This document shows positions 1-64,000 of a stretch of DNA of 64,000 nucleotides, piece after piece. A program made the position numbers and the translations under genes. This DNA is from a virus. Under the pieces are notes generated by a model that had not been told where the DNA came from, did not search any database, and worked only from the letters and a program-made list of their open reading frames with translations. Location: positions 1 through 64,000 of the IMG/VR virus record IMGVR_UViG_3300010396_000001, one strand, 5' to 3'. How positions within the stretch are numbered: the stretch's first letter is position 1; each line of letters opens with the position of its first letter.

Positions 1-435
1 CACGTGGTCACCCCCAACCACAACATCACCGAGGCGTCGGGCTACCTGACCCCCGGCTCGCTCTACAGCGCGGTCGCGATGACCGACCTGCACGAGCTGC
101 CCTCGGCCCGGATCCTGATCAACCCGTTCGACTTCCGTGACATGTACCGCTGGGACATCAACCAGACCGGCTGGGCCTTCAAGGACCGGGTCGTGGCCGG
201 CGAGACGATCACCAGCTTCGGCGAGTTCCAGATCCAGCGCTCGATCATCGTCCCGCAGGCGAAGATCTTCCTCACCCCCGAGCCCAACTTCCTCGGCGTG
301 TTCCCGGTGCTCTACAGCCTGGACGTCGAGGAGAACCACAACGTCGAGGCGTTCTGGAAGGGATGGGTCTTCGACGAGATGGTCGCCATGAACATCCTGA
401 ACCCGCGCGGAATCGCAACGATCACGAAAAGCTAG
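1..435 (+). CDS. Probable major capsid protein, C-terminal part (5' end outside window)
   Basis: The frame is already open at base 1 (first codon CAC) and ends with TAG at 433-435, so only the last 144 codons are seen. The visible part is a compact alpha/beta domain with no signal peptide or membrane segment, ending in NPRGIATITKS, which looks like the C-terminal strand of HK97-fold capsid proteins (a short Arg-Gly turn followed by a beta strand). Its position at the left edge of a virion gene cluster agrees. A different head protein cannot be excluded without the N-terminal half. The stop is an amber codon; suppression would add 18 codons before TGA at 490-492. Confidence 0.5.
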   Translation, partial: HVVTPNHNITEASGYLTPGSLYSAVAMTDLHELPSARILINPFDFRDMYRWDINQTGWAFKDRVVAGETITSFGEFQIQRSIIVPQAKIFLTPEPNFLGVFPVLYSLDVEENHNVEAFWKGWVFDEMVAMNILNPRGIATITKS

Positions 436-441
436 TTCCTA

Positions 442-521
442 ACCCTCCCGAAGGAGGGTGATGGACAAAAGCTAAGAGAGCCCCTAAGGTGAAGGTTCCG
501 GCCGACACCGAAGGGGCTCTC
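442..521 (+). promoter_or_regulatory. Two stem-loops between capsid and endonuclease genes; second masks a ribosome binding site
   Basis: The first hairpin, 442-459, has a 7-bp stem closed by a CGAA tetraloop directly after the capsid stop. The second pairs 476-484 (GAGAGCCCC) with 513-521 (GGGGCTCTC), with GGTG/CACC pairing inside. Its 3' arm contains the AAGGGG that would be the Shine-Dalgarno of the next ATG at 524. Neither is followed by a T-run, so they look more like RNA-stabilising or translation-silencing structures than classical terminators. Readthrough from the capsid gene would give mRNA with a masked start, limiting nuclease expression in late transcription. Confidence 0.6.
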
Positions 522-523
522 AC

Positions 524-1294
524 ATGTCTGAGGGTAAGCGCTACGCGCAGAACACTGCCAAGCAGGCCCAGGCCTGCGAGCTATATCAGCAGGGCAAGCC
601 ACTCGACTACATCGTCAAGACCCTGCAACTCGACTTCTACCGGCTCAGGGTCGCCCTCGACCGAGCCGGCCTCCGGAAGTACCGAGAAGACGAGAAGCCT
701 CCGGATACCTGTCCTTGCGGTAAGAAGACAGGGGTCCCAGGACAGAAATTCTGCTCCCATGATCATCGCATGGAGTATGGCCGTACGAGACAGGCCAATC
801 CTGATAATTACGTGACTTTTAATTGTCTCGGATGTGGCGAAGAAATCACCCGGTACAAGAAATACGGGAAGGGCTACAATAAGTACTGCTCGAATGAGTG
901 CGCCGCCAAGCACACGAGGACCAAGCAGCACATCGTCGTTGATGATGCCGTTGTCCTCGACTCGGGCTATGAGGCGCTGTTCTGGGGGCTGTGCTCGCTG
1001 TGGAAGCTCCCGGTCGAGCGGGCCGACCGCAGCCTGGCCGTCCGGGTCGGCGAAGACGGGTGGTACTGCCCGGACTTCTGGCTGCCGACCCTGGGCCTGT
1101 ACGTCGAGACCAAGGGCTTTGAGGATGATGACGACCGGGCCCGGTACGCCGCCTGGCAGGATGCCGGGTACCGGCTGCGGGTGCTAGACAGAGATGACTT
1201 GCTGCAGGTAGTGTCATCTGAATTGTTTCTCTCGCTAAGGAGTTCAGATGAAGACGCCCCAGTCTCCGGAGGTGAACATGCACCAGCGTCGTGA
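524..1294 (+). CDS. Homing endonuclease-like protein, zinc fingers plus PD-(D/E)XK nuclease core
   Basis: 256 residues. Residues 1-55 form a helix-turn-helix-like segment. Two Cys/His clusters follow: C63, C65, C77 with H79/H81, then C101, C104, C122, C126, typical zinc fingers of mobile nucleases. The C-terminal part has E150 (SGYEALFW), PD at 183-184 and the ExK triad at 195-197 (VETKG), in the order of PD-(D/E)XK homing and Vsr-like nucleases. The middle of the gene (about 740-900) is visibly less GC-rich than its neighbours, consistent with transfer. It sits directly after the probable capsid gene, a common site for free-standing homing endonucleases. ATG 524 follows AAGGGG at 7 bases. 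Confidence 0.75.
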   Translation: MSEGKRYAQNTAKQAQACELYQQGKPLDYIVKTLQLDFYRLRVALDRAGLRKYREDEKPPDTCPCGKKTGVPGQKFCSHDHRMEYGRTRQANPDNYVTFNCLGCGEEITRYKKYGKGYNKYCSNECAAKHTRTKQHIVVDDAVVLDSGYEALFWGLCSLWKLPVERADRSLAVRVGEDGWYCPDFWLPTLGLYVETKGFEDDDDRARYAAWQDAGYRLRVLDRDDLLQVVSSELFLSLRSSDEDAPVSGGEHAPAS

Positions 1295-1355
1295 GCGCGG
1301 CCGGGCTGTCATCTTTCTGTCGCTTCTCGCTTTCGCCCTACTTACCTGGGGCTAG
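1278..1355 (+). CDS. 25-residue single-span membrane peptide
   Basis: Small ORF starting at ATG 1278 behind a good GGAGGT (1268-1273), overlapping the end of the endonuclease gene in another frame. Basic N-terminus (MHQRRERGR) followed by a hydrophobic stretch of about 15 residues, so a type II single-pass peptide is likely. Its TAG stop at 1353 is the first half of a TAGGCT box preceding the next gene. Function unknown. Confidence 0.5.
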   Translation: MHQRRERGRAVIFLSLLAFALLTWG

Positions 1356-1364
1356 GCTCCTTCC
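1353..1364 (+). promoter_or_regulatory. TAGGCT leaderless-type promoter box
   Basis: TAGGCT at 1353-1358 matches the actinobacterial -10 pattern TANNNT and lies 6 bases before ATG 1365, placing the transcript start at or beside the start codon. No Shine-Dalgarno precedes that ATG. The TAG is also the stop codon of the 25-residue peptide. No clear -35 is visible. Confidence 0.55.
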
Positions 1365-1514
1365 ATGAGCCGATCCAAGAGGAAGCTGCGTCATGCTCAG
1401 GCTGAGCTAACCCGCGAGCAGGCGCGGGCGCTCCGGGATAATCGGCTGGCTGACCTGCCCTGGTGGCGGCAGCCGACTCTCGGCGCAATGATCTCAAAGC
1501 TCCTGGGACGCTGA
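1365..1514 (+). CDS. 49-residue basic hypothetical protein
   Basis: ATG 1365 to TGA 1512-1514. The product is helical and basic (MSRSKRKLRHAQAELTREQ at the start) with a WWRQP motif in the middle. There is no ribosome binding site; start choice rests on the TAGGCT box six bases upstream. Amber readthrough of the preceding TAG would run in frame into this ATG. Function unknown. Confidence 0.5.
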   Translation: MSRSKRKLRHAQAELTREQARALRDNRLADLPWWRQPTLGAMISKLLGR

Positions 1515-1524
1515 CGCACGGCGC

Positions 1525-1560
1525 AAAAGCAGAGGGCCCTGGTTGAGTCCAGGGCCCTCT
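1525..1560 (-). terminator. Strong intrinsic terminator of the minus-strand RNA
   Basis: A 12-bp perfect stem (1531-1542 with 1549-1560, AGAGGGCCCTGG) and a 6-base loop are followed on the minus strand by GCTTTT. On the plus strand no T-run follows, so the signal is directional. Confidence 0.8.
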
Positions 1561-1856
1561 CGCTGCGGTCAGGGGGCTGTGCCCCCGATCACGGACGCTT
1601 CCCTCGTCAGGCCATGTCCGCCGTTCAGCCGCCGCAACGCTGAGGCTGCACGTCCCGGAAGCGAGTCGGTGCCGAGGGGAATGCCTCAGCAGGCCGCATG
1701 TCCGGGCCGTGCAGCGGGGGCGGGTGCCGAGTTCGCCACGGTCCCCCTTGCGCCTTTCCCCGTAACCAGCCAGCCTCACTGGCAGAGGCGGCCTGAGCCG
1801 CGTGCACCTGAGAGCTGCGTTACCGCCGGGCCTTGCACGGTGGCGCTTCGGAACTG
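1525..1856 (-). ncRNA. Candidate ~330-nt non-coding RNA with its own promoter and terminator
   Basis: The stretch 1515-1993 carries no convincing protein gene. On the minus strand it has a well-formed promoter (TTGACA, 17-bp spacer, TAGCTT; 1890-1862) and ends in a strong intrinsic terminator (1560-1525). Between them the sequence is GC-rich with many short inverted repeats. The longest minus-strand frames are Arg/Pro/Ala-rich, lack Shine-Dalgarno sites and resemble no family. No tmRNA tRNA-like end or RNase P core was recognised. A CTCTCAGG-like segment recalls glycine riboswitches, but the rest of that fold is not evident. Class unknown; ends are estimated from promoter and terminator positions. 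Confidence 0.5.
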
Positions 1857-1861
1857 ACACG

Positions 1862-1890
1862 AAGCTACCAAGGAACCTTGTATCTGTCAA
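1862..1890 (-). promoter_or_regulatory. Minus-strand promoter with embedded CAAGG palindrome
   Basis: Reading the minus strand: TTGACA (1890-1885), 17-bp spacer, TAGCTT (1867-1862). The spacer contains the palindrome CAAGGTTCCTTG, a plausible repressor site. A similar CAAGGAA element lies in two other minus-strand promoter regions (near 39885 and 62120). No ORF begins downstream; it points into the candidate non-coding RNA. Confidence 0.65.
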
Positions 1891-1981
1891 GCTGCGGTAC
1901 GATGGCCTCCTGGCTCTGCCGGGCGGTGGCTGGCCGCACTGCTGGGGGCAGGAGTGCTCCCCCTCCGCCCGGCATCCGGGC

Positions 1982-1993
1982 TAGGCTGCCGCC
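1982..1993 (+). promoter_or_regulatory. TAGGCT leaderless-type promoter box
   Basis: TAGGCT at 1982-1987, then GCCGCC, then ATG 1994. Same geometry as the boxes at 1353, 2716, 3575, 4037 and 8210. No Shine-Dalgarno is present. Confidence 0.6.
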
Positions 1994-2395
1994 ATGCCTC
2001 CCATCCTGAACATAGAGGGTTACTGCCCGGCCTGCGGGGAACGCGAGCTGCATCGCATGAGCGGCGGCATGATCCAGTGCCTGAACCGCTCGTGCCCCGG
2101 TCCGGGAGCAGTCCAGAACATGCTCATGGCCTCCCGTCCGCCGGATCCCCCCTCGGTGCTCGCGACCGCAGCTGACCTGCTGGCAGCTGAAGATGAAGGA
2201 CGCCCCCTTTTCCTGCGGCCGATGCTCATGCACCTCGGGAATGTCCTGCATGGCCGGGGCCTGAAGCTGCCCTACCGCGTTGAGCTGGAGATTACCGCAG
2301 CTGACGACTCCTCGCTCCAGATGACCCTGGAGCGCGCGGTTAACCAGCAGCGCATCCGGCCAATCGAAGTCACTCCGTCCTTCTATCGCAGCTAG
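1994..2395 (+). CDS. Zinc-ribbon hypothetical protein (DUF6085-like N-terminus)
   Basis: 133 residues from ATG 1994. The N-terminus has GYCPACGE followed about 20 residues on by CLNRSCPGP, a treble-clef/zinc-ribbon pattern recalling the DUF6085 family of actinobacteria and their phages (recognised by pattern only). The remainder is a small alpha/beta domain without membrane segments. Start chosen by the TAGGCT box 6 bases upstream. Ends in TAG at 2393. Confidence 0.65.
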   Translation: MPPILNIEGYCPACGERELHRMSGGMIQCLNRSCPGPGAVQNMLMASRPPDPPSVLATAADLLAAEDEGRPLFLRPMLMHLGNVLHGRGLKLPYRVELEITAADDSSLQMTLERAVNQQRIRPIEVTPSFYRS

Positions 2396-2403
2396 CCACC
2401 GTC

Positions 2404-2718
2404 GTGATTACCGCTGCCGCCCGCTGGCTCAGCCTGCTGAGCGCGACGCCTGATGCTGTCCGCTCCTGGGACTACCTGCAAGCCCGGCGCCAGCACCGGC
2501 GTGAGCGGCGTCGGCACGAGGCCCTGCTGCTCCTGACGGAGTACCACGGTAACCAGGTGCGCTTCCAGTGGCAGGCCGCGCACTACTGTCCCTGGCACGG
2601 CTTCCCGCCCGCCGGGAGCTATCGCGAGGCGCCTTATCCCGGCATGGTGCTGCGGGTGCTCCCCTGCGGCTGCCAGCGGCTGCCGGACGAGCTGACGCGC
2701 CTCCTGATCTCGCATTAG
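2404..2718 (+). CDS. Hypothetical protein, 104 aa
   Basis: GTG 2404, nine bases after the previous gene, with no Shine-Dalgarno; TAGCCA at 2393 overlaps the upstream stop in the same arrangement as the leaderless starts. Arg-rich helical N-terminal half, then HYCPWHGFPP and LPCGCQRL, suggesting a Cys/His metal site (CPWH...CGC). Stops with TAG 2716, which begins the next TAGGCT box. Function unknown. Confidence 0.6.
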   Translation: MITAAARWLSLLSATPDAVRSWDYLQARRQHRRERRRHEALLLLTEYHGNQVRFQWQAAHYCPWHGFPPAGSYREAPYPGMVLRVLPCGCQRLPDELTRLLISH

Positions 2719-2727
2719 GCTGCAGCC
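2716..2727 (+). promoter_or_regulatory. TAGGCT promoter box overlapping a stop codon
   Basis: TAGGCT 2716-2721, then GCAGCC, then ATG 2728. The TAG is the stop of the preceding gene and is in phase with the next start. A CTGACG eighteen bases upstream of the box is a fair -35. Confidence 0.6.
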
Positions 2728-3150
2728 ATGGCCAGACTCCCCAGCGAGCTTTACGTGATCCAGCAGAACGACGGCATCGTCACCCTGTCCGAGGACGGCA
2801 GCCAGCGCGAGATCGCCCGGTTCGATCCGGCCGACGCCAATGCCACTGCCCGTGCCCAGAAGACCATTTACGACAGTGAGCTGTCCGACGAGGACAAGTG
2901 CTTCGCGCACTTCTGGTCCGGGTACTTCCACGCCCATGCCGGCGGCGAGCAGCCCTCCGCTGAGCCTTCGATCTCGGAGTCGCTCATGGCCGGGGCCATC
3001 ATCCATGCCCTGACTTCCGGCACCTGGGAGCAGGAGCAGACCCGGCTGCACGTCCGGGTTCCGATGAAGGCGTGTCCCGGATTCGAGGTCAGCTCGGACT
3101 CCTTTCCCGGCCAGCGGTTCCGCGTCGAGGTCCGCGAGGTGATGTCGTGA
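2728..3150 (+). CDS. Hypothetical protein, 140 aa
   Basis: Acidic soluble protein without recognised motifs; FAHFWSGYFHAHAGG near residue 60 is its most distinctive segment. Start from the TAGGCT box. Its TGA at 3148-3150 overlaps the GTG of the next gene (GTGA), so the two are probably translationally coupled. That makes it the closest operon partner of the ubiquitin-like protein that follows. Confidence 0.65.
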   Translation: MARLPSELYVIQQNDGIVTLSEDGSQREIARFDPADANATARAQKTIYDSELSDEDKCFAHFWSGYFHAHAGGEQPSAEPSISESLMAGAIIHALTSGTWEQEQTRLHVRVPMKACPGFEVSSDSFPGQRFRVEVREVMS

Positions 3151-3368
3151 GAGTGAACGTGAATGGCCAGGTAATAGTCGTGACCGGGTGCGAGGGGCTG
3201 TCGCTGGGCGCCATTGCCACGAAAGCACGTTGGCAGACCGGATATGGCGAGATTCCCTTTGACTGCTGGGAGATCCGGACCGATAACGGCATCCTGCTGA
3301 ATCCGTCTTCCAGGCCGGGAGCAATTGACATGATCTTCGTGAGCAGACTGGCGGCCATCGGTGGCTGA
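3147..3368 (+). CDS. Ubiquitin-like beta-grasp protein with C-terminal Gly-Gly (DUF2604-like)
   Basis: 73 residues from GTG 3147 (GTGA overlap with the previous gene). The sequence begins with strand VNVNGQVIVV, then a helix region ending QTGYG, then FDCWEIRTDNGILLNPSS, then DMIFVSRLAA, and ends exactly at IGG. Spacing of the TG, WE, G-x-LL-x-P and hydrophobic last strand plus the terminal Gly-Gly matches small bacterial ubiquitin-like proteins of the DUF2604/multiubiquitin group. In those systems the exposed GG is activated by an E1-like enzyme; no E1, E2 or JAB peptidase gene is visible in this window. Family assignment is by pattern, not by search. Confidence 0.65.
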   Translation: MRVNVNGQVIVVTGCEGLSLGAIATKARWQTGYGEIPFDCWEIRTDNGILLNPSSRPGAIDMIFVSRLAAIGG

Positions 3369-3543
3369 CAGTACTCCCGAGTCCGAATATGACTATCCGC
3401 GAACGAACAGCGGTCCCCTCTGCAATGCCGAGGAGTCCGGCTATCTCGCGAGCACCGACGTTTACTGCCCGTTCTCTTCTGACGGTGCCTGCACTTCGGG
3501 CTGCCCGACCAACCGGGAGCGTGCCTGCATCCTCGGAGAGTGA
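3361..3543 (+). CDS. Cys-rich hypothetical protein, 60 aa
   Basis: GTG 3361 overlaps the end of the ubiquitin-like gene by 8 bases in another frame, suggesting coupled translation. Six cysteines in the last 40 residues (YCPF...CTSGCPTN...CIL) indicate a small metal-binding fold. Acidic overall. It is the third member of the 2728-3543 translational unit and could act with the ubiquitin-like protein, which is inference from position only. Confidence 0.55.
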   Translation: MADSTPESEYDYPRTNSGPLCNAEESGYLASTDVYCPFSSDGACTSGCPTNRERACILGE

Positions 3544-3574
3544 GTTTCTGACCGAGCAGTGCAGGATTCCTTGA

Positions 3575-3586
3575 TAGGCTCTGGTC
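3575..3586 (+). promoter_or_regulatory. TAGGCT leaderless-type promoter box
   Basis: TAGGCT 3575-3580, CTGGTC, ATG 3587. The preceding gene stops at 3543, so here the box is intergenic. Confidence 0.6.
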
Positions 3587-4039
3587 ATGACGACACCTCC
3601 AGGCCGGCCGGACCACCCGGACTTCCAGCTGATCAGCCACGCTCTGCTCGGCATAGACGCACGATCCGAGAGCGGGCAGGATACCTCGCAGATCCTGGAC
3701 GGCATGATCGATCCGGACTCCGCGCTCTATGCCGCGGTCCAGCGGGCCAGCTTCGCGGCGAAGAAGCTGCCGAAGCTGCGCCCTCATCTCAGCGCCCTGG
3801 CCGGAGCCTGGCTCGACGGCCTGCTGACCGGCCTGCATGTCCAGCAGGAGAAGACTCCGGCCCGCGCTCCGGGCAACCCGGAGGCTGCTGTCGCCGGAGA
3901 GCTGGTCCGCGAGATCCTCGAAGCGCTCTGCAGGCAGAAGGGGATCTCCCTGGACAGCGAGGCTGAGCCCGGCACCCCGGCCCGCAACTTCGAGCTGGCC
4001 CTGCGGCTGGGTATTGGCGAGGTCTTCGGGATCACCTAG
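3587..4039 (+). CDS. Hypothetical protein, 150 aa
   Basis: Soluble, mostly helical protein without recognised motifs. No Shine-Dalgarno; start from the TAGGCT box. The stop TAG (4037) is the start of the next TAGGCT box and is in phase with ATG 4049, so amber suppression would make a 235-residue fusion with the next product. Confidence 0.65.
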   Translation: MTTPPGRPDHPDFQLISHALLGIDARSESGQDTSQILDGMIDPDSALYAAVQRASFAAKKLPKLRPHLSALAGAWLDGLLTGLHVQQEKTPARAPGNPEAAVAGELVREILEALCRQKGISLDSEAEPGTPARNFELALRLGIGEVFGIT

Positions 4040-4048
4040 GCTGCGCCC
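4037..4048 (+). promoter_or_regulatory. TAGGCT promoter box overlapping a stop codon
   Basis: TTGGCG, 17-bp spacer, TAGGCT (4037-4042), GCGCCC, ATG 4049. This is one of the better-formed plus-strand examples because it has a -35-like element. Confidence 0.65.
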
Positions 4049-4297
4049 ATGAGCAACTCCGAGCGCGTGTACGAGGGCACCCTGAACTGGCCGCTGTCAA
4101 CGCTGCCCGACGCCATTACCTGCCGCGCCCCGGCCGGGGAGTCCCTGCCCCCGTGGGGCCTGGTCGAGGACGAGCCGCCGCCGGAGAGCCCGTGCGGCCA
4201 GGTCATCTTCCCGTCGGGGCCCGATCCCCGGACCCTGGCCGGGATCAGGGACGCGATCGAGCGCCACATGCGCGAGGCCCATGGCGAGGAGGTCTGA
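4049..4297 (+). CDS. Hypothetical protein, 82 aa
   Basis: Pro-rich acidic middle (EDEPPPESPCG) and a helical end (RTLAGIRDAIERHMREAH). No recognised family. Leaderless-type start. Confidence 0.55.
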   Translation: MSNSERVYEGTLNWPLSTLPDAITCRAPAGESLPPWGLVEDEPPPESPCGQVIFPSGPDPRTLAGIRDAIERHMREAHGEEV

Positions 4298-4305
4298 CTG
4301 CCGCC

Positions 4306-4584
4306 ATGAGCCCGGCAAATCATCCCGGCTGCCCGCTCAGGTCTACCTACGTCAAGATGATCTCCAGCGCGGAGTGCGAGGACTGCGAGGGGTTCGAGGA
4401 GAGCAGCCTCGGCAACTCGGCCGAGCACCTGCGGATGCTCCGGCAGAAGGCCAGCGAGCACGCCGGGGTTGCCCACCACCGGGTGACCATGCACCTGGCC
4501 CAGGACGTGATCATCGAGCCCATGCACCCGCAGACCAGGGAGAAAGCACTCAGGGGCCTCCCTGATGTCGGCGCCGGGGTTTAG
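4306..4584 (+). CDS. Hypothetical protein with CxxC, 92 aa
   Basis: ATG 4306 is preceded by GACTGCCGCC, a weak version of the TAGGCTGCCGCC context. Cys residues (GCPL...AECEDCEGFEE) suggest a metal site, followed by a helix (SAEHLRMLRQKASEHAG) and HHRVTMH; this looks like the phage HMRQKAxxHAxxTGH-type zinc-ribbon relatives. Ends with TAG 4582, start of the next TAGGCT box (13 bases from ATG, so out of phase). Confidence 0.6.
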   Translation: MSPANHPGCPLRSTYVKMISSAECEDCEGFEESSLGNSAEHLRMLRQKASEHAGVAHHRVTMHLAQDVIIEPMHPQTREKALRGLPDVGAGV

Positions 4585-4594
4585 GCTGCCGCCC
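4582..4594 (+). promoter_or_regulatory. TAGGCT promoter box overlapping a stop codon
   Basis: TAGGCT 4582-4587, GCCGCCC (7 bases), ATG 4595. Shares its TAG with the upstream stop; because the gap is 7 rather than 6, readthrough would not enter the downstream frame. Confidence 0.55.
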
Positions 4595-5614
4595 ATGACA
4601 CAGATCCCCGCCCCGGCCAACCGGATCAACCACGTCGTCATCGTCGGCGACGAGTCGGGCTCGATGAGCCGTCACGCCCGCTCCTTCGTCCAGGTGTTCG
4701 ATAACCTGGTCGCCGATCTCGTCGATACCTCAAAGGACCTCGACCAGGAAACCCGGATCTCCTTCTACGCATTCGCCGATGCCAGCGATATCCGGTGCCT
4801 GATCTGGGACAAGGACGTCCTGCGCGTTCCCAGCATCGGCGGCCTCTACCGGCCGCATGGCGTTACCGCGCTCATTGACGCCTCCTGCCTGGCTATTGAC
4901 GATCTCAGCAGGACACCGGTTATGTACGGGGACCATTCTTTCCTGTTCCTGTGCCTGACTGACGGCATCGAGAATGACTCGCGGCGCAATACCGCCCGCG
5001 ATCTGGCTGACCGCATTTCCGCGCGCCAGGACAACTGGACCTGGGGCATCTTCGTGCCCGACCGGGCGGGCATGAGCCGGGCGCGCCAGTACGGCTTCCC
5101 CGAGGACAATGTCTCGATCTGGGACACCACCTCGACTGCCGGGTTCGCCTCGGCCGGCAACCTGATCCGCGAGAGCGCCCAGGTCTTCATGCAGGCCCGG
5201 TCCCGCGGCGAGCGCCGGGTCAGCTCCCTGTTCCGGGTCAACGCCGTGAGCACCGAGCAGGCCCGGGCCTCGCTTATTCCGCTGGCCGACAACACCTACC
5301 GGCTGTACCCGGTCACCCAGGAAGCCGACATCGCCGATTTCGCCCAGGTGGCCACCGGCGTGCCCTACCGCAAGGGCAGCTGCTTCTACCAGCTGGAGCG
5401 GGCGGTGACCATCCAGGACTACAAGGGCGTCATCGTCGAGGGCTCCGACGGGCGCCTGTACACCGGCGGCGCCAACGTCCGCCAGCTGCTCGGCCTGCCC
5501 GAGCAGGGCAGCGCCCGGGTGCGCCCGGCCGGCCACGGGTGCACCGTGTTCGTCCAGTCCACCAGCTACAACAGGAAGCTGCGTCCCGGCACGCGCCTGC
5601 TCGTCATGAGCTGA
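4595..5614 (+). CDS. Von Willebrand A domain protein
   Basis: 339 residues. The MIDAS metal site is visible: DESGS (D19, S21, S23), a Thr in HGVTALIDA (about residue 92) and LTDGIEND (about residue 128). The VWA domain fills residues 10-200; the C-terminal part is a beta-rich region without a known family. VWA proteins mediate metal-dependent protein-protein contacts and often work with AAA ATPases, none of which is adjacent here. Start at ATG 4595 is set by TAGGCT at 4582; ATG 4565 upstream would overlap the previous gene and lacks such a signal. A second VWA protein is encoded at 10233. Confidence 0.8.
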   Translation: MTQIPAPANRINHVVIVGDESGSMSRHARSFVQVFDNLVADLVDTSKDLDQETRISFYAFADASDIRCLIWDKDVLRVPSIGGLYRPHGVTALIDASCLAIDDLSRTPVMYGDHSFLFLCLTDGIENDSRRNTARDLADRISARQDNWTWGIFVPDRAGMSRARQYGFPEDNVSIWDTTSTAGFASAGNLIRESAQVFMQARSRGERRVSSLFRVNAVSTEQARASLIPLADNTYRLYPVTQEADIADFAQVATGVPYRKGSCFYQLERAVTIQDYKGVIVEGSDGRLYTGGANVRQLLGLPEQGSARVRPAGHGCTVFVQSTSYNRKLRPGTRLLVMS

Positions 5615-5631
5615 GCGGCCGGAAGGTGTGG

Positions 5632-5796
5632 ATGAGGCAGGCTCGCCCCGAGGGGCTTCCCCGGTTGTGCCCCGAGTGCCCGCAGCCGGGCCCGCGGCTG
5701 GTCATCCTCGCCCGGTACTGCGGGGTCTGCAAGATCAGCCACCAGCAGTGGGGCTGCCCGGACTGCCGCGCCATGTGGTGGCCCCCGCTGGAGTAG
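5632..5796 (+). CDS. 54-aa zinc-finger protein
   Basis: ATG 5632 after GGAAGGTG. Three CxxC knuckles (LCPECP, YCGVCK, GCPDCR) in 54 residues, ending in WWPPLE, indicate a small zinc-binding protein. TAG stop at 5794 forms another TAGGCT (5794-5799), here leading into a structured leader. Confidence 0.55.
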   Translation: MRQARPEGLPRLCPECPQPGPRLVILARYCGVCKISHQQWGCPDCRAMWWPPLE

Positions 5797-5912
5797 GCTG
5801 ACGGCGCCAGCTGGCGGGAGAAGCAGATAAGTCGCATCGGCAAGCCGGGCTGGTTACCGTGCCGCCTCACGGGTTCCCGCCAGCTGGCCTGCTACGACTC
5901 AGGGAGCTGATC
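5794..5912 (+). promoter_or_regulatory. TAGGCT box followed by a long stem-loop leader
   Basis: TAGGCT at 5794-5799 is followed not by a start codon but by a 14-bp perfect inverted repeat: 5806-5819 pairs with 5875-5888 (core CCAGCTGGCGGGA). The 55-base apical region can form further pairs (GGCA with TGCC). The next gene begins at ATG 5913 after AGGGAG. The stem ends 24 bases before the start codon, so this could be a cis-regulatory leader or a separate small RNA. Confidence 0.5.
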
Positions 5913-6080
5913 ATGGCAGCACAGCAGGGCTGGGAGCAGGCCGCCGCCCTGGAGGTCGAGGAAGACCCGCTCACGCTGGAGTGGAAGGCCGAGGCGCACC
6001 GCCGCACGGTCGAGGCCCAGCTGAGCGAGGCCGCCCGGCGGGCCGACCCGGCCCCGAGCCTGCCCGTGCGCCCCCGGTGA
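5913..6080 (+). CDS. 55-aa acidic helical protein
   Basis: ATG 5913 follows AGGGAG at 6 bases, better than the GTG at 5859 which lies inside the stem-loop. Product is charged and helical (WEQAAALEVEEDPLTLEWK...). TGA overlaps the next GTG (GTGA at 6077), indicating coupling. Function unknown. Confidence 0.55.
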   Translation: MAAQQGWEQAAALEVEEDPLTLEWKAEAHRRTVEAQLSEAARRADPAPSLPVRPR

Positions 6081-6346
6081 GTCACCTCGACATGCAGGCC
6101 GCGGTGACTACCTGGGTAGCCGAGGCCGTGCAGGATCTCGCCTTTGACCTGGAGATCAGCTACTGGATCATGCTGAACGTCCACACGGCCTTCCCGGTGG
6201 CATCCGTCATGCTGACGGTGACCAGCAACGGGCGGTCGGCCTGGACGACTCCGATGGCCGCGGTAGGGCGCTGGCCCCCGGACCGCCTGAGCGTGCGCGA
6301 GGCAGTGGGCGACGGGGTACGCCAGATCCGGTCGTACCTGGCATGA
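6077..6346 (+). CDS. Hypothetical protein, 89 aa
   Basis: GTG 6077 in a GTGA overlap. Alternating hydrophobic strands (MLNVHTAFPVASVMLTVTSNG) suggest a small alpha/beta fold. Its TGA overlaps the next ATG (ATGA at 6343). Member of the coupled set 5913-6760. Confidence 0.55.
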   Translation: MSHLDMQAAVTTWVAEAVQDLAFDLEISYWIMLNVHTAFPVASVMLTVTSNGRSAWTTPMAAVGRWPPDRLSVREAVGDGVRQIRSYLA

Positions 6347-6537
6347 GCGTCACCGGCGAGGAAGCCGTGATCACCATCACCATGAAGGGCCTGCGCAATG
6401 CTGACCAGGCTGTCGCCCAGGTAGCCACGTTCGTCCACCGCAGCCTCTACCAGGTCCACGGGACTCAGGAGTTCGAGGTCATCATCGAGGCACCTGACCA
6501 GGCATTCAGGAAGGTCATCTCCCATGAGCGAGGCTAG
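6343..6537 (+). CDS. Hypothetical protein, 64 aa
   Basis: ATG 6343 in an ATGA overlap. Strand-helix-strand pattern (AVITITMKGL, QAVAQVATFVHRSL, FEVIIEAP). The next gene starts inside it at 6524. No family recognised. Confidence 0.55.
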   Translation: MSVTGEEAVITITMKGLRNADQAVAQVATFVHRSLYQVHGTQEFEVIIEAPDQAFRKVISHERG

Positions 6538-6760
6538 CGAGATCAACCACGGCAGCCACACCTACCGCCTGGCTACCGAGACGGTCCTGGGCCTTTACAC
6601 CCAGCTGCGCCGCAATGGCGACGAGAAGACCGTGAAGATCGAGACGCGCCTGGTCCAGGAAGACGGCTCGGTCTTCGCGATGCGCCTGACGAGCATGCCA
6701 GGGGGCAGCGGGCCCGAGATCCGGCTAACTCCCGTGACTTATCCCCGGGAATACGCCTAG
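6524..6760 (+). CDS. Hypothetical protein, 78 aa
   Basis: ATG 6524 overlaps the previous gene by 14 bases. Beta-rich sequence (SHTYRLATETVLGLYTQLRR, KTVKIETRLVQEDGSVFAMRL). Last member of the coupled set. The 107 bases after it (6761-6867) hold a GAAGGAGG without an ORF and a 7-bp GCCCTGG/CCAGGGC hairpin. Confidence 0.55.
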   Translation: MSEASEINHGSHTYRLATETVLGLYTQLRRNGDEKTVKIETRLVQEDGSVFAMRLTSMPGGSGPEIRLTPVTYPREYA

Positions 6761-6854
6761 GATCACTTCCCGAAGGAGGTGGAGTAGGTCCTAGCACTGA
6801 GCGCGCCCTGGTCCCTTTCGCCGGGCGGCCAGGGCTCCTCAGCTCTCACGCTGC

Positions 6855-6867
6855 TAGGGTCCCCTGC
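6855..6867 (+). promoter_or_regulatory. TAGGGT leaderless-type promoter box
   Basis: TAGGGT 6855-6860, seven bases, ATG 6868. Variant of the TAGGCT boxes. Confidence 0.5.
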
Positions 6868-7095
6868 ATGCACGCGCCCACCGACATCCTGATCCGGACC
6901 GCCAACCCGGATATTCTCCAGCAGACCCTCCAGCAGCTCCCTGGCGTAAGGGCCTCCCTGCTGGGCAGTCCCGGACGCTACGAGCGCGAGGACGGCTGCT
7001 GGCGCGCCCGCGTGTTCGCCGGGCTGCCCTTCCTGGAGTTCGCCTTCGAGCAGCAGGGCTACGGCGAGATCGTCCGCGAGGCGGCAATCCCGTGA
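6868..7095 (+). CDS. Hypothetical protein, 75 aa
   Basis: Small acidic alpha/beta protein (ILQQTLQQLPGVRASLLG, LPFLEFAFEQQGYGEIV). Ends in TGA overlapping GTG 7092 of the nucleotidyltransferase gene, so it is probably made together with it; a partner role is possible but not shown. Confidence 0.6.
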   Translation: MHAPTDILIRTANPDILQQTLQQLPGVRASLLGSPGRYEREDGCWRARVFAGLPFLEFAFEQQGYGEIVREAAIP

Positions 7096-7889
7096 CCAGG
7101 GGAACCGCCGCCCGGTACGGCACTGAGGAGTTCCGCCAGATCGCCGAGCGCGCCACGATCCTGCGCTGCGAGGTCGGCTCGGGAGCCCACGGCATCGCCA
7201 TCCCCGGCACTGACGACCGCGATGAGATGGGCCTGTGCATCGAGCCGCCCTCCCACGTCATCGGCCTGCGCGAGTTCGAGCAGTACATCCGGCGCACCGC
7301 CTGGGCCCGCGGCGGCGAGCACGAGCCCTCGCAGGCCGGGGACCTGGACCTGGTCGTCTACAGCCTGCGCAAGTGGATGCGGCTGGCCCTCAACGGCAAT
7401 CCCTCGATCCTGCTGCTGCTGTTCGCCCCGGATTCTGCCTGCCAGGTCCTGGAGCCCGCCGCCGTCCGCCTGCGCGAGAACGCCGGGAAGATCATCTCTC
7501 AGCAGTCCGGCTTCAGGTTCCTGGGCTACCTGCACTCCCAGCGCGAGAAGCTGCTCGGCATACGATCGCCCGAGGTGCACCGGCTGGACCTGGTCCAGAA
7601 GTACGGCTATGACACCAAGTTCGCCGCGCACGCGGTGCGCCTGGGCATGCAGGGCATCCAGCTCATGCAGACCGGGCGCCTGCAGCTGCCGATGAGCGAG
7701 TGGGACGCCGAGTTCGTGCGCACCATCAAGACCGGCCGCTACCGGCGCGTCGAGGACGTACTGGACGAGATCTCCCGCCTGGCCCGCGAGCTGGAGGAGG
7801 CAATCCAGGTCTCGGAGCTGCAGGCTGCCCCGGACCGCGAGTGGGCCGATGAGTACCTGGTCAGCGTTTACCGGGAGCTGTGGGGGTAA
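7092..7889 (+). CDS. RlaP/PF10127-type nucleotidyltransferase (DNA polymerase beta superfamily)
   Basis: 265 residues. The signature GSGAHGIAIPGTDDRDEMG (G29-S30 and the Asp cluster D41, D42, D44) is the nucleotide/metal-binding turn of the superfamily, and DLDLVVYSLRKWMRLALNG followed by PSILLLLF is characteristic of the PF10127 (RNA-repair-associated) branch found in many large phages. It should transfer a nucleotide to an RNA or protein target; the target is unknown. Start GTG 7092 is in a GTGA overlap. With the Thg1-like enzyme at 16046 and the phage tRNA at 11796 it may belong to a tRNA maintenance set. Confidence 0.85.
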   Translation: MTRGTAARYGTEEFRQIAERATILRCEVGSGAHGIAIPGTDDRDEMGLCIEPPSHVIGLREFEQYIRRTAWARGGEHEPSQAGDLDLVVYSLRKWMRLALNGNPSILLLLFAPDSACQVLEPAAVRLRENAGKIISQQSGFRFLGYLHSQREKLLGIRSPEVHRLDLVQKYGYDTKFAAHAVRLGMQGIQLMQTGRLQLPMSEWDAEFVRTIKTGRYRRVEDVLDEISRLARELEEAIQVSELQAAPDREWADEYLVSVYRELWG

Positions 7890-7899
7890 ATAGCCTTCC

Positions 7900-7974
7900 A
7901 TGTACATCGGCGGCGGCGTTCTTCTCCTGATTCTCATCATCGTGGTGATCCTCATCCTGCTGCGCCGGGCCTGA
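7900..7974 (+). CDS. 24-aa single-span membrane peptide
   Basis: ATG 7900 to TGA 7972. The product is almost entirely one hydrophobic helix (GGGVLLLILIIVVILILLRRA) with two Arg at the C-terminus. Such mini-proteins recur in actinophages. A TAGCCT box ends 3 bases before the ATG. Function unknown. Confidence 0.55.
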   Translation: MYIGGGVLLLILIIVVILILLRRA

Positions 7975-7988
7975 CCCCGGAGGTCCTC

Positions 7989-8204
7989 ATGACTGCCCCA
8001 CAGCCCGCTCCGGCGCCCCGCGCCAGCTACCCGCTCTTCCGCTGGGCGCCCGGCACCTCGCCGGCCTCGCGCGTCCTGCTGGTCCTGGCCTTCGCCTTCG
8101 CCATCGCGGCGACCCTGGTGGCTGCCGGGGTGATCACCTTCTCCGGCGGCAACTGGCTGATCCCGGCATCCCTGGCATCGTTCTTCCTCGCCTGGATTGT
8201 CTGA
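7989..8204 (+). CDS. Two-span membrane protein, 71 aa
   Basis: ATG 7989 follows GGAGG at 6 bases. Pro/Ala-rich N-terminus, then two membrane segments (VLLVLAFAFAIAATLVAAGVI and WLIPASLASFFLAWIV). Could be a holin-type or superinfection-related membrane protein; nothing specific supports either. Confidence 0.6.
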   Translation: MTAPQPAPAPRASYPLFRWAPGTSPASRVLLVLAFAFAIAATLVAAGVITFSGGNWLIPASLASFFLAWIV

Positions 8205-8209
8205 GGCGC

Positions 8210-8222
8210 TAGGCTGCCGCGC
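8210..8222 (+). promoter_or_regulatory. TAGGCT leaderless-type promoter box
   Basis: TAGGCT 8210-8215, seven bases, ATG 8223; intergenic, no Shine-Dalgarno. Confidence 0.55.
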
Positions 8223-8699
8223 ATGGACAAGAATGAAGCGCGGCAGGTCATCCTCAGCTCCCTCCGCCTGGCCCGCGAGCGCGTTACCGGCGACACCCTG
8301 CAGGTCAAGGCACGGCGCCTGGCTGAGCTGAACGAGGCCATCGGCGAGATCGCCGCCTGCCGGGTCCCGGCATCCTCTCCCCTGTCGGCAGCCAGGGTGC
8401 GCGAGCTGCTCGGCGACCCTGAAGGCCATCACATCAGCGAGGCCGTGGACGCCTGGGCTGCCGTGTTCAGCATCGCCGGGCCCGAGAGCGAGGGCCCGGC
8501 GACTGCGGGCGTGCGCTTCCGCGAGGCCGACGCTGAGTCTCCCGAGCTGACCGCCGAGTTCGGCCTGGTGCAGGGAATCCTGCGCCAGCACGACCGCACC
8601 GCGAAGGATGACAGCGCCACCCTGCGCGGCACCAGCGCCTCCATGACGTACCTCTCGCCGGTGGGCCGCTTCCGGCTTACCCTGGAGCAGCTTGACTAG
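8223..8699 (+). CDS. Hypothetical protein, 158 aa
   Basis: Soluble, helical N-terminal third rich in Arg (RQVILSSLRLARERV...ARRLAELNEAIGEIA). No recognised domain. Leaderless-type start; ends TAG 8697. Confidence 0.6.
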   Translation: MDKNEARQVILSSLRLARERVTGDTLQVKARRLAELNEAIGEIAACRVPASSPLSAARVRELLGDPEGHHISEAVDAWAAVFSIAGPESEGPATAGVRFREADAESPELTAEFGLVQGILRQHDRTAKDDSATLRGTSASMTYLSPVGRFRLTLEQLD

Positions 8700-8700
8700 C

Positions 8701-8729
8701 TTGCTGAATGTAATAAACCTTGCTAGCCT
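8701..8729 (+). promoter_or_regulatory. Promoter for the lipoprotein operon
   Basis: TTGCTG (8701-8706), 17-bp AT-rich spacer, TAGCCT (8724-8729), about 37 bases ahead of ATG 8767. The spacer is far richer in A/T than surrounding DNA. Confidence 0.6.
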
Positions 8730-8766
8730 TCTGTCAGTTTCCTGACCGCCCAGAGCAAGGAGCACC

Positions 8767-9168
8767 ATGAGCAAGCACCTCGCCCAGCTCGGCCTCGCCG
8801 CCGTTCTCGCCGCCACCCTGAGCTTCGCGGCGGCATGCGGCGGGCATGGCCACGCTGCTTCGAGCGCCTCGGCCGAGGCCTCGGCCCTGGCGCACAACCC
8901 GAAGATCGTGGCTGCCGAGAACCACTGGAAGCCTGTTGTCCGGGCCTGCGATGCCGGCCAGCACTGGCTCACCCATCCCCTGCGCTCTGCCGAGAACCTG
9001 GTGAACTGCTCGACCAGGGGACTGACCGCGCGCCAGAAGAAAGCTGCGGAGCAGTGCGCCAGCACCGGCATCTTCCGCAACGGCCTGCATCAGTCCGCGA
9101 TACCCAGGGATGAGACGACTCTTGCCCTGTGCCTGGCCAGGGTCGCCCCGCCGAAGGCGAAGAGATGA
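8767..9168 (+). CDS. Secreted lipoprotein, 133 aa
   Basis: Signal peptide with lipobox (LSFAAAC, Cys24) predicts export and lipid anchoring. The mature part is Ala/Ser-rich, then has conserved-looking Cys pairs (VRACDAGQ, LVNCSTRG, AEQCAST, LALCLA) that probably form disulfides. SD AAGGAG before ATG 8767. A surface lipoprotein made early could serve in superinfection exclusion; that is inference. ATGA overlap with the next gene. Confidence 0.7.
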   Translation: MSKHLAQLGLAAVLAATLSFAAACGGHGHAASSASAEASALAHNPKIVAAENHWKPVVRACDAGQHWLTHPLRSAENLVNCSTRGLTARQKKAAEQCASTGIFRNGLHQSAIPRDETTLALCLARVAPPKAKR

Positions 9169-10088
9169 CCACGCAGGCAGCCAGGCCGGGATCCGCTCGC
9201 CCTGGCCTGCTGCGCCATCCAGTTGAGCACATGCGGGCGAAGCTGCCGCCGCCGATCATCATGCCGAGCGGTCATGCCGCCCGGTACCGGCTGCTTCAGA
9301 CGATCACGTGGATCGGCATCGCCGGTGCCTGCGCCGCTGCCCTGGTGGCCGGAGCCTACTTCAACGGCCTGGAGGTCAACTGGCACGTCTTCTGGCTGAA
9401 GAGCTGGTGGGACGGCGGCATGGGCCACCTGATCACCTCGCCTAGCTGGCCGCTGTACCGGCACGGTTACCGTGACCAGGGCGAGCCCGAGGTGGCGTTC
9501 CTGATCGTCGGGATGATCTTCGCCAAGCGCAAGTCCTGGAGCCGCCGGGCCCCGCTCTGGTACATGATCATCGCCCCGGTACTGCTGCTCGCGCTATCCG
9601 CGGCCGGCATCACCGGCGTGATCTGGCTGCTGAACTTCGGCATCCCGCACCTGCTGCACGAGCAGGCGCTGAGCCACTGGTACCTGTTTGCCGGGACCCT
9701 GGCCGGCGGCTTCCTGCTCGGGCACATCGTCAAGCCGGTCTGGAGGCCAGCCGGGGCGACGATCAACGGATGGTTCGTTGACTGGTCGGTGGACCGGTAC
9801 CTGGTCCGGCGCCAGCACGGCAACGGCCGCATCGTCGCTGCCCCGCGCTGGGTCCGGCACTGGTACACCGCCCCGCTGTCCCTGCGCGAGCGGTGGATGT
9901 GGCAGGTCAGGAACAACGAGGTCATCACCCGGCACCGGAACCTGCCCCGGTGGGCAGCCTGGGCGCTGGCTGCCATCGGCGCCCTGTTCCTGCTGCTGGT
10001 CGCCTACCTGACCGTGACCGGTTTCATCGCCCACTTCTGGATCGGGAGCGGTCACTCGGTCCCGTTCCTTGCCCCTGCGGGCAGCTGA
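9165..10088 (+). CDS. Polytopic membrane protein, 307 aa
   Basis: Start ATG 9165 lies in an ATGA overlap with the lipoprotein stop, so the two are coupled. About five hydrophobic spans: near residues 42-62, 118-142, 155-175 and 270-292, with a long Arg/Trp-rich cytoplasmic loop (VDRYLVRRQHGNGRIVAAPRW). No family recognised. Together with the lipoprotein it may form an envelope complex. Confidence 0.7.
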   Translation: MTTQAARPGSARPGLLRHPVEHMRAKLPPPIIMPSGHAARYRLLQTITWIGIAGACAAALVAGAYFNGLEVNWHVFWLKSWWDGGMGHLITSPSWPLYRHGYRDQGEPEVAFLIVGMIFAKRKSWSRRAPLWYMIIAPVLLLALSAAGITGVIWLLNFGIPHLLHEQALSHWYLFAGTLAGGFLLGHIVKPVWRPAGATINGWFVDWSVDRYLVRRQHGNGRIVAAPRWVRHWYTAPLSLRERWMWQVRNNEVITRHRNLPRWAAWALAAIGALFLLLVAYLTVTGFIAHFWIGSGHSVPFLAPAGS

Positions 10089-10090
10089 CT

Positions 10091-10161
10091 CCGCCCGTGC
10101 CCGTGCCGGGGCGCTGGCACGGGCGGTCCGGCCCCCTCCCGGGTGTCCCACGGGAGGGGGC
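10091..10161 (+). terminator. Tandem hairpin terminator
   Basis: Two consecutive 11-bp perfect stems: 10091-10101 with 10116-10126, and 10131-10141 with 10151-10161. T-run is poor (CTCCTGCTT), but position between a stop codon and a promoter supports a terminator role. Confidence 0.7.
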
Positions 10162-10168
10162 CTCCTGC

Positions 10169-10197
10169 TTGCAAGATACAATAATCATTGATAGCGT
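10169..10197 (+). promoter_or_regulatory. Promoter for the second VWA gene
   Basis: TTGCAA (10169-10174), 17-bp AT-rich spacer, TAGCGT (10192-10197); ATG 10233 follows 35 bases on with GGAGACAGC as ribosome binding region. Confidence 0.65.
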
Positions 10198-10232
10198 GAT
10201 GTCGATCCCTTCACCCGAGCACAGGAGACAGC

Positions 10233-10970
10233 ATGACTACCGAGCGTCAGGAGACCGGCGGCCCGGGCCGCACCCCGCGCAGCGAGATCGGCCCGGCCGT
10301 CTCAGCAAACCGCAAGAAGGAGCCGGTGCTCCTGCTCGACCTGTCCACGTCCATGGACTGGTCGGCCACCGACGAGGGCAACGGCAAGGACTGGCCGGAC
10401 GAGGGCAGCCGACGCGCCATCGTGATCGGGGCCCTGCCCCTGCTGGTCAAGGCCCTGGAGGATCAGGACTCCGAGGCCGCTGCCGAGCAGGCGGGCGGTG
10501 ATGACGAGGAGGGCGGCCTGCTGACCTTCGGCTTCGCCAACGACCCCGTCGAGATCGGGGACCTCAACTCCTCGAACCTGTCCCGGCGCCTCAACGAGAT
10601 CCAGTGGGGCGGGCGCACCTACATCATGCCGGCCTGGAAGCTGGCCCTCAAGGACTACGACGAGGAGTTCGGCGACCGCGACCCGGCCGACCAGCCCACC
10701 CACCTGGTGCTGGTCATCACCGACGGCCAGGCCGACGACTTCCGCGAGTTCGACAAGGTGATCGAGTCTGCCAGCGCCAAGCGCGTCATCGTCGTCGCGA
10801 TCGTCGGCCACGGCGCCAAGGCCCGCGCCACCTTCGACGAGTACACCGCCGCCGCCAAGCGCAACACCGCGGCCGACAGGTTCGGCAAGACCCACGTGCG
10901 CGTCGTGTCGTTCGACGGCGTGACCGACCCCGCCGAGATCGGCGAGGACCTGGCCACCCTGGCCAGCTAG
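10233..10970 (+). CDS. Von Willebrand A domain protein (TerY-like)
   Basis: 245 residues. MIDAS residues: DLSTS (D36, S38, S40) preceded by PVLLL, Thr in GGRTYIMPA (about residue 130) and ITDGQADD (about 165). The whole protein is one VWA domain with acidic inserts (EQAGGDDEEGG). The fold resembles tellurite-resistance TerY and phage homologues. It has its own promoter and terminator, so is a monocistronic unit. Differs from the VWA at 4595, which has an extra C-terminal domain. Confidence 0.85.
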   Translation: MTTERQETGGPGRTPRSEIGPAVSANRKKEPVLLLDLSTSMDWSATDEGNGKDWPDEGSRRAIVIGALPLLVKALEDQDSEAAAEQAGGDDEEGGLLTFGFANDPVEIGDLNSSNLSRRLNEIQWGGRTYIMPAWKLALKDYDEEFGDRDPADQPTHLVLVITDGQADDFREFDKVIESASAKRVIVVAIVGHGAKARATFDEYTAAAKRNTAADRFGKTHVRVVSFDGVTDPAEIGEDLATLAS

Positions 10971-11035
10971 CCCGGCCCGCGCCCAGGCCAGGGAGAAGTC
11001 GCCTGGCATCTTCGCAACTGGGCACGGTACGGAGG

Positions 11036-11075
11036 AGAGGCCCCGGAGCTGATGCCCCGGGGCCTCTTCCTGTCT
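11036..11075 (+). terminator. Convergent terminator
   Basis: 11-bp stem AGAGGCCCCGG (11036-11046) with 11057-11067, followed by TCCTGTCT. It lies between convergent genes and may serve both. Confidence 0.7.
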
Positions 11076-11413
11076 CAGGACGGCTGGCCGACGCGCTCGC
11101 GCTGAGCCTCGGGCAGCGCATCGCGGGCCGCCTTGAACTCTTCCGCGCTCAGCCCGCGGCCCAGCTCGTTGATCAGGCGCAGCTGGAAGCGCTGCGTGGT
11201 CACCCTCCGGTTCAGGATGTCCAGGGCCGCCCGCTGGCGCGCGGTCTTGCCGACCAGGCGGGCCGCGCCCCACCGGGCGTGATCGCCGCCCGCGATGATC
11301 TCGCGCAGCGCCGCGATCTCGTCACGGGCCTCGGCCAGCTCGCGCCGGGCGTTCCTCAGGCTGGACTGCAGGTCGGCCTGGGCGGTCCGCTTCTCCTCAG
11401 CTGTCATGGTCAT
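11075..11413 (-). CDS. Coiled-coil hypothetical protein, 112 aa
   Basis: Minus strand. Starts MTMTAEEKR after GGAAGGAGC; a second in-frame ATG lies two codons in. Long heptad-like helix (LQSSLRNARRELAEARDEIAALREII) indicates a coiled coil. Overlaps the end of the upstream minus-strand gene by 17 bases. Function unknown. Confidence 0.65.
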   Translation of the reverse strand: MTMTAEEKRTAQADLQSSLRNARRELAEARDEIAALREIIAGGDHARWGAARLVGKTARQRAALDILNRRVTTQRFQLRLINELGRGLSAEEFKAARDALPEAQRERVGQPS

Positions 11414-11720
11414 GGCGTGCTCCTTCCGCTAGGGCGAGGGGGTACTTCGAGCACAGGCGGGCGGCCTGCGGCTCCAGGGCGACCGCAGTCAGCGCATCGC
11501 CGAGATCAGGCTCGTGAAAGGGGACCGCGATGAGCTGGCGGCGGCAGGCGTCCTCCAGCAGCCAGCACAGGGCCAGCTCATCAGGGACAGCCAGGAGCAC
11601 GAGGGTATTCGAGGAAGCGTGCCAGGCGGAGGTCAGCTCGGGATGAGCGACGGCCAGGTCCAGCGCGGCATGAGCGGCCTGGACAGCCTGGACGGCGAGC
11701 GGCAGGTCAGCCCGGGTCAC
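11397..11720 (-). CDS. Hypothetical protein, 107 aa
   Basis: GTG start at 11720. Ala/Leu-rich helical protein (VQAVQAAHAALDLAVAHPEL). Lies 33 bases downstream of a leaderless-type promoter that first encodes a 4-codon ORF (11753-11739). Translated with the coiled-coil gene. Confidence 0.6.
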   Translation of the reverse strand: MTRADLPLAVQAVQAAHAALDLAVAHPELTSAWHASSNTLVLLAVPDELALCWLLEDACRRQLIAVPFHEPDLGDALTAVALEPQAARLCSKYPLALAEGARHDHDS

Positions 11721-11738
11721 GAGATAGAGCCGTGAGCC

Positions 11739-11789
11739 CTAGTAATGCGTCATGGCGGCAAGCTAGCCCGGCTGCCCGCGGCATGTCAA
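11739..11789 (-). promoter_or_regulatory. Minus-strand promoter with leaderless 4-codon ORF
   Basis: Reading the minus strand: TTGACA (11789-11784), 18-bp spacer, TAGCTT (11765-11760), GCCGCC, then ATG at 11753. That ATG opens an ORF of only four codons (Met-Thr-His-Tyr) ending in TAG at 11741-11739, before the real gene at GTG 11720. The promoter lies immediately after the 3' end of the tRNA. Confidence 0.6.
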
Positions 11790-11795
11790 GCTGAG

Positions 11796-11868
11796 CGCCC
11801 CCGGCCGGAATCGAACCGGCGACCTGCAGATTTAGAGTCCGCTGCTCTGCCACCTGAGCTACGGGGGC
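11796..11868 (-). tRNA. tRNA with anticodon CTA (amber suppressor)
   Basis: 73-nt canonical cloverleaf on the minus strand. Acceptor GCCCCCG/CGGGGGC is 7 perfect pairs; T8-A9; D-stem GCTC/GAGC; anticodon stem GCGGA/TCTGC; loop CTCTAAA with anticodon CTA at 11835-11833; 5-nt variable loop; T-stem GCCGG/CCGGC with loop TTCGATT; discriminator G. CCA is not encoded. CTA reads UAG. The segment GGACTCTAAATC differs from the usual tRNA-Lys(CTT) loop by one base (T36 to A), so it may derive from tRNA-Lys; the charged amino acid is not known. Confidence 0.9.
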
Positions 11869-12110
11869 GCGATGCAGGACGAGCGCCCACGCCACGGCGG
11901 GAAGATCCCTCATCTGCCGCCCGGGGTCGGACCCCCGGCGGAAGATATCTCCGCGCCTCCACTTGCGGTAGTTACAGCTACCGCTACGAGCCGGGGAGCG
12001 GCTCGCGGACGCCCGTCCTGCTGTTCAGCATGCTAGCACGCTGATAAGGTAGATTGCAGCTAGACGGCAGATGCTCTCGGGGGAAGCGCTATCGCGAGAG
12101 GGGATCACTC
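11869..12110. other. Intergenic region with tandem hairpins and an AT-rich promoter-like patch
   Basis: No ORF with support. Successive hairpins: CCGCC-C-GGGG / CCCC-C-GGCGG near 11920-11945, a 7-bp GCGGTAG/CTACCGC stem near 11965-11985, and GAGCCG/CGGCTC near 11989-12006. Around 12030-12055 is an AT-richer patch (ATGCTAGCAC, GATAAGGT) that may hold the promoter for the gene at 12111, then a CTCTCG/CGAGAG hairpin just upstream of its AGGGG. None of the hairpins folds as a tRNA. Confidence 0.4.
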
Positions 12111-12419
12111 ATGCAGACTGACTTTGACCAGGACTTCCGTCGGCTGGCCGCTCGCGGGAGCTTCGTCATCCGGCCGCTCACCCAGTACGCCTCCGTCCGT
12201 GACGAGCTGCCCTACCCGCAGGAGGAGAGGTTCCGGCGCGTCGTGGCCCTGGACTGGTGGCCGCTCGGTCACCGCTGCGACCCGATGACGCGCCAGCGCT
12301 TCATCAGCGCATCTGTCGCCGCGGTCCTGGTGCTGGCCCTGGAGAGCACCGCTCCCCCGCGCGTGCCGCTGGGTCAGCCTGCCCCGCAGCTGCGGCAACG
12401 CCGGGATATCATCGGCTGA
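12111..12419 (+). CDS. Hypothetical protein, 102 aa
   Basis: ATG 12111 after GAGAGGGG. Basic protein with ALDWWPLGHRC in the middle and a hydrophobic patch (ASVAAVLVLAL). No family recognised. Next gene starts two bases after its TGA. Confidence 0.55.
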   Translation: MQTDFDQDFRRLAARGSFVIRPLTQYASVRDELPYPQEERFRRVVALDWWPLGHRCDPMTRQRFISASVAAVLVLALESTAPPRVPLGQPAPQLRQRRDIIG

Positions 12420-12420
12420 C

Positions 12421-13011
12421 ATGACTGCCGTCGCTGAGTCGCTCCTGGACCGGGAGATCTCCAGTACCGCCCAGCAGCGGGCTGAGGGTGACCAGCGTAC
12501 CGACCGGCGCAGGCTGGGCGCCTTCCTGACGATCATCGCCCGGCACGCCGCGGATGCCGCGGACTTCGCCCTGCTGGCGGACGCAGTCATCCCCGAGCAG
12601 TTCCGGCAGTCGGCTGACGGCCTGGCCGCGCTGTACCAGCGCCTGCTCGATGCCGATCATGAGCCGGATCCGGGCGAGATCCTGGCGCAGGCCTGGGAGG
12701 AGCTGCTGCCCGGCCTGCAGCACAAGGAAGATCTCTTCCAGCGGGCCCGGATCACCCTGGCCAGTCTCGCTGCTGATCTCCGGGAGTGCTACCGCGAGGC
12801 GCTCGCCGCGGCGGCCACGGCCTATGTCGAGGCCGGGGGCCTGCTGTCTGCCAACACCCTGGTGCCGCTGACTCCCGAGCAGTTCCCTGAGCTGCCTGGC
12901 GCTGTCATCCAGCACCTGAAGTGGCGCCTGGAGGGCGAGGGCTACGAGCCGTCGGTGATCCCCTCGCGCAAGCGCTCCAAGGTCCGGATCTACCGGCTGC
13001 GCCAGGACTAG
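12421..13011 (+). CDS. Hypothetical protein, 196 aa
   Basis: Almost fully helical, acidic protein; a C-terminal basic tail (PSRKRSKVRIYRLRQD) could contact nucleic acid. Stops with TAG 13009, which starts a TAGGCT box in phase with GTG 13021. Confidence 0.6.
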   Translation: MTAVAESLLDREISSTAQQRAEGDQRTDRRRLGAFLTIIARHAADAADFALLADAVIPEQFRQSADGLAALYQRLLDADHEPDPGEILAQAWEELLPGLQHKEDLFQRARITLASLAADLRECYREALAAAATAYVEAGGLLSANTLVPLTPEQFPELPGAVIQHLKWRLEGEGYEPSVIPSRKRSKVRIYRLRQD

Positions 13012-13020
13012 GCTGCCACC
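13009..13020 (+). promoter_or_regulatory. TAGGCT promoter box overlapping a stop codon
   Basis: TAGGCT 13009-13014, GCCACC, GTG 13021. Upstream stop, box and downstream start are in phase. Confidence 0.55.
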
Positions 13021-13278
13021 GTGCCCGAGATAATCACCAGCTGCCCCTGCCGTCGGCCGCATGAGATGAGCCCCGCCACCTGGTCGGCCTTCCGGCGCGT
13101 GACCAGGGGACTGCCGGAGACCGTGGTCATCGAGGTGAATCGCAGGTCCTGGAAGGTGCCCCGGATCTATATCGCGCTGCACTCCGTGCACGGCGGCGAC
13201 CTGCCGGAGCTGGCCGGGCGCTACGGCTGGGAGGAGCTGGATCCCGGCGAGGCGCAGCCGGACGGCCTGTCCCTGTAG
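13021..13278 (+). CDS. Hypothetical protein, 85 aa
   Basis: GTG start directly after the TAGGCT box. N-terminal CPCRRPHEM suggests a metal site; then a small alpha/beta domain. Ends TAG 13276. Confidence 0.55.
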   Translation: MPEIITSCPCRRPHEMSPATWSAFRRVTRGLPETVVIEVNRRSWKVPRIYIALHSVHGGDLPELAGRYGWEELDPGEAQPDGLSL

Positions 13279-13291
13279 CTGCCATCTTCCT

Positions 13292-13345
13292 GGCAATGTT
13301 TATTGCAGCTTTGTTTGCATCCTGGCGGGAAACCTGACAGGATGA
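13292..13345 (+). promoter_or_regulatory. Leader of the collagen-like gene: AAT-TTTATTGCA box and hairpin
   Basis: A CAATGTTTATTGCA box is followed by TTTGCATCCTGGCGGG and a stem CATCCTG/CAGGATG. The same arrangement, nearly base for base, precedes the secreted protein gene at 14335. The genes themselves differ, so the leader appears to be a shared regulatory unit. Confidence 0.5.
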
Positions 13346-13398
13346 AAGCAACCGGCCAGCATCAGGCGGCCGGCAGCAGCTCCCGGAAGGGGCACGAA

Positions 13399-14160
13399 AT
13401 GATCAGGAAGATCTCCGCAGTCATCGCCGCGGTGGTTGCCACCGTCGGGATCGGCGGCGCCGCCCTGGCCAGCACGGCCAGCACGGCCACCTCGCCGACG
13501 GTCTTCAGCGGCTGTGTCAACACCAGGACCGGCCGCGTGCTCGACAACGTCTTCACCAGCCCCGCCAACTTCAGGCGCTGCCCGTCCGGCAGCTTCGAGG
13601 TGACCTGGAACCAGCGGGGGCTGAAGGGCGCCACCGGAGCGACCGGGGCCACGGGCCCGGCAGGCCCCGCCGGGGCGCCTGGCGCCACGGGTGCCAAGGG
13701 CGACACCGGCTCGCAGGGTCCCTCGGGCGTGGTCTCCACTGGCACTACCGACCTGGGCGGCGTTGCCTCGGTCCCGACCGGGGGCAGCTTCGTCACCAAT
13801 GCCACCGATGTCGGCGAGATCACGCTGGACGCGGGCACCTACCTGCTGAACGTGGACGCCAAGGCTACCCCGCCCTCTGGCGGCACCGGCGCTGTCGAGG
13901 AGTTCCCGCAGTTCTTCGTCTACAACGGTACGCCACTCGCCGACTTCTCCAACGACCTGTTCAACGTCGGCTCCGGCGCGCTGGAAAATGGCGCCAACGC
14001 CAACATCGACAGCTACTTCAGCGGCTCGGGCGAGATCACGCTGAACAGCTTGACCACGCTGCACTTCTACGCCTTCGGCTACAACAGCGACCGGAGCGCG
14101 GGCAGCTACGTCCTGGACGACCTGTCGGTCACGGCCACCCGGCTCAACCCGGCCAGCTAG
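13399..14160 (+). CDS. Secreted collagen-like protein
   Basis: 253 residues. Signal peptide (basic start, hydrophobic 6-27, ALAS). Residues about 75-112 are twelve Gly-X-Y triplets (GATGATGATGPAGPAGAPG onward), the collagen triple-helix repeat, followed by a beta-rich C-terminal domain of about 135 residues similar in look to trimeric C1q/TNF-like heads. Probable trimer exported to the cell surface or added to the virion. ATG 13399 follows GGAAGGGG. Signal peptide is unusual for a virion protein, so a role at the infected-cell surface is favoured. Confidence 0.75.
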   Translation: MIRKISAVIAAVVATVGIGGAALASTASTATSPTVFSGCVNTRTGRVLDNVFTSPANFRRCPSGSFEVTWNQRGLKGATGATGATGPAGPAGAPGATGAKGDTGSQGPSGVVSTGTTDLGGVASVPTGGSFVTNATDVGEITLDAGTYLLNVDAKATPPSGGTGAVEEFPQFFVYNGTPLADFSNDLFNVGSGALENGANANIDSYFSGSGEITLNSLTTLHFYAFGYNSDRSAGSYVLDDLSVTATRLNPAS

Positions 14161-14167
14161 CCACCAC

Positions 14168-14222
14168 GAGACAATCTTTATTGCATTCGGCTTGCATCCT
14201 GGCGGGGAACCTGCCAGGATGC
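14168..14222 (+). promoter_or_regulatory. Second copy of the secreted-protein leader
   Basis: ACAATCTTTATTGCATT, then CTTGCATCCTGGCGGGG and a 9-bp stem CATCCTGGC/GCCAGGATG. Matches the leader at 13292-13345. ATG 14335 lies 110 bases further on. Confidence 0.5.
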
Positions 14223-14334
14223 TGCCTGCACCGCGGAGCAGAGAATGCACCCGGCAGCCACGGAGGGGGTAAGCACCAGCGCGCCAGGGGCGCGCATGAT
14301 CCGCCACATGAACTCTTTCTCGGAGGAAATGCAC

Positions 14335-15201
14335 ATGCGCAAGGCAATCTTCACGCGGCTCGCGGCCCCCGTGGCCGCCGTCGTCGCCGTGCTGGGCTTC
14401 GGGCTGGCCTCGGCCAGCGCCGCGGGCGCGGCCACCGTCGCCGTCCCGAACGCCGTCAGCCACGACACTGCTGGCCTGGCCGGCCAGTACAAGAACAACG
14501 TGGCCAGCGGATGGCGCTACCGCGACGTCAAGACGACCTTCACGGTTACCGCCAACATGGAGCAGCTCGGTAACACGGGCTCCGGGCCGACCGCTGAGTT
14601 CGGTGGCGCGGGCGTCCGACTGTGCGACGCGAACAGCGACAACGGCCAGGGCTTCGGCCTGGATAACGGCGTCATCTGGAATGCCCCTCTGAGCGAGTTC
14701 CAGGCCGCGGTGGGCTTCGGCGATGGCGTGGACGCTACCAGCACCGACCCCGACCCGTGCGTGAGCACGGGTGCGTTCTCAGCCCCGCATGTTTACCCTG
14801 GCAGCGTCAACGCGGCCGGTGTTTCCATCGGGGACAGCATCACCGTGGAGACCTACTACAACCCGAAGACCCACTGGGTGACCTTCACCGTGACCGACAA
14901 CACCACGGGCTTCACCTCCAACCTGCACTGCTTCGCCGGCTACCAGAACTTCTACGAGGCGGGCGTCGGCGTGCTGGATCTGAACGCGAACGCCCTGGTA
15001 GGACCGGCGATCAACCCGATCACGGCCTTCACCGGCTCGCGGGCGACCAACTACGGCGCGAAGTCCGCCGCGACCTCCCTGCTGTCCGACGGCCCGGCTC
15101 CGGGCGCGGTCACGGCCCTGAACGGCTCCAACGTCCCGGTGGTCGTGCCCGGTCCCCTGACCGGCGGATCCGCGTTCTCGATCACGGCCGGCATCAGCTA
15201 A
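14335..15201 (+). CDS. Secreted beta-rich protein, 288 aa
   Basis: ATG 14335 lies 8 bases after GGAGG (an ATG at 14329 is too close). Signal peptide of about 32 residues ending SASAAGA. The mature region is beta-rich with WRYRDVKTTFTVT and GDSITVETYYNPKTHWVTFTVTD, which recalls the jelly-roll sandwich of eqolisin-type (G1) peptidases and related lectin folds; the catalytic Gln/Glu pair could not be confirmed. Two Cys pairs likely. Shares its leader with the collagen-like gene, so both are probably expressed together and exported. Confidence 0.65.
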   Translation: MRKAIFTRLAAPVAAVVAVLGFGLASASAAGAATVAVPNAVSHDTAGLAGQYKNNVASGWRYRDVKTTFTVTANMEQLGNTGSGPTAEFGGAGVRLCDANSDNGQGFGLDNGVIWNAPLSEFQAAVGFGDGVDATSTDPDPCVSTGAFSAPHVYPGSVNAAGVSIGDSITVETYYNPKTHWVTFTVTDNTTGFTSNLHCFAGYQNFYEAGVGVLDLNANALVGPAINPITAFTGSRATNYGAKSAATSLLSDGPAPGAVTALNGSNVPVVVPGPLTGGSAFSITAGIS

Positions 15202-15214
15202 CCCGTCAGCCGGC

Positions 15215-15370
15215 GCTTCCCGGCCTGCCTGTCTCCCGGGAAGCGTCACCAGCCGGGGCCAGGCGAGCATGTTGCCCCCGTGCATGCTGATGGATCACCC
15301 CCCCGATCCTGCGTGGCCCCTTCAGCGGAGCCCGCTCCTGCCGGTGAAAGCCCGGTTCGGAGCGGGCTCC
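15215..15370 (+). terminator. Two terminator-like hairpins
   Basis: Stem 15215-15223 with 15236-15244 (GCTTCCCGG) directly after the TAA, and a 12-bp stem 15327-15338 with 15359-15370 (GGAGCCCGCTCC). Neither has a long T-run. No ORF between them is supported. Confidence 0.6.
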
Positions 15371-15400
15371 GTCCATTTACCGGGAAGACGGCATGCCATT

Positions 15401-15420
15401 CTCCTGGTAATGTTCATTGC
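15401..15420 (+). promoter_or_regulatory. Extended -10 leaderless promoter (TGGTAATGT)
   Basis: TGG-TAATGT then TCATTGC and ATG 15421, giving a 7-base gap. The same arrangement (TGGTAATCT, seven bases, ATG) is at 23699-23715. No Shine-Dalgarno. Confidence 0.55.
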
Positions 15421-15738
15421 ATGCAGGAATCACTGATCGACCCGGCTACCGGTAAGCCCCGGCTGCTGGCCGAGATGTGCTCCACCTGCGTGTTCCGGCC
15501 CGGCAACCTCATGCGGCTGCGACCGGGCCGCCTGAAGGACCTGATCAGGCAGAACACCGGCCCCGAGGCCCAGGGCCTGCACTGCCACCAGACCACCTAC
15601 GGCCAGAACCCGGAGACGGGACTGGCCCTGTGCCGGGGCTTCTACGACCGCTTCGGCCAGCTGGCCAACTTCATCCGCGTCTGCGAGCGGATCGGCGGCT
15701 TCACCGAGGTCGTCCCGCCGGAGGAACATGATGCCTGA
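15421..15738 (+). CDS. Cys-rich conserved actinophage hypothetical protein, 105 aa
   Basis: The pattern MCSTCVFRPGNLMRLRPGRLKDL ... LHCHQT ... ALCRGFYDRF ... RIGGFTEVVPP is of a type seen in actinophages and host genomes (CxxC-FR...CH...CRGFY), probably metal-binding. Leaderless start. Overlaps the next gene by 11 bases. Confidence 0.75.
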   Translation: MQESLIDPATGKPRLLAEMCSTCVFRPGNLMRLRPGRLKDLIRQNTGPEAQGLHCHQTTYGQNPETGLALCRGFYDRFGQLANFIRVCERIGGFTEVVPPEEHDA

Positions 15739-15928
15739 GCCCATGATGATGATGGAATTCCGGCCCGCCGCACCCGCCGGCACCACGCCGATGACCGAGC
15801 ACCTGTGCCCCCGGTTCGGCGTCCGGTACCTGCATCCAGACAGCCCGGACGAGATCCCGATCTGCGGCCACGTGTCCCCGTCCGTGGCCATCGAGCTGGC
15901 CCGCCGCCGCGAGGAAGGCACGTCATGA
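15728..15928 (+). CDS. Hypothetical protein, 66 aa
   Basis: GGAGG precedes ATG 15728 and ATG 15731. Met-rich start (MMPEPMMMMEF), then TEHLCPRFGVRY and IPICGHVSPSVAIELARRR, a likely Cys/His site. ATGA overlap with the next gene. Confidence 0.5.
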   Translation: MMPEPMMMMEFRPAAPAGTTPMTEHLCPRFGVRYLHPDSPDEIPICGHVSPSVAIELARRREEGTS

Positions 15929-16062
15929 GGATCACCCGCCGCGAGAGGCTGCGCCGTCACTGGTGCGCTCTGCGCCGCCGCTGCTTCGAGTGTGACCTGC
16001 GCCGGCCGTTCCACCGGCTGGACTGCTCGCGCATGTTCTTCGGGGATGACGGCCTTGACTGA
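15925..16062 (+). CDS. 45-aa basic Cys protein
   Basis: ATG 15925 in an ATGA overlap. Strongly basic (MRITRRERLRRHWCALRRRCFECDLRR), with CxxxxxCxxC. Might bind nucleic acid. Overlaps the Thg1 gene start by 17 bases. Confidence 0.45.
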   Translation: MRITRRERLRRHWCALRRRCFECDLRRPFHRLDCSRMFFGDDGLD

Positions 16063-16879
16063 CAGCACGGGCCTCGGCGACCGCATGAAACGCTACGAGG
16101 CCTCGACGAGGTTCCGGCTGCCCCGACGTACCTACACGGTCATCCGGGTAGACGGGCGTGCCTTCCACACGCTGCTGCGGGATGCCGACAAGCCCTTTGA
16201 CTATCCCTTCATGCGCATGATGGAGCACACGGCACGGGAACTGTGCGCGGAAATTCCCGGAGCTGTATTCGCTTACGCCCAGTCCGACGAGATTTCTGTC
16301 CTGGTGCATGACTTCTCGTCCATTCACGCCGAGCCGTGGTTCGGCGGGAACGTCCAGAAAATATCCTCGGTCAGTGCCTCTGTTGCCACGATCCATTTCG
16401 CGAGAGCTGTTCTTCCCGGGACGTCCTGGGGCCACCGTGCCGCCACTTTCGACGGCCGGGCGTTCACGATCCCGGACCCGGTCGAGATCGGCAATTACTT
16501 CATCTGGCGCCAGCGTGACGCCGCGCGCAACTCGGTGATGATGGCAGCTCAGGCTCGCTTTTCCCACGCCGAGCTGCAGGGCCTTAACAGCGGCCAGCTC
16601 CAGGAAAAGCTGTATGCCGAGGCCGGGATCAACTGGAACAATTACCCGGCACAGGCCCGCCGCGGCAGCCTCACGGTCAGCCAGGAGTACCGGGTGTCTC
16701 ACGATGATCCTCCGGTCGCGCCGCACATGGCCGGGGACTGCCTGCACCCGCGGACCTGCGTGCGCCACCGGTGGAGCACGCAGGCGGCGCCGGCCTTCGC
16801 GATCGAGCCCGGCAACGTCCTGGCCACGCTGGTCCCGCCCCTGCCGGTGATGCCGGCCCCAGCCGCAGAGGAGAGCTGA
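16046..16879 (+). CDS. thg1: Thg1-type tRNA-His guanylyltransferase / 3'-5' polymerase
   Basis: 277 residues. RVDGRAFH (D36) and YAQSDEISVLV (D81-E82) are the two metal-binding carboxylate motifs of Thg1 with the right spacing, as are the NVQKISSVSASVAT, FDGRAF and DAARNS segments of the palm domain. Enzymes of this family add G-1 to tRNA-His or, in Thg1-like proteins, repair 5'-truncated tRNAs by 3'-5' polymerisation. The last 60 residues are a Pro/Ala-rich extension with CLHPRTCVRHRW. It is rare in phages. ATG 16046 is internal to the preceding small gene; ATGA overlap with the next gene. Confidence 0.9.
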   Translation: MTALTDSTGLGDRMKRYEASTRFRLPRRTYTVIRVDGRAFHTLLRDADKPFDYPFMRMMEHTARELCAEIPGAVFAYAQSDEISVLVHDFSSIHAEPWFGGNVQKISSVSASVATIHFARAVLPGTSWGHRAATFDGRAFTIPDPVEIGNYFIWRQRDAARNSVMMAAQARFSHAELQGLNSGQLQEKLYAEAGINWNNYPAQARRGSLTVSQEYRVSHDDPPVAPHMAGDCLHPRTCVRHRWSTQAAPAFAIEPGNVLATLVPPLPVMPAPAAEES

Positions 16880-17229
16880 TGATCCCCGTCGCCGCCGGAG
16901 TGTATGCCGAGCTGTTCGACCTGACGCCGCTGCCCGGCGGCGGGTTCCGGGTCAAAGAGACCGAGACCCACTGGATCGACATTGTCCCGATGATCTTCAG
17001 CTGGCGGATGGTCACCGTGCCGAAGAACGACCCGCTGACGCGCGAGCGCAGCTGGTGCTACTTCGGGAGGGAGGCCCAGAACTTCATCGCCGCCGTGCTG
17101 GCCGCCCAGGCCTGGGACGGCACCGATGGCACGCGCCCGGAGGGCTGGGACAAGGACCTGCAGACCGGGGAGTACAGCCGCCGGAGCGGCCTAGGTAAGG
17201 AACCAGTTCACGACCCGGCCGCCGGATGA
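16879..17229 (+). CDS. Hypothetical protein, 116 aa
   Basis: ATG 16879 overlaps the Thg1 stop (TGATG). Alpha/beta protein with FSWRMVTVPKNDPLTRERSWCYFGR and AQAWDGTDGTRPEGWDKDLQTGEY; no family recognised, although such W-rich 'EGWDKDL' ends occur in other phage small proteins. Convergently overlaps the next minus-strand gene by 39 bases. Confidence 0.6.
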   Translation: MIPVAAGVYAELFDLTPLPGGGFRVKETETHWIDIVPMIFSWRMVTVPKNDPLTRERSWCYFGREAQNFIAAVLAAQAWDGTDGTRPEGWDKDLQTGEYSRRSGLGKEPVHDPAAG

Positions 17230-17529
17230 CAGCGTGCTGTGGGTCGGGACCGCCGCGGTGACCGGCACGTTCGGCAGCGGGATGGCCGGCTGGCCGGACG
17301 GGGTCACCGTGATGTCCACGACCTGAGGCGTGCCCATGTAGAAGTTCACGGCGCCATTCGGCGTGGTGAACGGGTTGCTCAGCGTCGCCGAGCCAGTCGG
17401 GCCCTGGTACAGCGCTCCCGGCACGGCCGCAGCCCTGCCCGGCACGTTGACCGTCACGCTGGCGCTGGCCAGGGTGGTCTTGCCCGGCATCTTCGCGGCA
17501 TCCAGCACGACCCGCACCCTGCTGCTCAT
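17191..17529 (-). CDS. Fibre-type beta domain protein, lone minus-strand gene
   Basis: 112 residues. Contains SNPFTTPNGAVNFYMGTPQVVDITVTPSG, which matches the N-terminal domain of the fibre at 55354 (TNPFTTPDGNVSFYLDASQRVDLGI). It therefore looks like a single copy of a fibre attachment domain. Starts ATG 17529 after CGGAAG. It is the only virion-like gene here on the minus strand and is tail-to-tail with the upstream gene. Confidence 0.6.
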   Translation of the reverse strand: MSSRVRVVLDAAKMPGKTTLASASVTVNVPGRAAAVPGALYQGPTGSATLSNPFTTPNGAVNFYMGTPQVVDITVTPSGQPAIPLPNVPVTAAVPTHSTLSSGGRVVNWFLT

Positions 17530-17610
17530 GTCGCTTCCGGGCGCTAGGATCCTGACCGGAGCCGGCAGCTGACGGCCCCTGGCCCGCCGGCCGGAACACC
17601 CGGCGGAAAC

Positions 17611-17666
17611 GGACAGTCCCGGTGGGCTTCCCCGCGAGGGGAATCAGGGTTCGATCCCCGTTGTCC
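17611..17666 (+). other. Short tRNA-like fold (degenerate)
   Basis: GGACA (17611-17615) pairs with TGTCC (17662-17666); inside is a TTCCC/GGGAA hairpin and a T-arm-like AGGG-TTCGAT-CCCC. It lacks a D-arm and has a 6-base anticodon-type loop, so it is not a normal tRNA. It lies directly before a second, larger tRNA-like fold. Confidence 0.35.
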
Positions 17667-17670
17667 TGCC

Positions 17671-17779
17671 GGAGCGCGAGGGTAAGCCGGGAAGCGGCCG
17701 ATACCGGTGGCAGCTGGCACTGCCCCGGCCCCGTGCCAGCGGGGGCGGACGGAGGTTCAAATCCTCCTCCTCGCGCTCC
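17671..17779 (+). other. Larger tRNA-like fold with long variable arm
   Basis: An 11-bp perfect stem (17671-17681 with 17769-17779) contains a tRNA-type acceptor GCGAGGG/TCCTCGC with T-A at positions 8-9, a perfect T-arm GGAGG-TTCAAAT-CCTCC (17751-17767), a GGCAG/CTGCC hairpin in the anticodon position with a 6-base loop, and a GCCCC/GGGGC variable arm. Size fits class II tRNAs, but D-arm and anticodon loop are irregular. Could be a decayed tRNA or a tRNA mimic in the leader of the structural operon. Confidence 0.4.
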
Positions 17780-17790
17780 CCGGAAGCAGC

Positions 17791-18144
17791 GTGACCGCGA
17801 TCATCCCGCCGGACAACCGGGCCGCCGGCCAGACCGGGCACCTCGGTGATCACAACAACATCTCCGACGTGCTCACCGCCATGGCCTCGATCCTGGCTGC
17901 CTACCCGTCGCTGGCGATGGGGACCGCCAACCTCGCGGGCGGCACCGTCACCGTCCCGAGCGGCATCGTGACGGCCTCCTCGGTGATCTTCCACGCCCGC
18001 CAGTCACCGGGCGGCACGCTCGGCCAGCTGTCGGTTACCGCGATCATTCCCGGCGTCTCCTTCACCATCACCTCGACCTCGGGAAGCGAGACTTCCCAGG
18101 TCGGCTATCTCATCGCCACCGGCGCGCCGCCTGCCATTCCCTGA
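17791..18144 (+). CDS. Virion-associated beta protein, 117 aa
   Basis: GTG 17791 after CGGAAG. Begins TAIIPPDNRAAGQTGHLGDHNNISDVLTAM, the 'GHxxDHNxxxxxL' segment seen in many phage tail and fibre proteins, then a beta-rich region. First gene of the decoration-protein group. Confidence 0.6.
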   Translation: MTAIIPPDNRAAGQTGHLGDHNNISDVLTAMASILAAYPSLAMGTANLAGGTVTVPSGIVTASSVIFHARQSPGGTLGQLSVTAIIPGVSFTITSTSGSETSQVGYLIATGAPPAIP

Positions 18145-18169
18145 CGCTCGGAAGATGCAGGAGGCTTAC

Positions 18170-18694
18170 ATGACTGCTGTGACCGAAGAGCGCTCGCGAT
18201 ACGTCCCGGTGATGTGCCGGAACAAGATGGCCGGGCCCACCGTGATCGCCTCGGATCCCAAGAGCACCCACGAGGTGATCTTCTCCGGGGCCGGGGCGCC
18301 CGACGGCGGCGATGTCCAGCCGATCCCGGACGAGCTGATCCGCGTGCCGGCGTTCTCGCGGGCGATCTCCCTCGGCATCCTGGAGGTCATCCAGGGCTCC
18401 GACAACGAGGCGGTCCGGGCCGCGCTCCAGGTTCAGTCCGATGCCTTCTGGAAGCGCTCGCAGCAGGACAACGAGACTGCCCTGGCCAGCCTCGACGCGC
18501 CTGCCGACAATGACCTGATCGCCGTGGCCTGCATCGGGCCGGGCACGCGGCCCGGCACCCGGTGCGAGGACACCATCCCGGTCCGGGCCCGCGAGCAGGA
18601 CGCCCAGCCGCCGCTGTGCAGCCGTCACCAGTCCCTGGCCTCCCGGTGCCTGCGCCGGGGCACCGGCCCGTGGGAGCTGGAGGAGCTGGGATGA
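18170..18694 (+). CDS. Hypothetical protein, 174 aa
   Basis: ATG 18170 lies 5 bases after AGGAGG; the ATG at 18155 precedes that site and is rejected. N-terminal beta region, then a Cys/His-rich end (CIGPGTRPGTRCED ... LCSRHQSLASRCLRRG) likely to bind metal. ATGA overlap with the next gene. Confidence 0.6.
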   Translation: MTAVTEERSRYVPVMCRNKMAGPTVIASDPKSTHEVIFSGAGAPDGGDVQPIPDELIRVPAFSRAISLGILEVIQGSDNEAVRAALQVQSDAFWKRSQQDNETALASLDAPADNDLIAVACIGPGTRPGTRCEDTIPVRAREQDAQPPLCSRHQSLASRCLRRGTGPWELEELG

Positions 18695-19086
18695 CCTGGG
18701 CGCCGGGCCGCCCGGACCCGGCGGCCATGATCGACAACTACGACACCTCGGAGACGGCAGGCCCGGATGCGCGCTTCGGCCACGTCGAGCAGGTGTCAGC
18801 CGTCTTTGACGTTGCCCGGGCCGTGGACCTGGCGCGATCGGCGCAGGAGCTGGCCGGGGCCCGCCAGCTCCCGGACATGAGCCACCCGGCTGTCCGGCCG
18901 CTGCTGCCGGACGCCGACCGTCACCGCCGGGAAGCGCTGATAGCCGCTCAGCGGGCCCAGGCGCAGCTGCGGGCCCGCGGGCTGGCGGTGGACCCGCAAA
19001 GCGGCCAGGTGCAGCGCCTGGCGCCGCCCGCGGCCCCTCCGGCAGCGGGCACGGGCACGATGCTGGCAGTGGATGAGGAGCCATGA
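18691..19086 (+). CDS. Hypothetical protein, 131 aa
   Basis: ATG 18691 in an ATGA overlap. Helical, Ala-rich; middle helix RREALIAAQRAQAQLRARG and Pro/Ala tail. Coupled to the large virion protein that follows (ATGA overlap at 19083), so it may be its chaperone or partner. Confidence 0.55.
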   Translation: MTWAPGRPDPAAMIDNYDTSETAGPDARFGHVEQVSAVFDVARAVDLARSAQELAGARQLPDMSHPAVRPLLPDADRHRREALIAAQRAQAQLRARGLAVDPQSGQVQRLAPPAAPPAAGTGTMLAVDEEP

Positions 19087-22000
19087 GCATCTCGAACATC
19101 GGGATCGACCCGGGCGTTACCGACACCGGCCTGGTCGGCGAGCAGATCGACACGATCACGCTGTCCAACACCGTGCCCGCCACGCTGAGCAAGGTCGGGA
19201 TCATCTCCTATCCCGGCTTCAGCCCGGTCAGCGCCCAGGCCTCTCCGGTGTCCACGGTGACCGGCGCGCAGCCCGCGGTGATCACCGTCTTCGACACCAC
19301 GTCCAGTCACCCGCTCGTCGCCGGGGTGGACTACACGCTGTCGCCCAGCGGCTCGGGCTCGCAGCTGACCTACTCGATCCTGCGGGTCTCCACCAGCACG
19401 CAGTCCTCCAACAACGACACGTGCACGGTGAGCTACCTGTTCGGCGACATGCCCGACACCGCTTATGCGATCGGCGAGACCCTCGCCCAGTCGCAGCTGG
19501 CCCCGCTCGGGCTCACCCAGGGCCAGCAGTTCGGGGCTTACCCCGGTCAGCTGCCGGGCGCGGCCGACACCACGGGCGCGTCAGTGGCAGGCATCGGCGC
19601 CGCCCTTCCCGGCGGCTCGGTCTCCGACGTCATCCCCTGGGCCGGATCGGGCAACCTCGGCGGCCAGACCGGCACGGTCAGCCAGTCCGATTACGCCGTC
19701 GCTCCCGCCAGGGAAGGCACCTACGGGTGGCCGCTCGGCACGCCGGACACCGAGGAGGTCTACGGCGGCGGCAGCCCGCTGGCCTTCGTGCCCTCCCTCG
19801 GCAATGAGCCGCAGGGCAACGTCGGCAGCACCGCCGACCCCGGCATCATCGACACCACGATCTCCGGCGGCTCGCTCTACCAGGCCACCAATCCCAGCTC
19901 GCCTGCCTACCGGCCGCCGATCCTCGGCGTGGCCGCCTCGGTCAAGGACACCACGCTGACCGACATCCTGGGCAACCAGGTCAGCGCGCAGCCGTTCACG
20001 GACGCGGGCTACAACGGGGTCAACGTGGACACCTCCTACATCGGCGCCCCCGCCGCCCCCTCGGCGCTGTCGAGCCAGACCGATACGTTCGCCAGCGGCC
20101 AGATCACCGTGCCGAACTACCTGTCGCAGGCAGGGGTGATCACCAGCTCGATCGTGGTGACCAACACCACCTCGTCCCAGACCATGGTGCTGAACACCGA
20201 CTACACGGTGACCGTGGTCGGCAACGGGCCGGACACCTACGCCTACCTGACCTTCATCGTGGCCGCCCACTTCGCGGTCGGCAACAACGTCTCGGCGACC
20301 TACTCCTACGGGAGCCCGCAGTACTACGACTCCAATGCCCCGGCCTCGGTGCCCGCGGCCCCCGGCGTCGGCGCGGGCACCCTGCAGACCGACACGCCGA
20401 TCTCCTTCACCTCGACCCCCGTGGCGCTGACCAAGACCGGCATCGTCACCCCGCCCGCGGGCCTCGTGGTCACCGACCTGACTGGCGGAAACGCGGGCAA
20501 GCTCCAGGTCCTCAACGTGGACTACACGGTCACGGTGAGCGGCTCGGGCTCGACCCTGACCTACTCGATCGCCCGCCTGGCCGGCTCGACGCACTCAACT
20601 TCGGGCGACAATGTCTCGGTCGCCTACCTCTTCGGCAATGCGGCCTACTTCACCTCCGGCCCTGCGCAGCCGGTTAACCGGGGCGCCCAGATTTCCTGGA
20701 CGCCCCCGGCCGGGACCACCGAGGTGGACTACTACCTCATCCAGTCGCTGCCCGACCTGGGCACGATGTACGTGCCGAAGAACGGCCAGCCCGGCTTCTA
20801 CGGCCAGCCCAGCGTGGCGGGCTCAGACGACTACGGCCAGCCGATCTTCCAGTCCGACACGTTCGTGCTGCCCAGTGCCCTGGCGGCGCCTGCCACGCCG
20901 TCTTCCAGCACCGCCACCACCGGCGGCACGGTCCTCGCCGGCACCTACGGCATGATCATCAGCTACACCAACGCCAGCGGCGAGACCATCGGCTCCCCGT
21001 CGCACAATCAGGTCACCACGGGCTCGACCTCGACCCTGACGGTCAACTCGCCGTCCGCCGAGGCCGGCGCGACCGGCTGGTACGCCTACCTCACCCAGGC
21101 GGGCGGCTCGGCCTACACCCGGCAGCAGGCCGCGGGATCGCCGACGCCGATCGGCACCAACCTGACGCTGACCGCCCCGCCGACCAGTGCGGGCGCGGCC
21201 CCGCTGAGCACCCCGCAGCTGAGCAAGACTGCGGTCATCACCCCGCCCGGCCAGCTCATCGTCCGGGACACGACCTCCTCGGCGCTGACCATCCAGGGTG
21301 CCTCGTCCTCGGACTACGCGAACCTGACCCCGACCGGCGGCCAGCTGGCGGGCCCGGCCGAGCAGGACCCGCTGCAGCCCATGGGGGGCGTGCTGATCTA
21401 CGGGGTGGACTACACCGTCACCACGATCGGCGTGGGCCCGTTCACCACCTACCAGATCAACCCCGTGGCAGGCTCAGTCAACGCCTTCCCGGGCGATACC
21501 ATCGTGGTGGACTACTGGTACGACCAGGCGGGGACCGTCCCGCTCAGCGCCGCGAACGACACGCTGACCCTGGTCGCCTCCTCGGCCGCGCTGCTGCACT
21601 CGGGCATCGTGACGGCGCCGCAGAACCTGATCGTCTACGACACCACGATCTCCAGGCCGCTGGCCTTCGGCCTGGACTTCACCGTCGCCTCCGCGGGGCT
21701 CGGCCCGGTGAAGACCATGACGATCACCGTGATCACCTCGGGCCCGGCCGGGGCGGGCGCCACGGACACGCTGCATGCCTACTACCTGTACGGCAGCGCG
21801 CTGGCGGCCTACTTCACCCAGGGCCTGACCGAGAACGCCCCGCTGATCTACAAGCCCGGCGGCTCGGTCTATGCCTGGCAGGGCTACCAGTTCCAGATCG
21901 CCGCGGGGAACCGGCTCGGCCTCGGGCCGTGGTCGAACGCCAGCGACTTCGTGGTGCCCCTCAACTACCAGGCTCCTCAGCCCGGTTTTGAGGGCACTAC

Positions 22001-22094
22001 GCAGACGATCACCTTCCGGGACCCCGCCAACACGATCAACCCCGTCTACACCCCGTCCGGATCGGTGCTGGCGGGCACCGGCCTTGGTTACTGA
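19083..22094 (+). CDS. Large repetitive virion protein (fibre/decoration)
   Basis: 1003 residues, Ser/Thr/Gly-rich, no cysteines noted, no signal peptide. At least five copies of a beta-sandwich module with the core 'VDYTVT...GxG...TY.I...GD.V.V.Y.YG' at about residues 20-125, 330-410, 437-520, 705-815 and 820-900, plus two fibronectin III-like stretches (about 530-600 and 610-700). Such arrays form extended fibres or capsid/tail decorations. The same module is found inserted in the tail sheath and the baseplate J protein. Confidence 0.75.
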   Translation: MSISNIGIDPGVTDTGLVGEQIDTITLSNTVPATLSKVGIISYPGFSPVSAQASPVSTVTGAQPAVITVFDTTSSHPLVAGVDYTLSPSGSGSQLTYSILRVSTSTQSSNNDTCTVSYLFGDMPDTAYAIGETLAQSQLAPLGLTQGQQFGAYPGQLPGAADTTGASVAGIGAALPGGSVSDVIPWAGSGNLGGQTGTVSQSDYAVAPAREGTYGWPLGTPDTEEVYGGGSPLAFVPSLGNEPQGNVGSTADPGIIDTTISGGSLYQATNPSSPAYRPPILGVAASVKDTTLTDILGNQVSAQPFTDAGYNGVNVDTSYIGAPAAPSALSSQTDTFASGQITVPNYLSQAGVITSSIVVTNTTSSQTMVLNTDYTVTVVGNGPDTYAYLTFIVAAHFAVGNNVSATYSYGSPQYYDSNAPASVPAAPGVGAGTLQTDTPISFTSTPVALTKTGIVTPPAGLVVTDLTGGNAGKLQVLNVDYTVTVSGSGSTLTYSIARLAGSTHSTSGDNVSVAYLFGNAAYFTSGPAQPVNRGAQISWTPPAGTTEVDYYLIQSLPDLGTMYVPKNGQPGFYGQPSVAGSDDYGQPIFQSDTFVLPSALAAPATPSSSTATTGGTVLAGTYGMIISYTNASGETIGSPSHNQVTTGSTSTLTVNSPSAEAGATGWYAYLTQAGGSAYTRQQAAGSPTPIGTNLTLTAPPTSAGAAPLSTPQLSKTAVITPPGQLIVRDTTSSALTIQGASSSDYANLTPTGGQLAGPAEQDPLQPMGGVLIYGVDYTVTTIGVGPFTTYQINPVAGSVNAFPGDTIVVDYWYDQAGTVPLSAANDTLTLVASSAALLHSGIVTAPQNLIVYDTTISRPLAFGLDFTVASAGLGPVKTMTITVITSGPAGAGATDTLHAYYLYGSALAAYFTQGLTENAPLIYKPGGSVYAWQGYQFQIAAGNRLGLGPWSNASDFVVPLNYQAPQPGFEGTTQTITFRDPANTINPVYTPSGSVLAGTGLGY

Positions 22095-22127
22095 TCTCTC
22101 CCCGGGGAGAGCGAGAAGGGAAGGTCA

Positions 22128-22781
22128 GTGGCAACATTCAGCACGCTCCTCGGCCTGAAGCTGAACGCGCCCACTGACCCTTTCCAGCTGTCTGACTTCA
22201 TTCAGAACTGGAATATCCTGGACGCTAATCCCGGCGTCTTCATCTGCACGTCAGGGTCGCGCCCGTCCTATACCAGCGGCCAGGCCGGGCGCCTGATCTT
22301 CATGACTGACCTGAAGCAGCTGTCCTACTGGAACGGCTCTTCTTGGAATGACCTCCGGGACTCGGCTCCGGTATTTGCCGGGGGATCATTCATCAACTCG
22401 AATATCTCCATGGGCGCCAGCCCGACGGTCTCGGTCTGCACGTTCACCACCCCGCGACCCTGCGCTATCTCGGTGATCCTGTCGGCGACCTACAGCATTC
22501 CCGCGCAGGTCGGCATCAGCTTCTTCCAGTCGATTACCTTCGACGGCCAGCAGCAGCAGCTCGGCTCTTACCGCGAGCGGTGGCAGATTGCCGACCTGCC
22601 CGCCCTCCTGCCAACGCAGTTCAATATCGCCTCGCTGGCCGTTATTCCCAGCGTGGCCGCGGGCTCGCACACCATCGGGGTGCTGGTGCAGAACAGCAAT
22701 TCGTTCAGCACCTCGCTCAACCTGATCGGCGCGAAGACGATCGGCATGATCTCGCTTTACAACACCAATAACACGCTGTAG
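22128..22781 (+). CDS. Putative receptor-binding/tip protein, 217 aa
   Basis: GTG 22128 after GGGAAGG. MATFSTLLGLKLNAPTDPF and WNILDANPGVFICTS resemble short attachment domains; 'FMTDLKQLSYWNGSSWNDLRD' is the tail-fibre motif in which a tryptophan-rich turn precedes a C-terminal head. The C-terminal 130 residues are an all-beta trimer-type domain. Codon use is slightly less GC-rich than upstream. Confidence 0.55.
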   Translation: MATFSTLLGLKLNAPTDPFQLSDFIQNWNILDANPGVFICTSGSRPSYTSGQAGRLIFMTDLKQLSYWNGSSWNDLRDSAPVFAGGSFINSNISMGASPTVSVCTFTTPRPCAISVILSATYSIPAQVGISFFQSITFDGQQQQLGSYRERWQIADLPALLPTQFNIASLAVIPSVAAGSHTIGVLVQNSNSFSTSLNLIGAKTIGMISLYNTNNTL

Positions 22782-22786
22782 GCGAC

Positions 22787-23695
22787 ATGACCGTTATCTC
22801 GCCGGACCTGGCCGACTGGAGCGAGCGGCAGTACCTGTCCCAGTACTCGATGACCCCGCTGTCCCTGACAATCTTCATCGGCGGGGTGCCGGCGGACCCG
22901 GACGGGCAGGCCGTCGCCGCCCAGCTGATCCTGCAGAATGCCGACGGCACGGTCACGCCGGTGAACAGCTACACCGCGGCCCGGACCGGCACCGGCGCCT
23001 ACACCGTGACCCCGTCGTCGCAGGACACCGCGGTCCCCGCCGACGCCGAGCTGGCCTGGTCCTATACCGTCGCCTCGGCCGGCGGCCCCCAGCAGTACGC
23101 CTCCCTGCTGACGATCGGCCCGGCCAACCCGTTCTACGACAGCCTGCCGCTGGACATGAAGGACTTCCTGGAGGTCCAGCTGTGGGCCCGGTTCCGCGAT
23201 CTGTTCGACTCTCCTGACGGCGGCCCCAACCTGCAGGCCTACTTCCAGGCCCACTGGTCCCGCGGCCGGGTCGCCCAGCTGATGGGCATCGCGGTCTCCA
23301 AGCTCAACTCGATCGCCCAGCCCTGGTCGAACTACACCCTGGACGGCTCGACCGGGCCTGAGTACCCGATCTCGCTGTGGGGCGGCCTGCTGTCGAGCTA
23401 CACCTACTGCGAGATGGTCAAGCACCTGATCCGCTCCTACACCGAGCAGCCGCTGCTGCAGGGCGGAGCCGGGATTACCCGCCACGACCGGCGCGATTAC
23501 GTCGATCGCTGGCGCGCCGTCCTCCAGGACGAGCAGGCCGAGCTGAAGAGCATGCTCGACGTCTTCAAGATCCGCCACATGGGCCTGGGCAATCCCCGCG
23601 TGCTGGTCTCCGGAGGCACTTACGGCCGCTACGCTCCCACCCGGATCGCGGGATCGGTCGCCGCCCGTCCGCGGATGTGGGCCCGCTGGTACTGA
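22787..23695 (+). CDS. Virion structural protein, 302 aa (neck or fibre adaptor)
   Basis: Residues 1-115 form an Ig-like beta domain; from about 120 the protein is helical (YDSLPLDMKDFLEVQLWARFRDLFDS, WSRGRVAQLMGIAVSKLNSIAQPW, HDRRDYVDRWRAVLQDEQAELKSML). The mix of a beta head and helical body suggests an adaptor that joins decoration proteins to the virion. Exact role not recognised. Confidence 0.5.
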   Translation: MTVISPDLADWSERQYLSQYSMTPLSLTIFIGGVPADPDGQAVAAQLILQNADGTVTPVNSYTAARTGTGAYTVTPSSQDTAVPADAELAWSYTVASAGGPQQYASLLTIGPANPFYDSLPLDMKDFLEVQLWARFRDLFDSPDGGPNLQAYFQAHWSRGRVAQLMGIAVSKLNSIAQPWSNYTLDGSTGPEYPISLWGGLLSSYTYCEMVKHLIRSYTEQPLLQGGAGITRHDRRDYVDRWRAVLQDEQAELKSMLDVFKIRHMGLGNPRVLVSGGTYGRYAPTRIAGSVAARPRMWARWY

Positions 23696-23698
23696 GGC

Positions 23699-23714
23699 TG
23701 GTAATCTTTGTTGC
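23699..23714 (+). promoter_or_regulatory. Extended -10 leaderless promoter (TGGTAATCT)
   Basis: TGG-TAATCT, then TTGTTGC and ATG 23715. Same geometry as the signal before 15421. Confidence 0.55.
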
Positions 23715-23957
23715 ATGAAGCTGCACGACTACGAGCCTGACGTGCAGGTCTGCCGCAGCATCATCGACGACAGCACCTGGTACTGCTACGACATGGATGG
23801 CACTCGCGGCGACATGACCAGCTGGTCAGCACCTGGTCCGGTCCGGAAGGTCAAGCGCTGGGCCGAGCAGCAGTTCGCCCGTGGCCAGCGCGTCCGCTGG
23901 CAGCGCATCGACGGGGATACCTGGCAGCTGCGCATCGTCCGGCCGAGGAGTCGGTGA
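23715..23957 (+). CDS. Hypothetical protein, 80 aa
   Basis: Leaderless-type start. Trp-rich small protein (STWYCYDMDG, RVRWQRIDGDTWQLRIVRPR), beta-rich. GTGA overlap with the next gene. Confidence 0.55.
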   Translation: MKLHDYEPDVQVCRSIIDDSTWYCYDMDGTRGDMTSWSAPGPVRKVKRWAEQQFARGQRVRWQRIDGDTWQLRIVRPRSR

Positions 23958-24139
23958 TCGAGCTGCGCTGCGAGATCCACGGCGGCCCGCTCCGCTATCA
24001 CAAGGGCCTGTGGGTTTGCCCAGGCTGGGATGGCGAGGGCTGCCTGAACATCGCGGGCGGCCTGCCGCAGGATGCCTATGACCGCGTGTCCTCGGGCCAG
24101 ACGCGATGGCCCGGCGCCATGCTAGCGTCGTCGTCATGA
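23954..24139 (+). CDS. Zinc-ribbon hypothetical protein, 61 aa
   Basis: GTG 23954 in a GTGA overlap. C6-x-H8 ... VCPGWDGEGCLNIAGG resembles the small phage zinc ribbons that end in a C-x-W-x-GEGC motif. Overlaps the next start. Confidence 0.55.
   Translation: MIELRCEIHGGPLRYHKGLWVCPGWDGEGCLNIAGGLPQDAYDRVSSGQTRWPGAMLASSS
24123..24135 (+). promoter_or_regulatory. TAGCGT leaderless-type promoter box
   Basis: TAGCGT 24123-24128, seven bases, ATG 24136, embedded in the end of the preceding gene. Confidence 0.5.
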
Positions 24140-24327
24140 TGCTCCAGCAGGCATTCCTCCGCTCCGGCACCACTGTCCGGACCGCCTGGATCGGGCTGAA
24201 GGCAAAGGCCGGGGACCAGGTCACCCTGAAGAACTCCGAGGATCCGCACCGCCGGTGGAACGTCGTGGCCGTCTACGCCCGGATGCCCGCTGACCAGCTG
24301 CACACGGACTGGCACAACAACATCTGA
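24136..24327 (+). CDS. Hypothetical protein, 63 aa
   Basis: Starts at tandem ATGs 24136/24139 rather than the earlier in-frame codon at 24106, because the TAGCGT box lies just upstream. Small beta protein (AWIGLKAKAGDQVTLKN, WNVVAVYARM). Confidence 0.55.
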   Translation: MMLQQAFLRSGTTVRTAWIGLKAKAGDQVTLKNSEDPHRRWNVVAVYARMPADQLHTDWHNNI

Positions 24328-24334
24328 TGGCCGC

Positions 24335-24368
24335 CCCGGCGACGCTGCCCTGCGGCAGCGTCACCGGG
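24335..24368. terminator. Convergent hairpin terminator
   Basis: 9-bp stem GACGCTGCC (24341-24349) with 24354-24362, extended by a further 5 pairs after one mismatch. It lies between convergent genes. Confidence 0.65.
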
Positions 24369-24385
24369 CGCGTGCACCAGGAGGC

Positions 24386-24592
24386 CTAGCTCTTGCCGCG
24401 CGAGGCGAAGCGGCTGTAAGCCGCCGTCAGGTGCTCGCCGATGGTGGAGGCCGCGCTCCCCATGAACTCTGACGGGCTCACGGTCGGCATCTCCTTGCCC
24501 TTCTTGCGGCCCTGCTCGTAGGCCATGCCCGAGAAGTAGGCGGCGATGACGGCGGTAGCAGTCGCCCCCACCTTGAGCGCGAGCTTCTTCAT
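24386..24592 (-). CDS. Small membrane-anchored protein, 68 aa
   Basis: Minus strand, starting ATG 24592 (9 bases from GGAAGG); an ATG two codons earlier, 24598, is only 3 bases from it. N-terminal hydrophobic helix (VGATATAVIAAYFSGMAY) followed by a basic patch and helix (SAASTIGEHLTAAYSRFA). Function unknown. Confidence 0.6.
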   Translation of the reverse strand: MKKLALKVGATATAVIAAYFSGMAYEQGRKKGKEMPTVSPSEFMGSAASTIGEHLTAAYSRFASRGKS

Positions 24593-24614
24593 GATCATTT
24601 TCCTTCCGGATCGT

Positions 24615-24644
24615 GTCAGCTGACTGGCAATCATGCTAGCATTC
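24615..24644. promoter_or_regulatory. Divergent promoter region with two palindromes
   Basis: GTCAGCTGAC (24615-24624) and ATGCTAGCAT (24634-24643) are perfect palindromes between divergent genes. The second reads TAGCAT, a TANNNT -10, on both strands, so the two promoters would overlap. The first recurs at 60299-60308 beside another minus-strand promoter and may be an operator. Confidence 0.45.
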
Positions 24645-24687
24645 CCGTGACATCGCCGGGACCGGATCGAGAGGACTGCAGGAAGCC

Positions 24688-24921
24688 ATGAGCCATGCCA
24701 CTGATCATCCGACAACGTGCTCAGGCAAGAAGTGCACCGCCTCCGTGCCGGGGGCCAAGTGGGCTCGCATAAAGGCCACCAAGCAAGGGTGGATATTCCT
24801 GAAGAACGGCGAGTCCTACTGTCCGGAGCATCTTCCTGAGTGGGTAGAGGGCTGGCGGCTTAGAAGAGCAGCCCGCGAGGGCAAGCTGGCACCTAAGTGC
24901 GGGATGAAGACCGACAGCTGA
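24688..24921 (+). CDS. Hypothetical zinc-binding protein, 77 aa
   Basis: ATG 24688 after AGGAAG. CSGKKCTAS ... SYCPEHLPEW ... PKCGM supplies a Cys/His site. Lys-rich and less GC-rich than its neighbours. Confidence 0.6.
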   Translation: MSHATDHPTTCSGKKCTASVPGAKWARIKATKQGWIFLKNGESYCPEHLPEWVEGWRLRRAAREGKLAPKCGMKTDS

Positions 24922-24938
24922 CAAGAAGGAGCACTTTC

Positions 24939-25316
24939 ATGGAGGACACGTTCTACCTGGTCATCAACTCTCACAAGGTCGTCAAGTTTCAGCGGTCCCT
25001 TCCGACCGGACTTAACCGCGGCGAGATTCCAGTCCGCGTGGATGTCATTGTCGAGCCCACCGCCTTCCGCACGCCCACCCTGATCCGCCAGATAAGGATC
25101 GCCGACCCCTTCGAGGACATCGCGCTCAGTGATGTCGAATTCCGGAAAGATTTCATTACCGAGGAGGAAGCGGAGCTGATCAGGCGCCGTCGGCTCGGGC
25201 AGATGCGCGCTGTCCTGGAAGCGCAGGGATACACGATAACCCCGCCGCCGGAACCAGAGGAAGGTACCGTGCAGGCCGAGGCGCGCAGCCTGCTGTCCGG
25301 GGAAAAAGAGCAATAG
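24939..25316 (+). CDS. Hypothetical protein, 125 aa
   Basis: ATG 24939, 8 bases after AAGGAG. N-terminal beta half, C-terminal helix (EEEAELIRRRRLGQMRAVLEAQ) and acidic tail. No family recognised. Followed by GGAGG for the next gene. Confidence 0.65.
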   Translation: MEDTFYLVINSHKVVKFQRSLPTGLNRGEIPVRVDVIVEPTAFRTPTLIRQIRIADPFEDIALSDVEFRKDFITEEEAELIRRRRLGQMRAVLEAQGYTITPPPEPEEGTVQAEARSLLSGEKEQ

Positions 25317-25331
25317 GAGGATCCCGCATTC

Positions 25332-26036
25332 ATGCCCGAGACCACCACAGCCAAGGCACATAAGCCTCAGAAACTGAAGGAGAAGCTACCGCCCCTGCAT
25401 ATTGCCGTTCAGGCTATCGCCACGATCATCGCCTCATTCATCGGCAGCTTCCTGGGCGTTGCCGGGACGATCATCGGCCTGGTGATCGGCTCAGTGATCT
25501 CCACCGCCTTCCCCGTGCTCGCCGAGCATGCCGCCGAGCGCGGCAGCGCAGCCGCCAGGGCCCGCTACCAGCAGCTGCGCCTCACCCGGATGGATCCCGG
25601 CCGCGCCCGCGCTCAGGTCGCCCGCGAGCAGCGGACCCGCGCGTTCCGGCAGCTGACGGCCGCTCGTGCCGGGATCACCGCAGTGATCGTCATCGTCACT
25701 GCCTTCGCCGGGGTCACCGCGGTGGAGGCCATGGCAGGCAAGCCTGCTTCCGATATCGTCCGCGGCCAGACCGGGCACGGGCTGACCATCACCGGCGGCG
25801 CCCCTCCGGCCCCGGCACCGAGCCCGACCCTGACGCCCCGGCGGCACCGGCGGCGCTCACCCTCGGCTACCCCGTCGCTCACCCCGTCTGCCTCGGCGCC
25901 GGCTACCTCATCCTCCCCGGCGCCCTCATCATCCAGCCCGGTTCCGGTCACGACCTCGCCGAGCCCGTCGCCCCCGACCAGCTCGCCCGTCCTGGTTACC
26001 TCCCCGCCGCCGGCCTCGGCAACGGTGCTGCCATGA
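25332..26036 (+). CDS. Membrane protein with Pro/Ser-rich external tail, 234 aa
   Basis: ATG 25332 after AGGAGG. Glycine-zipper-like membrane segment (AIATIIASFIGSFLGVAGTIIGLVIG, about 30-58), a cytoplasmic Arg-rich helix, a second span (ITAVIVIVTAFAGVTAV, about 117-133), and 85 residues of Pro/Ser/Thr-rich linker. The glycine-rich segment resembles membrane-perforating and holin-like helices; the tail may cross the cell wall. Confidence 0.65.
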   Translation: MPETTTAKAHKPQKLKEKLPPLHIAVQAIATIIASFIGSFLGVAGTIIGLVIGSVISTAFPVLAEHAAERGSAAARARYQQLRLTRMDPGRARAQVAREQRTRAFRQLTAARAGITAVIVIVTAFAGVTAVEAMAGKPASDIVRGQTGHGLTITGGAPPAPAPSPTLTPRRHRRRSPSATPSLTPSASAPATSSSPAPSSSSPVPVTTSPSPSPPTSSPVLVTSPPPASATVLP

Positions 26037-26075
26037 GGAGGCGCTCGGAAGTCGTGAGACCTTCCGGGAGCGTGC

Positions 26076-26696
26076 ATGCCGTCGATGAAGTGGTACCGCC
26101 AGGCCCGCCTGCCCGCCTGGAACGGCCTGGTGAACTGGGACTCCGACGCGGTCGTGGTGACCCTGCACACCAGCGCCTACATCCCCAACCCTGACACCGA
26201 CGCCTTCGTCTCGAACCTGACCGGCGAGGTCGCCACCGGCAGCGGCTATGTCCAGGGCGGCATTGCCCTGACCAGCAAGTCGGTCATCTACTCCCCGGCC
26301 AACAGCTGGCCCTATGCCTGGGCCCCGGCGACCGCTTACGCAGCGGGCCAGCTTATCCGGCCGCCGAACGCCAACGGCCAGGTCTTCCAGTGCGTGGCGG
26401 CCGGGACCTCCGGGTCCTCGCAGCCCGCCTGGCCCGCCTACGGGCTGACGGTGACCGACGGGTCCGTTACCTGGCTGGCCGCGGGAGCCGGGATCATCAC
26501 CTGGAACGCCCAGAACATCCAGTGGGCCGCTTTCTCGGCCTCGCTGCGCTACCTGGTGGTCTCCGACCGCCAGCAGGGCTCACCGGCCGCTCAGCCGCTG
26601 CTGGGCTACCTCGATCTGGGCGTGACCACCTCGGGCTCGGGAGGCAACTTCGACGTCGTCTGGAGCCCGGCGGTCTTCGCTGACGTGGTGCCCTGA
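26076..26696 (+). CDS. Virion protein with carbohydrate-binding-like module, 206 aa
   Basis: ATG 26076, with GGGAGC seven bases before it. Residues about 80-140 (WAPATAYAAGQLIRPP ... VFQCVAAGTSGSSQPAW ... VTWLAAG) match the short chitin/carbohydrate-binding module found in many phage tail proteins. The first 60 residues (MKWYRQARLPAWNGLVNWDSDAV) look like a small virion attachment domain. TGATG overlap with the next gene. Confidence 0.6.
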   Translation: MPSMKWYRQARLPAWNGLVNWDSDAVVVTLHTSAYIPNPDTDAFVSNLTGEVATGSGYVQGGIALTSKSVIYSPANSWPYAWAPATAYAAGQLIRPPNANGQVFQCVAAGTSGSSQPAWPAYGLTVTDGSVTWLAAGAGIITWNAQNIQWAAFSASLRYLVVSDRQQGSPAAQPLLGYLDLGVTTSGSGGNFDVVWSPAVFADVVP

Positions 26697-27715
26697 TGCC
26701 CGTCCTGACCCAGGTCCTGTCCGTTCCCGGCCCGGCGCTGGCCGGGGAGCTGCCGCCGCGGATCGCCTTCGAGACGTCACCCGGCGCGCCGCTGCTGGTG
26801 CGCTCGGTGCCCGCAGCGGGAGCGGGCACCCCGCCGTTTCTGGCGGGCACGGTGCTGTTCTCGGTGCAGGTCACCTCCCAGCCCGCGGCCGGGGCCGGGA
26901 TCCCGTCCTTCGCCCAGATCGGCCTCGGGCTGGTCCCGGCGCCTGCCCGGCCGATCCGGGCCTGGCAGCGTGACGTCCAGAAGTACGCGATCACCGCCGA
27001 GCGCGAGCGCCATGTCCAGGCCCTGTGGCAGTACGGCGAGCTGGCCGTGTTCGCCCTGATGTGGACCACCCTGGACTATGCTGCCGGGCTGGCCGTGCGC
27101 TGCCCGCGGTGCTTCATCCCGGCGGTGCAGAGCGTCTCGCCCGAGGCCCAGATCGCCACGGCCTACGGCCAGGGCAACCAGTACCTGTGCCCGGTGTGCT
27201 TCGACAGCCAGTTCGTGGCGGCGGCGCCGCTGTCAGGCACTCAGCCGGGCCTGAGGGCCCTGCTGGTGCGCCCGGCGATCTTCACGGACATGGACAAGGA
27301 CCACCAGCGCACCAGCCGGGGCGTGATGAACCCCGGCGCGCTGAACGCTGAGTCAACGCCGGACTTCCGGGTCCGGCCCGGCGACTTCATGTTCCGGGTC
27401 ACCGGTGACCGGTTCCGCCTGCAGGTGCCCCGCCGGGTCACCCTGCGCACCGGCTTCGCGTCGCCCTACCAGGAGACCGCCGCGATCACCTACAACATGG
27501 TCGTGGCCCAGCTGGAGGACCCGGCGGCCGTCAGCTCGATCATCCCGCCCGATGATGCCACCCTGGTTCGCTGGCTCGGCACCTACACGCGGGTGCCGGT
27601 CAGCTATGCCGGGCTGGAGATCATCAACGGGCCGCTCATCCCCGGCGAGGTGCCCCCGCCCGCAGCCTCCGATAACCTGCAGCCAGGAGCGACTTTCCCC
27701 CTGGCGGTGACCTGA
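26696..27715 (+). CDS. Neck/connector protein with zinc ribbon, 339 aa
   Basis: Contains VRCPRCF ... YLCPVCFDSQF (about 138-168), a zinc ribbon, followed by LRALLVRPAIFTD, FRVRPGDFMFRVTGDRFRL and a beta-rich end. This CPRCF...CPVCF architecture next to HK97-gp10-like genes is typical of the head-to-tail connector region of actinophages. Ends TGA just before ATG 27717. Confidence 0.6.
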   Translation: MPVLTQVLSVPGPALAGELPPRIAFETSPGAPLLVRSVPAAGAGTPPFLAGTVLFSVQVTSQPAAGAGIPSFAQIGLGLVPAPARPIRAWQRDVQKYAITAERERHVQALWQYGELAVFALMWTTLDYAAGLAVRCPRCFIPAVQSVSPEAQIATAYGQGNQYLCPVCFDSQFVAAAPLSGTQPGLRALLVRPAIFTDMDKDHQRTSRGVMNPGALNAESTPDFRVRPGDFMFRVTGDRFRLQVPRRVTLRTGFASPYQETAAITYNMVVAQLEDPAAVSSIIPPDDATLVRWLGTYTRVPVSYAGLEIINGPLIPGEVPPPAASDNLQPGATFPLAVT

Positions 27716-27716
27716 G

Positions 27717-27950
27717 ATGGCGGAATACCGGATCAGCAATGTCCGCTTCGGCGTCGGGCGCGATGCTTGCTCCCCGGCTTCTTATTATGCCGGGATGGCT
27801 GATATTCACGAGCAGGCTCCCGGCGGAGAGTATACCGAGAGCGTCATGTGCCCGCACCGCCATCCGGACGAGAAGTCCGCGAAAGCCTGCGGCAGGGCAT
27901 CAGCACAGACGAGGATCACGGAGAGGAATTCACTGAATGCCTCTTCTTGA
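27717..27950 (+). CDS. Hypothetical protein, 77 aa
   Basis: MCPHRHPDEKSAKACGRA is a CxxH...C metal pattern. Less GC-rich than neighbours. Overlaps the next gene by 14 bases, so coupled. Position within the neck genes suggests a small accessory factor. Confidence 0.5.
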   Translation: MAEYRISNVRFGVGRDACSPASYYAGMADIHEQAPGGEYTESVMCPHRHPDEKSAKACGRASAQTRITERNSLNASS

Positions 27951-28641
27951 CACTCCGGAGATGAGAATATCCGAGCGCCCCGACCGGCTGATCATGCGCG
28001 TAGGCGGCCTGTCCGGGGCACGGGCGCGCAATGTGGCCAATGAGGCCGCACGCATCGGGCGCCAGCTGGCGCCCAAGCTGAGCGGGCAGATGGCAAGCCG
28101 CCTTTTCCCGCTGTACGGTAAAGAGTACTTCGGTGTTGGCTGGCTCGATTCCTATGCCTGGTTCCAGGAGCAGGGCATCAGCCCGTTTACCATGGTCGCC
28201 CTGGCCGGCAAGACCATTCCCATGTGGATCGATGATCCTTACGGGACGCTGGCGCAGGAGAACCCGCGGGCGCAGACCAGGATCACGGTCTCCGGCCGCA
28301 CGCAGGTACTGATCTTCCGCCGGGCCGCCCAGCTCGGCGCCCGCAAGACGATCCGCACCAAGACCGCCGAGGGCCGCTACGAGGAGCGCGAGGTGCCGAT
28401 GAGCTACCCCGGCGCCCCGGGCCGGATCGGCAGGCGCCAGTCCCCGCAGCCGTGGACCACGCCGGGAAAGGTCGGCGGCCAGATCGCGCCCGGCAACATC
28501 GGGGTACGGTGGCGGCATCCGGGCCTGGCGCCCCGGCTGTTCCTCAACCACGCCATCACCTCGGCCGCCCAGCACGCCGGCATCGTGCCGGTGCGCATCT
28601 ACGTCTGCGACCGGGCCTGGAAGGCGAGGTTCAGCTCATGA
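27937..28641 (+). CDS. Probable neck protein (HK97 gp10-like), 234 aa
   Basis: SYAWFQEQGISPFTM, LAGKTIPMWIDD, GRTQVLIFRRAAQLGARK, SYPGAPGRI and NIGVRWRHPGLAPRLFLNHAI form a set seen in actinophage head-tail joining proteins; fold is probably that of gp10/tail-completion proteins. Sits between the connector and the tail-terminator-like gene, the expected position. ATG 27937. Confidence 0.65.
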   Translation: MPLLDTPEMRISERPDRLIMRVGGLSGARARNVANEAARIGRQLAPKLSGQMASRLFPLYGKEYFGVGWLDSYAWFQEQGISPFTMVALAGKTIPMWIDDPYGTLAQENPRAQTRITVSGRTQVLIFRRAAQLGARKTIRTKTAEGRYEEREVPMSYPGAPGRIGRRQSPQPWTTPGKVGGQIAPGNIGVRWRHPGLAPRLFLNHAITSAAQHAGIVPVRIYVCDRAWKARFSS

Positions 28642-29390
28642 CCACCCCGCCGTCGCCCGGAGGTACCCCGGGCTACCTGCGCGAGCTGAAGACGCTGGCC
28701 CAGCAGGCCATCTCGCAGACCTTCGTGGTCACCTACCCCGAGACCGACCCCCGGGGCGGCCAGCACCCGGTCTACTGCTCGCTGGAGTACCCGGTCAGCC
28801 CGGCTGCCTACCCGGCCCTGTGGGTCACCTACGCGCCCGCCCAGCTGCAGACAGCGGGCATCAGCTACACCGAGAATGACGCCGCGGGCAACTGGTATGC
28901 CCGCTGGCGGTTCTCCGGCACGGTCTCCTTCACCGTGGCCGCCCTGGCCAACAACGAGCGCGACATGATCTACGACCAGCTGGTCAGCATCATCGCGTTT
29001 GCCTCCCAGTCCCAGGTGCCGAGTGCCTTCCGGGAGTTCATCGAGAACTCGCCGCTGATCGAGGTCACCTTTTCCTTTGACTCCCTGGAGTCAACCGGTC
29101 ACTCCGAGGCGCCGGGAACGCCCTGGGGCACCGTCGAGGTGATCTACGAGGACACCGTCTCGATCCAGGTGACCGGCGAGTTCACCTCGGACCCGGTGAG
29201 CCTTGCCCTGGTGCCGCTGCGCGAGATCACGGTCACCGCCTACGCTGCCGAGACGGGGTCCAGCCAGCCCGGCTCACTGGGCAGCTTCATGACCGACATC
29301 ACGCAGAACTCCGTGCTCAGCCCGGATGAGAGCGTGATCGGCCCGGCCCTGTCCTCACCTGCTGCTGATCCCGGCGACGCTGGCTTCTGA
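28638..29390 (+). CDS. Probable tail terminator/completion protein, 250 aa
   Basis: ATG 28638 in an ATGA overlap. Helix LRELKTLAQQAI, then strands, VYCSLEYPVSPAAYPALWVTY, ERDMIYDQLVSIIAFA: the pattern of tail terminator/completion proteins that cap the tube before the head joins. Directly upstream of the sheath gene, as expected. The tail of about 70 residues is disordered. Confidence 0.55.
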   Translation: MTTPPSPGGTPGYLRELKTLAQQAISQTFVVTYPETDPRGGQHPVYCSLEYPVSPAAYPALWVTYAPAQLQTAGISYTENDAAGNWYARWRFSGTVSFTVAALANNERDMIYDQLVSIIAFASQSQVPSAFREFIENSPLIEVTFSFDSLESTGHSEAPGTPWGTVEVIYEDTVSIQVTGEFTSDPVSLALVPLREITVTAYAAETGSSQPGSLGSFMTDITQNSVLSPDESVIGPALSSPAADPGDAGF

Positions 29391-29542
29391 GGCCCGTTAC
29401 CGAACTGAGACATACTTTTCCCGCTACTCGCGTGGGATGAGGCCCCCGCGCGCACCTATAGGAGAGGAAAGAGCAGCCGGGCGTACAACCCGGAGCCCCC
29501 GGCGCCTGCACGGAAGTACCAGAGGGCGTCCCGGGAGGCAGC

Positions 29543-31075
29543 GTGACCATTCCAACCTTCTCGACGTATCAGCCTCCGGGCGTGTACGTCGAGAGCATCA
29601 ACACCCCGATCGTCACGCCCACGGGGGTGCTGCCGCAGACGCTGACCCTGGTCGGCCCGTCGCTCGGCTACCGCACCGGCGTCCAGTCGTTCCTGATCTA
29701 CGCCTCGGCCGGCTTCCAGCTGAGCTTCACCGGCGTGTTCACCACCGCGGTGACCGGGCCCCCGGCGATTGCCGCCCCCGTGGTCACGGTGACCTCCACC
29801 GGGGTGGTCCTGACCCTCGGGACGGACTACAGCCTCACGGTCACCCCGGATCCTTCCGGGAACTCCGCCCTGGCGGTTACCACCGTCAGCCGGGTCAGCA
29901 ACTCCCCGAACATCTCCGACGGCGCCCAGGTGACCATCACCTACAACTACGCCGACGTCACCTACTACCAGCCTCAGCTGTTCACCGACTTCAACTCGGT
30001 GGCCAACGCCTACGGCCCGGCCTTCGTCTCCTCGGTCCCGAGCGCCGTCGGTGCCACCCAGATTGCCAACCCGCTCACCTTCGCGGCCCAGCTGGCCTTC
30101 GACAACGGCGCGAACACGATCATCGCCGTCGCGCTCAACCCGGCCGCCGGGAGCCTGGAGGCGCAGTACCAGGCCGCCTACGGACTGGTAGCCGCCAACT
30201 ACGGGGCGACGATCATCGTGCCGGTGTGGGCGGACGACATCGCCCCGCCTGGCGGATCCAGCACCACGGCGTTCGCCCAGCAGCTGGCCAGTGACCTGAA
30301 CGGAGCCTGCGTCTCCGCGGCCAACAACGGGTACCCGCGGATCGGCATCTTCGGCCTGCCCCGGCTGTACAACGAGTCCGTCGAGCCCGTCACCTCGTTC
30401 GCGGCCACGCTCGGCTCTGCGCGCCTGGTCCTGGTCTACCCCGAGGTCCTGCAGGTCTACAACAGCCTGACGGGCCAGGTTTTCACCGCCTCGGGCTGCT
30501 TCATGGCTGCTGCGGCGGGCGCGGTCCTGGCGACGCTGCCGGTCAGCACCGGCCTGACGGGCCAGACCCTGACGGGCTTCTCGATCACCCAGGCCGAGAT
30601 CCAGGCCATGACCCCGGCTTTCATGAACGCCATCGCTGCGGCCGGCACGACCGTGATCTACCAGAACTGGCAGGGCGCGCTGCAGGTCCGGCAGGGCCTG
30701 ACCACCAACCAGTCGGCGCTGAACTTCAGCGAGATCTCCCTGGTACGCCAGTCGGACGTGCTGCTGCTCGCCGTCCAGCAGGGCATGTCCCTGTCCGGGC
30801 TGATCGGCACCCCGATCACCGCGACCACCATCTCCACGGTCCAGGCGGCCCTTACCGGGATCCTGGAGCAGCAGATCGCCCTGGGCAATTTCGCCAGCTA
30901 CACGAATGTCTCGGTGACCGAGCAGCAGTACCCCGGCGGCGACCCGACGGTCATTGCCTGCACCTTCGACTGGCAGCCATTCATCCCGCTGAACTACATC
31001 ACCGTGGTGCTGTCCATCAACCTGACGACCGGGGCAGTGGCCACGCAGTCGTCGCAGAACGCAGTAGCGGCCTGA
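29543..31075 (+). CDS. Contractile tail sheath protein
   Basis: 510 residues from GTG 29543 (GGGAGG upstream). N-terminal TFSTYQPPGVYVESI is the sheath signature, and the C-terminal third with FDWQPFIPLNYITVVLSINL is the conserved sheath core. Residues about 75-135 contain an inserted beta module (VLTLGTDYSLTVTPD ... ISDGAQVTITYNYAD) similar to the repeats of the 1003-residue protein at 19083, presumably exposed on the tail exterior. The 152 bases before it hold a CCGGG/CCCGG hairpin and no ORF. Confidence 0.9.
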   Translation: MTIPTFSTYQPPGVYVESINTPIVTPTGVLPQTLTLVGPSLGYRTGVQSFLIYASAGFQLSFTGVFTTAVTGPPAIAAPVVTVTSTGVVLTLGTDYSLTVTPDPSGNSALAVTTVSRVSNSPNISDGAQVTITYNYADVTYYQPQLFTDFNSVANAYGPAFVSSVPSAVGATQIANPLTFAAQLAFDNGANTIIAVALNPAAGSLEAQYQAAYGLVAANYGATIIVPVWADDIAPPGGSSTTAFAQQLASDLNGACVSAANNGYPRIGIFGLPRLYNESVEPVTSFAATLGSARLVLVYPEVLQVYNSLTGQVFTASGCFMAAAAGAVLATLPVSTGLTGQTLTGFSITQAEIQAMTPAFMNAIAAAGTTVIYQNWQGALQVRQGLTTNQSALNFSEISLVRQSDVLLLAVQQGMSLSGLIGTPITATTISTVQAALTGILEQQIALGNFASYTNVSVTEQQYPGGDPTVIACTFDWQPFIPLNYITVVLSINLTTGAVATQSSQNAVAA

Positions 31076-31094
31076 GCAGGAAAGAAGACACGCT

Positions 31095-31619
31095 GTGGCA
31101 AGCACGACAGTCCGGGTAGTCGGCTCCGGCTACACCGTCCTTTCCTACAACAACAAGCCGATCGCCTACTGCGAGGGCTGGGAGGACTCGGGCCAGGCTG
31201 CCTTCTCCGACACCGGCCAGCCGTACCAGTTCATCCAGCCGATCGGGTATGAGCACCCCATCGAGGTGGCCACCTCGCGCGTGCTGTCCGGCGGCACGCT
31301 CATGATCACCGTGCGCGAGCTGTGGAATCAGCCCGTATGGTGGGCTCTGGCGGGCCTGACGGGCACCTGGTCGATCGTCGATATCTTCAAGAAGCTGGCG
31401 GCCAACCCGAACTACGTGGCCGCCTCGCTGGTCATCAAGCCGCCGGGCACGGCCAACACCCCGAGCCGCTGGCGGGGGAAGATCTACCACAATGTCACTG
31501 TCGTCGGCATCAATGACGGGGATACGATCACCGTCGGAGCGCTGGCCGTGACCAAGGGAATCACGGCAGTGTACACGCACTGGACGCCCCTGAACGCCAA
31601 CAAGTTTCCGGGGACATAG
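31095..31619 (+). CDS. Tail tube protein
   Basis: 174 residues from GTG 31095, right after the sheath. YNNKPIAYCEGWEDSGQAAFSD and YEHPIEVATSRVLSGGTLMITVRELWN fit tube proteins of contractile actinophage tails (beta-barrel with long loop). Position sheath-tube is diagnostic. Confidence 0.85.
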   Translation: MASTTVRVVGSGYTVLSYNNKPIAYCEGWEDSGQAAFSDTGQPYQFIQPIGYEHPIEVATSRVLSGGTLMITVRELWNQPVWWALAGLTGTWSIVDIFKKLAANPNYVAASLVIKPPGTANTPSRWRGKIYHNVTVVGINDGDTITVGALAVTKGITAVYTHWTPLNANKFPGT

Positions 31620-31623
31620 GAGC

Positions 31624-31683
31624 TTGACCTTTCTCCGGTATATGGTAGCGTTGCCTTTCTGCGGACCATTAGCCGGAGAAAGG
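31624..31683 (+). promoter_or_regulatory. Promoter and inverted repeat before the Lsr2-like gene
   Basis: TTGACC (31624-31629), 16-bp spacer, TAGCGT (31646-31651). An 11-bp perfect inverted repeat, 31628-31638 with 31673-31683, brackets the -10 and transcript start. Its right arm contains the AAAGGA ribosome site, so RNA read through from the tail tube gene would mask it whereas RNA from this promoter would not. Confidence 0.7.
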
Positions 31684-31690
31684 AACTGCG

Positions 31691-32041
31691 TTGCAGAAGA
31701 CCCTCGTCACCCTGCTCGACGACCTCACCCCCGGGGCTGAGGTCGAGGCCACCCACTCGGTGCGCTTCAGCTTCGCCGGGACCGATTACGAGATCGACCT
31801 GGCCGAGCACAACTTCAAGGCCATGGAGGCCGCTCTCGCGCCGTACATCGACGCGGCCCGCACGGCACCGCGCTCCGCGCCCGGCCGGGAGCGCGGGGCG
31901 CGCACCCCGGCTCAGCGCCAGAACTCGAAGAATGCCCGCCAGTGGCTGCTCGCGAGGGGCCACATCAGCTCGGAGCGAGGCCGTATCCCCGCCGAGAAGC
32001 TGAAGATCTGGACCGACGCCGGCAGCCCGGAGGTGTCCTGA
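31691..32041 (+). CDS. lsr2: Lsr2-like nucleoid-associated protein
   Basis: 116 residues starting at TTG 31691 (AAAGGA eight bases before). MQKTLVTLLDDLTPG ... TDYEIDLAEHNFKAMEAALAPYIDAAR matches the N-terminal dimerisation domain of Lsr2; the C-terminal helix region ending ERGRIPAEKLKIW carries the RGR minor-groove motif. Lsr2 binds AT-rich DNA and silences foreign genes in actinobacteria; phage copies may act as antagonists or silencers. It has its own promoter inside the tail operon and differs in function from its neighbours. Confidence 0.9.
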   Translation: MQKTLVTLLDDLTPGAEVEATHSVRFSFAGTDYEIDLAEHNFKAMEAALAPYIDAARTAPRSAPGRERGARTPAQRQNSKNARQWLLARGHISSERGRIPAEKLKIWTDAGSPEVS

Positions 32042-32044
32042 GCG

Positions 32045-32224
32045 ATGCCCCCCCAGGTGAGCTACGCAGTGACGCCGGAAGAGGCCGAGCGCCTCCTGGC
32101 GCCGCTGCCGGATGACGACCAGGCGTGCCCCTGCGGGCACTGCGGGAAGACCAACCGCCAGCAGCGGCTGGCGGCGCTCCTGAGCCGCCCGATGCTGGCG
32201 CCGGACCCGGCGCCGGAAGCATAG
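32045..32224 (+). CDS. 59-aa zinc-finger protein
   Basis: ATG 32045, three bases after the Lsr2 stop. Sequence includes QACPCGHCGKTNRQQRLA, a compact CxCxxC site. Ends in TAG 32222 directly before a strong terminator, so it is the last gene of the Lsr2 unit. Partner role inferred only from position. Confidence 0.6.
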   Translation: MPPQVSYAVTPEEAERLLAPLPDDDQACPCGHCGKTNRQQRLAALLSRPMLAPDPAPEA

Positions 32225-32243
32225 GCGGGGATCCACGGCAGAG

Positions 32244-32275
32244 GCCCGGCCGGACGCGAGTCCGGCCGGGCTTTT
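32244..32275 (+). terminator. Strong intrinsic terminator
   Basis: 12-bp perfect GC stem (32244-32255 with 32260-32271), GCGA loop, then TTTT. Ends the Lsr2 unit inside the tail operon. Confidence 0.9.
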
Positions 32276-32336
32276 GTCGTCCCGGTCCACGGAAGCTGTG
32301 ACGCTCCGCATGTTCCCGGCCGGAAGGACCCCCTCC

Positions 32337-32660
32337 ATGACTACCCCTGCCGCAGGCCCTACCGTCTCGGTAGCGACGGACAAGGCCTCCTACAACGTCG
32401 GCGACCCGATCACGGTCACCGCCACCTATGCCGACGACCAGACGGTCACCGACCAGCTGACGGTCACCGTCACCGTGACCGATGCCGCGGGCAACAGCGC
32501 CACCGGCACGACGCAGGCCGGGGTCACCGTGGTGGCGCCGCAGCCGATGACCGCGACGGTCTCGGACTCCTTCGGCGACGCCTACACCGAGCAGCCCGAC
32601 CAGCCCGTCGGCACCGCCGTGTTCACCTCCACGGTCGGGACGCCGCCCGCCAGCGCGTGA
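32337..32660 (+). CDS. Ig-like domain protein, first half
   Basis: 107 residues from ATG 32337 (GGAAGG upstream); an in-frame ATG at 32310 is an alternative. SVATDKASYNVGDPITVTATYAD and LTVTVTVTDAAGNSATG are typical bacterial Ig-like strands. Ends in TGA at 32658, overlapping GTG 32657 of a continuation in the -1 frame that carries another TVTVTDAAG strand pair, so the two may form one protein through frameshift or coupled translation. Confidence 0.6.
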   Translation: MTTPAAGPTVSVATDKASYNVGDPITVTATYADDQTVTDQLTVTVTVTDAAGNSATGTTQAGVTVVAPQPMTATVSDSFGDAYTEQPDQPVGTAVFTSTVGTPPASA

Positions 32661-32821
32661 GCACCCTCACCATCGCGGTCACGGTCACTGACGCCGCCGG
32701 GCAGGTTGCCACGGCGTCGGTGGACGTGCCCGTCACCGATCCCCCGCCGCAGCCCGCCGGGGCACTCCCGGCGGCTGACATCGCCGAGCGGTCCCGGCAG
32801 AGATGGAATCAGGTCAGATGA
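32657..32821 (+). CDS. Ig-like domain fragment, 54 aa
   Basis: GTG 32657 in a GTGA overlap. STLTIAVTVTDAAGQVATAS repeats the strand pattern of the upstream ORF, then a Pro-rich linker and a basic tail. Too short to be a full Ig fold on its own. ATGA overlap with the next gene. Confidence 0.45.
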   Translation: MSTLTIAVTVTDAAGQVATASVDVPVTDPPPQPAGALPAADIAERSRQRWNQVR

Positions 32822-33000
32822 GCGCTCCAGTCACGCCGGACGCCGCCGAGGTCGCTGTCCGCACGCCCGGCATGAAGGTAGAGGTCAGGGCTTGTGCCGT
32901 CGCCGACGGCAACGTCGAGTGCGCTGTCGAGGTTAACGGCCAGAAGGTGTGCCTGACCTTCACCGGCACCGACATCCTCGTGGACTTCGCCGGTGGCTGA
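32818..33000 (+). CDS. Hypothetical protein, 60 aa
   Basis: ATG 32818 in an ATGA overlap. Beta-rich (MKVEVRACAVADGNVECAVEV, KVCLTFTGTDILVDFAGG). The next gene's GTG lies inside it. Located among tail assembly genes; role unknown. Confidence 0.55.
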   Translation: MSAPVTPDAAEVAVRTPGMKVEVRACAVADGNVECAVEVNGQKVCLTFTGTDILVDFAGG

Positions 33001-33535
33001 GGCCGTCCCCGGGACCCCGGAGGTCCCTGTCCCGCAGGCCGACGGCTCGCCGCTGGAATTCGGCGAGCCGGACGGCCAGTGGCACATGGACTTCCAGGGA
33101 CTGCTGCACCTCGGCTACCTCACCGCCAGCTTCGAGTGGTGCGGTCACAAGATCGTGATCAAGACCCTCAACGGCCGCGAGGACCTGCTGATCGCCTCCC
33201 TGATCCGCGACTGGGATGCCACCATCGGGGCCACGAAGGCCTACGCCATTGCCGTCGCCGGCCTGTCGGTGCTGTGGATCGACGGCCAGCCGATGCCCAC
33301 CCCGCTCGGCGAGGACGAGTCCAATCCTGACCGCTGGGCCGCTGAGCGGTTCGCCTATGCCCAGCGCTGGTTCGAGCCGACCATCAACGCGATCTTCAAT
33401 GCTCACCTGAAATTGCTGGCGCGGGTGAGCGAGGTGGTCACCGAGATGGGAAAAGAGCCGGCTCCAGCTGGCTGGAGCGACAGCTCAGGATCGCTGGCTC
33501 CCGGGGACTTCTCTCCGGCCGCTCCGTCTCTGTAG
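32993..33535 (+). CDS. Tail assembly chaperone (gpG-like)
   Basis: 180 residues from GTG 32993. MDFQGLLHLGYLTASFEWCGHKI, REDLLIASLIRDW and RFAYAQRWFEPTINAIFNAHLKLL form the helical chaperone domain found between tube and tape measure genes. A slippery GGGAAAA at 33448-33454 near codon 153 allows a -1 shift into the next frame, giving a longer GT-type product. Both forms normally bind the tape measure during tail assembly. Confidence 0.85.
   Translation: MAEAVPGTPEVPVPQADGSPLEFGEPDGQWHMDFQGLLHLGYLTASFEWCGHKIVIKTLNGREDLLIASLIRDWDATIGATKAYAIAVAGLSVLWIDGQPMPTPLGEDESNPDRWAAERFAYAQRWFEPTINAIFNAHLKLLARVSEVVTEMGKEPAPAGWSDSSGSLAPGDFSPAAPSL
33448..33454 (+). promoter_or_regulatory. Programmed -1 ribosomal frameshift site
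   Basis: Heptamer G-GGA-AAA in the zero frame (ATG GGA AAA GAG). The -1 frame is open from here to TGA 33871-33873 without interruption, across and beyond the zero-frame stop at 33533-33535. GGGAAAN is the heptamer used for G/GT shifts in lambda-like and actinophages. Confidence 0.85.
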
Positions 33536-33873
33536 TCCAGGAGCTGGGCGCCCAGCTGCTCTACTTCCTGGACGGCCAGAAGGCTGAGGCCGCCCGGCTG
33601 GAGCGCGCCAAGGCCGCCGCAGTGGCCGCCCGGCGGCTGCTTCCCGAGATCGCCTGGCCCGAGTTCTTCGCCAGCCAGGATGACAACGCCGTCCCGGCGG
33701 CGGACGCGGACATGAGCGGCTTCGAGTGGGAGCATCCCACCCCCGAGTCCTTTGAGAAGGACCTGGCAGCCGTCATGGCGTCTTCCGAGCACGTCGGGCT
33801 GCGCGAGCCGCCGGACATGCCGCAGCCGTCCGAGCGCCCGCCGCTGCTTCCGGCTGACCTGGAGTGGACATGA
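33454..33873 (+). CDS. Tail assembly chaperone, frameshift extension (gpT-like)
   Basis: 139 codons read only after the -1 shift (the T part of a G-T fusion of about 293 residues starting at 32993). The extension is helical and then acidic (VVQELGAQLLYFLDGQKAEAARLERAKAAAVAARRLLP ... FEWEHPTPESFEKDLAAVM). It lacks its own convincing start: the first ATG in frame is past the middle. No 'stop' appears between the slip site and 33873. Confidence 0.8.
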   Translation, partial: RAGSSWLERQLRIAGSRGLLSGRSVSVVQELGAQLLYFLDGQKAEAARLERAKAAAVAARRLLPEIAWPEFFASQDDNAVPAADADMSGFEWEHPTPESFEKDLAAVMASSEHVGLREPPDMPQPSERPPLLPADLEWT

Positions 33874-33895
33874 CCGGGAAGCCCTGGAGGCACCC

Positions 33896-36340
33896 GTGAC
33901 CACTCCCTCATTCGGCGGCCGGCCTGAGCAGAACGTCAACCCCGGAGCTGACTTCCAGCTGGCCGAGGGCTTCGGCCAGCTGGTCAACAGCATTCAGGGC
34001 CTGCAGGCGGTCATCGGCCAGCAGACCTCGATGCTGGAGCGCACGGCCAGCGCCCAGGCCCGGTACTCGGTAGCGGGCCTGCAGATGCCCCAGGTGACCC
34101 AGGCCGCCCTGCAGTCCATTCAGGCCGCGGGCGGGATGACGCCGGGCATGACCGGGCCCGCCTCCCAGATGACCGGCGTCGGCGCCCTGTCATCGCTGCA
34201 GAACCTGCAGGTCTACACCAGCCAGCGGATCGGCCAGTGGATGGCTGGCGTCCCGCTGTTCCAGCAGGGCGGGGGCCAGCAGGCTCCGGCTGCGCCTGCT
34301 ACCGACGTCCGTGGCACTCCGGGCATGACGCCTCCCGGCATGCCGAACTCTGCCGCGGTGCCCGCCGGGGCGGGAGCCCAGGCCTACAACCAGGCTGCTG
34401 CGGCAGCAGCCCAGGCCACGGTGGCGGCCATTCAGGCGGCAGCAGGCATCGGGCCAGGAGTCGGCGGCACCGGCGGGCCCGGCGGTCCTGGTCCCGGAGG
34501 ACCAGGCGGCCCGGCGCCCGGAGGCCCTCCCCCGGGCGGCCTTCCGGGCGGCGGCACGACCGTGCAGCGGTACATGCAGCTGGCGGGGGCCCGGATCGCG
34601 ATGTCCGGGGGCTCTCCCGGCGGCCTGATCAGCGCGGTGCGCGGGCTGCCGGTCATCGGCACGGCGCTGGACATCCTGCAGCACGGGACGAGCTTCTTCC
34701 AGGGCCAGTGGGCTGCCGGGCGCCAGTTCCAGGAGGCCGAGGGCGGTACCAACCTCGGCGGTCAGGCCGAGCGCTTCCACCAGGCGATCTACCAGGCGTC
34801 CATGGCCCTGACCCCGATGGGGGCCGGGGCTGCCGGCCAGGCTTTCAACGACGTGACCGCGATGGGCTACAACCGGGCCGCGCCGGTCGAGGAGCAGCAG
34901 GGCGCGGCCACCGGGCAGAATCGCATGGGTGCCCTGAACTTCATCTACTCGAATTTCACCGGCTCGGGCATGTCTGTGGACCAGTCGGCTCAGATCCTGC
35001 AGACGGCATCGCAGAATTCAGCAATATCCCTGCAGAATCTCACCCAGGTGCTGAAGACTCTCTCTGATACGGCGGGGAAGGCAGGAACCAACGCTGATCA
35101 GGCCCGTCAGTCGTTTGAGCAGACATTCCAGGCGGCCATTCATGCCGGAGCAGGGCCAGGTGCCCCGCAGCTGGCCGGAGCCGTGGCGGCAACTCAGGCG
35201 TCTTACGGGAAGCAATTTGCGGGAACGAGTTTCGCCGGTGAGCTGAGCATGACCCGGTCCTATATGCTATCTGGACAGTACGGTATTCTCCCGGCTCAGC
35301 TGCAGTATCTTCAGCGGAATAACCCGCAGCAGGCAGCTAACATGATAGCCGGGCAGAACCTGGGCTTTATCCAGAACGAGCTTGGCCTTTCCCAGACCGA
35401 TCTGGCCCAGCTGCAGAAGATCATTCAGGAGCACGGCGGGAACAATTCCATGAGTTCTCCCGATGCCGTGGACCAGGTTGCCCAGCAATGGCTCAACTGG
35501 GGAGATGCTAACGATCCCGGAGCCTTTAACGTTGACATCTGGGCTCAGGTACTCAGCTCCCTGACCAATATCCCGCTGACGCCTGCCAACGTTGCCCAGT
35601 GGATCGTCAAGCAGGTGGCCGGGCAGAACGAGGCCTCCCAGGCGGCCAAGATGCCCGCGCCGGGCGGCACCGGAACCAGGTCGGGCTCGGCTACCGTCCC
35701 CGCTTCCCGCGCCGGCAGTGCCGTCAGCGGCCAGTACGGTCTCGCGAAGGCTGTCGAGGGGTCGATGAATGGCGTCTCGTCGCGCCTGATCGGCCCGACC
35801 GGCGCCAAGACGTGGCAGCAGGTGCTGACCGGCAAGTCGGGCTCGGCCGCCCAGGCCTACCTCTCCGAGGAGAAGAAGTCAGGCCAGCGCTCGCCGGTGC
35901 TGGAGGCCCTGCTGCAGAACCTGGGCGCAGGAACCCAGGTCCAGGTGCAGACCAAGACGGGGCCGCGCGTGATGAACCTGACCGACGCGGTGAAGTACTA
36001 CCCCGACGAGCTGATGGCCGGCAACGCGATGTTCTTCAGCGCCAGCGGCAAGACCATGCTCGGCACCACCTCGCAGATCACGCACGGGCTGACCGACCCG
36101 AACGAGCCGGTCTCCGGCGAGGAGCACCAGGTCGCAGGCTCGAACCTCGGTGTCTCGCTGAAGAGCTGGCGGCGGCAGCATGGCAGCACCTACCTCAATG
36201 CCGGCACCGGCAAGAGCGTGACGATCAACCTGTCGTCGGAGGCCAAGCAGCTGCTGAAGCTGCTGCCCACCAACAGCGACCAGGCGGCGGCCTCCGGGAC
36301 CGTTCCGGCGGTGCCGTGGCCCTCCGTGTCGTCGCGCTGA
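33896..36340 (+). CDS. Tape measure protein
   Basis: 814 residues from GTG 33896 (GGAGG six bases before); codons upstream in this frame are an arginine-rich shadow. Gln/Ala-rich helices, a Gly/Pro hinge at about 240-275 (GGPGPGGPGGPAPGG), further helices, and a C-terminal soluble domain. It is the longest gene between chaperones and hub, as expected of the protein that sets tail length. A 500-base segment near 35000-35560 is less GC-rich than the rest. Confidence 0.85.
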   Translation: MTTPSFGGRPEQNVNPGADFQLAEGFGQLVNSIQGLQAVIGQQTSMLERTASAQARYSVAGLQMPQVTQAALQSIQAAGGMTPGMTGPASQMTGVGALSSLQNLQVYTSQRIGQWMAGVPLFQQGGGQQAPAAPATDVRGTPGMTPPGMPNSAAVPAGAGAQAYNQAAAAAAQATVAAIQAAAGIGPGVGGTGGPGGPGPGGPGGPAPGGPPPGGLPGGGTTVQRYMQLAGARIAMSGGSPGGLISAVRGLPVIGTALDILQHGTSFFQGQWAAGRQFQEAEGGTNLGGQAERFHQAIYQASMALTPMGAGAAGQAFNDVTAMGYNRAAPVEEQQGAATGQNRMGALNFIYSNFTGSGMSVDQSAQILQTASQNSAISLQNLTQVLKTLSDTAGKAGTNADQARQSFEQTFQAAIHAGAGPGAPQLAGAVAATQASYGKQFAGTSFAGELSMTRSYMLSGQYGILPAQLQYLQRNNPQQAANMIAGQNLGFIQNELGLSQTDLAQLQKIIQEHGGNNSMSSPDAVDQVAQQWLNWGDANDPGAFNVDIWAQVLSSLTNIPLTPANVAQWIVKQVAGQNEASQAAKMPAPGGTGTRSGSATVPASRAGSAVSGQYGLAKAVEGSMNGVSSRLIGPTGAKTWQQVLTGKSGSAAQAYLSEEKKSGQRSPVLEALLQNLGAGTQVQVQTKTGPRVMNLTDAVKYYPDELMAGNAMFFSASGKTMLGTTSQITHGLTDPNEPVSGEEHQVAGSNLGVSLKSWRRQHGSTYLNAGTGKSVTINLSSEAKQLLKLLPTNSDQAAASGTVPAVPWPSVSSR

Positions 36341-36362
36341 CTAGCAGTTTCTCCGGAATCGC

Positions 36363-36391
36363 TTGACCGGCCGTTACCGCGCTGTTAGCGT
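36363..36391 (+). promoter_or_regulatory. Promoter for the cell-wall hydrolase pair
   Basis: TTGACC (36363-36368), 17-bp spacer, TAGCGT (36386-36391). It is followed by a CCCC-rich hairpin near 36420 and then ATG 36472 with TGGAG. Nearly the same promoter as that before the Lsr2-like gene. Confidence 0.75.
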
Positions 36392-36471
36392 CTCGGCCAA
36401 TTGACGTCTAGGCATGCTGCCCCCTCTCGGGGGATGGGCCCCGAGGACGTTACGCCGAGGACTGGAGTCTC

Positions 36472-37191
36472 ATGCCAGCCGTTCGCAAAGTCAATCCTGC
36501 CCTGTACCTGTTCGTCCTCGCTGCCACCCTGGTAGCTGTCTTCTACCCCGTTTCCCGCGCTTCATTTGCCCCCGCCGCCAGGGCTATGGCGGTTTCTTCA
36601 TATCACGGGCCGGATGCCTCTCTGAAGGCCTACCGGGCCGCTGCCCCGCGCTCCTACCGGGTGCACGCCGGCGACACGCTGTCCTCGATCGCCGCCGCCC
36701 AGCTCGGCTCTGCCGCGCGCTGGGACGCGCTGTGGTGGGTGAACCGCGGCCACGTGCCCAACCCGGACGAGATCATCGCCGGCGAGGACCTGAGCCTGCC
36801 CATGGCGTCCCTGCAGGGCCAGTGGCTGGCCCGCCGCGCCCTGGATGCCGTTCCCCGGCCCCCGGCCCCCAAGCCCGTGATCGCGGATGAGTCAGCTCCC
36901 GCGCCCCCGTCAGGGCCTGCGCCCGCGCCTCCCGTCAGCTCGACAGGAGGCGGTGGTGTCGGCGGTGCCTTCGGCGCCTGCGTGCGCCTGCGCGAGAACG
37001 ACAACAGCTATGCCTGGGGCACTGGCGATGGCGGCGGTGCCTACCAGTTCGAGCCCGCTACCTGGGCCAGCGGCAACGGCGGCAGCATGGCCGGCTACGG
37101 CACCGCCGGCCCGGCCTGGCAGGACCAGGTGTTCCTCAGCGTCTACGCCCAGGACGGCACGAGTCCCTGGGCTCCCTCGGACGGTTGCTGA
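36472..37191 (+). CDS. Secreted LysM plus Rpf-like muralytic protein
   Basis: 239 residues. Signal/anchor helix 9-24; LysM domain about 60-105 (YRVHAGDTLSSIAAAQLG ... NPDEIIAGEDLSLP); Pro-rich linker; C-terminal Rpf-like domain (CVRLRENDNSYAWGTGDGGG, AYQFEPATW, SPWAPSDGC) with the catalytic Glu in REND and the two bracketing cysteines. Such enzymes cleave peptidoglycan glycan strands. Likely part of lysis or cell-wall remodelling with the NlpC/P60 protein encoded next. Confidence 0.85.
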   Translation: MPAVRKVNPALYLFVLAATLVAVFYPVSRASFAPAARAMAVSSYHGPDASLKAYRAAAPRSYRVHAGDTLSSIAAAQLGSAARWDALWWVNRGHVPNPDEIIAGEDLSLPMASLQGQWLARRALDAVPRPPAPKPVIADESAPAPPSGPAPAPPVSSTGGGGVGGAFGACVRLRENDNSYAWGTGDGGGAYQFEPATWASGNGGSMAGYGTAGPAWQDQVFLSVYAQDGTSPWAPSDGC

Positions 37192-37193
37192 CA

Positions 37194-37769
37194 ATGCGCG
37201 AGCGCCTGAAGCGCCTGGCAGGCATTGCCGCGGTCGCCTTCTGCATCGGCATCGCGGGCCACTCGGCCAGCCATGCGCCGATGCATATCCGCACGGACCA
37301 GCCCCGGCCTCTCGTGCCGGCTCTGCGCACCTTTCAGCCGGTGCACGTCCAGCTCGACGCCTATGATTCGAGCGGCGGAGGGGGCACCGGCGGCAGCGGC
37401 GGATCCGCCCGGGCACCGGCCCGGCTGCGCGCCTACCGCTGGGCCACCGGCAACGCCAGCGGCTGCTGGTACGCCTGGGCGGGCGCCGGGCCCTGCCGGG
37501 CCGGATATGACTGCTCCGGCCTGGTGATGCGGGCCTGGGAGGCAGCCGGGGTGAGCCTGCCCCACAACGTGGCGGCGATGCTGGAGAGCGGCAAGCTGCG
37601 GCGCATCCCGGCACGCGACGCCCGCCGCGGGGACCTGGCCGTGTGGGGCGATTACCACGTCGAGCTGGTGGCCTACCTCAGCCGCTGGACGTTCGGGGCC
37701 CAGCAGTCCGGCACCCGCGTGTGGTGGCACCGGACCTGGGGATCCCCGGCCTACTACCGGGTGGTCTGA
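37194..37769 (+). CDS. Secreted NlpC/P60 peptidase
   Basis: 191 residues from ATG 37194, two bases after the previous stop. Signal peptide (AGIAAVAFCIGIAGHSASHA), a Gly/Ser-rich linker, then NlpC/P60 with catalytic C107 (YDCSGLVMRAW) and H155 (DYHVELVAY). Cleaves stem peptides; complementary to the upstream glycan hydrolase. Confidence 0.85.
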   Translation: MRERLKRLAGIAAVAFCIGIAGHSASHAPMHIRTDQPRPLVPALRTFQPVHVQLDAYDSSGGGGTGGSGGSARAPARLRAYRWATGNASGCWYAWAGAGPCRAGYDCSGLVMRAWEAAGVSLPHNVAAMLESGKLRRIPARDARRGDLAVWGDYHVELVAYLSRWTFGAQQSGTRVWWHRTWGSPAYYRVV

Positions 37770-37796
37770 GGACCGGGGCGCCCTGAGCCCGCGCCC

Positions 37797-38270
37797 CTAC
37801 CACATCCGGTGCGCGCCCGACCGCGGTGCGTCCAGCGCGTCCCCGGTCTGGCCGTAGCGCAGTGCGCGCTCGGCATCGGCAACACTGCCGCCGTGCACCT
37901 GAGAGTAAGTCAGGGCCTCGCGGTGCAGCCTGGCCTCGGGCCGGTTCATCCACTCGTGGGCGGCGACACTGGCTGCGACGATCGCCGCGGTCTCGGCAGC
38001 GCGAACAGCAGCCTGCTCCTGCGGGGTCAGGGTCCGCTTCCAGGCTGCGTACCTGCGGCTCTCCTGCACCGCAGACTGGATAATCCCCTTGATCGCGGCG
38101 ATGATCGCGATCAGCAGCGGGACGATGATCATAATGGCGCCGGGGATCTCCGCACTCTTATTCGGGGGAGCGCCGGTACCCCCGCCGGATCCGGCCAGGC
38201 AGATGATGATTCCTGTGATAACGATCCCGGCCAGCAGGAATGCCATCGGGGCGATAAGACGACGGTTCAT
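37797..38270 (-). CDS. Two-span membrane protein, 157 aa
   Basis: Minus strand, ATG 38270 after AAAGAG. Two hydrophobic segments (FLLAGIVITGIIICLAG and AIMIIVPLLIAIIAAIKG), then a helical cytoplasmic tail. Downstream end of the minus-strand operon 39866-37797 (ATGA overlap at 38270). Could be a holin-like partner for the adjacent hydrolases, which is inference. Confidence 0.65.
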   Translation of the reverse strand: MNRRLIAPMAFLLAGIVITGIIICLAGSGGGTGAPPNKSAEIPGAIMIIVPLLIAIIAAIKGIIQSAVQESRRYAAWKRTLTPQEQAAVRAAETAAIVAASVAAHEWMNRPEARLHREALTYSQVHGGSVADAERALRYGQTGDALDAPRSGAHRMW

Positions 38271-38503
38271 GGCGTTCTCTCTTTCGGGTCGTAGTCGGGA
38301 AGACTGCTGACATAGGCGGCCTTCGTCCTCCAGTACCGGTTGCAGCCTTCCTTCGTGCACGTGACGCCGGAATAAGCCGACCAGGTCCGGTGATAGCCGT
38401 TGAAGGCCGAGAAATTGCAGTTGCGCTGCACCACGCGCCAGGATGGGCGGTGGCTCTTCCGGCACTCCGCATCCTTCTTCCTGAGGTCCTCGCTGAATAT
38501 CAT
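38267..38503 (-). CDS. Hypothetical protein, 78 aa
   Basis: ATG 38503 after GGAGAG. Trp/Tyr/Cys-rich (NCNFSAFNGYHRTWSAY, TCTKEGCNRYWRTK), lower GC than its neighbours. Part of the minus-strand operon, overlapping both flanking genes. Confidence 0.6.
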   Translation of the reverse strand: MIFSEDLRKKDAECRKSHRPSWRVVQRNCNFSAFNGYHRTWSAYSGVTCTKEGCNRYWRTKAAYVSSLPDYDPKERTP

Positions 38504-38943
38504 CGGCTCTCTCCTGAAATCCGGACGCGCACGCGGATCCGGCTTCGGGCCGGGACGTAAGCGGAATTGCGGCCCTTCAGGAAGATCCGGTAGCCGTCCT
38601 GCGTGCGCAGCGTGCTCTCGATGAGATAGAAGACGCTGTCTTCGAGCAGGATCTCGTCACCGCGCCCGGCCTGCGATGGCGGTATTTTCTCCGTCGCGCG
38701 CAGCAGCCGCCACTCGTCCAGGCGCCCGGTCACCTGAGTGCGCCAGGCGATCCAGTCGGGGTGGTCGGGCACGTGCCCGGACCAGCCGGGGTGACTGCGC
38801 CGCGGGCGCGGCACTTCGAGGGTGACCGGGCCGGCGTGGCACCGCGGGCAGACCGGCGCGCCGGTACCGCCCATCCACCGCCGGCCAGCGCCCGGGCAGG
38901 CCGGGATGTCGCGGAGGGGAGTCTGGCTGGCCGGGGTGCTCAT
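38500..38943 (-). CDS. Hypothetical protein, 147 aa
   Basis: ATG 38943 overlaps the stop of the upstream gene. N-terminal CPRCHAG zinc-type site, central PDHPDWIAWRTQV, C-terminal beta region (DEILLEDSVFYLIESTL, YRIFLKGR). Function unknown. Confidence 0.6.
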   Translation of the reverse strand: MSTPASQTPLRDIPACPGAGRRWMGGTGAPVCPRCHAGPVTLEVPRPRRSHPGWSGHVPDHPDWIAWRTQVTGRLDEWRLLRATEKIPPSQAGRGDEILLEDSVFYLIESTLRTQDGYRIFLKGRNSAYVPARSRIRVRVRISGESR

Positions 38944-39866
38944 CAGATCTTCACCAGGCCCTTCTCGTCGAGCCGCGCGCCGTTCGAGCGCTCCTTCTTG
39001 ACGGCGTTCGCGATGACCTTGTCGATCTGGGCCTGGGTGGCGCCCGTGCCGGGGCAGGCCGCCTCACGGGCCAGCAGGACCTTCGCTGCCCGGGCAGCTC
39101 CCTCGACGTATCCGGCGTGGCTGGGGTGCTCGCCGTGGCCGTAGTAGTCGCGGAACTCGACCTCGCTGCGCAGCACCGCCAGGCAGGCGGCCACTGTCGT
39201 GACGTGCTCGCTGAAGCGGGCGTCGGTCTTGAAGCTGAACGCCTCCTCCGGCCGCAGTGTCTTGCGGTACTTTGCGGCCAGCCTGGCGGCCTTCTCGGCA
39301 GCCCTGGCGTCCAGCGCCTCGCGGTCACGGCGGCCGGGGCCGCTGAAGTTCGGGTTGGCCGGGGCGTCCGGGAAGCAGACCGTGCAGGCCTTCTCCCCGA
39401 ACTCCTCGATCATGACGGCCTCGTCGCAGTCAGCCAGCTCGGGCAGCCATGCATACTCGGTGGTGGGGAAGCAGGTCGGGCAGTTCATGCCCCGGTGAAC
39501 ATGGCCGTTGGCGTTGGTGACCAGGAAGTAACGATTCCAGCGGTGCTCCTGGTAGACGGCCTCCAGGTCCGTGACCTCGACGCTGATCTCGGCCTGGCGG
39601 CCCTTCAGGGCCCTCCAGGCCTCCAGGGCTGCAGCAGCCTGCTCAGCGCCGTAACCGGTTTGCTCCGCGAGGCGCCGTGCATCCCGCATGACCTCGCTCA
39701 GCGTGCGCCTCCAGCCGGCGCGGCGGCCAGCCCCGATGACCTTCTTGTCACCGGCGGCATAGTGGATCTGGCTCTCGGCCACCCTGATCGCCTGCTCGAT
39801 CCGGCTGTCTGCCTCGTACAGCTCGGCCAGCCGGGTGTCGGTCTGCTGCGCCTGTGCCTTGTCCAT
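38943..39866 (-). CDS. Conserved actinophage hypothetical protein, 307 aa
   Basis: Helical N-terminal half, central Cys-rich part GHVHRGMNCPTCFPTTEYAWLP ... CDEAVMIEEFGEKACTVCFPDAP (two CxxC), C-terminal helical region (CLAVLRSEVEFRDYYGHGEHPSHAGY). This CPTCFPTTEY...CTVCFP signature recurs in actinophages; role unknown. Start ATG 39866 lies 6 bases from TAGGCT with a perfect -35, so it is leaderless. First gene of the minus-strand operon. Confidence 0.75.
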   Translation of the reverse strand: MDKAQAQQTDTRLAELYEADSRIEQAIRVAESQIHYAAGDKKVIGAGRRAGWRRTLSEVMRDARRLAEQTGYGAEQAAAALEAWRALKGRQAEISVEVTDLEAVYQEHRWNRYFLVTNANGHVHRGMNCPTCFPTTEYAWLPELADCDEAVMIEEFGEKACTVCFPDAPANPNFSGPGRRDREALDARAAEKAARLAAKYRKTLRPEEAFSFKTDARFSEHVTTVAACLAVLRSEVEFRDYYGHGEHPSHAGYVEGAARAAKVLLAREAACPGTGATQAQIDKVIANAVKKERSNGARLDEKGLVKI

Positions 39867-39872
39867 GACAAG

Positions 39873-39900
39873 AGCCTATCAAACTTCCTTGTATTGTCAA
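39873..39900 (-). promoter_or_regulatory. Consensus-like minus-strand leaderless promoter
   Basis: TTGACA (39900-39895), 16-bp spacer, TAGGCT (39878-39873), CTTGTC, ATG 39866. The best-formed example linking a full -35/-10 pair to a leaderless start. The spacer has the CAAGGAAGTTTGA element. Confidence 0.8.
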
Positions 39901-39917
39901 CGCAGCACGGAAGCTAC

Positions 39918-40592
39918 ATGGGACACGCGACGCTGGGCTTTGCCGGGGGCCCGTCGATCGCCTTCCGCCTGGACCCCGAGGACATCGAGTGGGACTTCCA
40001 GATCATCACCAACGTGATCGAGACGGTCGGCGGCCGGGTGGTCCAGGTGATCGGCTCCTACCTCAACAACCTGATCATCACCGGGAGCCTCGGCGAGGAC
40101 CACTCCACGCCGAGGGGCGAGAGCTGGCGCCAGGCCGAGGCCTTCCTCAAACTGGTCGGCAACCTGATGAACTACCAGTCGCGGGACTCCAACAAGCAGG
40201 ACAAGATGCAGCCCCCGGCGATCTTCAGCTACCCGCCCAAGGGGTGGCGCTTCCAGTGCTACATCGACTCGCTGACCGACGCGACCGGCTCGGCCTCGCT
40301 GATCATGACGCCCGGCACGATCAACCAGCGCTACGTCCTGAGCCTGTTCATCGTGCAGGACGCCACCGAGGGCCTGGTCGTCGCGGGCACCAGCAACGGG
40401 GTGCTGAACAAGAAGGCCGAGGAGGCCATCGCCGCCTACATGGCCCGCATCTCGGCCGGGGTGGGCTGGCATTTCTCGGTCTATACCGGCGTGGCCACTC
40501 CGGACCTGACCAAGACCGGCAAGAAGAAGAAGACCAGGCCCCGCCGCTCCGGCGGCGTCGGCCATCCTGTCCCGCCCGGGCCGCCCCAGTAG
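39918..40592 (+). CDS. Baseplate/tail structural protein, 224 aa
   Basis: ATG 39918, 5 bases after CGGAAG; the frame is open far upstream only as a shadow of the minus-strand gene. DPEDIEWDFQIITNVIETVGGRVVQVIGSYLNNLIITGSLG and FSYPPKGWRFQCYIDSL suggest a hub-proximal beta protein (LysM-like tail connector type). Lys/Arg-rich tail. First of the post-tape-measure tail genes. Confidence 0.65.
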   Translation: MGHATLGFAGGPSIAFRLDPEDIEWDFQIITNVIETVGGRVVQVIGSYLNNLIITGSLGEDHSTPRGESWRQAEAFLKLVGNLMNYQSRDSNKQDKMQPPAIFSYPPKGWRFQCYIDSLTDATGSASLIMTPGTINQRYVLSLFIVQDATEGLVVAGTSNGVLNKKAEEAIAAYMARISAGVGWHFSVYTGVATPDLTKTGKKKKTRPRRSGGVGHPVPPGPPQ

Positions 40593-40602
40593 CGAGGAAC
40601 GA

Positions 40603-40860
40603 ATGACCACTCCGAGCCAGCGTCCCGTCTGGGGTGCTGATGTCCCGATCTCGATGCCGCTGCCCGTGCCCTCTGACGAGCCCATCGTGGTCGAGATGTA
40701 CGGCCTGGGCATGACCCAGTACCGGCTCGTGCACGCCCTGACCCAGCGGGAGTACGAGGCCCTTTCGGTGCCGGTCTACCAGCCGGATGACCCGTCCCTG
40801 CCGGTCTCGCAGGACGATGCCAGCCTGGACAATGCCCCTCCTTCAGCCGGCACGCCGTGA
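40603..40860 (+). CDS. Hypothetical tail-region protein, 85 aa
   Basis: ATG 40603 after GAGGAA. Acidic, Pro-rich. A compact strand/helix core (IVVEMYGLGMTQYRLVHALTQREYEAL) between disordered ends. Likely structural by position. Confidence 0.55.
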   Translation: MTTPSQRPVWGADVPISMPLPVPSDEPIVVEMYGLGMTQYRLVHALTQREYEALSVPVYQPDDPSLPVSQDDASLDNAPPSAGTP

Positions 40861-40888
40861 CCTCCCCGGAAGCCTCGGGAGGTCGTCC

Positions 40889-41515
40889 ATGCCGAAGCGC
40901 CAGGGCCTGAACTGCACCCTGTCTTTCACCGACAGCAAGAAGGTGCGCCACGCCTACTCGATCCGGGCCGGCAACCTGAGCCACGGCATCGAGATGATCT
41001 CTGATGAGTCCGCGGCCCGGACCAAGCGCGCCTATTACCCGCACCGCACGGCACTGCAGCAGTTCACCGTTCAGGCGCTGCTGAAGGACTGGGATGAGAG
41101 ACGCCATTTCGTGAGCTGGCTGTCCTATTACGCGGCCTATGCCCTCGACCCGGACACCACGCAGGAGTACTTCCCGTGGATGCGCGTCGAGGTGCCCTCG
41201 CGGGAATTCCTCCAGTTCGGCGTTCCCCTGCAGGGATACCAGTGGGGCGCGCACACCGGGATGATGATGTTCACTCCCGATATCGTCTTCGAGGCGGCTA
41301 AGTCGCCGGGACAGGCGCACCTTCCGGTAGTCAGCTCGGTCATCAACAAGTGGACGGCTTTCACCTCGGACCAGGCGATCGAGTACTTCTACCCGTTCGG
41401 CATCCAGCTCGCCGGAAATCAGCAGGGAAATTACTCCCAGATCCAGTACCCTGGTGCGCCCACGCAGTTCAATCCGCCGCCCCCGAAGATCCCGCCGGGC
41501 GAAGGCGGGATGTAA
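40889..41515 (+). CDS. Baseplate/tail structural protein, 208 aa
   Basis: ATG 40889, 7 bases after GGGAGG. SRAYYPHRT-like segment KRAYYPHRTALQQFTVQALL and HFVSWLSYYAAYALDP, EFLQFGVPLQGYQWGAHTG; Pro-rich end. Similar proteins lie beside hub genes in contractile actinophages. Stop TAA overlaps the next ATG (TAATG). Confidence 0.6.
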   Translation: MPKRQGLNCTLSFTDSKKVRHAYSIRAGNLSHGIEMISDESAARTKRAYYPHRTALQQFTVQALLKDWDERRHFVSWLSYYAAYALDPDTTQEYFPWMRVEVPSREFLQFGVPLQGYQWGAHTGMMMFTPDIVFEAAKSPGQAHLPVVSSVINKWTAFTSDQAIEYFYPFGIQLAGNQQGNYSQIQYPGAPTQFNPPPPKIPPGEGGM

Positions 41516-44028
41516 TGGGAGTATTTCTCTATCAGCCGGGAATCAAGGTCTATATCACGACCGAGAAGAACGGCATCCTGGATGTCAGCGAGGACCTTGT
41601 CAGCGGTAACATGGTCCGGCGCAGCAACGGCGTGTCCTCATTCACCTTTACCCTGATTAATGTCCGGCGCAAGTACGACGGCATCTTCACGCCAAATGAC
41701 CGCATCATCGTGATGATGAAGCGCATCAGCTGGCTGCGCGTCTTCACCGGCTACCTCAACTCCGTCCCGCTGGTGACCGCCTGGCCGCAGGACATCCAGT
41801 TCACCGCCAGCTGCTCGCTCAAGCGGCTGCAGTACTACTACTGGGACCCGGCCCTGGCGGCCAGCCAGTCGCTGGTCGCGACGGCCATGGCCGCTACCAA
41901 GAATCCCGATGACGGCGGGGTCGGGAACGCCATCCTCACCATCCTGAATGACGTCGTCGGCTGGCCGCCGTCCAAGGTGCACATCGCCGGCATCCCGCAA
42001 GGCTGGATGAAGTTCGCCTACAAGATCGCCAAGGCAGTGGCCGCGGAGACGGCAGAGGCCGACCAGCTGTCCCAGCAGTTCTACGCCGTGCTCGGGGCCA
42101 ACGGCACCGTCGGGGGCAGTACCGGCGGGGGCACGGTAGGCAGCGGGGCGCTCAAGCCCGGCAGCTACGGCGGCTATACCATCGACGCCGCCCAGTGCCA
42201 GATCGCGATCATCGTCTACAACACCTGCGCCCAGATGGGCGGCACGGCCCGTGATGCCGCAGTCGGGATCATGACCGCGATGGACGAGTCCACTCTCGGC
42301 GCCAACCCGGCCACTAACTCCGGCGTCGGCGGCTCCTATGGCATCTTCCAGCAGCGCCCCCAGGACGGCTGGGGAACGGCCAGGCAGTGCTCCAATCCCT
42401 CTTATGCGTCGCGGGCATTCTTCGAGCGGCTGCTGAAGATCAGCAATCGTAATTCCATGACATTGTGGATGGAAGCCCAGACCGTCCAGCGCTCGGCTAC
42501 GTCCGACGGCTCTAATTACGAGCGCTTCGCCACCTTCGGAACCCAGATCGCCGGAGTCCTGTCCAGCAAGGGGAACAATTCCTCGTCGGTCAGCAATACC
42601 TCCGCGTTCCAGCAGCTGGCCTCCCAGTGGAAAGGCGGCCACGCCTCCGGCTCCCAGCTTCTGCAGACCGCGCTCAACCTGATCCAGAGCCATCCCCACA
42701 TTCCCTACCAGCTAGGCAATGACTCGCCCCCGAACACCCCTGCCGATCAGGTGCAGTTCCTCGACTGCTCCAGCTTCGTGCAATGGGCGATCTTCCAGAC
42801 CACCGGCGGACTGAACGGCTGCCCGCGGACGTCAGAGGCTCAGAGCGCCTGGTGCCAGGCCAAGGGAAAGATCATCAGTGCCGACCAGGGGATGAACATC
42901 CCCGGCGCCCTGATGTACATTGGCAGTCCCGGCAGCGCCTCCCATACCGAGATCTCCCTCGGGGACGGCCAGCACACCGTGGGAGCGCATCACACCGGCA
43001 CCTACTGCGGCGTCGTCACCTCGAAGGGATACTGGACCTGCGCCGGGATCCCGCCCGCCCTGGACTACTCCAAGACGCCGGGCACCGGCTCGGGCGCCGG
43101 AGGCAATGGCGACGGCTTCCAGCTGGAGCCCAGCAACCAGCAGCCCTGGTACAACCCGCATGATCCCTTCGACCGGCTGTTCGGCAGCGCTCCCTGGGCG
43201 CCGCAGTTCGATACCGACGCCGCGGTGATCGCCGCCGCGTTTACCGGCCCTCGCGCCCTGCTGCCCGACTCCCCGCTGCTGCCTTACATCAAGAACCTGG
43301 TCTCCTCGACGCTGCGCTCATTCTCCTCTGCCCCCAACGGGGACTTCATCAGCTGGTTCCCGGACTACTACGGCCTGTGGGGCACCGCGGCGGTCATGCG
43401 CGTCGAGCCGGTCGAGCTGCAGGACTTCTCGGTGTACTGGGACGACACCAACTTCGTTACCCACCAGTACACTGCGGCCCCGCCCGCCGCCGGGCTCAAC
43501 CTGGCCACGGCCACGATGGAGAACGTCGGCCCGGTTATCGCCGTTACCACCACGGGGATTGCCACCATCGACATTCCCGGCATCATGTACGCGCTCTTCG
43601 GCCTGGAGCCCACCAAGGCCGCTGCGCAGAAGTTCATTGACTACATCTATACGCGATTCGGTGCCCGGCCTGATTATGAGCAGCTGCCGGGAGTGGTGGG
43701 CCCGCAGGGCGAGTTCTTCTCCGCCCTGTACCTGTTCATGCAGAACTGGGCCTATCAGTACAATTCCGATATCTCGCTGACCTTCATGCCCGAGCTGTGG
43801 CCGGGGATGCTGCTCCAGATCCCGGAATTCGGGTTCCAGGCTTATGTCACCACGGTCACCCATTCCTTCCAGTTCGGGCCCGGCGGATTCTTCAACACCA
43901 CCGTGAACATCGCAGCTCCCGCCCGGCTGCCGGGTCGTGACGGGGACTCCTCCGGCAACCTGATCGGCCTCCCTGTCGCCGGGGGCCTAGTCGGGCAGCC
44001 CAGCCTGCCCAGCAGGGGGAGAAAATGA
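41515..44028 (+). CDS. Baseplate hub with lysozyme-like and NlpC/P60 domains
   Basis: 837 residues. About 1-190 is a hub-type beta domain (FLYQPGIKVYITTEKNG, RIIVMMKRISWLRVFTGYL). About 215-345 is a lytic-transglycosylase-like domain with the Glu in MTAMDESTLGAN and GSYGIFQQRP. About 375-500 is NlpC/P60 with Cys in LDCSSFVQW and His in SASHTEISLG. The rest returns to hub folds. It should digest peptidoglycan locally as the tail tip penetrates. TAATG start; ATGATGA overlap with the spike gene. Confidence 0.85.
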   Translation: MGVFLYQPGIKVYITTEKNGILDVSEDLVSGNMVRRSNGVSSFTFTLINVRRKYDGIFTPNDRIIVMMKRISWLRVFTGYLNSVPLVTAWPQDIQFTASCSLKRLQYYYWDPALAASQSLVATAMAATKNPDDGGVGNAILTILNDVVGWPPSKVHIAGIPQGWMKFAYKIAKAVAAETAEADQLSQQFYAVLGANGTVGGSTGGGTVGSGALKPGSYGGYTIDAAQCQIAIIVYNTCAQMGGTARDAAVGIMTAMDESTLGANPATNSGVGGSYGIFQQRPQDGWGTARQCSNPSYASRAFFERLLKISNRNSMTLWMEAQTVQRSATSDGSNYERFATFGTQIAGVLSSKGNNSSSVSNTSAFQQLASQWKGGHASGSQLLQTALNLIQSHPHIPYQLGNDSPPNTPADQVQFLDCSSFVQWAIFQTTGGLNGCPRTSEAQSAWCQAKGKIISADQGMNIPGALMYIGSPGSASHTEISLGDGQHTVGAHHTGTYCGVVTSKGYWTCAGIPPALDYSKTPGTGSGAGGNGDGFQLEPSNQQPWYNPHDPFDRLFGSAPWAPQFDTDAAVIAAAFTGPRALLPDSPLLPYIKNLVSSTLRSFSSAPNGDFISWFPDYYGLWGTAAVMRVEPVELQDFSVYWDDTNFVTHQYTAAPPAAGLNLATATMENVGPVIAVTTTGIATIDIPGIMYALFGLEPTKAAAQKFIDYIYTRFGARPDYEQLPGVVGPQGEFFSALYLFMQNWAYQYNSDISLTFMPELWPGMLLQIPEFGFQAYVTTVTHSFQFGPGGFFNTTVNIAAPARLPGRDGDSSGNLIGLPVAGGLVGQPSLPSRGRK

Positions 44029-46574
44029 TGAGCCAGGGGCGCCCCAGCACCGGGCGCTATACTCACTCGGTCAGTGATCCGCTGCGGCTGGTTACCATTG
44101 CGTCCATCACCGCGGATGGCAAGACCGCCGTGTGCACTGACCGTAAGGGCTTCGAGGCCCGCGTGCCCTTGCTCGTGCTGCCCGGCAAGGGCGTGCTCCC
44201 GGCTGTCGGCGAGAACTGGTACATCACCCAGAAGAGCGGTACAACGTGGACTTTTGACACCTTCATAGGCTCGGACAGCACCCAGCTGGCCACCTCGTCC
44301 GGAAGCCTTCCTATTACTTACGGTACTCCGCCTGCAGATACCGTTATCGACCAGGATGGCAATATCCTCCAGTATGACGGGAACGGCAAGCTGGGCCAGG
44401 CCCTGGCGAGTCAGCCAGGAACCGATGGCACCACGGAATTCCCCGCCGGGCTCGGCTCCTTCACGCTGCCGGTCCTGATCTATGCCGGAGCCCCGGCCAG
44501 GGGCAACCTGGTGGTCTCCATTGCCGGCGAGGCAGGCGAGGACGTCTTTGGCAACAGCTATCCTGCGGGCGCGAACATTACCGAGGGTAACCTTCCTGCC
44601 GCCCTGCTCAGCGGCAGCATCTCGACCTCGATGCTCAGCGGCACCATTCCGGCTACGCAGATCACGGGAACACTGGCTGGCAGCACGACGCCCAATACCG
44701 GTGGTATCCTCAGCTCGAATCCGTATTTTACCAACGGGGATCTTGCTAACTGGGTCGCTTTCGGGGGCATCCTGTCGGCCACCCAGGTGACCGGCAGCCC
44801 GTTTTCCTGGGCGGCTAAGGTCGTTTCCTCCGGTACCGCGGCCTTCGGCATCAATGGCACCGGCCTCAATCAGATTTCTGCTACTCCCGGAACGCAGTAC
44901 CTGGTCAGCGCCTGGGTCTATGCCAACGGAGCTACCTCGGGAGCCCAGCTTGGCATGAACTGGAAGACGGCCTCCGGCGGCAGCCTGACCGGCAGCATCC
45001 AGACTCCGGCCCTGACTGCAAACTCCTGGACTCCGCTGGCTGTCGTGGTCACTGCCCCGGCTAATGCTGCCACTGGCATCCCCCAGATTGGCTTCGCTTC
45101 TGCCAGCGGAACCGGGATGCAGGGCTATATCTGCGCCGCCATCGTCCTCCCTCAGGTGCCCGGCGGCCTGATTGAGGTCGGCACTATCACCGCCGCGCAG
45201 ATTGCGGCGGGCACCATCGTGGCCGGTATCGTCGATTCCACTCTGGTCACCGGCGCCATCCTCCAGGGCGGTGTCGTCGAGGGCGGCCAGGTGATTGGCG
45301 GCCTGGTGGAGGCGGATAGCTCCAGCGGAGGATTCTTCGCCTACTCAGCGCCGCCCGGGCCGCTGAACCAGAATTACACATTCGCTACGGGAATCTCCCC
45401 GTGGTCAAGTTTTGATAATGCAGGCGTGGCGGCCTCGTCGCTCCATACCATCGGGCAGTCTCCCGGATCCATGGTCATCACGCCCGATGGCGTCACGGCG
45501 AATCCGGGAGCAGTCAGCGAGAACACCATTCCCGTGACAGTGGGGCCTAACTTTTACGGTGCAACTGCCATGGTCACCGTGCCTGCGGGATGGTCCTCGG
45601 GGATGCGGGTTAATATCCGGTGGTTTAACGGAGCGACCTTCCTCTCCCAGAACAGCGGGACCACTGTCCCGATTCCGGCTAATACCCCCACTCAGCTCAC
45701 TGCAGCATTCAGTGCGCCCGTCGGGGCCACGCGCGCATCCATGACCATCACTTTCGTCGGTACCCCCGCATCCTCAGTCCTGGCTTATGTGGGACTGGCC
45801 GTCTTCGGTAATAACGGGACGCTGATCGTAACCGGCGCGAGTACCAGCGCGACTGATCAGTTCGCCAATTCTTATATCGCCGGAGTAACTAGCTACACCC
45901 AGGATTCCGGGTTCACCTTCTACTGCAACATGTTTGACGGGGCTCTTACTGTCTACGTGGAAGATGGATTCGGCGGTGCCCCGGGTCTTATCGATAATTC
46001 AGCGGTGCCTGCAAATGGCACTCTCCGGCTTCAGTCCGGCACGGCATCCAGTTCCGGCGACCTGGCCGTGCAGATGTGGCTGTCCAGCAAGAATTCCGGC
46101 GGCAGCTCAACTGAGGCTGTCGTCATCGGGCAGAGCATTCCCACGCCTCCTGTTCCCGGACCGCGGATATTCCAGATTCTCGGCAATCAGAATGTCGGCA
46201 CGATCTATGCGTGGTCTCCCGGCACGACTATCGAGGAGACCTGGCAGAGCCTGGGGACCCTGGCCGGGGCAACGGTGAACAAGGCTCGGTACCGGATGAT
46301 GCCGGACGGAATGGTGCACGTGCAGGTTGACGTGACGTTCGGTTCGGCCACTGCCGTGCCGATTACATTCTCCAACACGCTGCCTGTGGCCTACCGGCCG
46401 CTTTCGACCGACGTGGATATTCGTGCTCCCATGGCCCAGACCAATGCCAGCGGGGCCCTGGCCCGGATTTTCGTCGGCCAGCAGGGCGGCGGCAATCCGG
46501 GGCAGGTTCAGCTGGCAGCAATAGGAACAGTAATCGGCACTTACTCGACTAACTTCCAGTATCCGGTCATCTAG
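44025..46574 (+). CDS. Baseplate spike/fibre with carbohydrate-binding-like modules
   Basis: 849 residues from ATG 44025. N-terminal 90 residues look like an OB-fold spike base (LVTIASITADGKTAVCTDRKG ... ARVPLLVLPGKGVLP). A beta-helix-like LSGSISTSMLSGTIPATQITGTL stretch follows (about 200-225), then two CBM-like jelly rolls (about 230-375 and 450-590), and a C-terminal globular tip. Base composition is lower in GC than flanking genes, suggesting exchange of this host-facing part. Confidence 0.7.
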   Translation: MMSQGRPSTGRYTHSVSDPLRLVTIASITADGKTAVCTDRKGFEARVPLLVLPGKGVLPAVGENWYITQKSGTTWTFDTFIGSDSTQLATSSGSLPITYGTPPADTVIDQDGNILQYDGNGKLGQALASQPGTDGTTEFPAGLGSFTLPVLIYAGAPARGNLVVSIAGEAGEDVFGNSYPAGANITEGNLPAALLSGSISTSMLSGTIPATQITGTLAGSTTPNTGGILSSNPYFTNGDLANWVAFGGILSATQVTGSPFSWAAKVVSSGTAAFGINGTGLNQISATPGTQYLVSAWVYANGATSGAQLGMNWKTASGGSLTGSIQTPALTANSWTPLAVVVTAPANAATGIPQIGFASASGTGMQGYICAAIVLPQVPGGLIEVGTITAAQIAAGTIVAGIVDSTLVTGAILQGGVVEGGQVIGGLVEADSSSGGFFAYSAPPGPLNQNYTFATGISPWSSFDNAGVAASSLHTIGQSPGSMVITPDGVTANPGAVSENTIPVTVGPNFYGATAMVTVPAGWSSGMRVNIRWFNGATFLSQNSGTTVPIPANTPTQLTAAFSAPVGATRASMTITFVGTPASSVLAYVGLAVFGNNGTLIVTGASTSATDQFANSYIAGVTSYTQDSGFTFYCNMFDGALTVYVEDGFGGAPGLIDNSAVPANGTLRLQSGTASSSGDLAVQMWLSSKNSGGSSTEAVVIGQSIPTPPVPGPRIFQILGNQNVGTIYAWSPGTTIEETWQSLGTLAGATVNKARYRMMPDGMVHVQVDVTFGSATAVPITFSNTLPVAYRPLSTDVDIRAPMAQTNASGALARIFVGQQGGGNPGQVQLAAIGTVIGTYSTNFQYPVI

Positions 46575-46597
46575 CGTGACCCGGAAGCGGGAGAGGG

Positions 46598-47047
46598 GTG
46601 ATCGCCATCCGGGACCTGCAGCTCACCTCAGGAGACCTCGTCCTGGCCGGCCGCGGGTTCGGCACGGTCAGCGGGTCAGCCTACCTGCGCCAGCGGATCG
46701 GCATGGCGCTTCAGGTACCGTACGGATCCGACCCGTTCAACCCGCTGTGGGGCTCCACTCTCCCCTCCATGATCGGGTCCCCGCAGCTGGCCGGGACCAG
46801 TGCCCTGGTCAGCTCGGAGGTCGCCCGCGTTCTCCAGCAGCTGATTGATGCCCAGCAGCAGCAGATGACCCAGGCGACCCTCCGCGGCACCACCAGCCAG
46901 CTGGACGCCTCGGACGTGATCGCCTCGGTGGACTCGGTCACCGCGGCGCAGGCCTCGTTCAGCCCGGCCACGGTCCAGGTGACGCTGACCTTCACCACCC
47001 AGGCGGGCGAGCAGGTCTCGATCTCGCGGACCCTGAGCGGAAGCTGA
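46598..47047 (+). CDS. Baseplate wedge protein, gp25-like
   Basis: 149 residues from GTG 46598. DLQLTSGDLVLAGRGFGTVSGSAYLRQRIGMAL and a helix LVSSEVARVLQQLIDAQQQQM match the gp25/W family that nucleates wedge assembly and contacts the sheath. Position before the J gene is conserved. Confidence 0.75.
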   Translation: MIAIRDLQLTSGDLVLAGRGFGTVSGSAYLRQRIGMALQVPYGSDPFNPLWGSTLPSMIGSPQLAGTSALVSSEVARVLQQLIDAQQQQMTQATLRGTTSQLDASDVIASVDSVTAAQASFSPATVQVTLTFTTQAGEQVSISRTLSGS

Positions 47048-47048
47048 G

Positions 47049-48869
47049 ATGCCCTCCCAGTCAGATATCTCCTCGCAGATCATTGCCACTCTCGGCACCT
47101 CCGAGCCGGACCTGGACACCTCCGTCGGCTCGGTGACCCGCGCGATCATCGACGCCGTGGCCTCGGCGATCTCCGACGCCAGCCTCGACCAGCAGATGCT
47201 GGCCTACCAGTACGACGTCTACTCCATGGCCGGCTCGGACCTGGACTCCTTCGTCCAGCTGTTCGGCATGAGCCGGTACCCGGCCGGGCGGTCAGTCGGC
47301 ACGGTCACCTTCACCAGGGCCGCCGCCACCGATGTCGTCACCGTCCCGGTCAACTCCCAGGTAATCTCCGCCGACGGCACCGTGACCGTGCAGACGCTGG
47401 CAGCGGTGATCCTGTCGGTAGGAGCCCTGACGGCCACCGTGCCCGCTCAGGCCGTCGTGGCGGGCCCGGCGGGCAACGTGGCGGCCGGGACGCTCACGGT
47501 GATGCAGACCGCGGTCTCGGAGATCACCAGCGTCACGAACCTGACTGCGTTCACCGGGGGCAGCAACCAGGAGACTGACTCGCAGCTGCAGGCCCGCTGG
47601 GTGGCCACGGTGTTCAAGTCGATGGCCGGGACCTCGCAGATGTTCCTCGGCATCGCGCTGAATAATCCTTTCTGCACCGCCGCCACGGTGATCGGCCCGC
47701 AGACCCGGTTCCGCGAGCAGCTGCAGATCTCCGGCGGCATTGCCACGTCCTCGGTGACGGACGCGCAGTACATCTACCCGAGCGGCGAGATTGCCGGGAC
47801 TGACATTGATAACGGCAATACCGCTGCGCCGGGAATCCAGTACACCTGGAACTACAATGCCAACCCGCCGCAGGTCGTCGTCATCGACCAGACCTACTTT
47901 CCTAACGGGCAGCTTATCGATCTCTCCTATATCTACCTGGACATCGCGAGCCGTAACCAGCCCGCGCAGGGAATCTTCAACCGGGTAGATGTCATCTGCG
48001 CCGGTACCAACCCGGTCTCTGCCTCGCAGACGATCTCCTTCTCCTCGGCCCTTGCTTTCTCCTCGAATGCCAGCAACAACTACTACGTAGGGTCCTTCGT
48101 CAATCCCGACGGAACCGGGCCCGCACCGGGGAACATCTTCGTGCCGCTGGCATTCGGGCCAATCCTGACCTTGCCCGCGGTTATTGTCGTCGGCACTACC
48201 ACCTATGCCCAGGCGACTCCGTCCAACCCGATCGGGACGACGGCAGGCGGCATCAGCTACGCCTATCAGATCGTGCACCGCCAGGGAGCCTTCGGCTGGG
48301 GAGCCTACTCGGACTTCGGCATCGAGTGGCAGGCCTCCATGACGCCGCCTAACGGCTCGATCATCGCCATCTCCTCGGGTTACACCTATAACGACGTCCC
48401 GTCCTCGGTCCAGGCCGACCTGGAGAACTGGCGGCTGGCGGGCCAGGACGTCTGGGCCCACCAGGCCGTCACCATGCTCCTGCAGTTCAGCCTGGCCATC
48501 GTCTACAACGCCTCGGTCTCGATCACGACCACTCAGGCCGCGATCAGCTCGGCACTGTCCGGATTCCTCACCACGCTCGGGTTCAGCGCCACGATCTACC
48601 CCAGCTCGGTCATCGCCATCGTCGAGGCGGTGCCGGGCGTCGTGGCCTGCCGCTTCCTGGAGGGCATCGATTATCCCGGCTGGAATCCCGCTAACCCGAA
48701 TGCCTCAGACGTCGGGATCCAGCAGGTCGTCAACGGGGTAGTCACCCAGTCCTTCGTGAATACCCTGGGACAGCCCACCACCATCGTCACCGCTGCCAAC
48801 ACCATCCCGGCATTCGGCGGCACCATCCTGGTCACCAAGGGAATTAACACGCTGGGAGCATTCGGGTAA
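47049..48869 (+). CDS. Baseplate J-like wedge protein
   Basis: 606 residues from ATG 47049. Starts with ISSQIIATLGTSEPDLDTSVGSVTRAI ... DVYSMAGSDLDSFVQLFGMSRYPA; VTFTRAAATDVVTVPVNSQVISADG is the J-family beta core and FTGGSNQETDSQLQARWVATVF is a hallmark. Residues about 240-300 carry a TWNYNANPPQVVVIDQ module like the sheath/decor repeats. C-terminal GFLTTLGFSATIYPSSVIAIVEAVPGV completes the family pattern. Confidence 0.9.
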   Translation: MPSQSDISSQIIATLGTSEPDLDTSVGSVTRAIIDAVASAISDASLDQQMLAYQYDVYSMAGSDLDSFVQLFGMSRYPAGRSVGTVTFTRAAATDVVTVPVNSQVISADGTVTVQTLAAVILSVGALTATVPAQAVVAGPAGNVAAGTLTVMQTAVSEITSVTNLTAFTGGSNQETDSQLQARWVATVFKSMAGTSQMFLGIALNNPFCTAATVIGPQTRFREQLQISGGIATSSVTDAQYIYPSGEIAGTDIDNGNTAAPGIQYTWNYNANPPQVVVIDQTYFPNGQLIDLSYIYLDIASRNQPAQGIFNRVDVICAGTNPVSASQTISFSSALAFSSNASNNYYVGSFVNPDGTGPAPGNIFVPLAFGPILTLPAVIVVGTTTYAQATPSNPIGTTAGGISYAYQIVHRQGAFGWGAYSDFGIEWQASMTPPNGSIIAISSGYTYNDVPSSVQADLENWRLAGQDVWAHQAVTMLLQFSLAIVYNASVSITTTQAAISSALSGFLTTLGFSATIYPSSVIAIVEAVPGVVACRFLEGIDYPGWNPANPNASDVGIQQVVNGVVTQSFVNTLGQPTTIVTAANTIPAFGGTILVTKGINTLGAFG

Positions 48870-50266
48870 TGCCATCAGTCATCACTGACTCCTCGCTGTC
48901 TAACCAGTCCGGGATCGTCAATAACGGCGCCAGCCCCAGCTCGGACGTCTGGTCCTATCCCGACACCCCGGCACTGTCGATCCTGAATTTCCAGGCCGTC
49001 TCCACTCAGCCGCTGCCCGGCGGGACGACGACTGCCACCGGGATGCTGTCGCCCGACCAGATGCTGGCCGAGCGGCTGAGGAACTTTTACCCCGGCGTTT
49101 ACGACTTGTCTCCGGGATCGGCTCTCGTGCATTTCCTGGAGTCCCTGCTCGGTGATTCCGGTGTCGGCCAGCTGCGCAAGCGCCAGACCGTGGCCCGCCT
49201 GCAGGAAGCCCTGACCTCGACGAGCTTCTACGACCTGGACAGCTTCTACGGCGCCCTGTTCGGCGATATCCGCGGGCCGTCGGGATCCCTGCCGGTCAAC
49301 CCGGCCACCGGGGTCACCGTCAGCCCCTATACCGACCTGGGCACCTCTGACGGCTGGGATGACGTCGAGGCGATCCACGCGAAGTTCCGCGAGCGGATCA
49401 TCAACCTGGCCAGGGCCATCACCCTCGGCGCCACTGTGCCCGGCCTGCAGGCGCTCGGGGAGGCGGTCGCGGGGTACAAGTGCCACGTCTACGAGACCTG
49501 GCGCGTCATCGACAACGAGGGCCCGCAGGCCGGCCAGGTCTCGGTTCTGAGCTGGTCGCAGATCATGGCCCAGTACGCCACCTGGAACGCCTTCCCGGCC
49601 AGTCTGACCTGGAACTCGCTGCAGGGCTTCACCACCACCGGCACGCCCGCCTTCGGCGGCCTCGGCATCAACGCGCGCAGCGAGGTCATCGTCATCCCGC
49701 GCAAGATGTACGCCACGACCGCGGCCGGGCAGACCGAGATGTCCTCTGACCTGTACGGCATCGAGCGCGTGTGCGAGGTGCTCAAGCCCGCCAACACGCT
49801 GCTGTCAGTCTCCACCGAGAGCCAGCTCATCCAGACGCCCGTCCCCATCGCGGCCCTGTGGGCCGACAGCGAGTTCTGGGAGATCACCTACGACGTCAGC
49901 CCGCCGGATCTCACCGACCCGGCCTATGCTGCCGCCCTGGCCGGCTACCAGCGCGGCGGCCAGCCGGTTACCTCGCCGCTGACAGTGCCCTCGCCGCCCA
50001 TGTGCCAGGGCCAGGGCACCCAGATCAGCTACGCGGCGGACGTGACCGTCAGCTGGGCCCAGGCCTCCCGGCCCGGCCAGCCGGCCATCCCCGCGGACGT
50101 GACGAACTTCGAGACCGAGATGATCGGGGGCCAGCAGGTGACCTACACCGCGCCCAAGGCGGTCATTGATCCAGTCCGAGCGGCGAGCGCCCGTACGGCA
50201 TCAGCTGTCGGACTTCAGGCTGCGCCGTACTCGGGCCCGCGGGTTCCCGCGGTCCTGGCGGGGTAG
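48869..50266 (+). CDS. Baseplate wedge/tail protein I-like
   Basis: 465 residues; TAATG overlap with the J stop. SPDQMLAERLRNFYPGVYDLSPGSALVHFLESLLGDSGVGQLRKRQ and DSFYGALFGDIRG resemble the wedge protein that follows J. The C-terminal part is beta-rich with PVTSPLTVPSPP. The end overlaps a convergent minus-strand gene by 104 bases. Confidence 0.7.
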   Translation: MPSVITDSSLSNQSGIVNNGASPSSDVWSYPDTPALSILNFQAVSTQPLPGGTTTATGMLSPDQMLAERLRNFYPGVYDLSPGSALVHFLESLLGDSGVGQLRKRQTVARLQEALTSTSFYDLDSFYGALFGDIRGPSGSLPVNPATGVTVSPYTDLGTSDGWDDVEAIHAKFRERIINLARAITLGATVPGLQALGEAVAGYKCHVYETWRVIDNEGPQAGQVSVLSWSQIMAQYATWNAFPASLTWNSLQGFTTTGTPAFGGLGINARSEVIVIPRKMYATTAAGQTEMSSDLYGIERVCEVLKPANTLLSVSTESQLIQTPVPIAALWADSEFWEITYDVSPPDLTDPAYAAALAGYQRGGQPVTSPLTVPSPPMCQGQGTQISYAADVTVSWAQASRPGQPAIPADVTNFETEMIGGQQVTYTAPKAVIDPVRAASARTASAVGLQAAPYSGPRVPAVLAG

Positions 50267-50534
50267 GCGGCCAGATCCGGTGCGTGAGCGGCCCGTCGGT
50301 CCGGAATCCGATGTCACGGGCGGCCAGCCCGGGCAGCTCGCGAACATGAGGCGGGGTGATCATGAAATCTATGTCAAACCCCCGGAACGAGGGCTCTGCC
50401 TGGAGCATCCGGACAGACTGCGGGTAGCGCCAGGTCAGTTCCTCCCGGCCGCCGTCCTCGAACTCGGCGACCAGGCGGACAGTCACCGGGCGCTCGCATC
50501 CGAGCACCGGGCCGAACAGCCTGGATTCTGTCAT
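50163..50534 (-). CDS. Hypothetical protein, 123 aa
   Basis: Minus strand, ATG 50534 overlapping the upstream stop. Beta-rich core (PVTVRLVAEFEDGGREELTWRYP, FDIDFMITPPHVRELPG), Pro-rich tail. The last 35 codons overlap the convergent wedge gene. Less certain than its operon partner. Confidence 0.5.
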   Translation of the reverse strand: MTESRLFGPVLGCERPVTVRLVAEFEDGGREELTWRYPQSVRMLQAEPSFRGFDIDFMITPPHVRELPGLAARDIGFRTDGPLTHRIWPPTPPGPREPAGPSTAQPEVRQLMPYGRSPLGLDQ

Positions 50535-50746
50535 CAGGCCTGCTCCCCGCTCATCATGTCCTGGTAGATCGGCCACTCCAGCACCACCAGGTAGTCAGAG
50601 TAGTCCTGGCGGACGGCCAGGAGCGCATCCAGCGGGATGCCTGCCTGCTGCATTTCCGCCAGGACCTGAGGGATCGTCCTGCCATCGACCGTGTGCTGCT
50701 CCATGTGGTGCATGATGCGGGGCGCGGGCACCTTGCGGGACGGCAT
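50534..50746 (-). CDS. Hypothetical protein, 70 aa
   Basis: ATG 50746, leaderless-type start. Helical protein (RTIPQVLAEMQQAGIPLDALLAVRQDYSDYL). First gene of a two-gene minus-strand insertion between baseplate and fibre genes. Confidence 0.65.
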   Translation of the reverse strand: MPSRKVPAPRIMHHMEQHTVDGRTIPQVLAEMQQAGIPLDALLAVRQDYSDYLVVLEWPIYQDMMSGEQA

Positions 50747-50752
50747 GGCCGC

Positions 50753-50758
50753 AGCCTA
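50753..50758 (-). promoter_or_regulatory. Minus-strand TAGGCT leaderless-type box
   Basis: TAGGCT (50758-50753), GCGGCC, ATG 50746. Only a weak -35. Confidence 0.6.
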
Positions 50759-50787
50759 GCCGAGGGCTTACTCTGCCCGGAAGCCTT

Positions 50788-53700
50788 GTGACCACTCTGC
50801 CGGAGGAGATCAGCGTTCCCGTCGTGCAGCTGCCCGGCAGCACCACGATCCCCTCGATCGCGCCGGCCTACGTGGACGGCATCCCGGTGGAGCTGGCCGC
50901 GCCGCCTTCCTCCCCGGCGAACCGGACGGCCCGCGAGAACCGCTTCTGGTCCTCCCAGCCGCGCCCGGCCACGAGCACGCTGCAGGAGAATTACTTCATC
51001 TCCATCTCCAAGCCGAAGACCATCAATTACCTGAGTTTCGACCTGGCACATTTCCCGCAGCAGGTCACCATTTCCTGGATGGACACAGACGGCAGCTGGC
51101 AGCCTGTGACATGGCAGAACGGAAACCCGCTGACCGTTGTTGTCAGCGGCAGCGTCCCCGCCGTTGTCAATAACGCCGCAGCACTCGCCGCCGGCATGAA
51201 CCCTTACCATTACGGCGCTGGTCACTGGATGCATTTTGACGAGGCTATCCAGGCATTTACGACCACCCAGCTGCTCTTCACTTTCACGCGCAATGCCGGG
51301 GTGCTGCCCTCCACGGCCCTGCCGGTGGATGCCAGCGGCGTCGCCTGCCCTTACCCCGTCGGCCTGCGCGACCTGGACTTCGGCTACCGGATCCTGCAGC
51401 GCTCTGACGTGCCGGCCACCGGCCGCTCGGCCACCGTGGTCACCGAGCGCCAGCCATTCGACGTCACCTCCGACGTGCACGGCAGTCCCATGATCGTCGC
51501 GATCCGCGAGAACCGGGTCTCGGACCTGCTCAACGGGCTGCCCTGGAAGAGCGAGCCCCAGCTGCGCGCCGACGCCGTGGTAAATCTTTACGCCGACTCC
51601 CGCAGCCCCTCCGGCCAGCCTCAGGTTATCGACGGCTTCTACATCGATCCGGTCACCAGCGGCGTCCGGCTGAATCTCTACTACTCTCCCTCGGGACCGC
51701 CGCCGGGGATCACGTTCCCGGGGCCGGATACGCCCCTGGTGTTCCCGTCACTGAACGCCGGGGGCCCGTCACTGCCCCAGCCCGGATCACAGGGACTGCT
51801 CTTCCCGAGCGCAGGCGGCTGGGTCACCGTGTCGGCGCAGGCCGCGGGGCTGAGCAGCGGCACCCCCTGGTGGGCGGCCATCGCCATCCAGCCGCAGTTC
51901 GCATCGACCGACCCGGGCAGCTACCTCATCGCGGACACCGGCCTGTTCCAGCTGTACTTCTCCGGCGGCTCCTTCACCCTGCAGGCAGGCTCGGGCGCCG
52001 TGATCGCCCAGTGGTCCCCGGCCTTCTCCGCCAGCACGCTGCTGGTGTTCGCCGTCGCCTTCGACGGCATCAGCATCAGCGGCTGGATGCAGGGCCAGAG
52101 CCTGGCGTCCCTGCCTGCCGCATCCCTGCCGGCAGTGTCCGCGATCAGCCTCGGCGCCCCGCTGCCGGCCACGCCGGGAATGCCGTCCTCGGGCAACTTC
52201 CTGCTGACTGCGATGATCGTCAAGCAGGAGCAGCTGCCGCTCGGGGAGCTGCCGGAGATCCTGGCCGAGTTCGCCGCCGACCCGCAGGCATTCACCGCTC
52301 CGGCGGCTGCCGGCGGCACCATCGAGAATGCCGCCATGGTCTTCAGCCCGGCCCTTATCCTGGGCCAGGTTAATCCCTGGGGATTCTCGGGAGGGATTAC
52401 CTCCTCCTACGAATCCTGCAGCTGGATCCCGGTCTCCAGGAACTACAAGCTCTCGCGCGGCTTCCTGGAATTCGATCCCGTCCTGGCAGCAGTATTCAAG
52501 TTTGAGTTCACGTCCCTGCGACCGGAGCCTTTCGACTATATCCAGCCGCTTCCGAAAAAGGTGAAGACGCTTCCCGGGGGACTCAACCCCGGCGGCCCGA
52601 ACAAGCCTGCCGTCGTGGACACCGGGCTCCAGGTCACCTCGAACCTGGCCCCCTCCATCAATTACGCCGACACCCCGCCGATTCCTCTCCCGCCTGCCTC
52701 GAATGCCGCGCTCCCGCGTGAGGCGCTGCATGCCACGGACCCGGCCGGAGCCGATGCGCTGGCCCAGCTCGGCACGCTGTACAGCTTCCAGCCCTGGCAG
52801 CCTGCTGCTACCGTGCCGATGCAGGCGGCAGCCGGAACCCATGCCTACGGCGAGGCCATACTCCCCGCGCGCCAGCGCATCGGCTACTTCGTCTCCCTGT
52901 CGAAGCTGACCATGTACCGCAGCAGCTTTGCCTCCCAGGACGACACCGAGCAGTACGTCGAGACCTTCGGCGACCAGGCCAACCTGTCCCCCCTCCCGGC
53001 GCCGTCCCCCGCCGTGCCGTGGAACTGGGCTCCGGGGTTCCTCACCACTCCCGCGGGCCTGGGCACCTACGCCCAGGTGCAGAGCCAGGTGTTCCCCTCT
53101 GACCACAAGGTGACCGGGGTCCAGTTCGCCACCACTCAGTCGGATCCGGTCCAGCTGCTGCCCGACCCCGCCTTCGCGATGCCCGGCGTCCCGTCCTGGG
53201 GCCCGGCCGGGGATGCCGATCCGGTTACGATCGCCACCGGGATCAATACCGCGCTCGGCGGCATGGCCCGGGTCACCCGCAATCCCGCCGCCTACACCTG
53301 GGCTGAGCTGAGCACCCTGTACGTCTCCTGGGCGCAGCTGGCCGCGGGCATCGGCGCCTGGGCTGCCTTCGGGAACGCAGCGCCCGGCAGCACCCTCGGC
53401 GGCCTGGTTTGCACCCAGCCGCAGGCTGTCACCGGCGCCGGGCGCGTCTATGCCGCCGTCCGGGTGTTCGCCACGCAGGGCCTGACCCAGCCGCTGGCCC
53501 TGCAGCTGCTCGACGGCGCCACCGGTACCGTGCTGTCCGAGACAGACAACCCGGTCGCCGGCGGCGTGGTCACGGAGTGGTTCACCGGCTACACCCTCGG
53601 ATCGGCGAGCACCACCAGCGCGCTGAGCTGGGTCCAGGTCCAGAACGAGGTCATCACCTGGAACGGCACCGCAGGCGACACCTGGAGCCAGCTGGACCTG

Positions 53701-55302
53701 TCCGTCCAGCCGCTCGGCCAGACGATCACCGCCCAGGTTATCCAGCGCGGTGTCACGCAGGACACCTGGTACGTCGATAACCTGTCGGTCTTCGAGGACT
53801 CGGTCACCTGGAGCTTCAGCAACGACGGGGGCGCCAGCTGGTACGCGGCCTACGACATCCGCAACAACCCCTCCGGCGTGATGAAGTTCCCGCCGCCTCA
53901 GCAGGGCACCGGCAACCAGCTGAGGTGGCAGCTGCAGGGCTGGCGCCCCGGCCTGACCGTCTCCTCGCTGGTCCTGCGGCCCTGGTACTCCCTGCATCCC
54001 AAGGGGATCGCCGCCCGGACCGCGGGCATCGGGTACGGGCCGAACCTCACCCCGCTCGATCACTACGCCCCGGTGGCCCGGGACCCGCGCTGGCAGATGT
54101 GGGACCAGCCCATCCCGCAGTCCTGGTACTTCGCCTACCAGCAGCTGCTGCTCCAGGAGGGCGCCTACGTGCCGGTGCCCGAGTTCCCCGGCATCGTCAA
54201 CCCGCCGGTGCTCGGGAACGCCCTGGCCGTCACCGCGGCCTCGCAGGTGCCCCCTGCGCCGCTGCCCGAGCCCGCCTGGGATGACGTTTTCACCGATGTC
54301 TTCACCGACACGTACGGGATCGCCCCGGCCGGGGACGTCTACGACGACAACTACGACGACGTGTACGCCTCGGATTACATCATCACCACGGGCACCGTCT
54401 GGCAGGCTGGTGCCGCCCTGTCGCAGGGCTCGGTCATGTCGGTCACCGCAGCCGATGTCCCCCTGGTGCGCCCCCTGGCCGGCGCCGCGCTCGGGCTCGT
54501 GCCCGGAACGGGAACGGCCGTTACCAGCTTCCTCGCGGTCACCGGGGAGCCCCTGGGGCTGCGCCGCGTCTACCTCGGCAACCAGATCCCCGCCACCCTG
54601 GCCGGGAGCCTGGTCTCCTACGACGCCGGGGTCCGCAAGGTGTTCATCGACTTCCAGCCGGACGCCACGACCACCCCGCTGCAGCTGTCGGCCTTCCTGG
54701 CTTCCTGCCAGGCCGGGGGCCTGCAGGCGGAGATCAGCCTGTGGGCCAACCCGGACACCGCATTCACGAGCCCGCAGGATTACCTCACCATCGTGAGCAG
54801 TTACCTGCCCGCGATCCGCCAGAACGGGTATGACCACATCTTCGTCATATCTAATGCCTCGGCTGTTCACCGGAACGGATTCGGGAAATGGTATCCCGGA
54901 GATTCGAGTGTGGACGGTATTTCCGTCGGATTCTACTGCCAGGGCGCTTCTCCCGGAGATATCGTCAACCCCGGCGGCCCGGTTATCGGATCGCCGTTCA
55001 TCCCGGTCGCGCCCGCCGGTCCCTATGCCGACACCCTGGTGACGGCAGCCCAGTTTGCCGACCTGCACGGGCAGCCTCTCGGCCTGGCTGAGTTCGGGGC
55101 CGACTGGTCCCTGTTCACCAATGCGCAGGGCGCCGAGTTCCTGAGCTACGTGCTGAGCTTCCTGAAGGCCCGGATCGGCGCCGGGAAGCCCGTCGGGGAC
55201 TGCTCTTACCTGTCGGCCTCGACCTACACGCTGCAGAACGCCCCGGCCGCCTGGGTGTCGCTGTACAAGCAGATCGCCGCGCTGCTGGCCAGCGCGCCCT
55301 GA
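50788..55302 (+). CDS. Giant tail fibre with C-terminal glycoside-hydrolase-like domain
   Basis: 1504 residues from GTG 50788, 5 bases after CGGAAG. Residues 1-300 form a structural attachment region; about 340-480 resembles a LamG/jelly-roll domain; the middle has further beta domains (fn-like NDGGASWYAAYDI near 1010-1040). From about 1260 is a TIM-barrel-like domain: GVRKVFIDFQPD, ISLWANPDTAF, KWYPGDSSVDGISVGFYC, PLGLAEFGADWSL with a candidate catalytic Glu, similar to GH26-type endo-glycanases. Likely depolymerises a host surface glycan during adsorption. Confidence 0.75.
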   Translation: MTTLPEEISVPVVQLPGSTTIPSIAPAYVDGIPVELAAPPSSPANRTARENRFWSSQPRPATSTLQENYFISISKPKTINYLSFDLAHFPQQVTISWMDTDGSWQPVTWQNGNPLTVVVSGSVPAVVNNAAALAAGMNPYHYGAGHWMHFDEAIQAFTTTQLLFTFTRNAGVLPSTALPVDASGVACPYPVGLRDLDFGYRILQRSDVPATGRSATVVTERQPFDVTSDVHGSPMIVAIRENRVSDLLNGLPWKSEPQLRADAVVNLYADSRSPSGQPQVIDGFYIDPVTSGVRLNLYYSPSGPPPGITFPGPDTPLVFPSLNAGGPSLPQPGSQGLLFPSAGGWVTVSAQAAGLSSGTPWWAAIAIQPQFASTDPGSYLIADTGLFQLYFSGGSFTLQAGSGAVIAQWSPAFSASTLLVFAVAFDGISISGWMQGQSLASLPAASLPAVSAISLGAPLPATPGMPSSGNFLLTAMIVKQEQLPLGELPEILAEFAADPQAFTAPAAAGGTIENAAMVFSPALILGQVNPWGFSGGITSSYESCSWIPVSRNYKLSRGFLEFDPVLAAVFKFEFTSLRPEPFDYIQPLPKKVKTLPGGLNPGGPNKPAVVDTGLQVTSNLAPSINYADTPPIPLPPASNAALPREALHATDPAGADALAQLGTLYSFQPWQPAATVPMQAAAGTHAYGEAILPARQRIGYFVSLSKLTMYRSSFASQDDTEQYVETFGDQANLSPLPAPSPAVPWNWAPGFLTTPAGLGTYAQVQSQVFPSDHKVTGVQFATTQSDPVQLLPDPAFAMPGVPSWGPAGDADPVTIATGINTALGGMARVTRNPAAYTWAELSTLYVSWAQLAAGIGAWAAFGNAAPGSTLGGLVCTQPQAVTGAGRVYAAVRVFATQGLTQPLALQLLDGATGTVLSETDNPVAGGVVTEWFTGYTLGSASTTSALSWVQVQNEVITWNGTAGDTWSQLDLSVQPLGQTITAQVIQRGVTQDTWYVDNLSVFEDSVTWSFSNDGGASWYAAYDIRNNPSGVMKFPPPQQGTGNQLRWQLQGWRPGLTVSSLVLRPWYSLHPKGIAARTAGIGYGPNLTPLDHYAPVARDPRWQMWDQPIPQSWYFAYQQLLLQEGAYVPVPEFPGIVNPPVLGNALAVTAASQVPPAPLPEPAWDDVFTDVFTDTYGIAPAGDVYDDNYDDVYASDYIITTGTVWQAGAALSQGSVMSVTAADVPLVRPLAGAALGLVPGTGTAVTSFLAVTGEPLGLRRVYLGNQIPATLAGSLVSYDAGVRKVFIDFQPDATTTPLQLSAFLASCQAGGLQAEISLWANPDTAFTSPQDYLTIVSSYLPAIRQNGYDHIFVISNASAVHRNGFGKWYPGDSSVDGISVGFYCQGASPGDIVNPGGPVIGSPFIPVAPAGPYADTLVTAAQFADLHGQPLGLAEFGADWSLFTNAQGAEFLSYVLSFLKARIGAGKPVGDCSYLSASTYTLQNAPAAWVSLYKQIAALLASAP

Positions 55303-55353
55303 CGGAGGTGACCTGAGATCCGAGCCCACTATCGCGCTCCCGTCCAGGACAGC

Positions 55354-56331
55354 ATGGGCGACCTGCTGGCCGGCACGGTGGTCAGCGTGTACGTCAACGG
55401 CACCACCACCCCGCCATCGGGGGGCGGCACTCTGCTGAGCAGCCCCATCTACCCGGACGGCTCTTCCTCGGCGCTGCTTACCAACCCGTTCACGACGCCC
55501 GACGGCAACGTCAGCTTCTATCTCGATGCCTCGCAGCGCGTGGATCTCGGGATCCAGCCGCCCGGCGGCCAGCTCGTGATCTACCCGGACATCGACGTCG
55601 AGATCCCCTCGGCCAGCTCGGCCGTGCTGACCTTCCCCGGCAGCGGGCCGTCCTCCACTCAGGTCGGCAATGCTGCCTCTGCCAGCCAGGCCCAGGCCGT
55701 CGCGCTCGGCGATACAGCGCTGGCCAGCGGGCCCCAGGCCACCGCAGCGGGCCAGGGAGCCCAGGCCACGGCCACCGCGGCCACCGCTCTCGGCCAGGGA
55801 GCCATCGCGGCGGCCACGGACGCTACGGCGGTCGGCCAGGGATCCTCGGTGCCGGGCAGCGGCGGCACGGCCGTGGGCCAGGGCGCCGGGGTGACAGGGC
55901 CGAATTCCACCGCCATCGGCGAGGGCGCCTCAGCCGCCGGGACGCACTCCACGGCGCTCGGAGCGGGCGCCAGCGCCTCCGTGAGCAACCAGGTGGTGCT
56001 CGGCACCGCAGCTGACGACGTGGCGCTCCCTGGCGGTCTCTCGGCCAGCCAGGGCGGGGCACAGGCCCTGTCGAACGGATCGACGATCACCTTCGCCGGC
56101 AGCCTGTCGGTACCGGTGACCGCGTCCGGCAACGTCACCGGGCTCATCCTCGCCGCGAATGCTGCCGGCGGCCAGCTGCTGATCGTCAATAACGAGTCCG
56201 CCTTCACCCTGACCTTCGCGGCAGCGGGCACTTCCAACGTCGCGGACGGGGCCTCCGACGTGATCGCTGCCCTCACCGCCCGGATCTTCGTCTGGGATGG
56301 CAACACGCTGCTGTGGTACCGGGTCGCCTAG
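55354..56331 (+). CDS. Tail fibre with YadA-like head repeats
   Basis: 325 residues if started at ATG 55354. The N-terminal domain (LTNPFTTPDGNVSFYLDASQRVDLGI) is the paralogue of the minus-strand gene at 17191. Residues about 105-225 are repeats such as AVALGDTALASG, ATALGQGAIAAATD, STAIGEGASAAG and STALGAGASASVSNQVVLG, the left-handed beta-roll of trimeric autotransporter heads. A small C-terminal domain follows. The aligned domain seems to begin upstream near ATC 55318, after a GGAGG at 55304, so the true start is uncertain. Confidence 0.75.
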   Translation: MGDLLAGTVVSVYVNGTTTPPSGGGTLLSSPIYPDGSSSALLTNPFTTPDGNVSFYLDASQRVDLGIQPPGGQLVIYPDIDVEIPSASSAVLTFPGSGPSSTQVGNAASASQAQAVALGDTALASGPQATAAGQGAQATATAATALGQGAIAAATDATAVGQGSSVPGSGGTAVGQGAGVTGPNSTAIGEGASAAGTHSTALGAGASASVSNQVVLGTAADDVALPGGLSASQGGAQALSNGSTITFAGSLSVPVTASGNVTGLILAANAAGGQLLIVNNESAFTLTFAAAGTSNVADGASDVIAALTARIFVWDGNTLLWYRVA

Positions 56332-56341
56332 GAGGAATGAC

Positions 56342-56788
56342 ATGAGCGAGAAGCCCCGGTTCGGATTCACCAAGGACCATCACCCGGTGTACTTCAGGGC
56401 CTTCAATCACCTGGCCGCCGGGTCAGCCGTCACGCGGTTCAACAAGTGGCTGGCGGTGAAGATAACTCAGGCCGTCGGCACCATGTGGTGCGCGTATGCC
56501 TTTGCCGCCCTGGCCCTGTACGGGCTGCCGTCGGCGCTGCGGCCCGGCGGCGAGGGCCTCATATCCTGGATTGCGCAGACGTTTATCCAGCTCGTGCTCC
56601 TCTCGATCATCATCGTGGGCCAGAACATCAGCCAGCTCGCCAGTGACGTCCGGGCCGCGAAGACCTTCGAGGACACCGAGCTGATCGTGGACCGCCTGGA
56701 TACCCGTACGCAGGACGGGATCACCGAGGTCCTGGAGGCGGTGCAGAAAGTCCAGGAAATGCTTGCCCCGAAATCTCCGGGCAGCTAG
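56342..56788 (+). CDS. Holin-like membrane protein, 148 aa
   Basis: ATG 56342 after GGAGG. Hydrophobic segments about 48-68 (VGTMWCAYAFAALALYGLPSA) and 80-100 (IAQTFIQLVLLSIIIVGQN), then a helical C-terminal tail (IVDRLDTRTQDGITEVLEAVQKVQEML). Size, two spans and cytoplasmic coiled tail fit holins or DUF1003-like membrane proteins. It closes the fibre operon, a usual lysis position. Confidence 0.6.
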   Translation: MSEKPRFGFTKDHHPVYFRAFNHLAAGSAVTRFNKWLAVKITQAVGTMWCAYAFAALALYGLPSALRPGGEGLISWIAQTFIQLVLLSIIIVGQNISQLASDVRAAKTFEDTELIVDRLDTRTQDGITEVLEAVQKVQEMLAPKSPGS

Positions 56789-57162
56789 TTCCTGGCCGAG
56801 GAGAATCTGTCCCAGTCCGACTCCCTCATGCTTTCCCGGATGGAATGCACCAGAGCCGCGGGGACATCTGACGTATACGCTCCGGCAGCTGATCCCCGGC
56901 GGGGTCTCGGGATATTAGTGTTGTAATTATTCCCATCCCAGATGGCGGCTTTTATCTGGTTGCACAGCCAGTGCGCGAGCTGAAGGTTACTGAATGCATT
57001 CGTGCCGCCAGCGGCTTTCGGCTTCTTATGGTCTACTGTCACCCCGCGGCGGGAACCCGGCGGGATCGTGAAAACAATAAGCTCCCCGCAGAGCTGGCAG
57101 TTATCGCCGTCTCGTGCGCGGAGCTTACTGATCCTGCCCGCTGAGGCAGAGTTCTTACCCAA
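56785..57162 (-). CDS. HNH endonuclease
   Basis: 125 residues. C22-x2-C25 and VTVDHKKPKAAGG (D44-H45), N60 and AHWLCNQ (H64, C67) form a complete HNH zinc-finger nuclease. Lower GC than neighbours. Its start overlaps the helicase stop by 8 bases and its end overlaps the holin-like gene, consistent with a mobile nuclease. Confidence 0.85.
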   Translation of the reverse strand: MGKNSASAGRISKLRARDGDNCQLCGELIVFTIPPGSRRGVTVDHKKPKAAGGTNAFSNLQLAHWLCNQIKAAIWDGNNYNTNIPRPRRGSAAGAYTSDVPAALVHSIRESMRESDWDRFSSARN

Positions 57163-59149
57163 TGCCGCCCTCCAGGAAGCGGACCGCGTCAGTGATGTCG
57201 CGGGTCACCTTCGCCGGGGGCAGGCTGTCGATGATCTGGCGCCCGTAGCTCTTGCTGGACAGCCGCGGGTCGAGCACCGCGATGACGCCCCGGTCGGTCT
57301 TGTGGCGGATCAGGCGGCCGGTGCCCTGGATCAGCACCAGGCTCATCGACGGGATGGTCATCATCCGGAAGTCAGCCCAGCTGCCGTACCGCCGGACCAG
57401 GGCCTCGGCGCGGGCCTTGACCAGGACGTCGGTCGGGACCGCGAACGGCAGCTTGTCGATCACCACCAGGCTGACCGCCTCGCCCTGGATGTCCACGCCC
57501 TCGAAGAAGCTCTTCAGCCCGAACAGGACCGCGCGCCCGGCCTTCAGCTGGCGGATCAGCTCGGGCGTGGGGGCGTCGTCCTGCTTCAGCACCGTCAGGC
57601 CGAGCTGGCGGAAGGCGGGGGCCAGCCGCTGGTAGGCGTCGTTCAGGTTGGCCCGGCTGGTGTACAGCAGCAGGGCGTTGCCGTCGGCAGCCCGCACGAG
57701 CTGCTCAGTGGCCTGCTGGGCGAACACGCGCCACGACTGGGTAGCGGCCCCGCTGGGCTCGGGCAGCCCCTTGGCGGGCACGTACAGCAGCGCCTGGGAG
57801 GCGAAGTCGAACGGGGTCCCGGCGTCGAACTCGATGGCCTCGCCCGGCTTCAGGCCGCAGCCCTCGCGCAGGTAGGAGAAATCCGGTGCGCCGGTGCGCC
57901 GGTCGCGCCCGGTGGCCAGCGTCGCGGACAGCATGACCGCGGGAGTCGCGTCCCAGATGACCTCCCGCAGGAACGGCCCGGCCGACAGGGGCGCGGTGCG
58001 CAGGAACAGCCGCCTCTCCTTCGTGCCGCGGACGGTGACCTCGTTCTCCTCCAGCCAGCGGATGTCGTCCTCGCTGAGCAGGACCGCCGAGATCCGGGCG
58101 TGCCAGTCGTCGCAGCGCCGCAGCAGCCGCTGGCGGGCGATGTAGGCGGGGTCCTCGGGGTCGAGGCCCTTCACGGCCAGCACCTGCGCGCGGGCGGTCT
58201 CGATCACGTCCAGCACCGCGGTGAGCTGGTCGGCCAGGCCCAGGATGTCACGGGCGGCCAGCCGGACCGGGTCGGGCTGCCGGTTGCCGCGGTTGCGCCC
58301 GGCAAACAGGACCGCCAGGGCGCCCCACAGCTCGCCGGCCTGGGCGCTGACGTCCTCGGCGGCGGCCGGGTCGCGGTACTGGTCGTTGAAGAAGCCGGCC
58401 AGGTCGTGGCCGAGCCGGATCAGGGCGCCCTCGCCGATGCTGTCCTCCAGCGCGCTGGTGGCCACGTCGGGCAGGTTGTGCGCCTCGTCGATCACCAGCT
58501 GCTCGTAGTCGCCGAGCAGGCTGACGGCATCGTTGCTGCGCTGGCGCAGCAGCAGGTCCTGCAGCAGGTAGGCCAGGTTGGTGACCACGATCTGCGCGCT
58601 GGCGGCCTTGTCCTTGGCGCGCTCGGCGAAGCACTGCTTGCCGAACGGGCAGTGCTTGCGGCCGGGGCACTCGGCCGAGCCCATCGACACCCCGGCCCAC
58701 TCGGTACCCGGCACCGCCGGCAGGGTCTCGCGGTCGGGGATCTCGTCCTCGCCGGCCTCGGCGATGGCGCCGAGGACCTTCTGCTGGGCGAAGCTCGGGC
58801 TGGCCAGGTCGCGGATCTTCAGCAGGCACGGGTAGTTCGAGCGGCCCTTGAGGATGGCCCAGGTGAAGTCGGTGCCCAGATTGTCCTGGAGGAACTGCAG
58901 GTCGCCGATGTACTGGTTCTGCAGGGCCTTGGTCGCGGTGCCGAACACGGTGCGCTTGCCGGACAGGATCGCCGGGATGAGGGCGGCCAGGCTCTTGCCG
59001 GTGCCGCAGCCGGCCTGCAGGAGCGCGGCGCGCTGGCTGGCCAGGGCTGCCTCGACCTGGACGGCGAGGTCCATCTGGTGCGGGCGCCGGGTGTAGCCGG
59101 GGAGGCTGGCTGCGAGGGCTTCTTGCGCCTCTGCGAACGTGCTGGTCAT
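57155..59149 (-). CDS. DinG/XPD-type superfamily 2 helicase
   Basis: 664 residues. Walker A QAGCGTGKS (about 45-53), Cys quartet for an Fe-S cluster (YPCLLKI, ECPGRKHCPFGKQC), Walker B IDEAHNLPD (about 235), and C-terminal motifs LLLYTSRANL, FGLKSFFEGVDIQG and QGTGRLIRHKTDRG. It should unwind DNA 5'-3' using ATP in replication or repair. Has a strong promoter and a 69-base leader with GCAGGAGAACGAG before ATG 59149. Confidence 0.9.
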   Translation of the reverse strand: MTSTFAEAQEALAASLPGYTRRPHQMDLAVQVEAALASQRAALLQAGCGTGKSLAALIPAILSGKRTVFGTATKALQNQYIGDLQFLQDNLGTDFTWAILKGRSNYPCLLKIRDLASPSFAQQKVLGAIAEAGEDEIPDRETLPAVPGTEWAGVSMGSAECPGRKHCPFGKQCFAERAKDKAASAQIVVTNLAYLLQDLLLRQRSNDAVSLLGDYEQLVIDEAHNLPDVATSALEDSIGEGALIRLGHDLAGFFNDQYRDPAAAEDVSAQAGELWGALAVLFAGRNRGNRQPDPVRLAARDILGLADQLTAVLDVIETARAQVLAVKGLDPEDPAYIARQRLLRRCDDWHARISAVLLSEDDIRWLEENEVTVRGTKERRLFLRTAPLSAGPFLREVIWDATPAVMLSATLATGRDRRTGAPDFSYLREGCGLKPGEAIEFDAGTPFDFASQALLYVPAKGLPEPSGAATQSWRVFAQQATEQLVRAADGNALLLYTSRANLNDAYQRLAPAFRQLGLTVLKQDDAPTPELIRQLKAGRAVLFGLKSFFEGVDIQGEAVSLVVIDKLPFAVPTDVLVKARAEALVRRYGSWADFRMMTIPSMSLVLIQGTGRLIRHKTDRGVIAVLDPRLSSKSYGRQIIDSLPPAKVTRDITDAVRFLEGGIG

Positions 59150-59194
59150 CTCGTTCTCCTGCCTGTGTGGTTGTCTCGTTGTGGTGCTAATGCC

Positions 59195-59223
59195 AGCCTA
59201 GTGGCAATCTTTGTTGTAGTCAA
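59195..59223 (-). promoter_or_regulatory. Minus-strand promoter for the helicase gene
   Basis: TTGACT (59223-59218), 17-bp spacer, TAGGCT (59200-59195). Here the gene has a leader with Shine-Dalgarno, unlike the leaderless cases. Confidence 0.8.
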
Positions 59224-59270
59224 ACGGCAAAGCCCCAGGCGCGGTCGGGGGGGTGACCGCACCCGGGGCT
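59224..59270 (-). terminator. Intrinsic terminator of the upstream minus-strand operon
   Basis: Imperfect stem AGCCCC..GCGGTC (59231-59246) with GACCGC..GGGGCT (59255-59270), followed on the minus strand by TTTGCCGTTT. Sits just upstream of the helicase promoter. Confidence 0.75.
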
Positions 59271-59293
59271 CCGTTATCCCGCGGGTTACGCCG

Positions 59294-59944
59294 TCATGCT
59301 ACCGCCTGCAGATGGCGCCGTCCGGAGCGATTTGCGGTCCGCTCGAAGTCGTCCTCGTCGGTCACCAGGTGCAGGGCCTGGGCCAGGTGCGCGTCGGCCA
59401 GCGGCAGGCTGTCCGGCGGGTGGCAGCAGTAGGCCTGGGCCTCGGTCTCGGCAGGATTATCGGGCAGCAGCAGCACGTTGCCCGCCTGGCCTTGCTTCTC
59501 GATGCGCCACCGGCGCCCGCGCGAGCCGGTCAGGTCGAAGTAGCCGCGGTCGCGGTAGCTGGCCTGCTGCTCCTCGTCCAGCAGGGACATCAGCAGGCCC
59601 AGCGCCCTGTCCGCGGCCCGCAGCTGGCGCTGCCGCCGCTGCTCCGCCGCCTCGCGGGCCTGCTCGCGCGCCGCGATGTCCGCGGCGCTCTGCGGCGCCG
59701 GGGCACGGACGACCTGAACATTCATGGTGCCGGCGGAGATCAGGGAATTCCAGTTTTCCCAGACATAGGATTTCACTTGAATGCTATCCAGCGCCGTAGT
59801 CAGCGTGGACGTTGCCGAGATACCGGAATTCCATGACTCCCAGGCAGGAAGAGCCATTAGCTGAGTAGTCATCGTGCACGTGGAATTACTGGTCGTGTTC
59901 AGCACATTCCAGTACTGCCAGGGCACGGTGCGGATATCGGCCAC
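59294..59944 (-). CDS. Hypothetical protein, 216 aa, phage-conserved type
   Basis: N-terminal 70 residues are W/S/T-rich (VPWQYWNVLNTTSNSTCTM), then a coiled coil (AAREQAREAAEQRRQRQLRAA), then SLLDEEQQASYRDRGYFDLTGSRGRRWRI ... YCCHPPDSLPLADAHLAQALHLVTDEDDFERTANR, a domain common to many phages. The N-terminal third is less GC-rich than the rest. Coupled to the upstream gene (3-base gap). Role unknown, possibly virion-associated. Confidence 0.65.
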   Translation of the reverse strand: MADIRTVPWQYWNVLNTTSNSTCTMTTQLMALPAWESWNSGISATSTLTTALDSIQVKSYVWENWNSLISAGTMNVQVVRAPAPQSAADIAAREQAREAAEQRRQRQLRAADRALGLLMSLLDEEQQASYRDRGYFDLTGSRGRRWRIEKQGQAGNVLLLPDNPAETEAQAYCCHPPDSLPLADAHLAQALHLVTDEDDFERTANRSGRRHLQAVA

Positions 59945-59947
59945 GGT

Positions 59948-60268
59948 TCAGCCCCCCTGGTTGGCCTTCACCGCGATCAGGCGGCCGGCCTGCGGGTCGA
60001 ACGTGCGCATGACCTCTCCCCGGACGCCCTTCTTGCCCTCGGCCCGGTAGATCATGTAGCCGGCCTCCTTCAGGCGGTTGAAGGTGGACCGGGCGCTCGC
60101 GACCTCGGCCTCCTCCTCCGGGTCCCACAGCTCCCGCTTGTCGCCGTGGTCCTGGTGCATCGTGTGGATGATGCCGATACCGCTGTCCAGCAGCCGGGCG
60201 ATGTCCTCCTCGGTCAGCTCCTCGGGCTGCTCGCGCAGGGCCGTGATCTCGGACTCGGTCATGGTCAT
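59948..60268 (-). CDS. Hypothetical protein, 106 aa, phage-conserved type
   Basis: ELWDPEEEAEVASARSTFNRLKEAGYMIYRAEGKKG ... MRTFDPQAGRLIAVKANQGG matches a widespread small phage protein with the same FDP..GR and C-terminal GG pattern that usually precedes the gene found downstream here. Start ATG 60268 (second ATG two codons in) after GGAGAG. Role unknown. Confidence 0.7.
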   Translation of the reverse strand: MTMTESEITALREQPEELTEEDIARLLDSGIGIIHTMHQDHGDKRELWDPEEEAEVASARSTFNRLKEAGYMIYRAEGKKGVRGEVMRTFDPQAGRLIAVKANQGG

Positions 60269-60298
60269 GGGACTCTCCTCGCGCAGGGGATCCAGGGT

Positions 60299-60335
60299 GT
60301 CAGCTGACGGTAGCGTCCTGCCCGGAGACGGTCAA
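60299..60335 (-). promoter_or_regulatory. Minus-strand promoter with operator-like palindrome
   Basis: TTGACC (60335-60330), 17-bp spacer, TACCGT (60312-60307), overlapped by the palindrome GTCAGCTGAC (60299-60308) also found at 24615. Confidence 0.65.
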
Positions 60336-60354
60336 GAGACCTTACATGATCCGG

Positions 60355-60368
60355 TAGCATGGCGCCCC
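60355..60368 (+). promoter_or_regulatory. TAGCAT leaderless-type promoter box
   Basis: TAGCAT 60355-60360, eight bases, ATG 60369. Divergent from the minus-strand promoter just upstream. Confidence 0.5.
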
Positions 60369-61019
60369 ATGCGGAAGATGAGTTCTGATCAGCACTACGG
60401 TCACCTCAGGATCAGCGAGCTGACCGGGCGGCCATTCCGCTCCGGCGCCGCAGGCGTGGCTGACATGAATGCCTACCTGATTGCCCGGCACAATGAGTTC
60501 GTGCAGCCCGAGGATGAGTTCTGGAGCCTGGGTGACTTTGCCCTGGGGCAGATCAGGGAAACGCTGCCGATCGCTGGCCAGCTGAACGGGCGGCGCAAGA
60601 TCCTGGTCGCGGGCAACCACGATCGCTGCTGGGCCGGGGCCCGTAACAGCGCCGGGTGGGATCGCCGTTACCTGGAGGCGGGCTTCAGCCGGGTGATGGC
60701 CGGCTCGCCGCCGTGCTGCCCGACGATGATCATCGCCGGGCAGGTCGTGTCCCTGTCGCACTTTCCCTGGCACGGCGGCGGCGACTCTCGCGAGACCGAG
60801 CGTCACGCCGAGCACCGGCTTGCTGACACCGGCGGCTGGCTGCTGCATGGCCACGTCCACGAGAAATGGCGCCAGCGGGGCCGGATGATCAACGTGGGAG
60901 TCGATGCCTGGGGCGGCCGGCCAGTCTCCGAGGAGGAGATCACCGGGCTGATCGAGGCGGGCCCGCGGGACCTGGCCCCGCTGCCGTGGCCGGACATGCC
61001 GGAGGCCCTGGCCGGCTGA
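60369..61019 (+). CDS. Calcineurin-like metallophosphoesterase
   Basis: 216 residues. All metal-binding motifs are present: SSDQHYGH (DxH), WSLGDFALG (GD), VAGNHDR (GNHD), LSHFPWHG (H) and LLHGHVHEKW (GHxH). Single-domain enzyme; substrate unknown (nucleic acid 2',3'-cyclic phosphate or nucleotide esters are usual). Start ATG 60369; a further in-frame ATG lies at codon 4. Confidence 0.9.
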   Translation: MRKMSSDQHYGHLRISELTGRPFRSGAAGVADMNAYLIARHNEFVQPEDEFWSLGDFALGQIRETLPIAGQLNGRRKILVAGNHDRCWAGARNSAGWDRRYLEAGFSRVMAGSPPCCPTMIIAGQVVSLSHFPWHGGGDSRETERHAEHRLADTGGWLLHGHVHEKWRQRGRMINVGVDAWGGRPVSEEEITGLIEAGPRDLAPLPWPDMPEALAG

Positions 61020-61041
61020 CCAGGGCCTCCGGGCGAGGATG

Positions 61042-61470
61042 TCAGGCGCCCTTGCGCTGCGTCTTCATCCAGTTCGTGACGTGAATGCCGGTAGCCAGCT
61101 CGGACGGGGGCTCGCCGATCGGGAACGGGACCAGCTGACCCGGGAGGATGTCGAAGTAGGGGTCCGGCCCGAATAGCGGGATGACATGCTGCAGGCGGAT
61201 GTGGCAGCGGCTGCAGGCGTGCTGGTCACGTCCGCGCTCATCCTTCTCCGGAAGCTCACAGCCGCGAGCGCAGATCATCTGGTAGCAGGCCGGGCAGCGG
61301 CGGGGGATCAGCTCCAGCCGCAGCACGTGACGGCGCTGGCGCTCGATTGGCCCCAGCAGGGCATCCTCGTGGGTCAGCCACATGCGCTCATCGTCGGTGA
61401 ACGTGATGTCGAACAAGGCGGCCAGGGCATCTACGGCGTCGGCAGTAAGCCTGTCGGTGGGGTTAGTCAT
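61042..61470 (-). CDS. Zinc-ribbon hypothetical protein, 142 aa
   Basis: ATG 61470 after AGGAGGT. Helical N-terminus, then RRCPACYQMICARGC ... HACSRCHIRLQHVIPLFGPDPY, two CxxC pairs of a zinc ribbon. Convergent with the phosphoesterase gene. Confidence 0.65.
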   Translation of the reverse strand: MTNPTDRLTADAVDALAALFDITFTDDERMWLTHEDALLGPIERQRRHVLRLELIPRRCPACYQMICARGCELPEKDERGRDQHACSRCHIRLQHVIPLFGPDPYFDILPGQLVPFPIGEPPSELATGIHVTNWMKTQRKGA

Positions 61471-61531
61471 CTCGGGATACCTCCTGAAGATTGGCTGTCA
61501 GCAGATTGATTCTCGGTGAGAGTGCCTTTCG

Positions 61532-62059
61532 TTAACCTCCTGTCCGCGATCCGATCAGGGTGCCGCCCAGCAGCCTGCGCGGGCGGCGGGGCTTCAGCAG
61601 CTCGCTGATGTCGAAGTCGGCCCAGCGGCTGAGGTTCCCGGCCGACAGGGCCGTCCAGCCCTCGCGCTGGAGGTGCCGGACCCAGGCCCGGGTGGGGCAG
61701 CCGTCCAGCCTCAGCGCGGCTGCGTCCTGCCAGCCCTCGGCCGGGGAGAACACCTGCGTGACCCGCGGCCGGGCGCCGTGCTCCAGCGGGCGGCTGGCGA
61801 AGTACTCCTCGACCGGCTGGAGCAGCTGCTCGGCCAGGGGAACCGTGTCCCACTCGGCGATCCTGGTGAAGTTCAGGTTGTACCAGGTCTTCATGCGCTT
61901 CTCGACTGACGGCTGGGAGACTCCGCGCAGGATGACTTCCCACGTGCTGCTGCCGTGGTACCGGGCGACTCCGGCATAGCAGTAGCTGCCCGAGGTTCTC
62001 AGCTCGACCCGGCTGCCGTCAGGAGCCTTCCCGACCAGGGTCTTCTTCGTTCCGCTCAT
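61532..62059 (-). CDS. Hypothetical protein, 175 aa
   Basis: Start chosen at ATG 62059 (GGAGG seven bases before) rather than 62089, which lies on the promoter. Beta-rich N-terminus (VGKAPDGSRVELRTSGSYCYAGVARY), helical middle, basic Pro/Arg tail ending RTGG. Function unknown. Confidence 0.65.
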   Translation of the reverse strand: MSGTKKTLVGKAPDGSRVELRTSGSYCYAGVARYHGSSTWEVILRGVSQPSVEKRMKTWYNLNFTRIAEWDTVPLAEQLLQPVEEYFASRPLEHGARPRVTQVFSPAEGWQDAAALRLDGCPTRAWVRHLQREGWTALSAGNLSRWADFDISELLKPRRPRRLLGGTLIGSRTGG

Positions 62060-62087
62060 GTCCCTGCCTCCTCGTCGTCCTGAGCCC

Positions 62088-62117
62088 ACCCTATGCTCGA
62101 TGCCAGGAGATTGTCAA
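62088..62117 (-). promoter_or_regulatory. Minus-strand promoter
   Basis: TTGACA (62117-62112), 18-bp spacer, TAGGGT (62093-62088). A GCAAGGAAGTT element precedes the -35, as near 39885. Confidence 0.7.
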
Positions 62118-62203
62118 ACTTCCTTGCAGCCTGCTGTCACCAGGACCGGCGGCTGCCGCGAGAAGAAGATCTCCGGTAACATGCGCACTGAAAGGAGGCA
62201 GTC

Positions 62204-62530
62204 ATGAATGCCGAATTCGACCTGCTTGTCTCGCAGGCCGTCTCGCATGCGCGCCTCCTGGAAAGGGCGCTGCATGACTCCGGCCCGTGGTGGGCTGTTA
62301 CGTACGGCTCCCACACGGAATGCCGCGTTCCTGTCTCCCGGACGGTGCTGGCCGCGGAGCGCCGCATCATGCTGATCGCCTACCTGACTCGCGGCTGCGA
62401 GCGCATTTCCGCGGTCGAGATCTACTGTGCCGGAGAGCTGGTAACGGCACGGGAAATAGCGGATGAGCCCTCGGCTCCGTGCCGTATCGCGCTGAGCGTC
62501 GGAATCGGCGCGCCCGAGCCCGCATGGTAG
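62204..62530 (+). CDS. Hypothetical protein, 108 aa
   Basis: ATG 62204, 6 bases after AAAGGAGG. Alpha/beta sequence (FDLLVSQAVSHARLLERAL, AVEIYCAGELVTAREIADE). TAACAT at 62176 may be its -10. The stop overlaps the helicase start. Confidence 0.65.
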   Translation: MNAEFDLLVSQAVSHARLLERALHDSGPWWAVTYGSHTECRVPVSRTVLAAERRIMLIAYLTRGCERISAVEIYCAGELVTAREIADEPSAPCRIALSVGIGAPEPAW

Positions 62531-64000
62531 CCGCTGAATTCACCCCGCCCCGGCTGATCGAGTTCCAGCTGGACGGTGCTGCCCTGGCGTGCGTGCGGCG
62601 TCACATGCTGGCCGCCTGGGACACCGGGACCGGGAAATCCGGCCTGGCTCTCGGGGCGGCCTGCATGGCGCTGCAGGACGGCACGGACATCGTGATCATC
62701 GTTTGCGAGCCCAACAAGATCGCCGAGTGGGTGGCTGACCTCGGGATCTTCACTACGATCAGGCCTGAGGACATCGCGGTGTATCACGGCCCGCGGCGCT
62801 CCGGGCTCCTCGCCAGCCTGCCGGCCGTGCTGATCACCACCTATGACATCATCCGCCAGGACGGTGCCCTGGTGGCAGGGCCGCGCAAGATGACCGACGG
62901 GCCGCTGCTGGATGCCCTGGCCGGGCTCGACGTCATGGTGGTCTATGACGAGATCAGCATCCTGGGCAACCGGGGATCGCGCCGGTACCGGGCTCACCAC
63001 CACTTCCTGGAGCGGCTGCGCGCCCGCGGCAGCACCCGGCGCCTCGGCCTGACCGCCACCCCGGTCGAGACTGGCTACGAGAACCTGTTCTCCGAGCTGC
63101 GCCTGATCGTTCCCCAGGCAATGCCCATGATCAAGGAATTCGACAAGAAGGTCATTGCCTACCGCGATCCCACCCGGTATTACCAGGCCCACTACCGGCC
63201 CGAGGGGATTACGTGGTTCCGGGAGATCTGCGCTCCCTGGATCCTGCGCAAGCGCAAGACCGATCCCGATGTCGTCGAGCAGTTCCCGCCTTTTACCGAG
63301 AAGTTCATCCTCTGCCCGCTGCACGCGGACCAGAAGGCCCTGTACCGGCGCCTGGAGGACCTGGCCTGGGATGAGAGCGGCAGTTACCAGAAGGTGGCCG
63401 GGCTGGCCCCGCTGCTGCGCCAGCTGGCTGGGGATCCCCTCGCCGTCCGCGAGGCTGCCGCGCACGGAGATTCCGCCCTGGCCTGCATCATGTGGGAAGA
63501 AATGGAGCCCGAGCTGAAAGGATGCTCCTCGGGAAAGGCCGAGGAGCTGGTCCGCCAGCTGGAGTTCATCTGCGGGAACGGCCACAAGGCCATCGTCTTC
63601 ACGTTCTTCGCCCACACGGTGCTCCCCGCGCTGGCCGAGCGGCTGGCCGGGTTCAGCGTCTTCACCTACCACGGCGGGATGGCGCGCGGGGTCCAGGAGC
63701 AGGCCAAGGCCGGATTCCTGGCTGCCCCGGGCGCTGCCGTGCTGCTGGCCTCCGACGCGGCGGCCCGCGGCATCAACCTGCCCGGCATCCCCTACGTCAT
63801 CGAGTACGAGGCGGCCCGCACGCACGCCATCCGCACCCAGCGCGCCGGCCGGGCTCACCGCCTCGGGTCGGGCGTGCCGGTTACCATGATCACCCTGGTG
63901 GCCGAGGGCACCATGGAAGACGCCCGTGCCATTCCCCGCCTGCTGGACCGCAACGAGCAGCAGGATGTCATCCTGGGGGACTCCGGTGCCGAGAATTACG
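62524..64000 (+). CDS. SNF2-type superfamily 2 helicase (3' end outside window)
   Basis: ATG 62524, overlapping the previous stop; 492 codons seen and still open at base 64000. Motif I DTGTGKS (33-39), Ia-like VCEPNKIAEW, II VVYDEISIL, III LGLTATP, then RKRKTDPD, and C-terminal VFTFFAHTV, TYHGGMARG, ASDAAARGINLPG and QRAGRAHRLG (motif VI). A DNA translocase/helicase typical of phage replication-recombination sets. Confidence 0.9.
   Translation, partial: MVAAEFTPPRLIEFQLDGAALACVRRHMLAAWDTGTGKSGLALGAACMALQDGTDIVIIVCEPNKIAEWVADLGIFTTIRPEDIAVYHGPRRSGLLASLPAVLITTYDIIRQDGALVAGPRKMTDGPLLDALAGLDVMVVYDEISILGNRGSRRYRAHHHFLERLRARGSTRRLGLTATPVETGYENLFSELRLIVPQAMPMIKEFDKKVIAYRDPTRYYQAHYRPEGITWFREICAPWILRKRKTDPDVVEQFPPFTEKFILCPLHADQKALYRRLEDLAWDESGSYQKVAGLAPLLRQLAGDPLAVREAAAHGDSALACIMWEEMEPELKGCSSGKAEELVRQLEFICGNGHKAIVFTFFAHTVLPALAERLAGFSVFTYHGGMARGVQEQAKAGFLAAPGAAVLLASDAAARGINLPGIPYVIEYEAARTHAIRTQRAGRAHRLGSGVPVTMITLVAEGTMEDARAIPRLLDRNEQQDVILGDSGAENY

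What the first reader, a model, noticed from the sequence alone, without database searches (positions are those of the whole stretch)
11796..11868. Canonical tRNA with CTA anticodon: a phage amber suppressor in a TAG-rich genome
All cloverleaf stems pair perfectly and the 7-base anticodon loop CTCTAAA places CTA at 34-36, which reads UAG. Its anticodon arm looks one base away from tRNA-Lys(CTT). Yet TAG is a frequent stop in this window (for example at 433, 2393, 2716, 4037, 10968, 13009, 46572, 56329), so wholesale TAG recoding is not in force. Partial suppression of chosen stops, or action after a host response, are possible explanations.
Basis: partly seen in the sequence, partly recalled or inferred. 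Interest (0 to 1): 0.85.

Follow-up and report, generated by a model that had tools for sequence, protein, structure and literature searches.

The report
Stop-codon-gated gene with own suppressor tRNA
The phage carries a tRNA that can read the stop codon UAG, and right beside it lies a small gene whose reading frame is cut by a UAG at codon 5; the same pairing recurs in many unrelated phages and in some actinobacterial chromosomes, which suggests a stop-codon-gated gene switch that has not been described before.

Summary
The tRNA is real (minus strand, 11868-11796; Rfam 66 bits; anticodon CTA). The 160.7-kb phage record is not recoded: TAG ends 47 of 190 called genes. A PTH2-fold (peptidyl-tRNA-hydrolase-like) gene, ATG at 11753, has an in-frame TAG at codon 5 and no start codon between that TAG and the middle of its first beta strand.

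The same arrangement recurs in about 18 unrelated phage lineages (Mycobacterium phages I3 and Myrna; jumbo phages GAP32, BF, XacN1, ME3, Arash, RAS14; 595-735-kb phages) and at 13 of 13 intact actinobacterial chromosomal loci. TAG sits at codon 2-5, is followed by a purine in 30 of 32 cases, and a CTA tRNA is usually adjacent. The PTH2 genes are under purifying selection; housekeeping PTH2 paralogues lack both features.

In the bacteria and this phage a second small helical gene completes a compact ~1-kb module, which sits at unrelated chromosomal sites. Best reading: the linked tRNA must suppress the early UAG for the PTH2-like protein to be made. That is strongly supported comparatively but untested experimentally. 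The inserted amino acid and the purpose are unknown.

The parts
11796..11868 (-). tRNA with anticodon CTA (anticodon at 11833-11835), predicted to read UAG; no CCA encoded
   Evidence: ARAGORN, Rfam RF00005 66 bits, fold
11784..11789 (-). -35-like TTGACA, 18 nt before the -10-like hexamer
   Evidence: sequence; same spacing as in Bixzunavirus I3. The generic promoter scan did not score it
11760..11765 (-). -10-like TAGCTT ending 6 nt before the ATG, so the mRNA is probably leaderless and starts at or next to AUG
   Evidence: TANNNT 6-7 nt before the start in 13/13 bacterial loci and in most actinophage loci
11397..11753 (-). PTH2-fold gene read from ATG 11753 through the in-frame TAG (MTHY*GSRLYLVTRADL...), 118 aa
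   Evidence: Pfam PTH2 25.6 bits (cutoff 23) through the TAG against 21.5 from the next start GTG 11720; AlphaFold pLDDT 93 with first strand at residues 8-14; Foldseek: PTH2 structures
11739..11741 (-). in-frame TAG at codon 5, followed by G; the gate
11075..11413 (-). second gene, 112 aa, overlapping the end of the PTH2 gene; two long helices, probably coiled coil
   Evidence: homologous to the second gene of bacterial modules, 24 invariant columns; AlphaFold pLDDT 82

Best explanation
The CTA tRNA is the dedicated decoder of an amber-gated gene. Transcription from the TTGACA-N18-TAGCTT promoter gives a leaderless mRNA whose first codons are AUG-ACG-CAU-UAC-UAG. Without the tRNA, ribosomes stop or drop off after four codons and no PTH2-fold protein is made. 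With the charged tRNA-CUA present, UAG is read as an amino acid in a context that favours suppression, and the PTH2-fold protein (and, by overlap, the second gene) is produced. Shown here: the tRNA, the frame through TAG, the absence of an alternative start that keeps the first strand, the recurrence of the arrangement in unrelated phages and in bacterial chromosomes, purifying selection, and linkage to CTA tRNAs. Inferred: that suppression happens in cells. Inferred more weakly: the purpose. My preferred purpose is that the PTH2-fold protein deals with the by-products of suppression (peptidyl-tRNAs and stalled ribosomes after readthrough of ordinary UAG stops), so the gate makes the antidote only when, and in proportion as, suppression is happening. 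The confidence given is for the suppression-dependence, not for the purpose (about 0.35).
For: (1) PTH2 similarity continues up to the TAG: Pfam 25.6 against 21.5 bits and PHROG 47.4 against 41.5 bits for the frame through TAG against a start at GTG; the predicted first strand is residues 8-14, immediately after the TAG. (2) Bixzunavirus I3, Cane17 and ten others: TTGACA-N18-TAC(T/C)GT-N6-ATG TAG GTG, CTA tRNA about 300 nt downstream. (3) 35 homologues from IMG/VR, found by protein alone: about half have TAG at codon 2-5, most of these with a CTA tRNA, several without any start after the TAG. (4) All 13 intact actinobacterial loci have TAG at codon 5, a -10-like hexamer 6-7 nt before the start, and a CTA tRNA (one of them cut by the contig end); canonical PTH2 paralogues have none of this. 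(5) Phage lineages: gated/ungated against CTA tRNA in locus 16,1/3,15, Fisher p 4e-6. (6) Prediction test: BF, GAP32, RAS14, LR756511 and XacN1, whose gates were seen first, all have a CTA tRNA elsewhere in the genome. (7) dN/dS about 0.10-0.39. (8) Base after the gate TAG is G or A in 30/32 against 22/43 for ordinary TAG stops, p 9e-5. (9) Bacterial CTA tRNAs show compensatory changes in 7 pairs with the anticodon invariant. (10) In Bixzunaviruses the CTA tRNA exists with two unrelated bodies at the same place.
Against: No RNA, protein or charging data. In Bixzunavirus, Myrna, L158, L171 and L197 a GTG or ATG directly follows the TAG, so a conventional start is possible there, although it lies 12-13 nt from the -10-like hexamer. 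L144/L145 are gated but no CTA tRNA was found (contigs may be incomplete). L138, L140 and L168 have a CTA tRNA near an ungated homologue, and L137, L141, L148 and Lak-B7 have a TTA tRNA. The catalytic lysine segment of classical PTH2 (GKGK) is not conserved in this subfamily, so hydrolase activity is unproven. The statistics are not phylogenetically corrected.
Confidence: 0.85

Rival explanations
1. The gated frame is real, but the circuit is a sensor of translation termination rather than a control on suppression. UAG readthrough rises when release factor 1 is scarce or termination is disturbed (for example during infection or host shut-off), and the PTH2-fold protein is then made as a stress or defence effector.
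For: The module stands alone on bacterial chromosomes at unrelated sites with ordinary flanking genes and is sporadic (9 of 151 genomes in one family; in the class sample of 395 only the centre genome had a strong match), as expected of a mobile defence or stress unit. The gate lies at codon 2-5 followed by a purine.
Against: No defence-gene neighbourhood was seen in the flanks read; many carriers are phages, which would more likely carry counter-defence.
Confidence: 0.3
2. The in-frame TAG is incidental and the protein starts at a codon after the TAG (GTG 11720 in the window), so the CTA tRNA has some other target or none.
For: Annotators use the GTG after the TAG in Bixzunavirus and Myrna; Arash gp84 is annotated from an internal start.
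Against: In the window the GTG start would delete residues 8-11 of the first strand; in 12 of 13 bacterial loci and in more than 10 phage lineages no ATG/GTG/TTG exists between the TAG and the core; in Serratia phage BF the gene is not annotated at all; recurrence of TAG at codon 2-5 together with a CTA tRNA this often is very unlikely by chance.
Confidence: 0.07
3. The tRNA serves wholesale or broad TAG recoding of the phage genome, and PTH2 is one of many targets.
For: CTA tRNAs do this in code-15 phages (PMC9523058, PMC13037316).
Against: TAG ends 47 of 190 genes; the scan for other gated frames in the genome gave no other convincing case; the MCP stop interchanges TAG, TGA and TAA in relatives.
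Confidence: 0.05
4. The gene is a pseudogene with a nonsense mutation and the tRNA is a chance neighbour.
For: A single genome viewed alone would look like this.
Against: Same TAG position in 13/13 bacterial loci, purifying selection, and recurrence across phages.
Confidence: 0.02

Closest known systems
Phages with stop-codon reassignment (genetic code 15; crAss-like, Lak and other jumbo phages with suppressor tRNA)
   Same: Phage-encoded tRNA with CTA anticodon reading UAG in a host that uses UAG as stop.
   Different: Here the code is not changed: TAG ends a quarter of the genes and the only convincing target is one gene beside the tRNA.
Pyrrolysine system (pylT with UAG-containing methyltransferase genes)
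   Same: A dedicated UAG-reading tRNA and a specific gene with an in-frame UAG, in an organism where UAG is otherwise a stop (general knowledge).
   Different: The tRNA is an ordinary RF00005 cloverleaf with variable bodies; the UAG is always in the first five codons, outside the fold, so it works as a gate and not as an active-site residue.
prfB (release factor 2) autogenous control by an early in-frame UGA
   Same: Expression of a translation-related protein depends on what happens at an early in-frame stop codon (general knowledge).
   Different: prfB uses a +1 frameshift and its own product as sensor; here a separate tRNA gene supplies the decoding.
PTH2 peptidyl-tRNA hydrolase family (Pfam PF01981; 2zv3, 1q7s, 3erj)
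   Same: Fold and overall sequence profile.
   Different: The GKGK loop with the catalytic lysine is shortened and lacks lysine; the subfamily carries a conserved EPD(L)G motif; activity unknown.
Orphan suppressor tRNAs of XacN1 (PMC5852040) and phage Summit (PMC9022506)
   Same: Suppressor tRNAs reported in phages not known to be recoded, with no target found.
   Different: For XacN1 a target can now be named: ORF364, whose frame begins ATG-AAG-TAG in front of an HD-like plus PTH2 protein. Summit was not checked.

Membership tests
tRNA (Rfam RF00005) | full-length cloverleaf above gathering score | tested here: met
   66.0 bits, cutoff 29
Functional amber suppressor | aminoacylated and decodes UAG in cells | not testable with these tools
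   only sequence available; the discriminator is G and body similarity is split between Arg and Lys
PTH2 family (PF01981) | sequence profile above curated cutoff and PTH2 fold | tested here: met
   25.6 bits against cutoff 23 when read through the TAG; Foldseek E 2e-6, TM about 0.7
PTH2 family (PF01981) | catalytic lysine in the GKGK segment | tested here: not met
   in the alignment to 2zv3 the lysine position is not lysine in the subfamily and two residues are missing
Code-15 (TAG-recoded) phage | TAG rare as a stop and frequent inside genes genome-wide | tested here: not met
   47 of 190 genes end in TAG; one convincing in-frame case
Pyrrolysine system | PylRS and Pyl biosynthesis genes, atypical tRNA-Pyl | not tested
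   the ARAGORN label tRNA-Pyl reflects the anticodon only; pyl genes were not searched; the tRNA is a standard cloverleaf
Amber-gated PTH2 module (proposed here) | start codon, 0-3 sense codons, TAG, PTH2-fold core with no usable start after TAG | tested here: met
Amber-gated PTH2 module (proposed here) | CTA tRNA in or near the locus | tested here: met
   42 nt lie between the tRNA 3' end (11796) and the ATG (11753)
Amber-gated PTH2 module, actinobacterial three-part form | second small helical gene overlapping the PTH2 gene | tested here: met
   A4 alignment, 24 invariant columns; also in phage loci L157 and L170

The most novel reading that the evidence does not exclude
A previously undescribed mobile genetic unit of about 1 kb, shared by unrelated phages and actinobacterial chromosomes, in which a suppressor tRNA and an amber-gated PTH2-fold protein (plus a small partner) form a self-regulating pair. 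It could act as an addiction or defence/counter-defence module: the tRNA perturbs termination and the gated protein is its built-in, suppression-dependent antidote or effector.
Probability: 0.35. Interest if true: 0.95.

Novelty: categorically new. Interest (0 to 1): 0.9.

Why it matters
Suppressor tRNAs in phages that are not recoded have been reported with no target found (XacN1, Summit). This work names a target that can be predicted from sequence, and the prediction held in five genomes checked afterwards. It would be a case of a gene switched on by its own dedicated stop-codon-reading tRNA without any change of the genetic code, and it occurs in cultured phages of Mycobacterium smegmatis (I3, LinStu and other Bixzunaviruses, Myrna), where it can be tested directly. 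It also shows that gene callers miss or truncate such genes (unannotated in Serratia phage BF) and that CTA tRNAs are mislabelled as Phe, Leu, Ser or Arg in public records.

Tried and rejected
Wholesale recoding: rejected by stop usage. Other TAG-gated or TAG-fused genes in the phage: 13 junctions where both sides of a TAG look coding, including four genes in one frame at 12421-15201; these look like neighbouring genes with their own starts, and the dedicated scan for gated starts gave only the PTH2 frame as convincing. Conservation in close relatives: 31 records sharing the major head protein carry neither the gene nor a CTA tRNA of the searched pattern, so the module is an accessory acquisition in this phage and comparison had to go through the PTH2 protein instead. 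Plasmids: no homologue. A first PTH2 scan found only remote homologues; the alignment-based scan was needed. Amino-acid identity by tRNA similarity: inconclusive. Fold and PDB searches gave PTH2 only. Literature searches found no description of the pairing; most subscription journals and preprints were not searchable.

Full report
What is there. The window is the first 64 kb of a 160,709-base virus record, a phage whose head protein gene matches that of Rhodococcus phage Finch at 77% DNA identity over 281 bases. ARAGORN and Rfam agree on a tRNA at 11868-11796 on the minus strand with anticodon CTA; its fold is a clean cloverleaf. A codon-model gene call over the whole record gives 191 genes, with stops TGA 125, TAG 47 and TAA 18, so TAG is an ordinary stop. 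The tRNA heads a short minus-strand island inside a plus-strand gene region: tRNA (11868-11796), then a small gene whose standard ORF call begins at GTG 11720, then a 112-aa gene 11413-11075.

The target. Upstream of GTG 11720 the frame of the small gene stays coding-like up to a TAG at 11739-11741, and beyond it to an ATG at 11753: ATG-ACG-CAT-TAC-TAG-GGC-TCA-CGG-CTC-TAT-CTC-GTG. Read through the TAG the protein is MTHY*GSRLYLVTRADL..., which passes the Pfam PTH2 cutoff (25.6 bits; 21.5 when started at GTG) and scores 47.4 against 41.5 bits for PHROG 1866. AlphaFold gives a confident PTH2 fold (pLDDT 93.1) with the first strand at residues 8-14, directly after the TAG; Foldseek's best matches are PTH2 structures. 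A start at GTG (codon 12) would remove four of the seven residues of that strand. A TTGACA-N18-TAGCTT element ends 6 nt before the ATG, the layout of a leaderless actinobacterial mRNA; the generic promoter scan did not report it, so this is an observation by eye backed by its recurrence below.

Recurrence in cultured mycobacteriophages. tblastn found annotated peptidyl-tRNA hydrolases of Bixzunavirus. In I3 the gene is followed by an annotated tRNA-Pyl(cta), and the sequence before the annotated GTG start reads TTGACA-N18-TACTGT-GAAGGC-ATG-TAG-GTG. All 12 Bixzunavirus loci read keep ATGTAG GTG and a CTA tRNA, labelled variously OTHER, Sup, Leu or Pyl; two unrelated tRNA bodies occupy the same place in different phages, both with anticodon CTA. 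Megablast finds the gene in 190 records. Myrna and Phabba have GTG-TAG-GTG and a CTA tRNA about 130-150 nt downstream.

Recurrence in metagenomic and jumbo phages. A scan of IMG/VR with a four-sequence PTH2 alignment, blind to TAG and to tRNAs, gave 35 loci. Reading upstream of the conserved core shows start-(0-3 codons)-TAG in L143, L144/145, L155, L157-L161, L164-L167 and L169-L171; in most of these no ATG, GTG or TTG lies between the TAG and the core. CTA tRNAs lie downstream in most, including a D-armless one in L159 and one with an unusual T-loop in L160 that ARAGORN missed. L144/145 is the exception. Counting one row per phage lineage, gated/ungated against CTA tRNA in the locus is 16,1/3,15, p 4e-6, without phylogenetic correction. 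Jumbo phages repeat it, several with Shine-Dalgarno sequences instead of leaderless starts: ME3 ATG-ACT-TAG, XacN1 ATG-AAG-TAG, RAS14 ATG-AAG-TAG, GAP32 ATG-GCA-CAA-TAG, BF ATG-ACG-CAC-TAG, Arash ATG-CTG-TAG, LR756503 ATG-TCG-TAG, LR756511 ATG-ACT-CAC-TAG. For BF, GAP32, RAS14, LR756511 and XacN1 the gate was seen first and a CTA tRNA was then found in each genome; RaK2, ungated, showed none by the same pattern. For XacN1 the authors had reported two CUA tRNAs per terminal repeat and no target (PMC5852040).

Recurrence in bacteria. A scan of GTDB genomes found ten loci in Virgisporangium, Nocardia, Actinomadura, Dactylosporangium, Asanoa and a Streptosporangiaceae MAG, 53-70% identical to the query. 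The nine intact ones, and four more from a family-level search, all have ATG or GTG, three codons, TAG, with a -10-like hexamer 6-7 nt before the start and a CTA tRNA some 300-400 nt after the PTH2 gene; in L187 the contig ends inside the tRNA. The canonical PTH2 paralogues in related genomes (GKGKIAAQAAHAA type) have ordinary starts and no CTA tRNA. Between the PTH2 gene and the tRNA lies a gene homologous to the window's 11413-11075 gene; phage loci L157 and L170 have it too. Apart from two Dactylosporangium species, the eight loci compared share no homologous gene at the site over 16 kb (two generic two-component genes aside), so the unit moves as a compact piece. It is rare: among 395 Actinomycetes sampled only the centre genome had a strong match, and nine of 151 genomes of the Dactylosporangium family did.

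Selection. dN/dS (Nei-Gojobori) for PTH2 after the TAG is about 0.13 (Nocardia pair), 0.25 (Virgisporangium), 0.39 (Dactylosporangium), 0.28 (Nocardia-Actinomadura), 0.19-0.22 (Bixzunavirus) and 0.10 (Myrna-Phabba). The bacterial CTA tRNAs keep 99% of pairs with double compensatory changes in seven pairs, more than any of 500 shuffles, and an invariant CTCTAAA loop. The base after the gate TAG is G 22, A 8, C 2, T 0, against T 6, C 15, G 20, A 2 after ordinary TAG stops of this phage (p 9e-5); from general knowledge of amber suppression, a purine in this position favours suppression over termination.

How it most likely works. The gated frame and the linked tRNA together imply that the PTH2-fold protein is made only when UAG is suppressed. 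Confidence in this dependence is about 0.85. Why a cell or phage would want it is inferred. The first option is that suppression of ordinary UAG stops sends ribosomes into 3' regions and generates peptidyl-tRNA and stalled ribosomes, and the gated protein deals with them; tmRNA genes near the module in Bixzunavirus, L160, L166 and beside the XacN1 CTA tRNAs fit a ribosome-rescue theme. The second is a sensor of failing termination. The subfamily lacks the lysine of the GKGK segment, so its chemistry must be tested, not assumed.

Novelty. The parts are known (phage suppressor tRNAs, PTH2 fold, stop-codon recoding by dedicated tRNAs as in pyrrolysine). The combination, an early amber gate on one gene plus its own tRNA as a recurrent and mobile module in genomes that keep the standard code, was not found in any paper searched, which is why it is rated as categorically new rather than as a member of those kinds.

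Limits. No expression, charging or peptide data. The inserted amino acid is unknown; by sequence the window tRNA is closest to Arg(TCT) and Lys tRNAs of Nocardia. Lineage counts are manual and not corrected for phylogeny. Literature coverage is open-access only.

Noticed in passing
window 12421-15201 (+): Four successive genes lie in one reading frame separated by TAG, TAG, TAG and ended by TAA; probably chance.
   Followed up: partly
G000 record 99033-99457 (-), locus L011: Four weak tandem tRNA-like matches (Rfam 13-21 bits), one called tRNA-Ile(GAT) by ARAGORN; possibly degenerate or unusual tRNAs.
   Followed up: no
L137, L141, L148 (= LR745208) and L180 (Lak-B7): PTH2-fold genes without an obvious gate lie near a tRNA with anticodon TTA (reads UAA), suggesting that suppressor-PTH2 linkage extends beyond amber.
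   Followed up: partly
L147 about 2970-3010: A PTH2-fold frame has start codons only before an in-frame TGA; 38 tRNA matches in the contig but no UGA suppressor was seen among those read.
   Followed up: partly
L124:13399-13833, L160:1548-1902, L166:4957-5335, L290 (XacN1): tmRNA genes occur near the gated PTH2 gene or beside the CTA tRNAs in several unrelated phages.
   Followed up: no
L177 (XacN1 ORF364), L284 (RAS14): The gated protein is an N-terminal HD-like domain fused to the PTH2-fold domain.
   Followed up: no
L178 (LR756503) about 3001-3130: A second in-frame TAG lies inside the PTH2 frame of this 735-kb phage, which has two CTA tRNAs; it may be recoded.
   Followed up: no
L283:3810-3884 (Arash), L135:3233-3305 (Sprinklers), L175:3466-3537 (Myrna), L176:3465-3535 (Phabba): CTA tRNAs annotated in public records as Phe, Leu, Ser and Arg.
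   Followed up: yes
L190 (Asanoa): A second, decayed copy of the module on another contig of the same genome.
   Followed up: no
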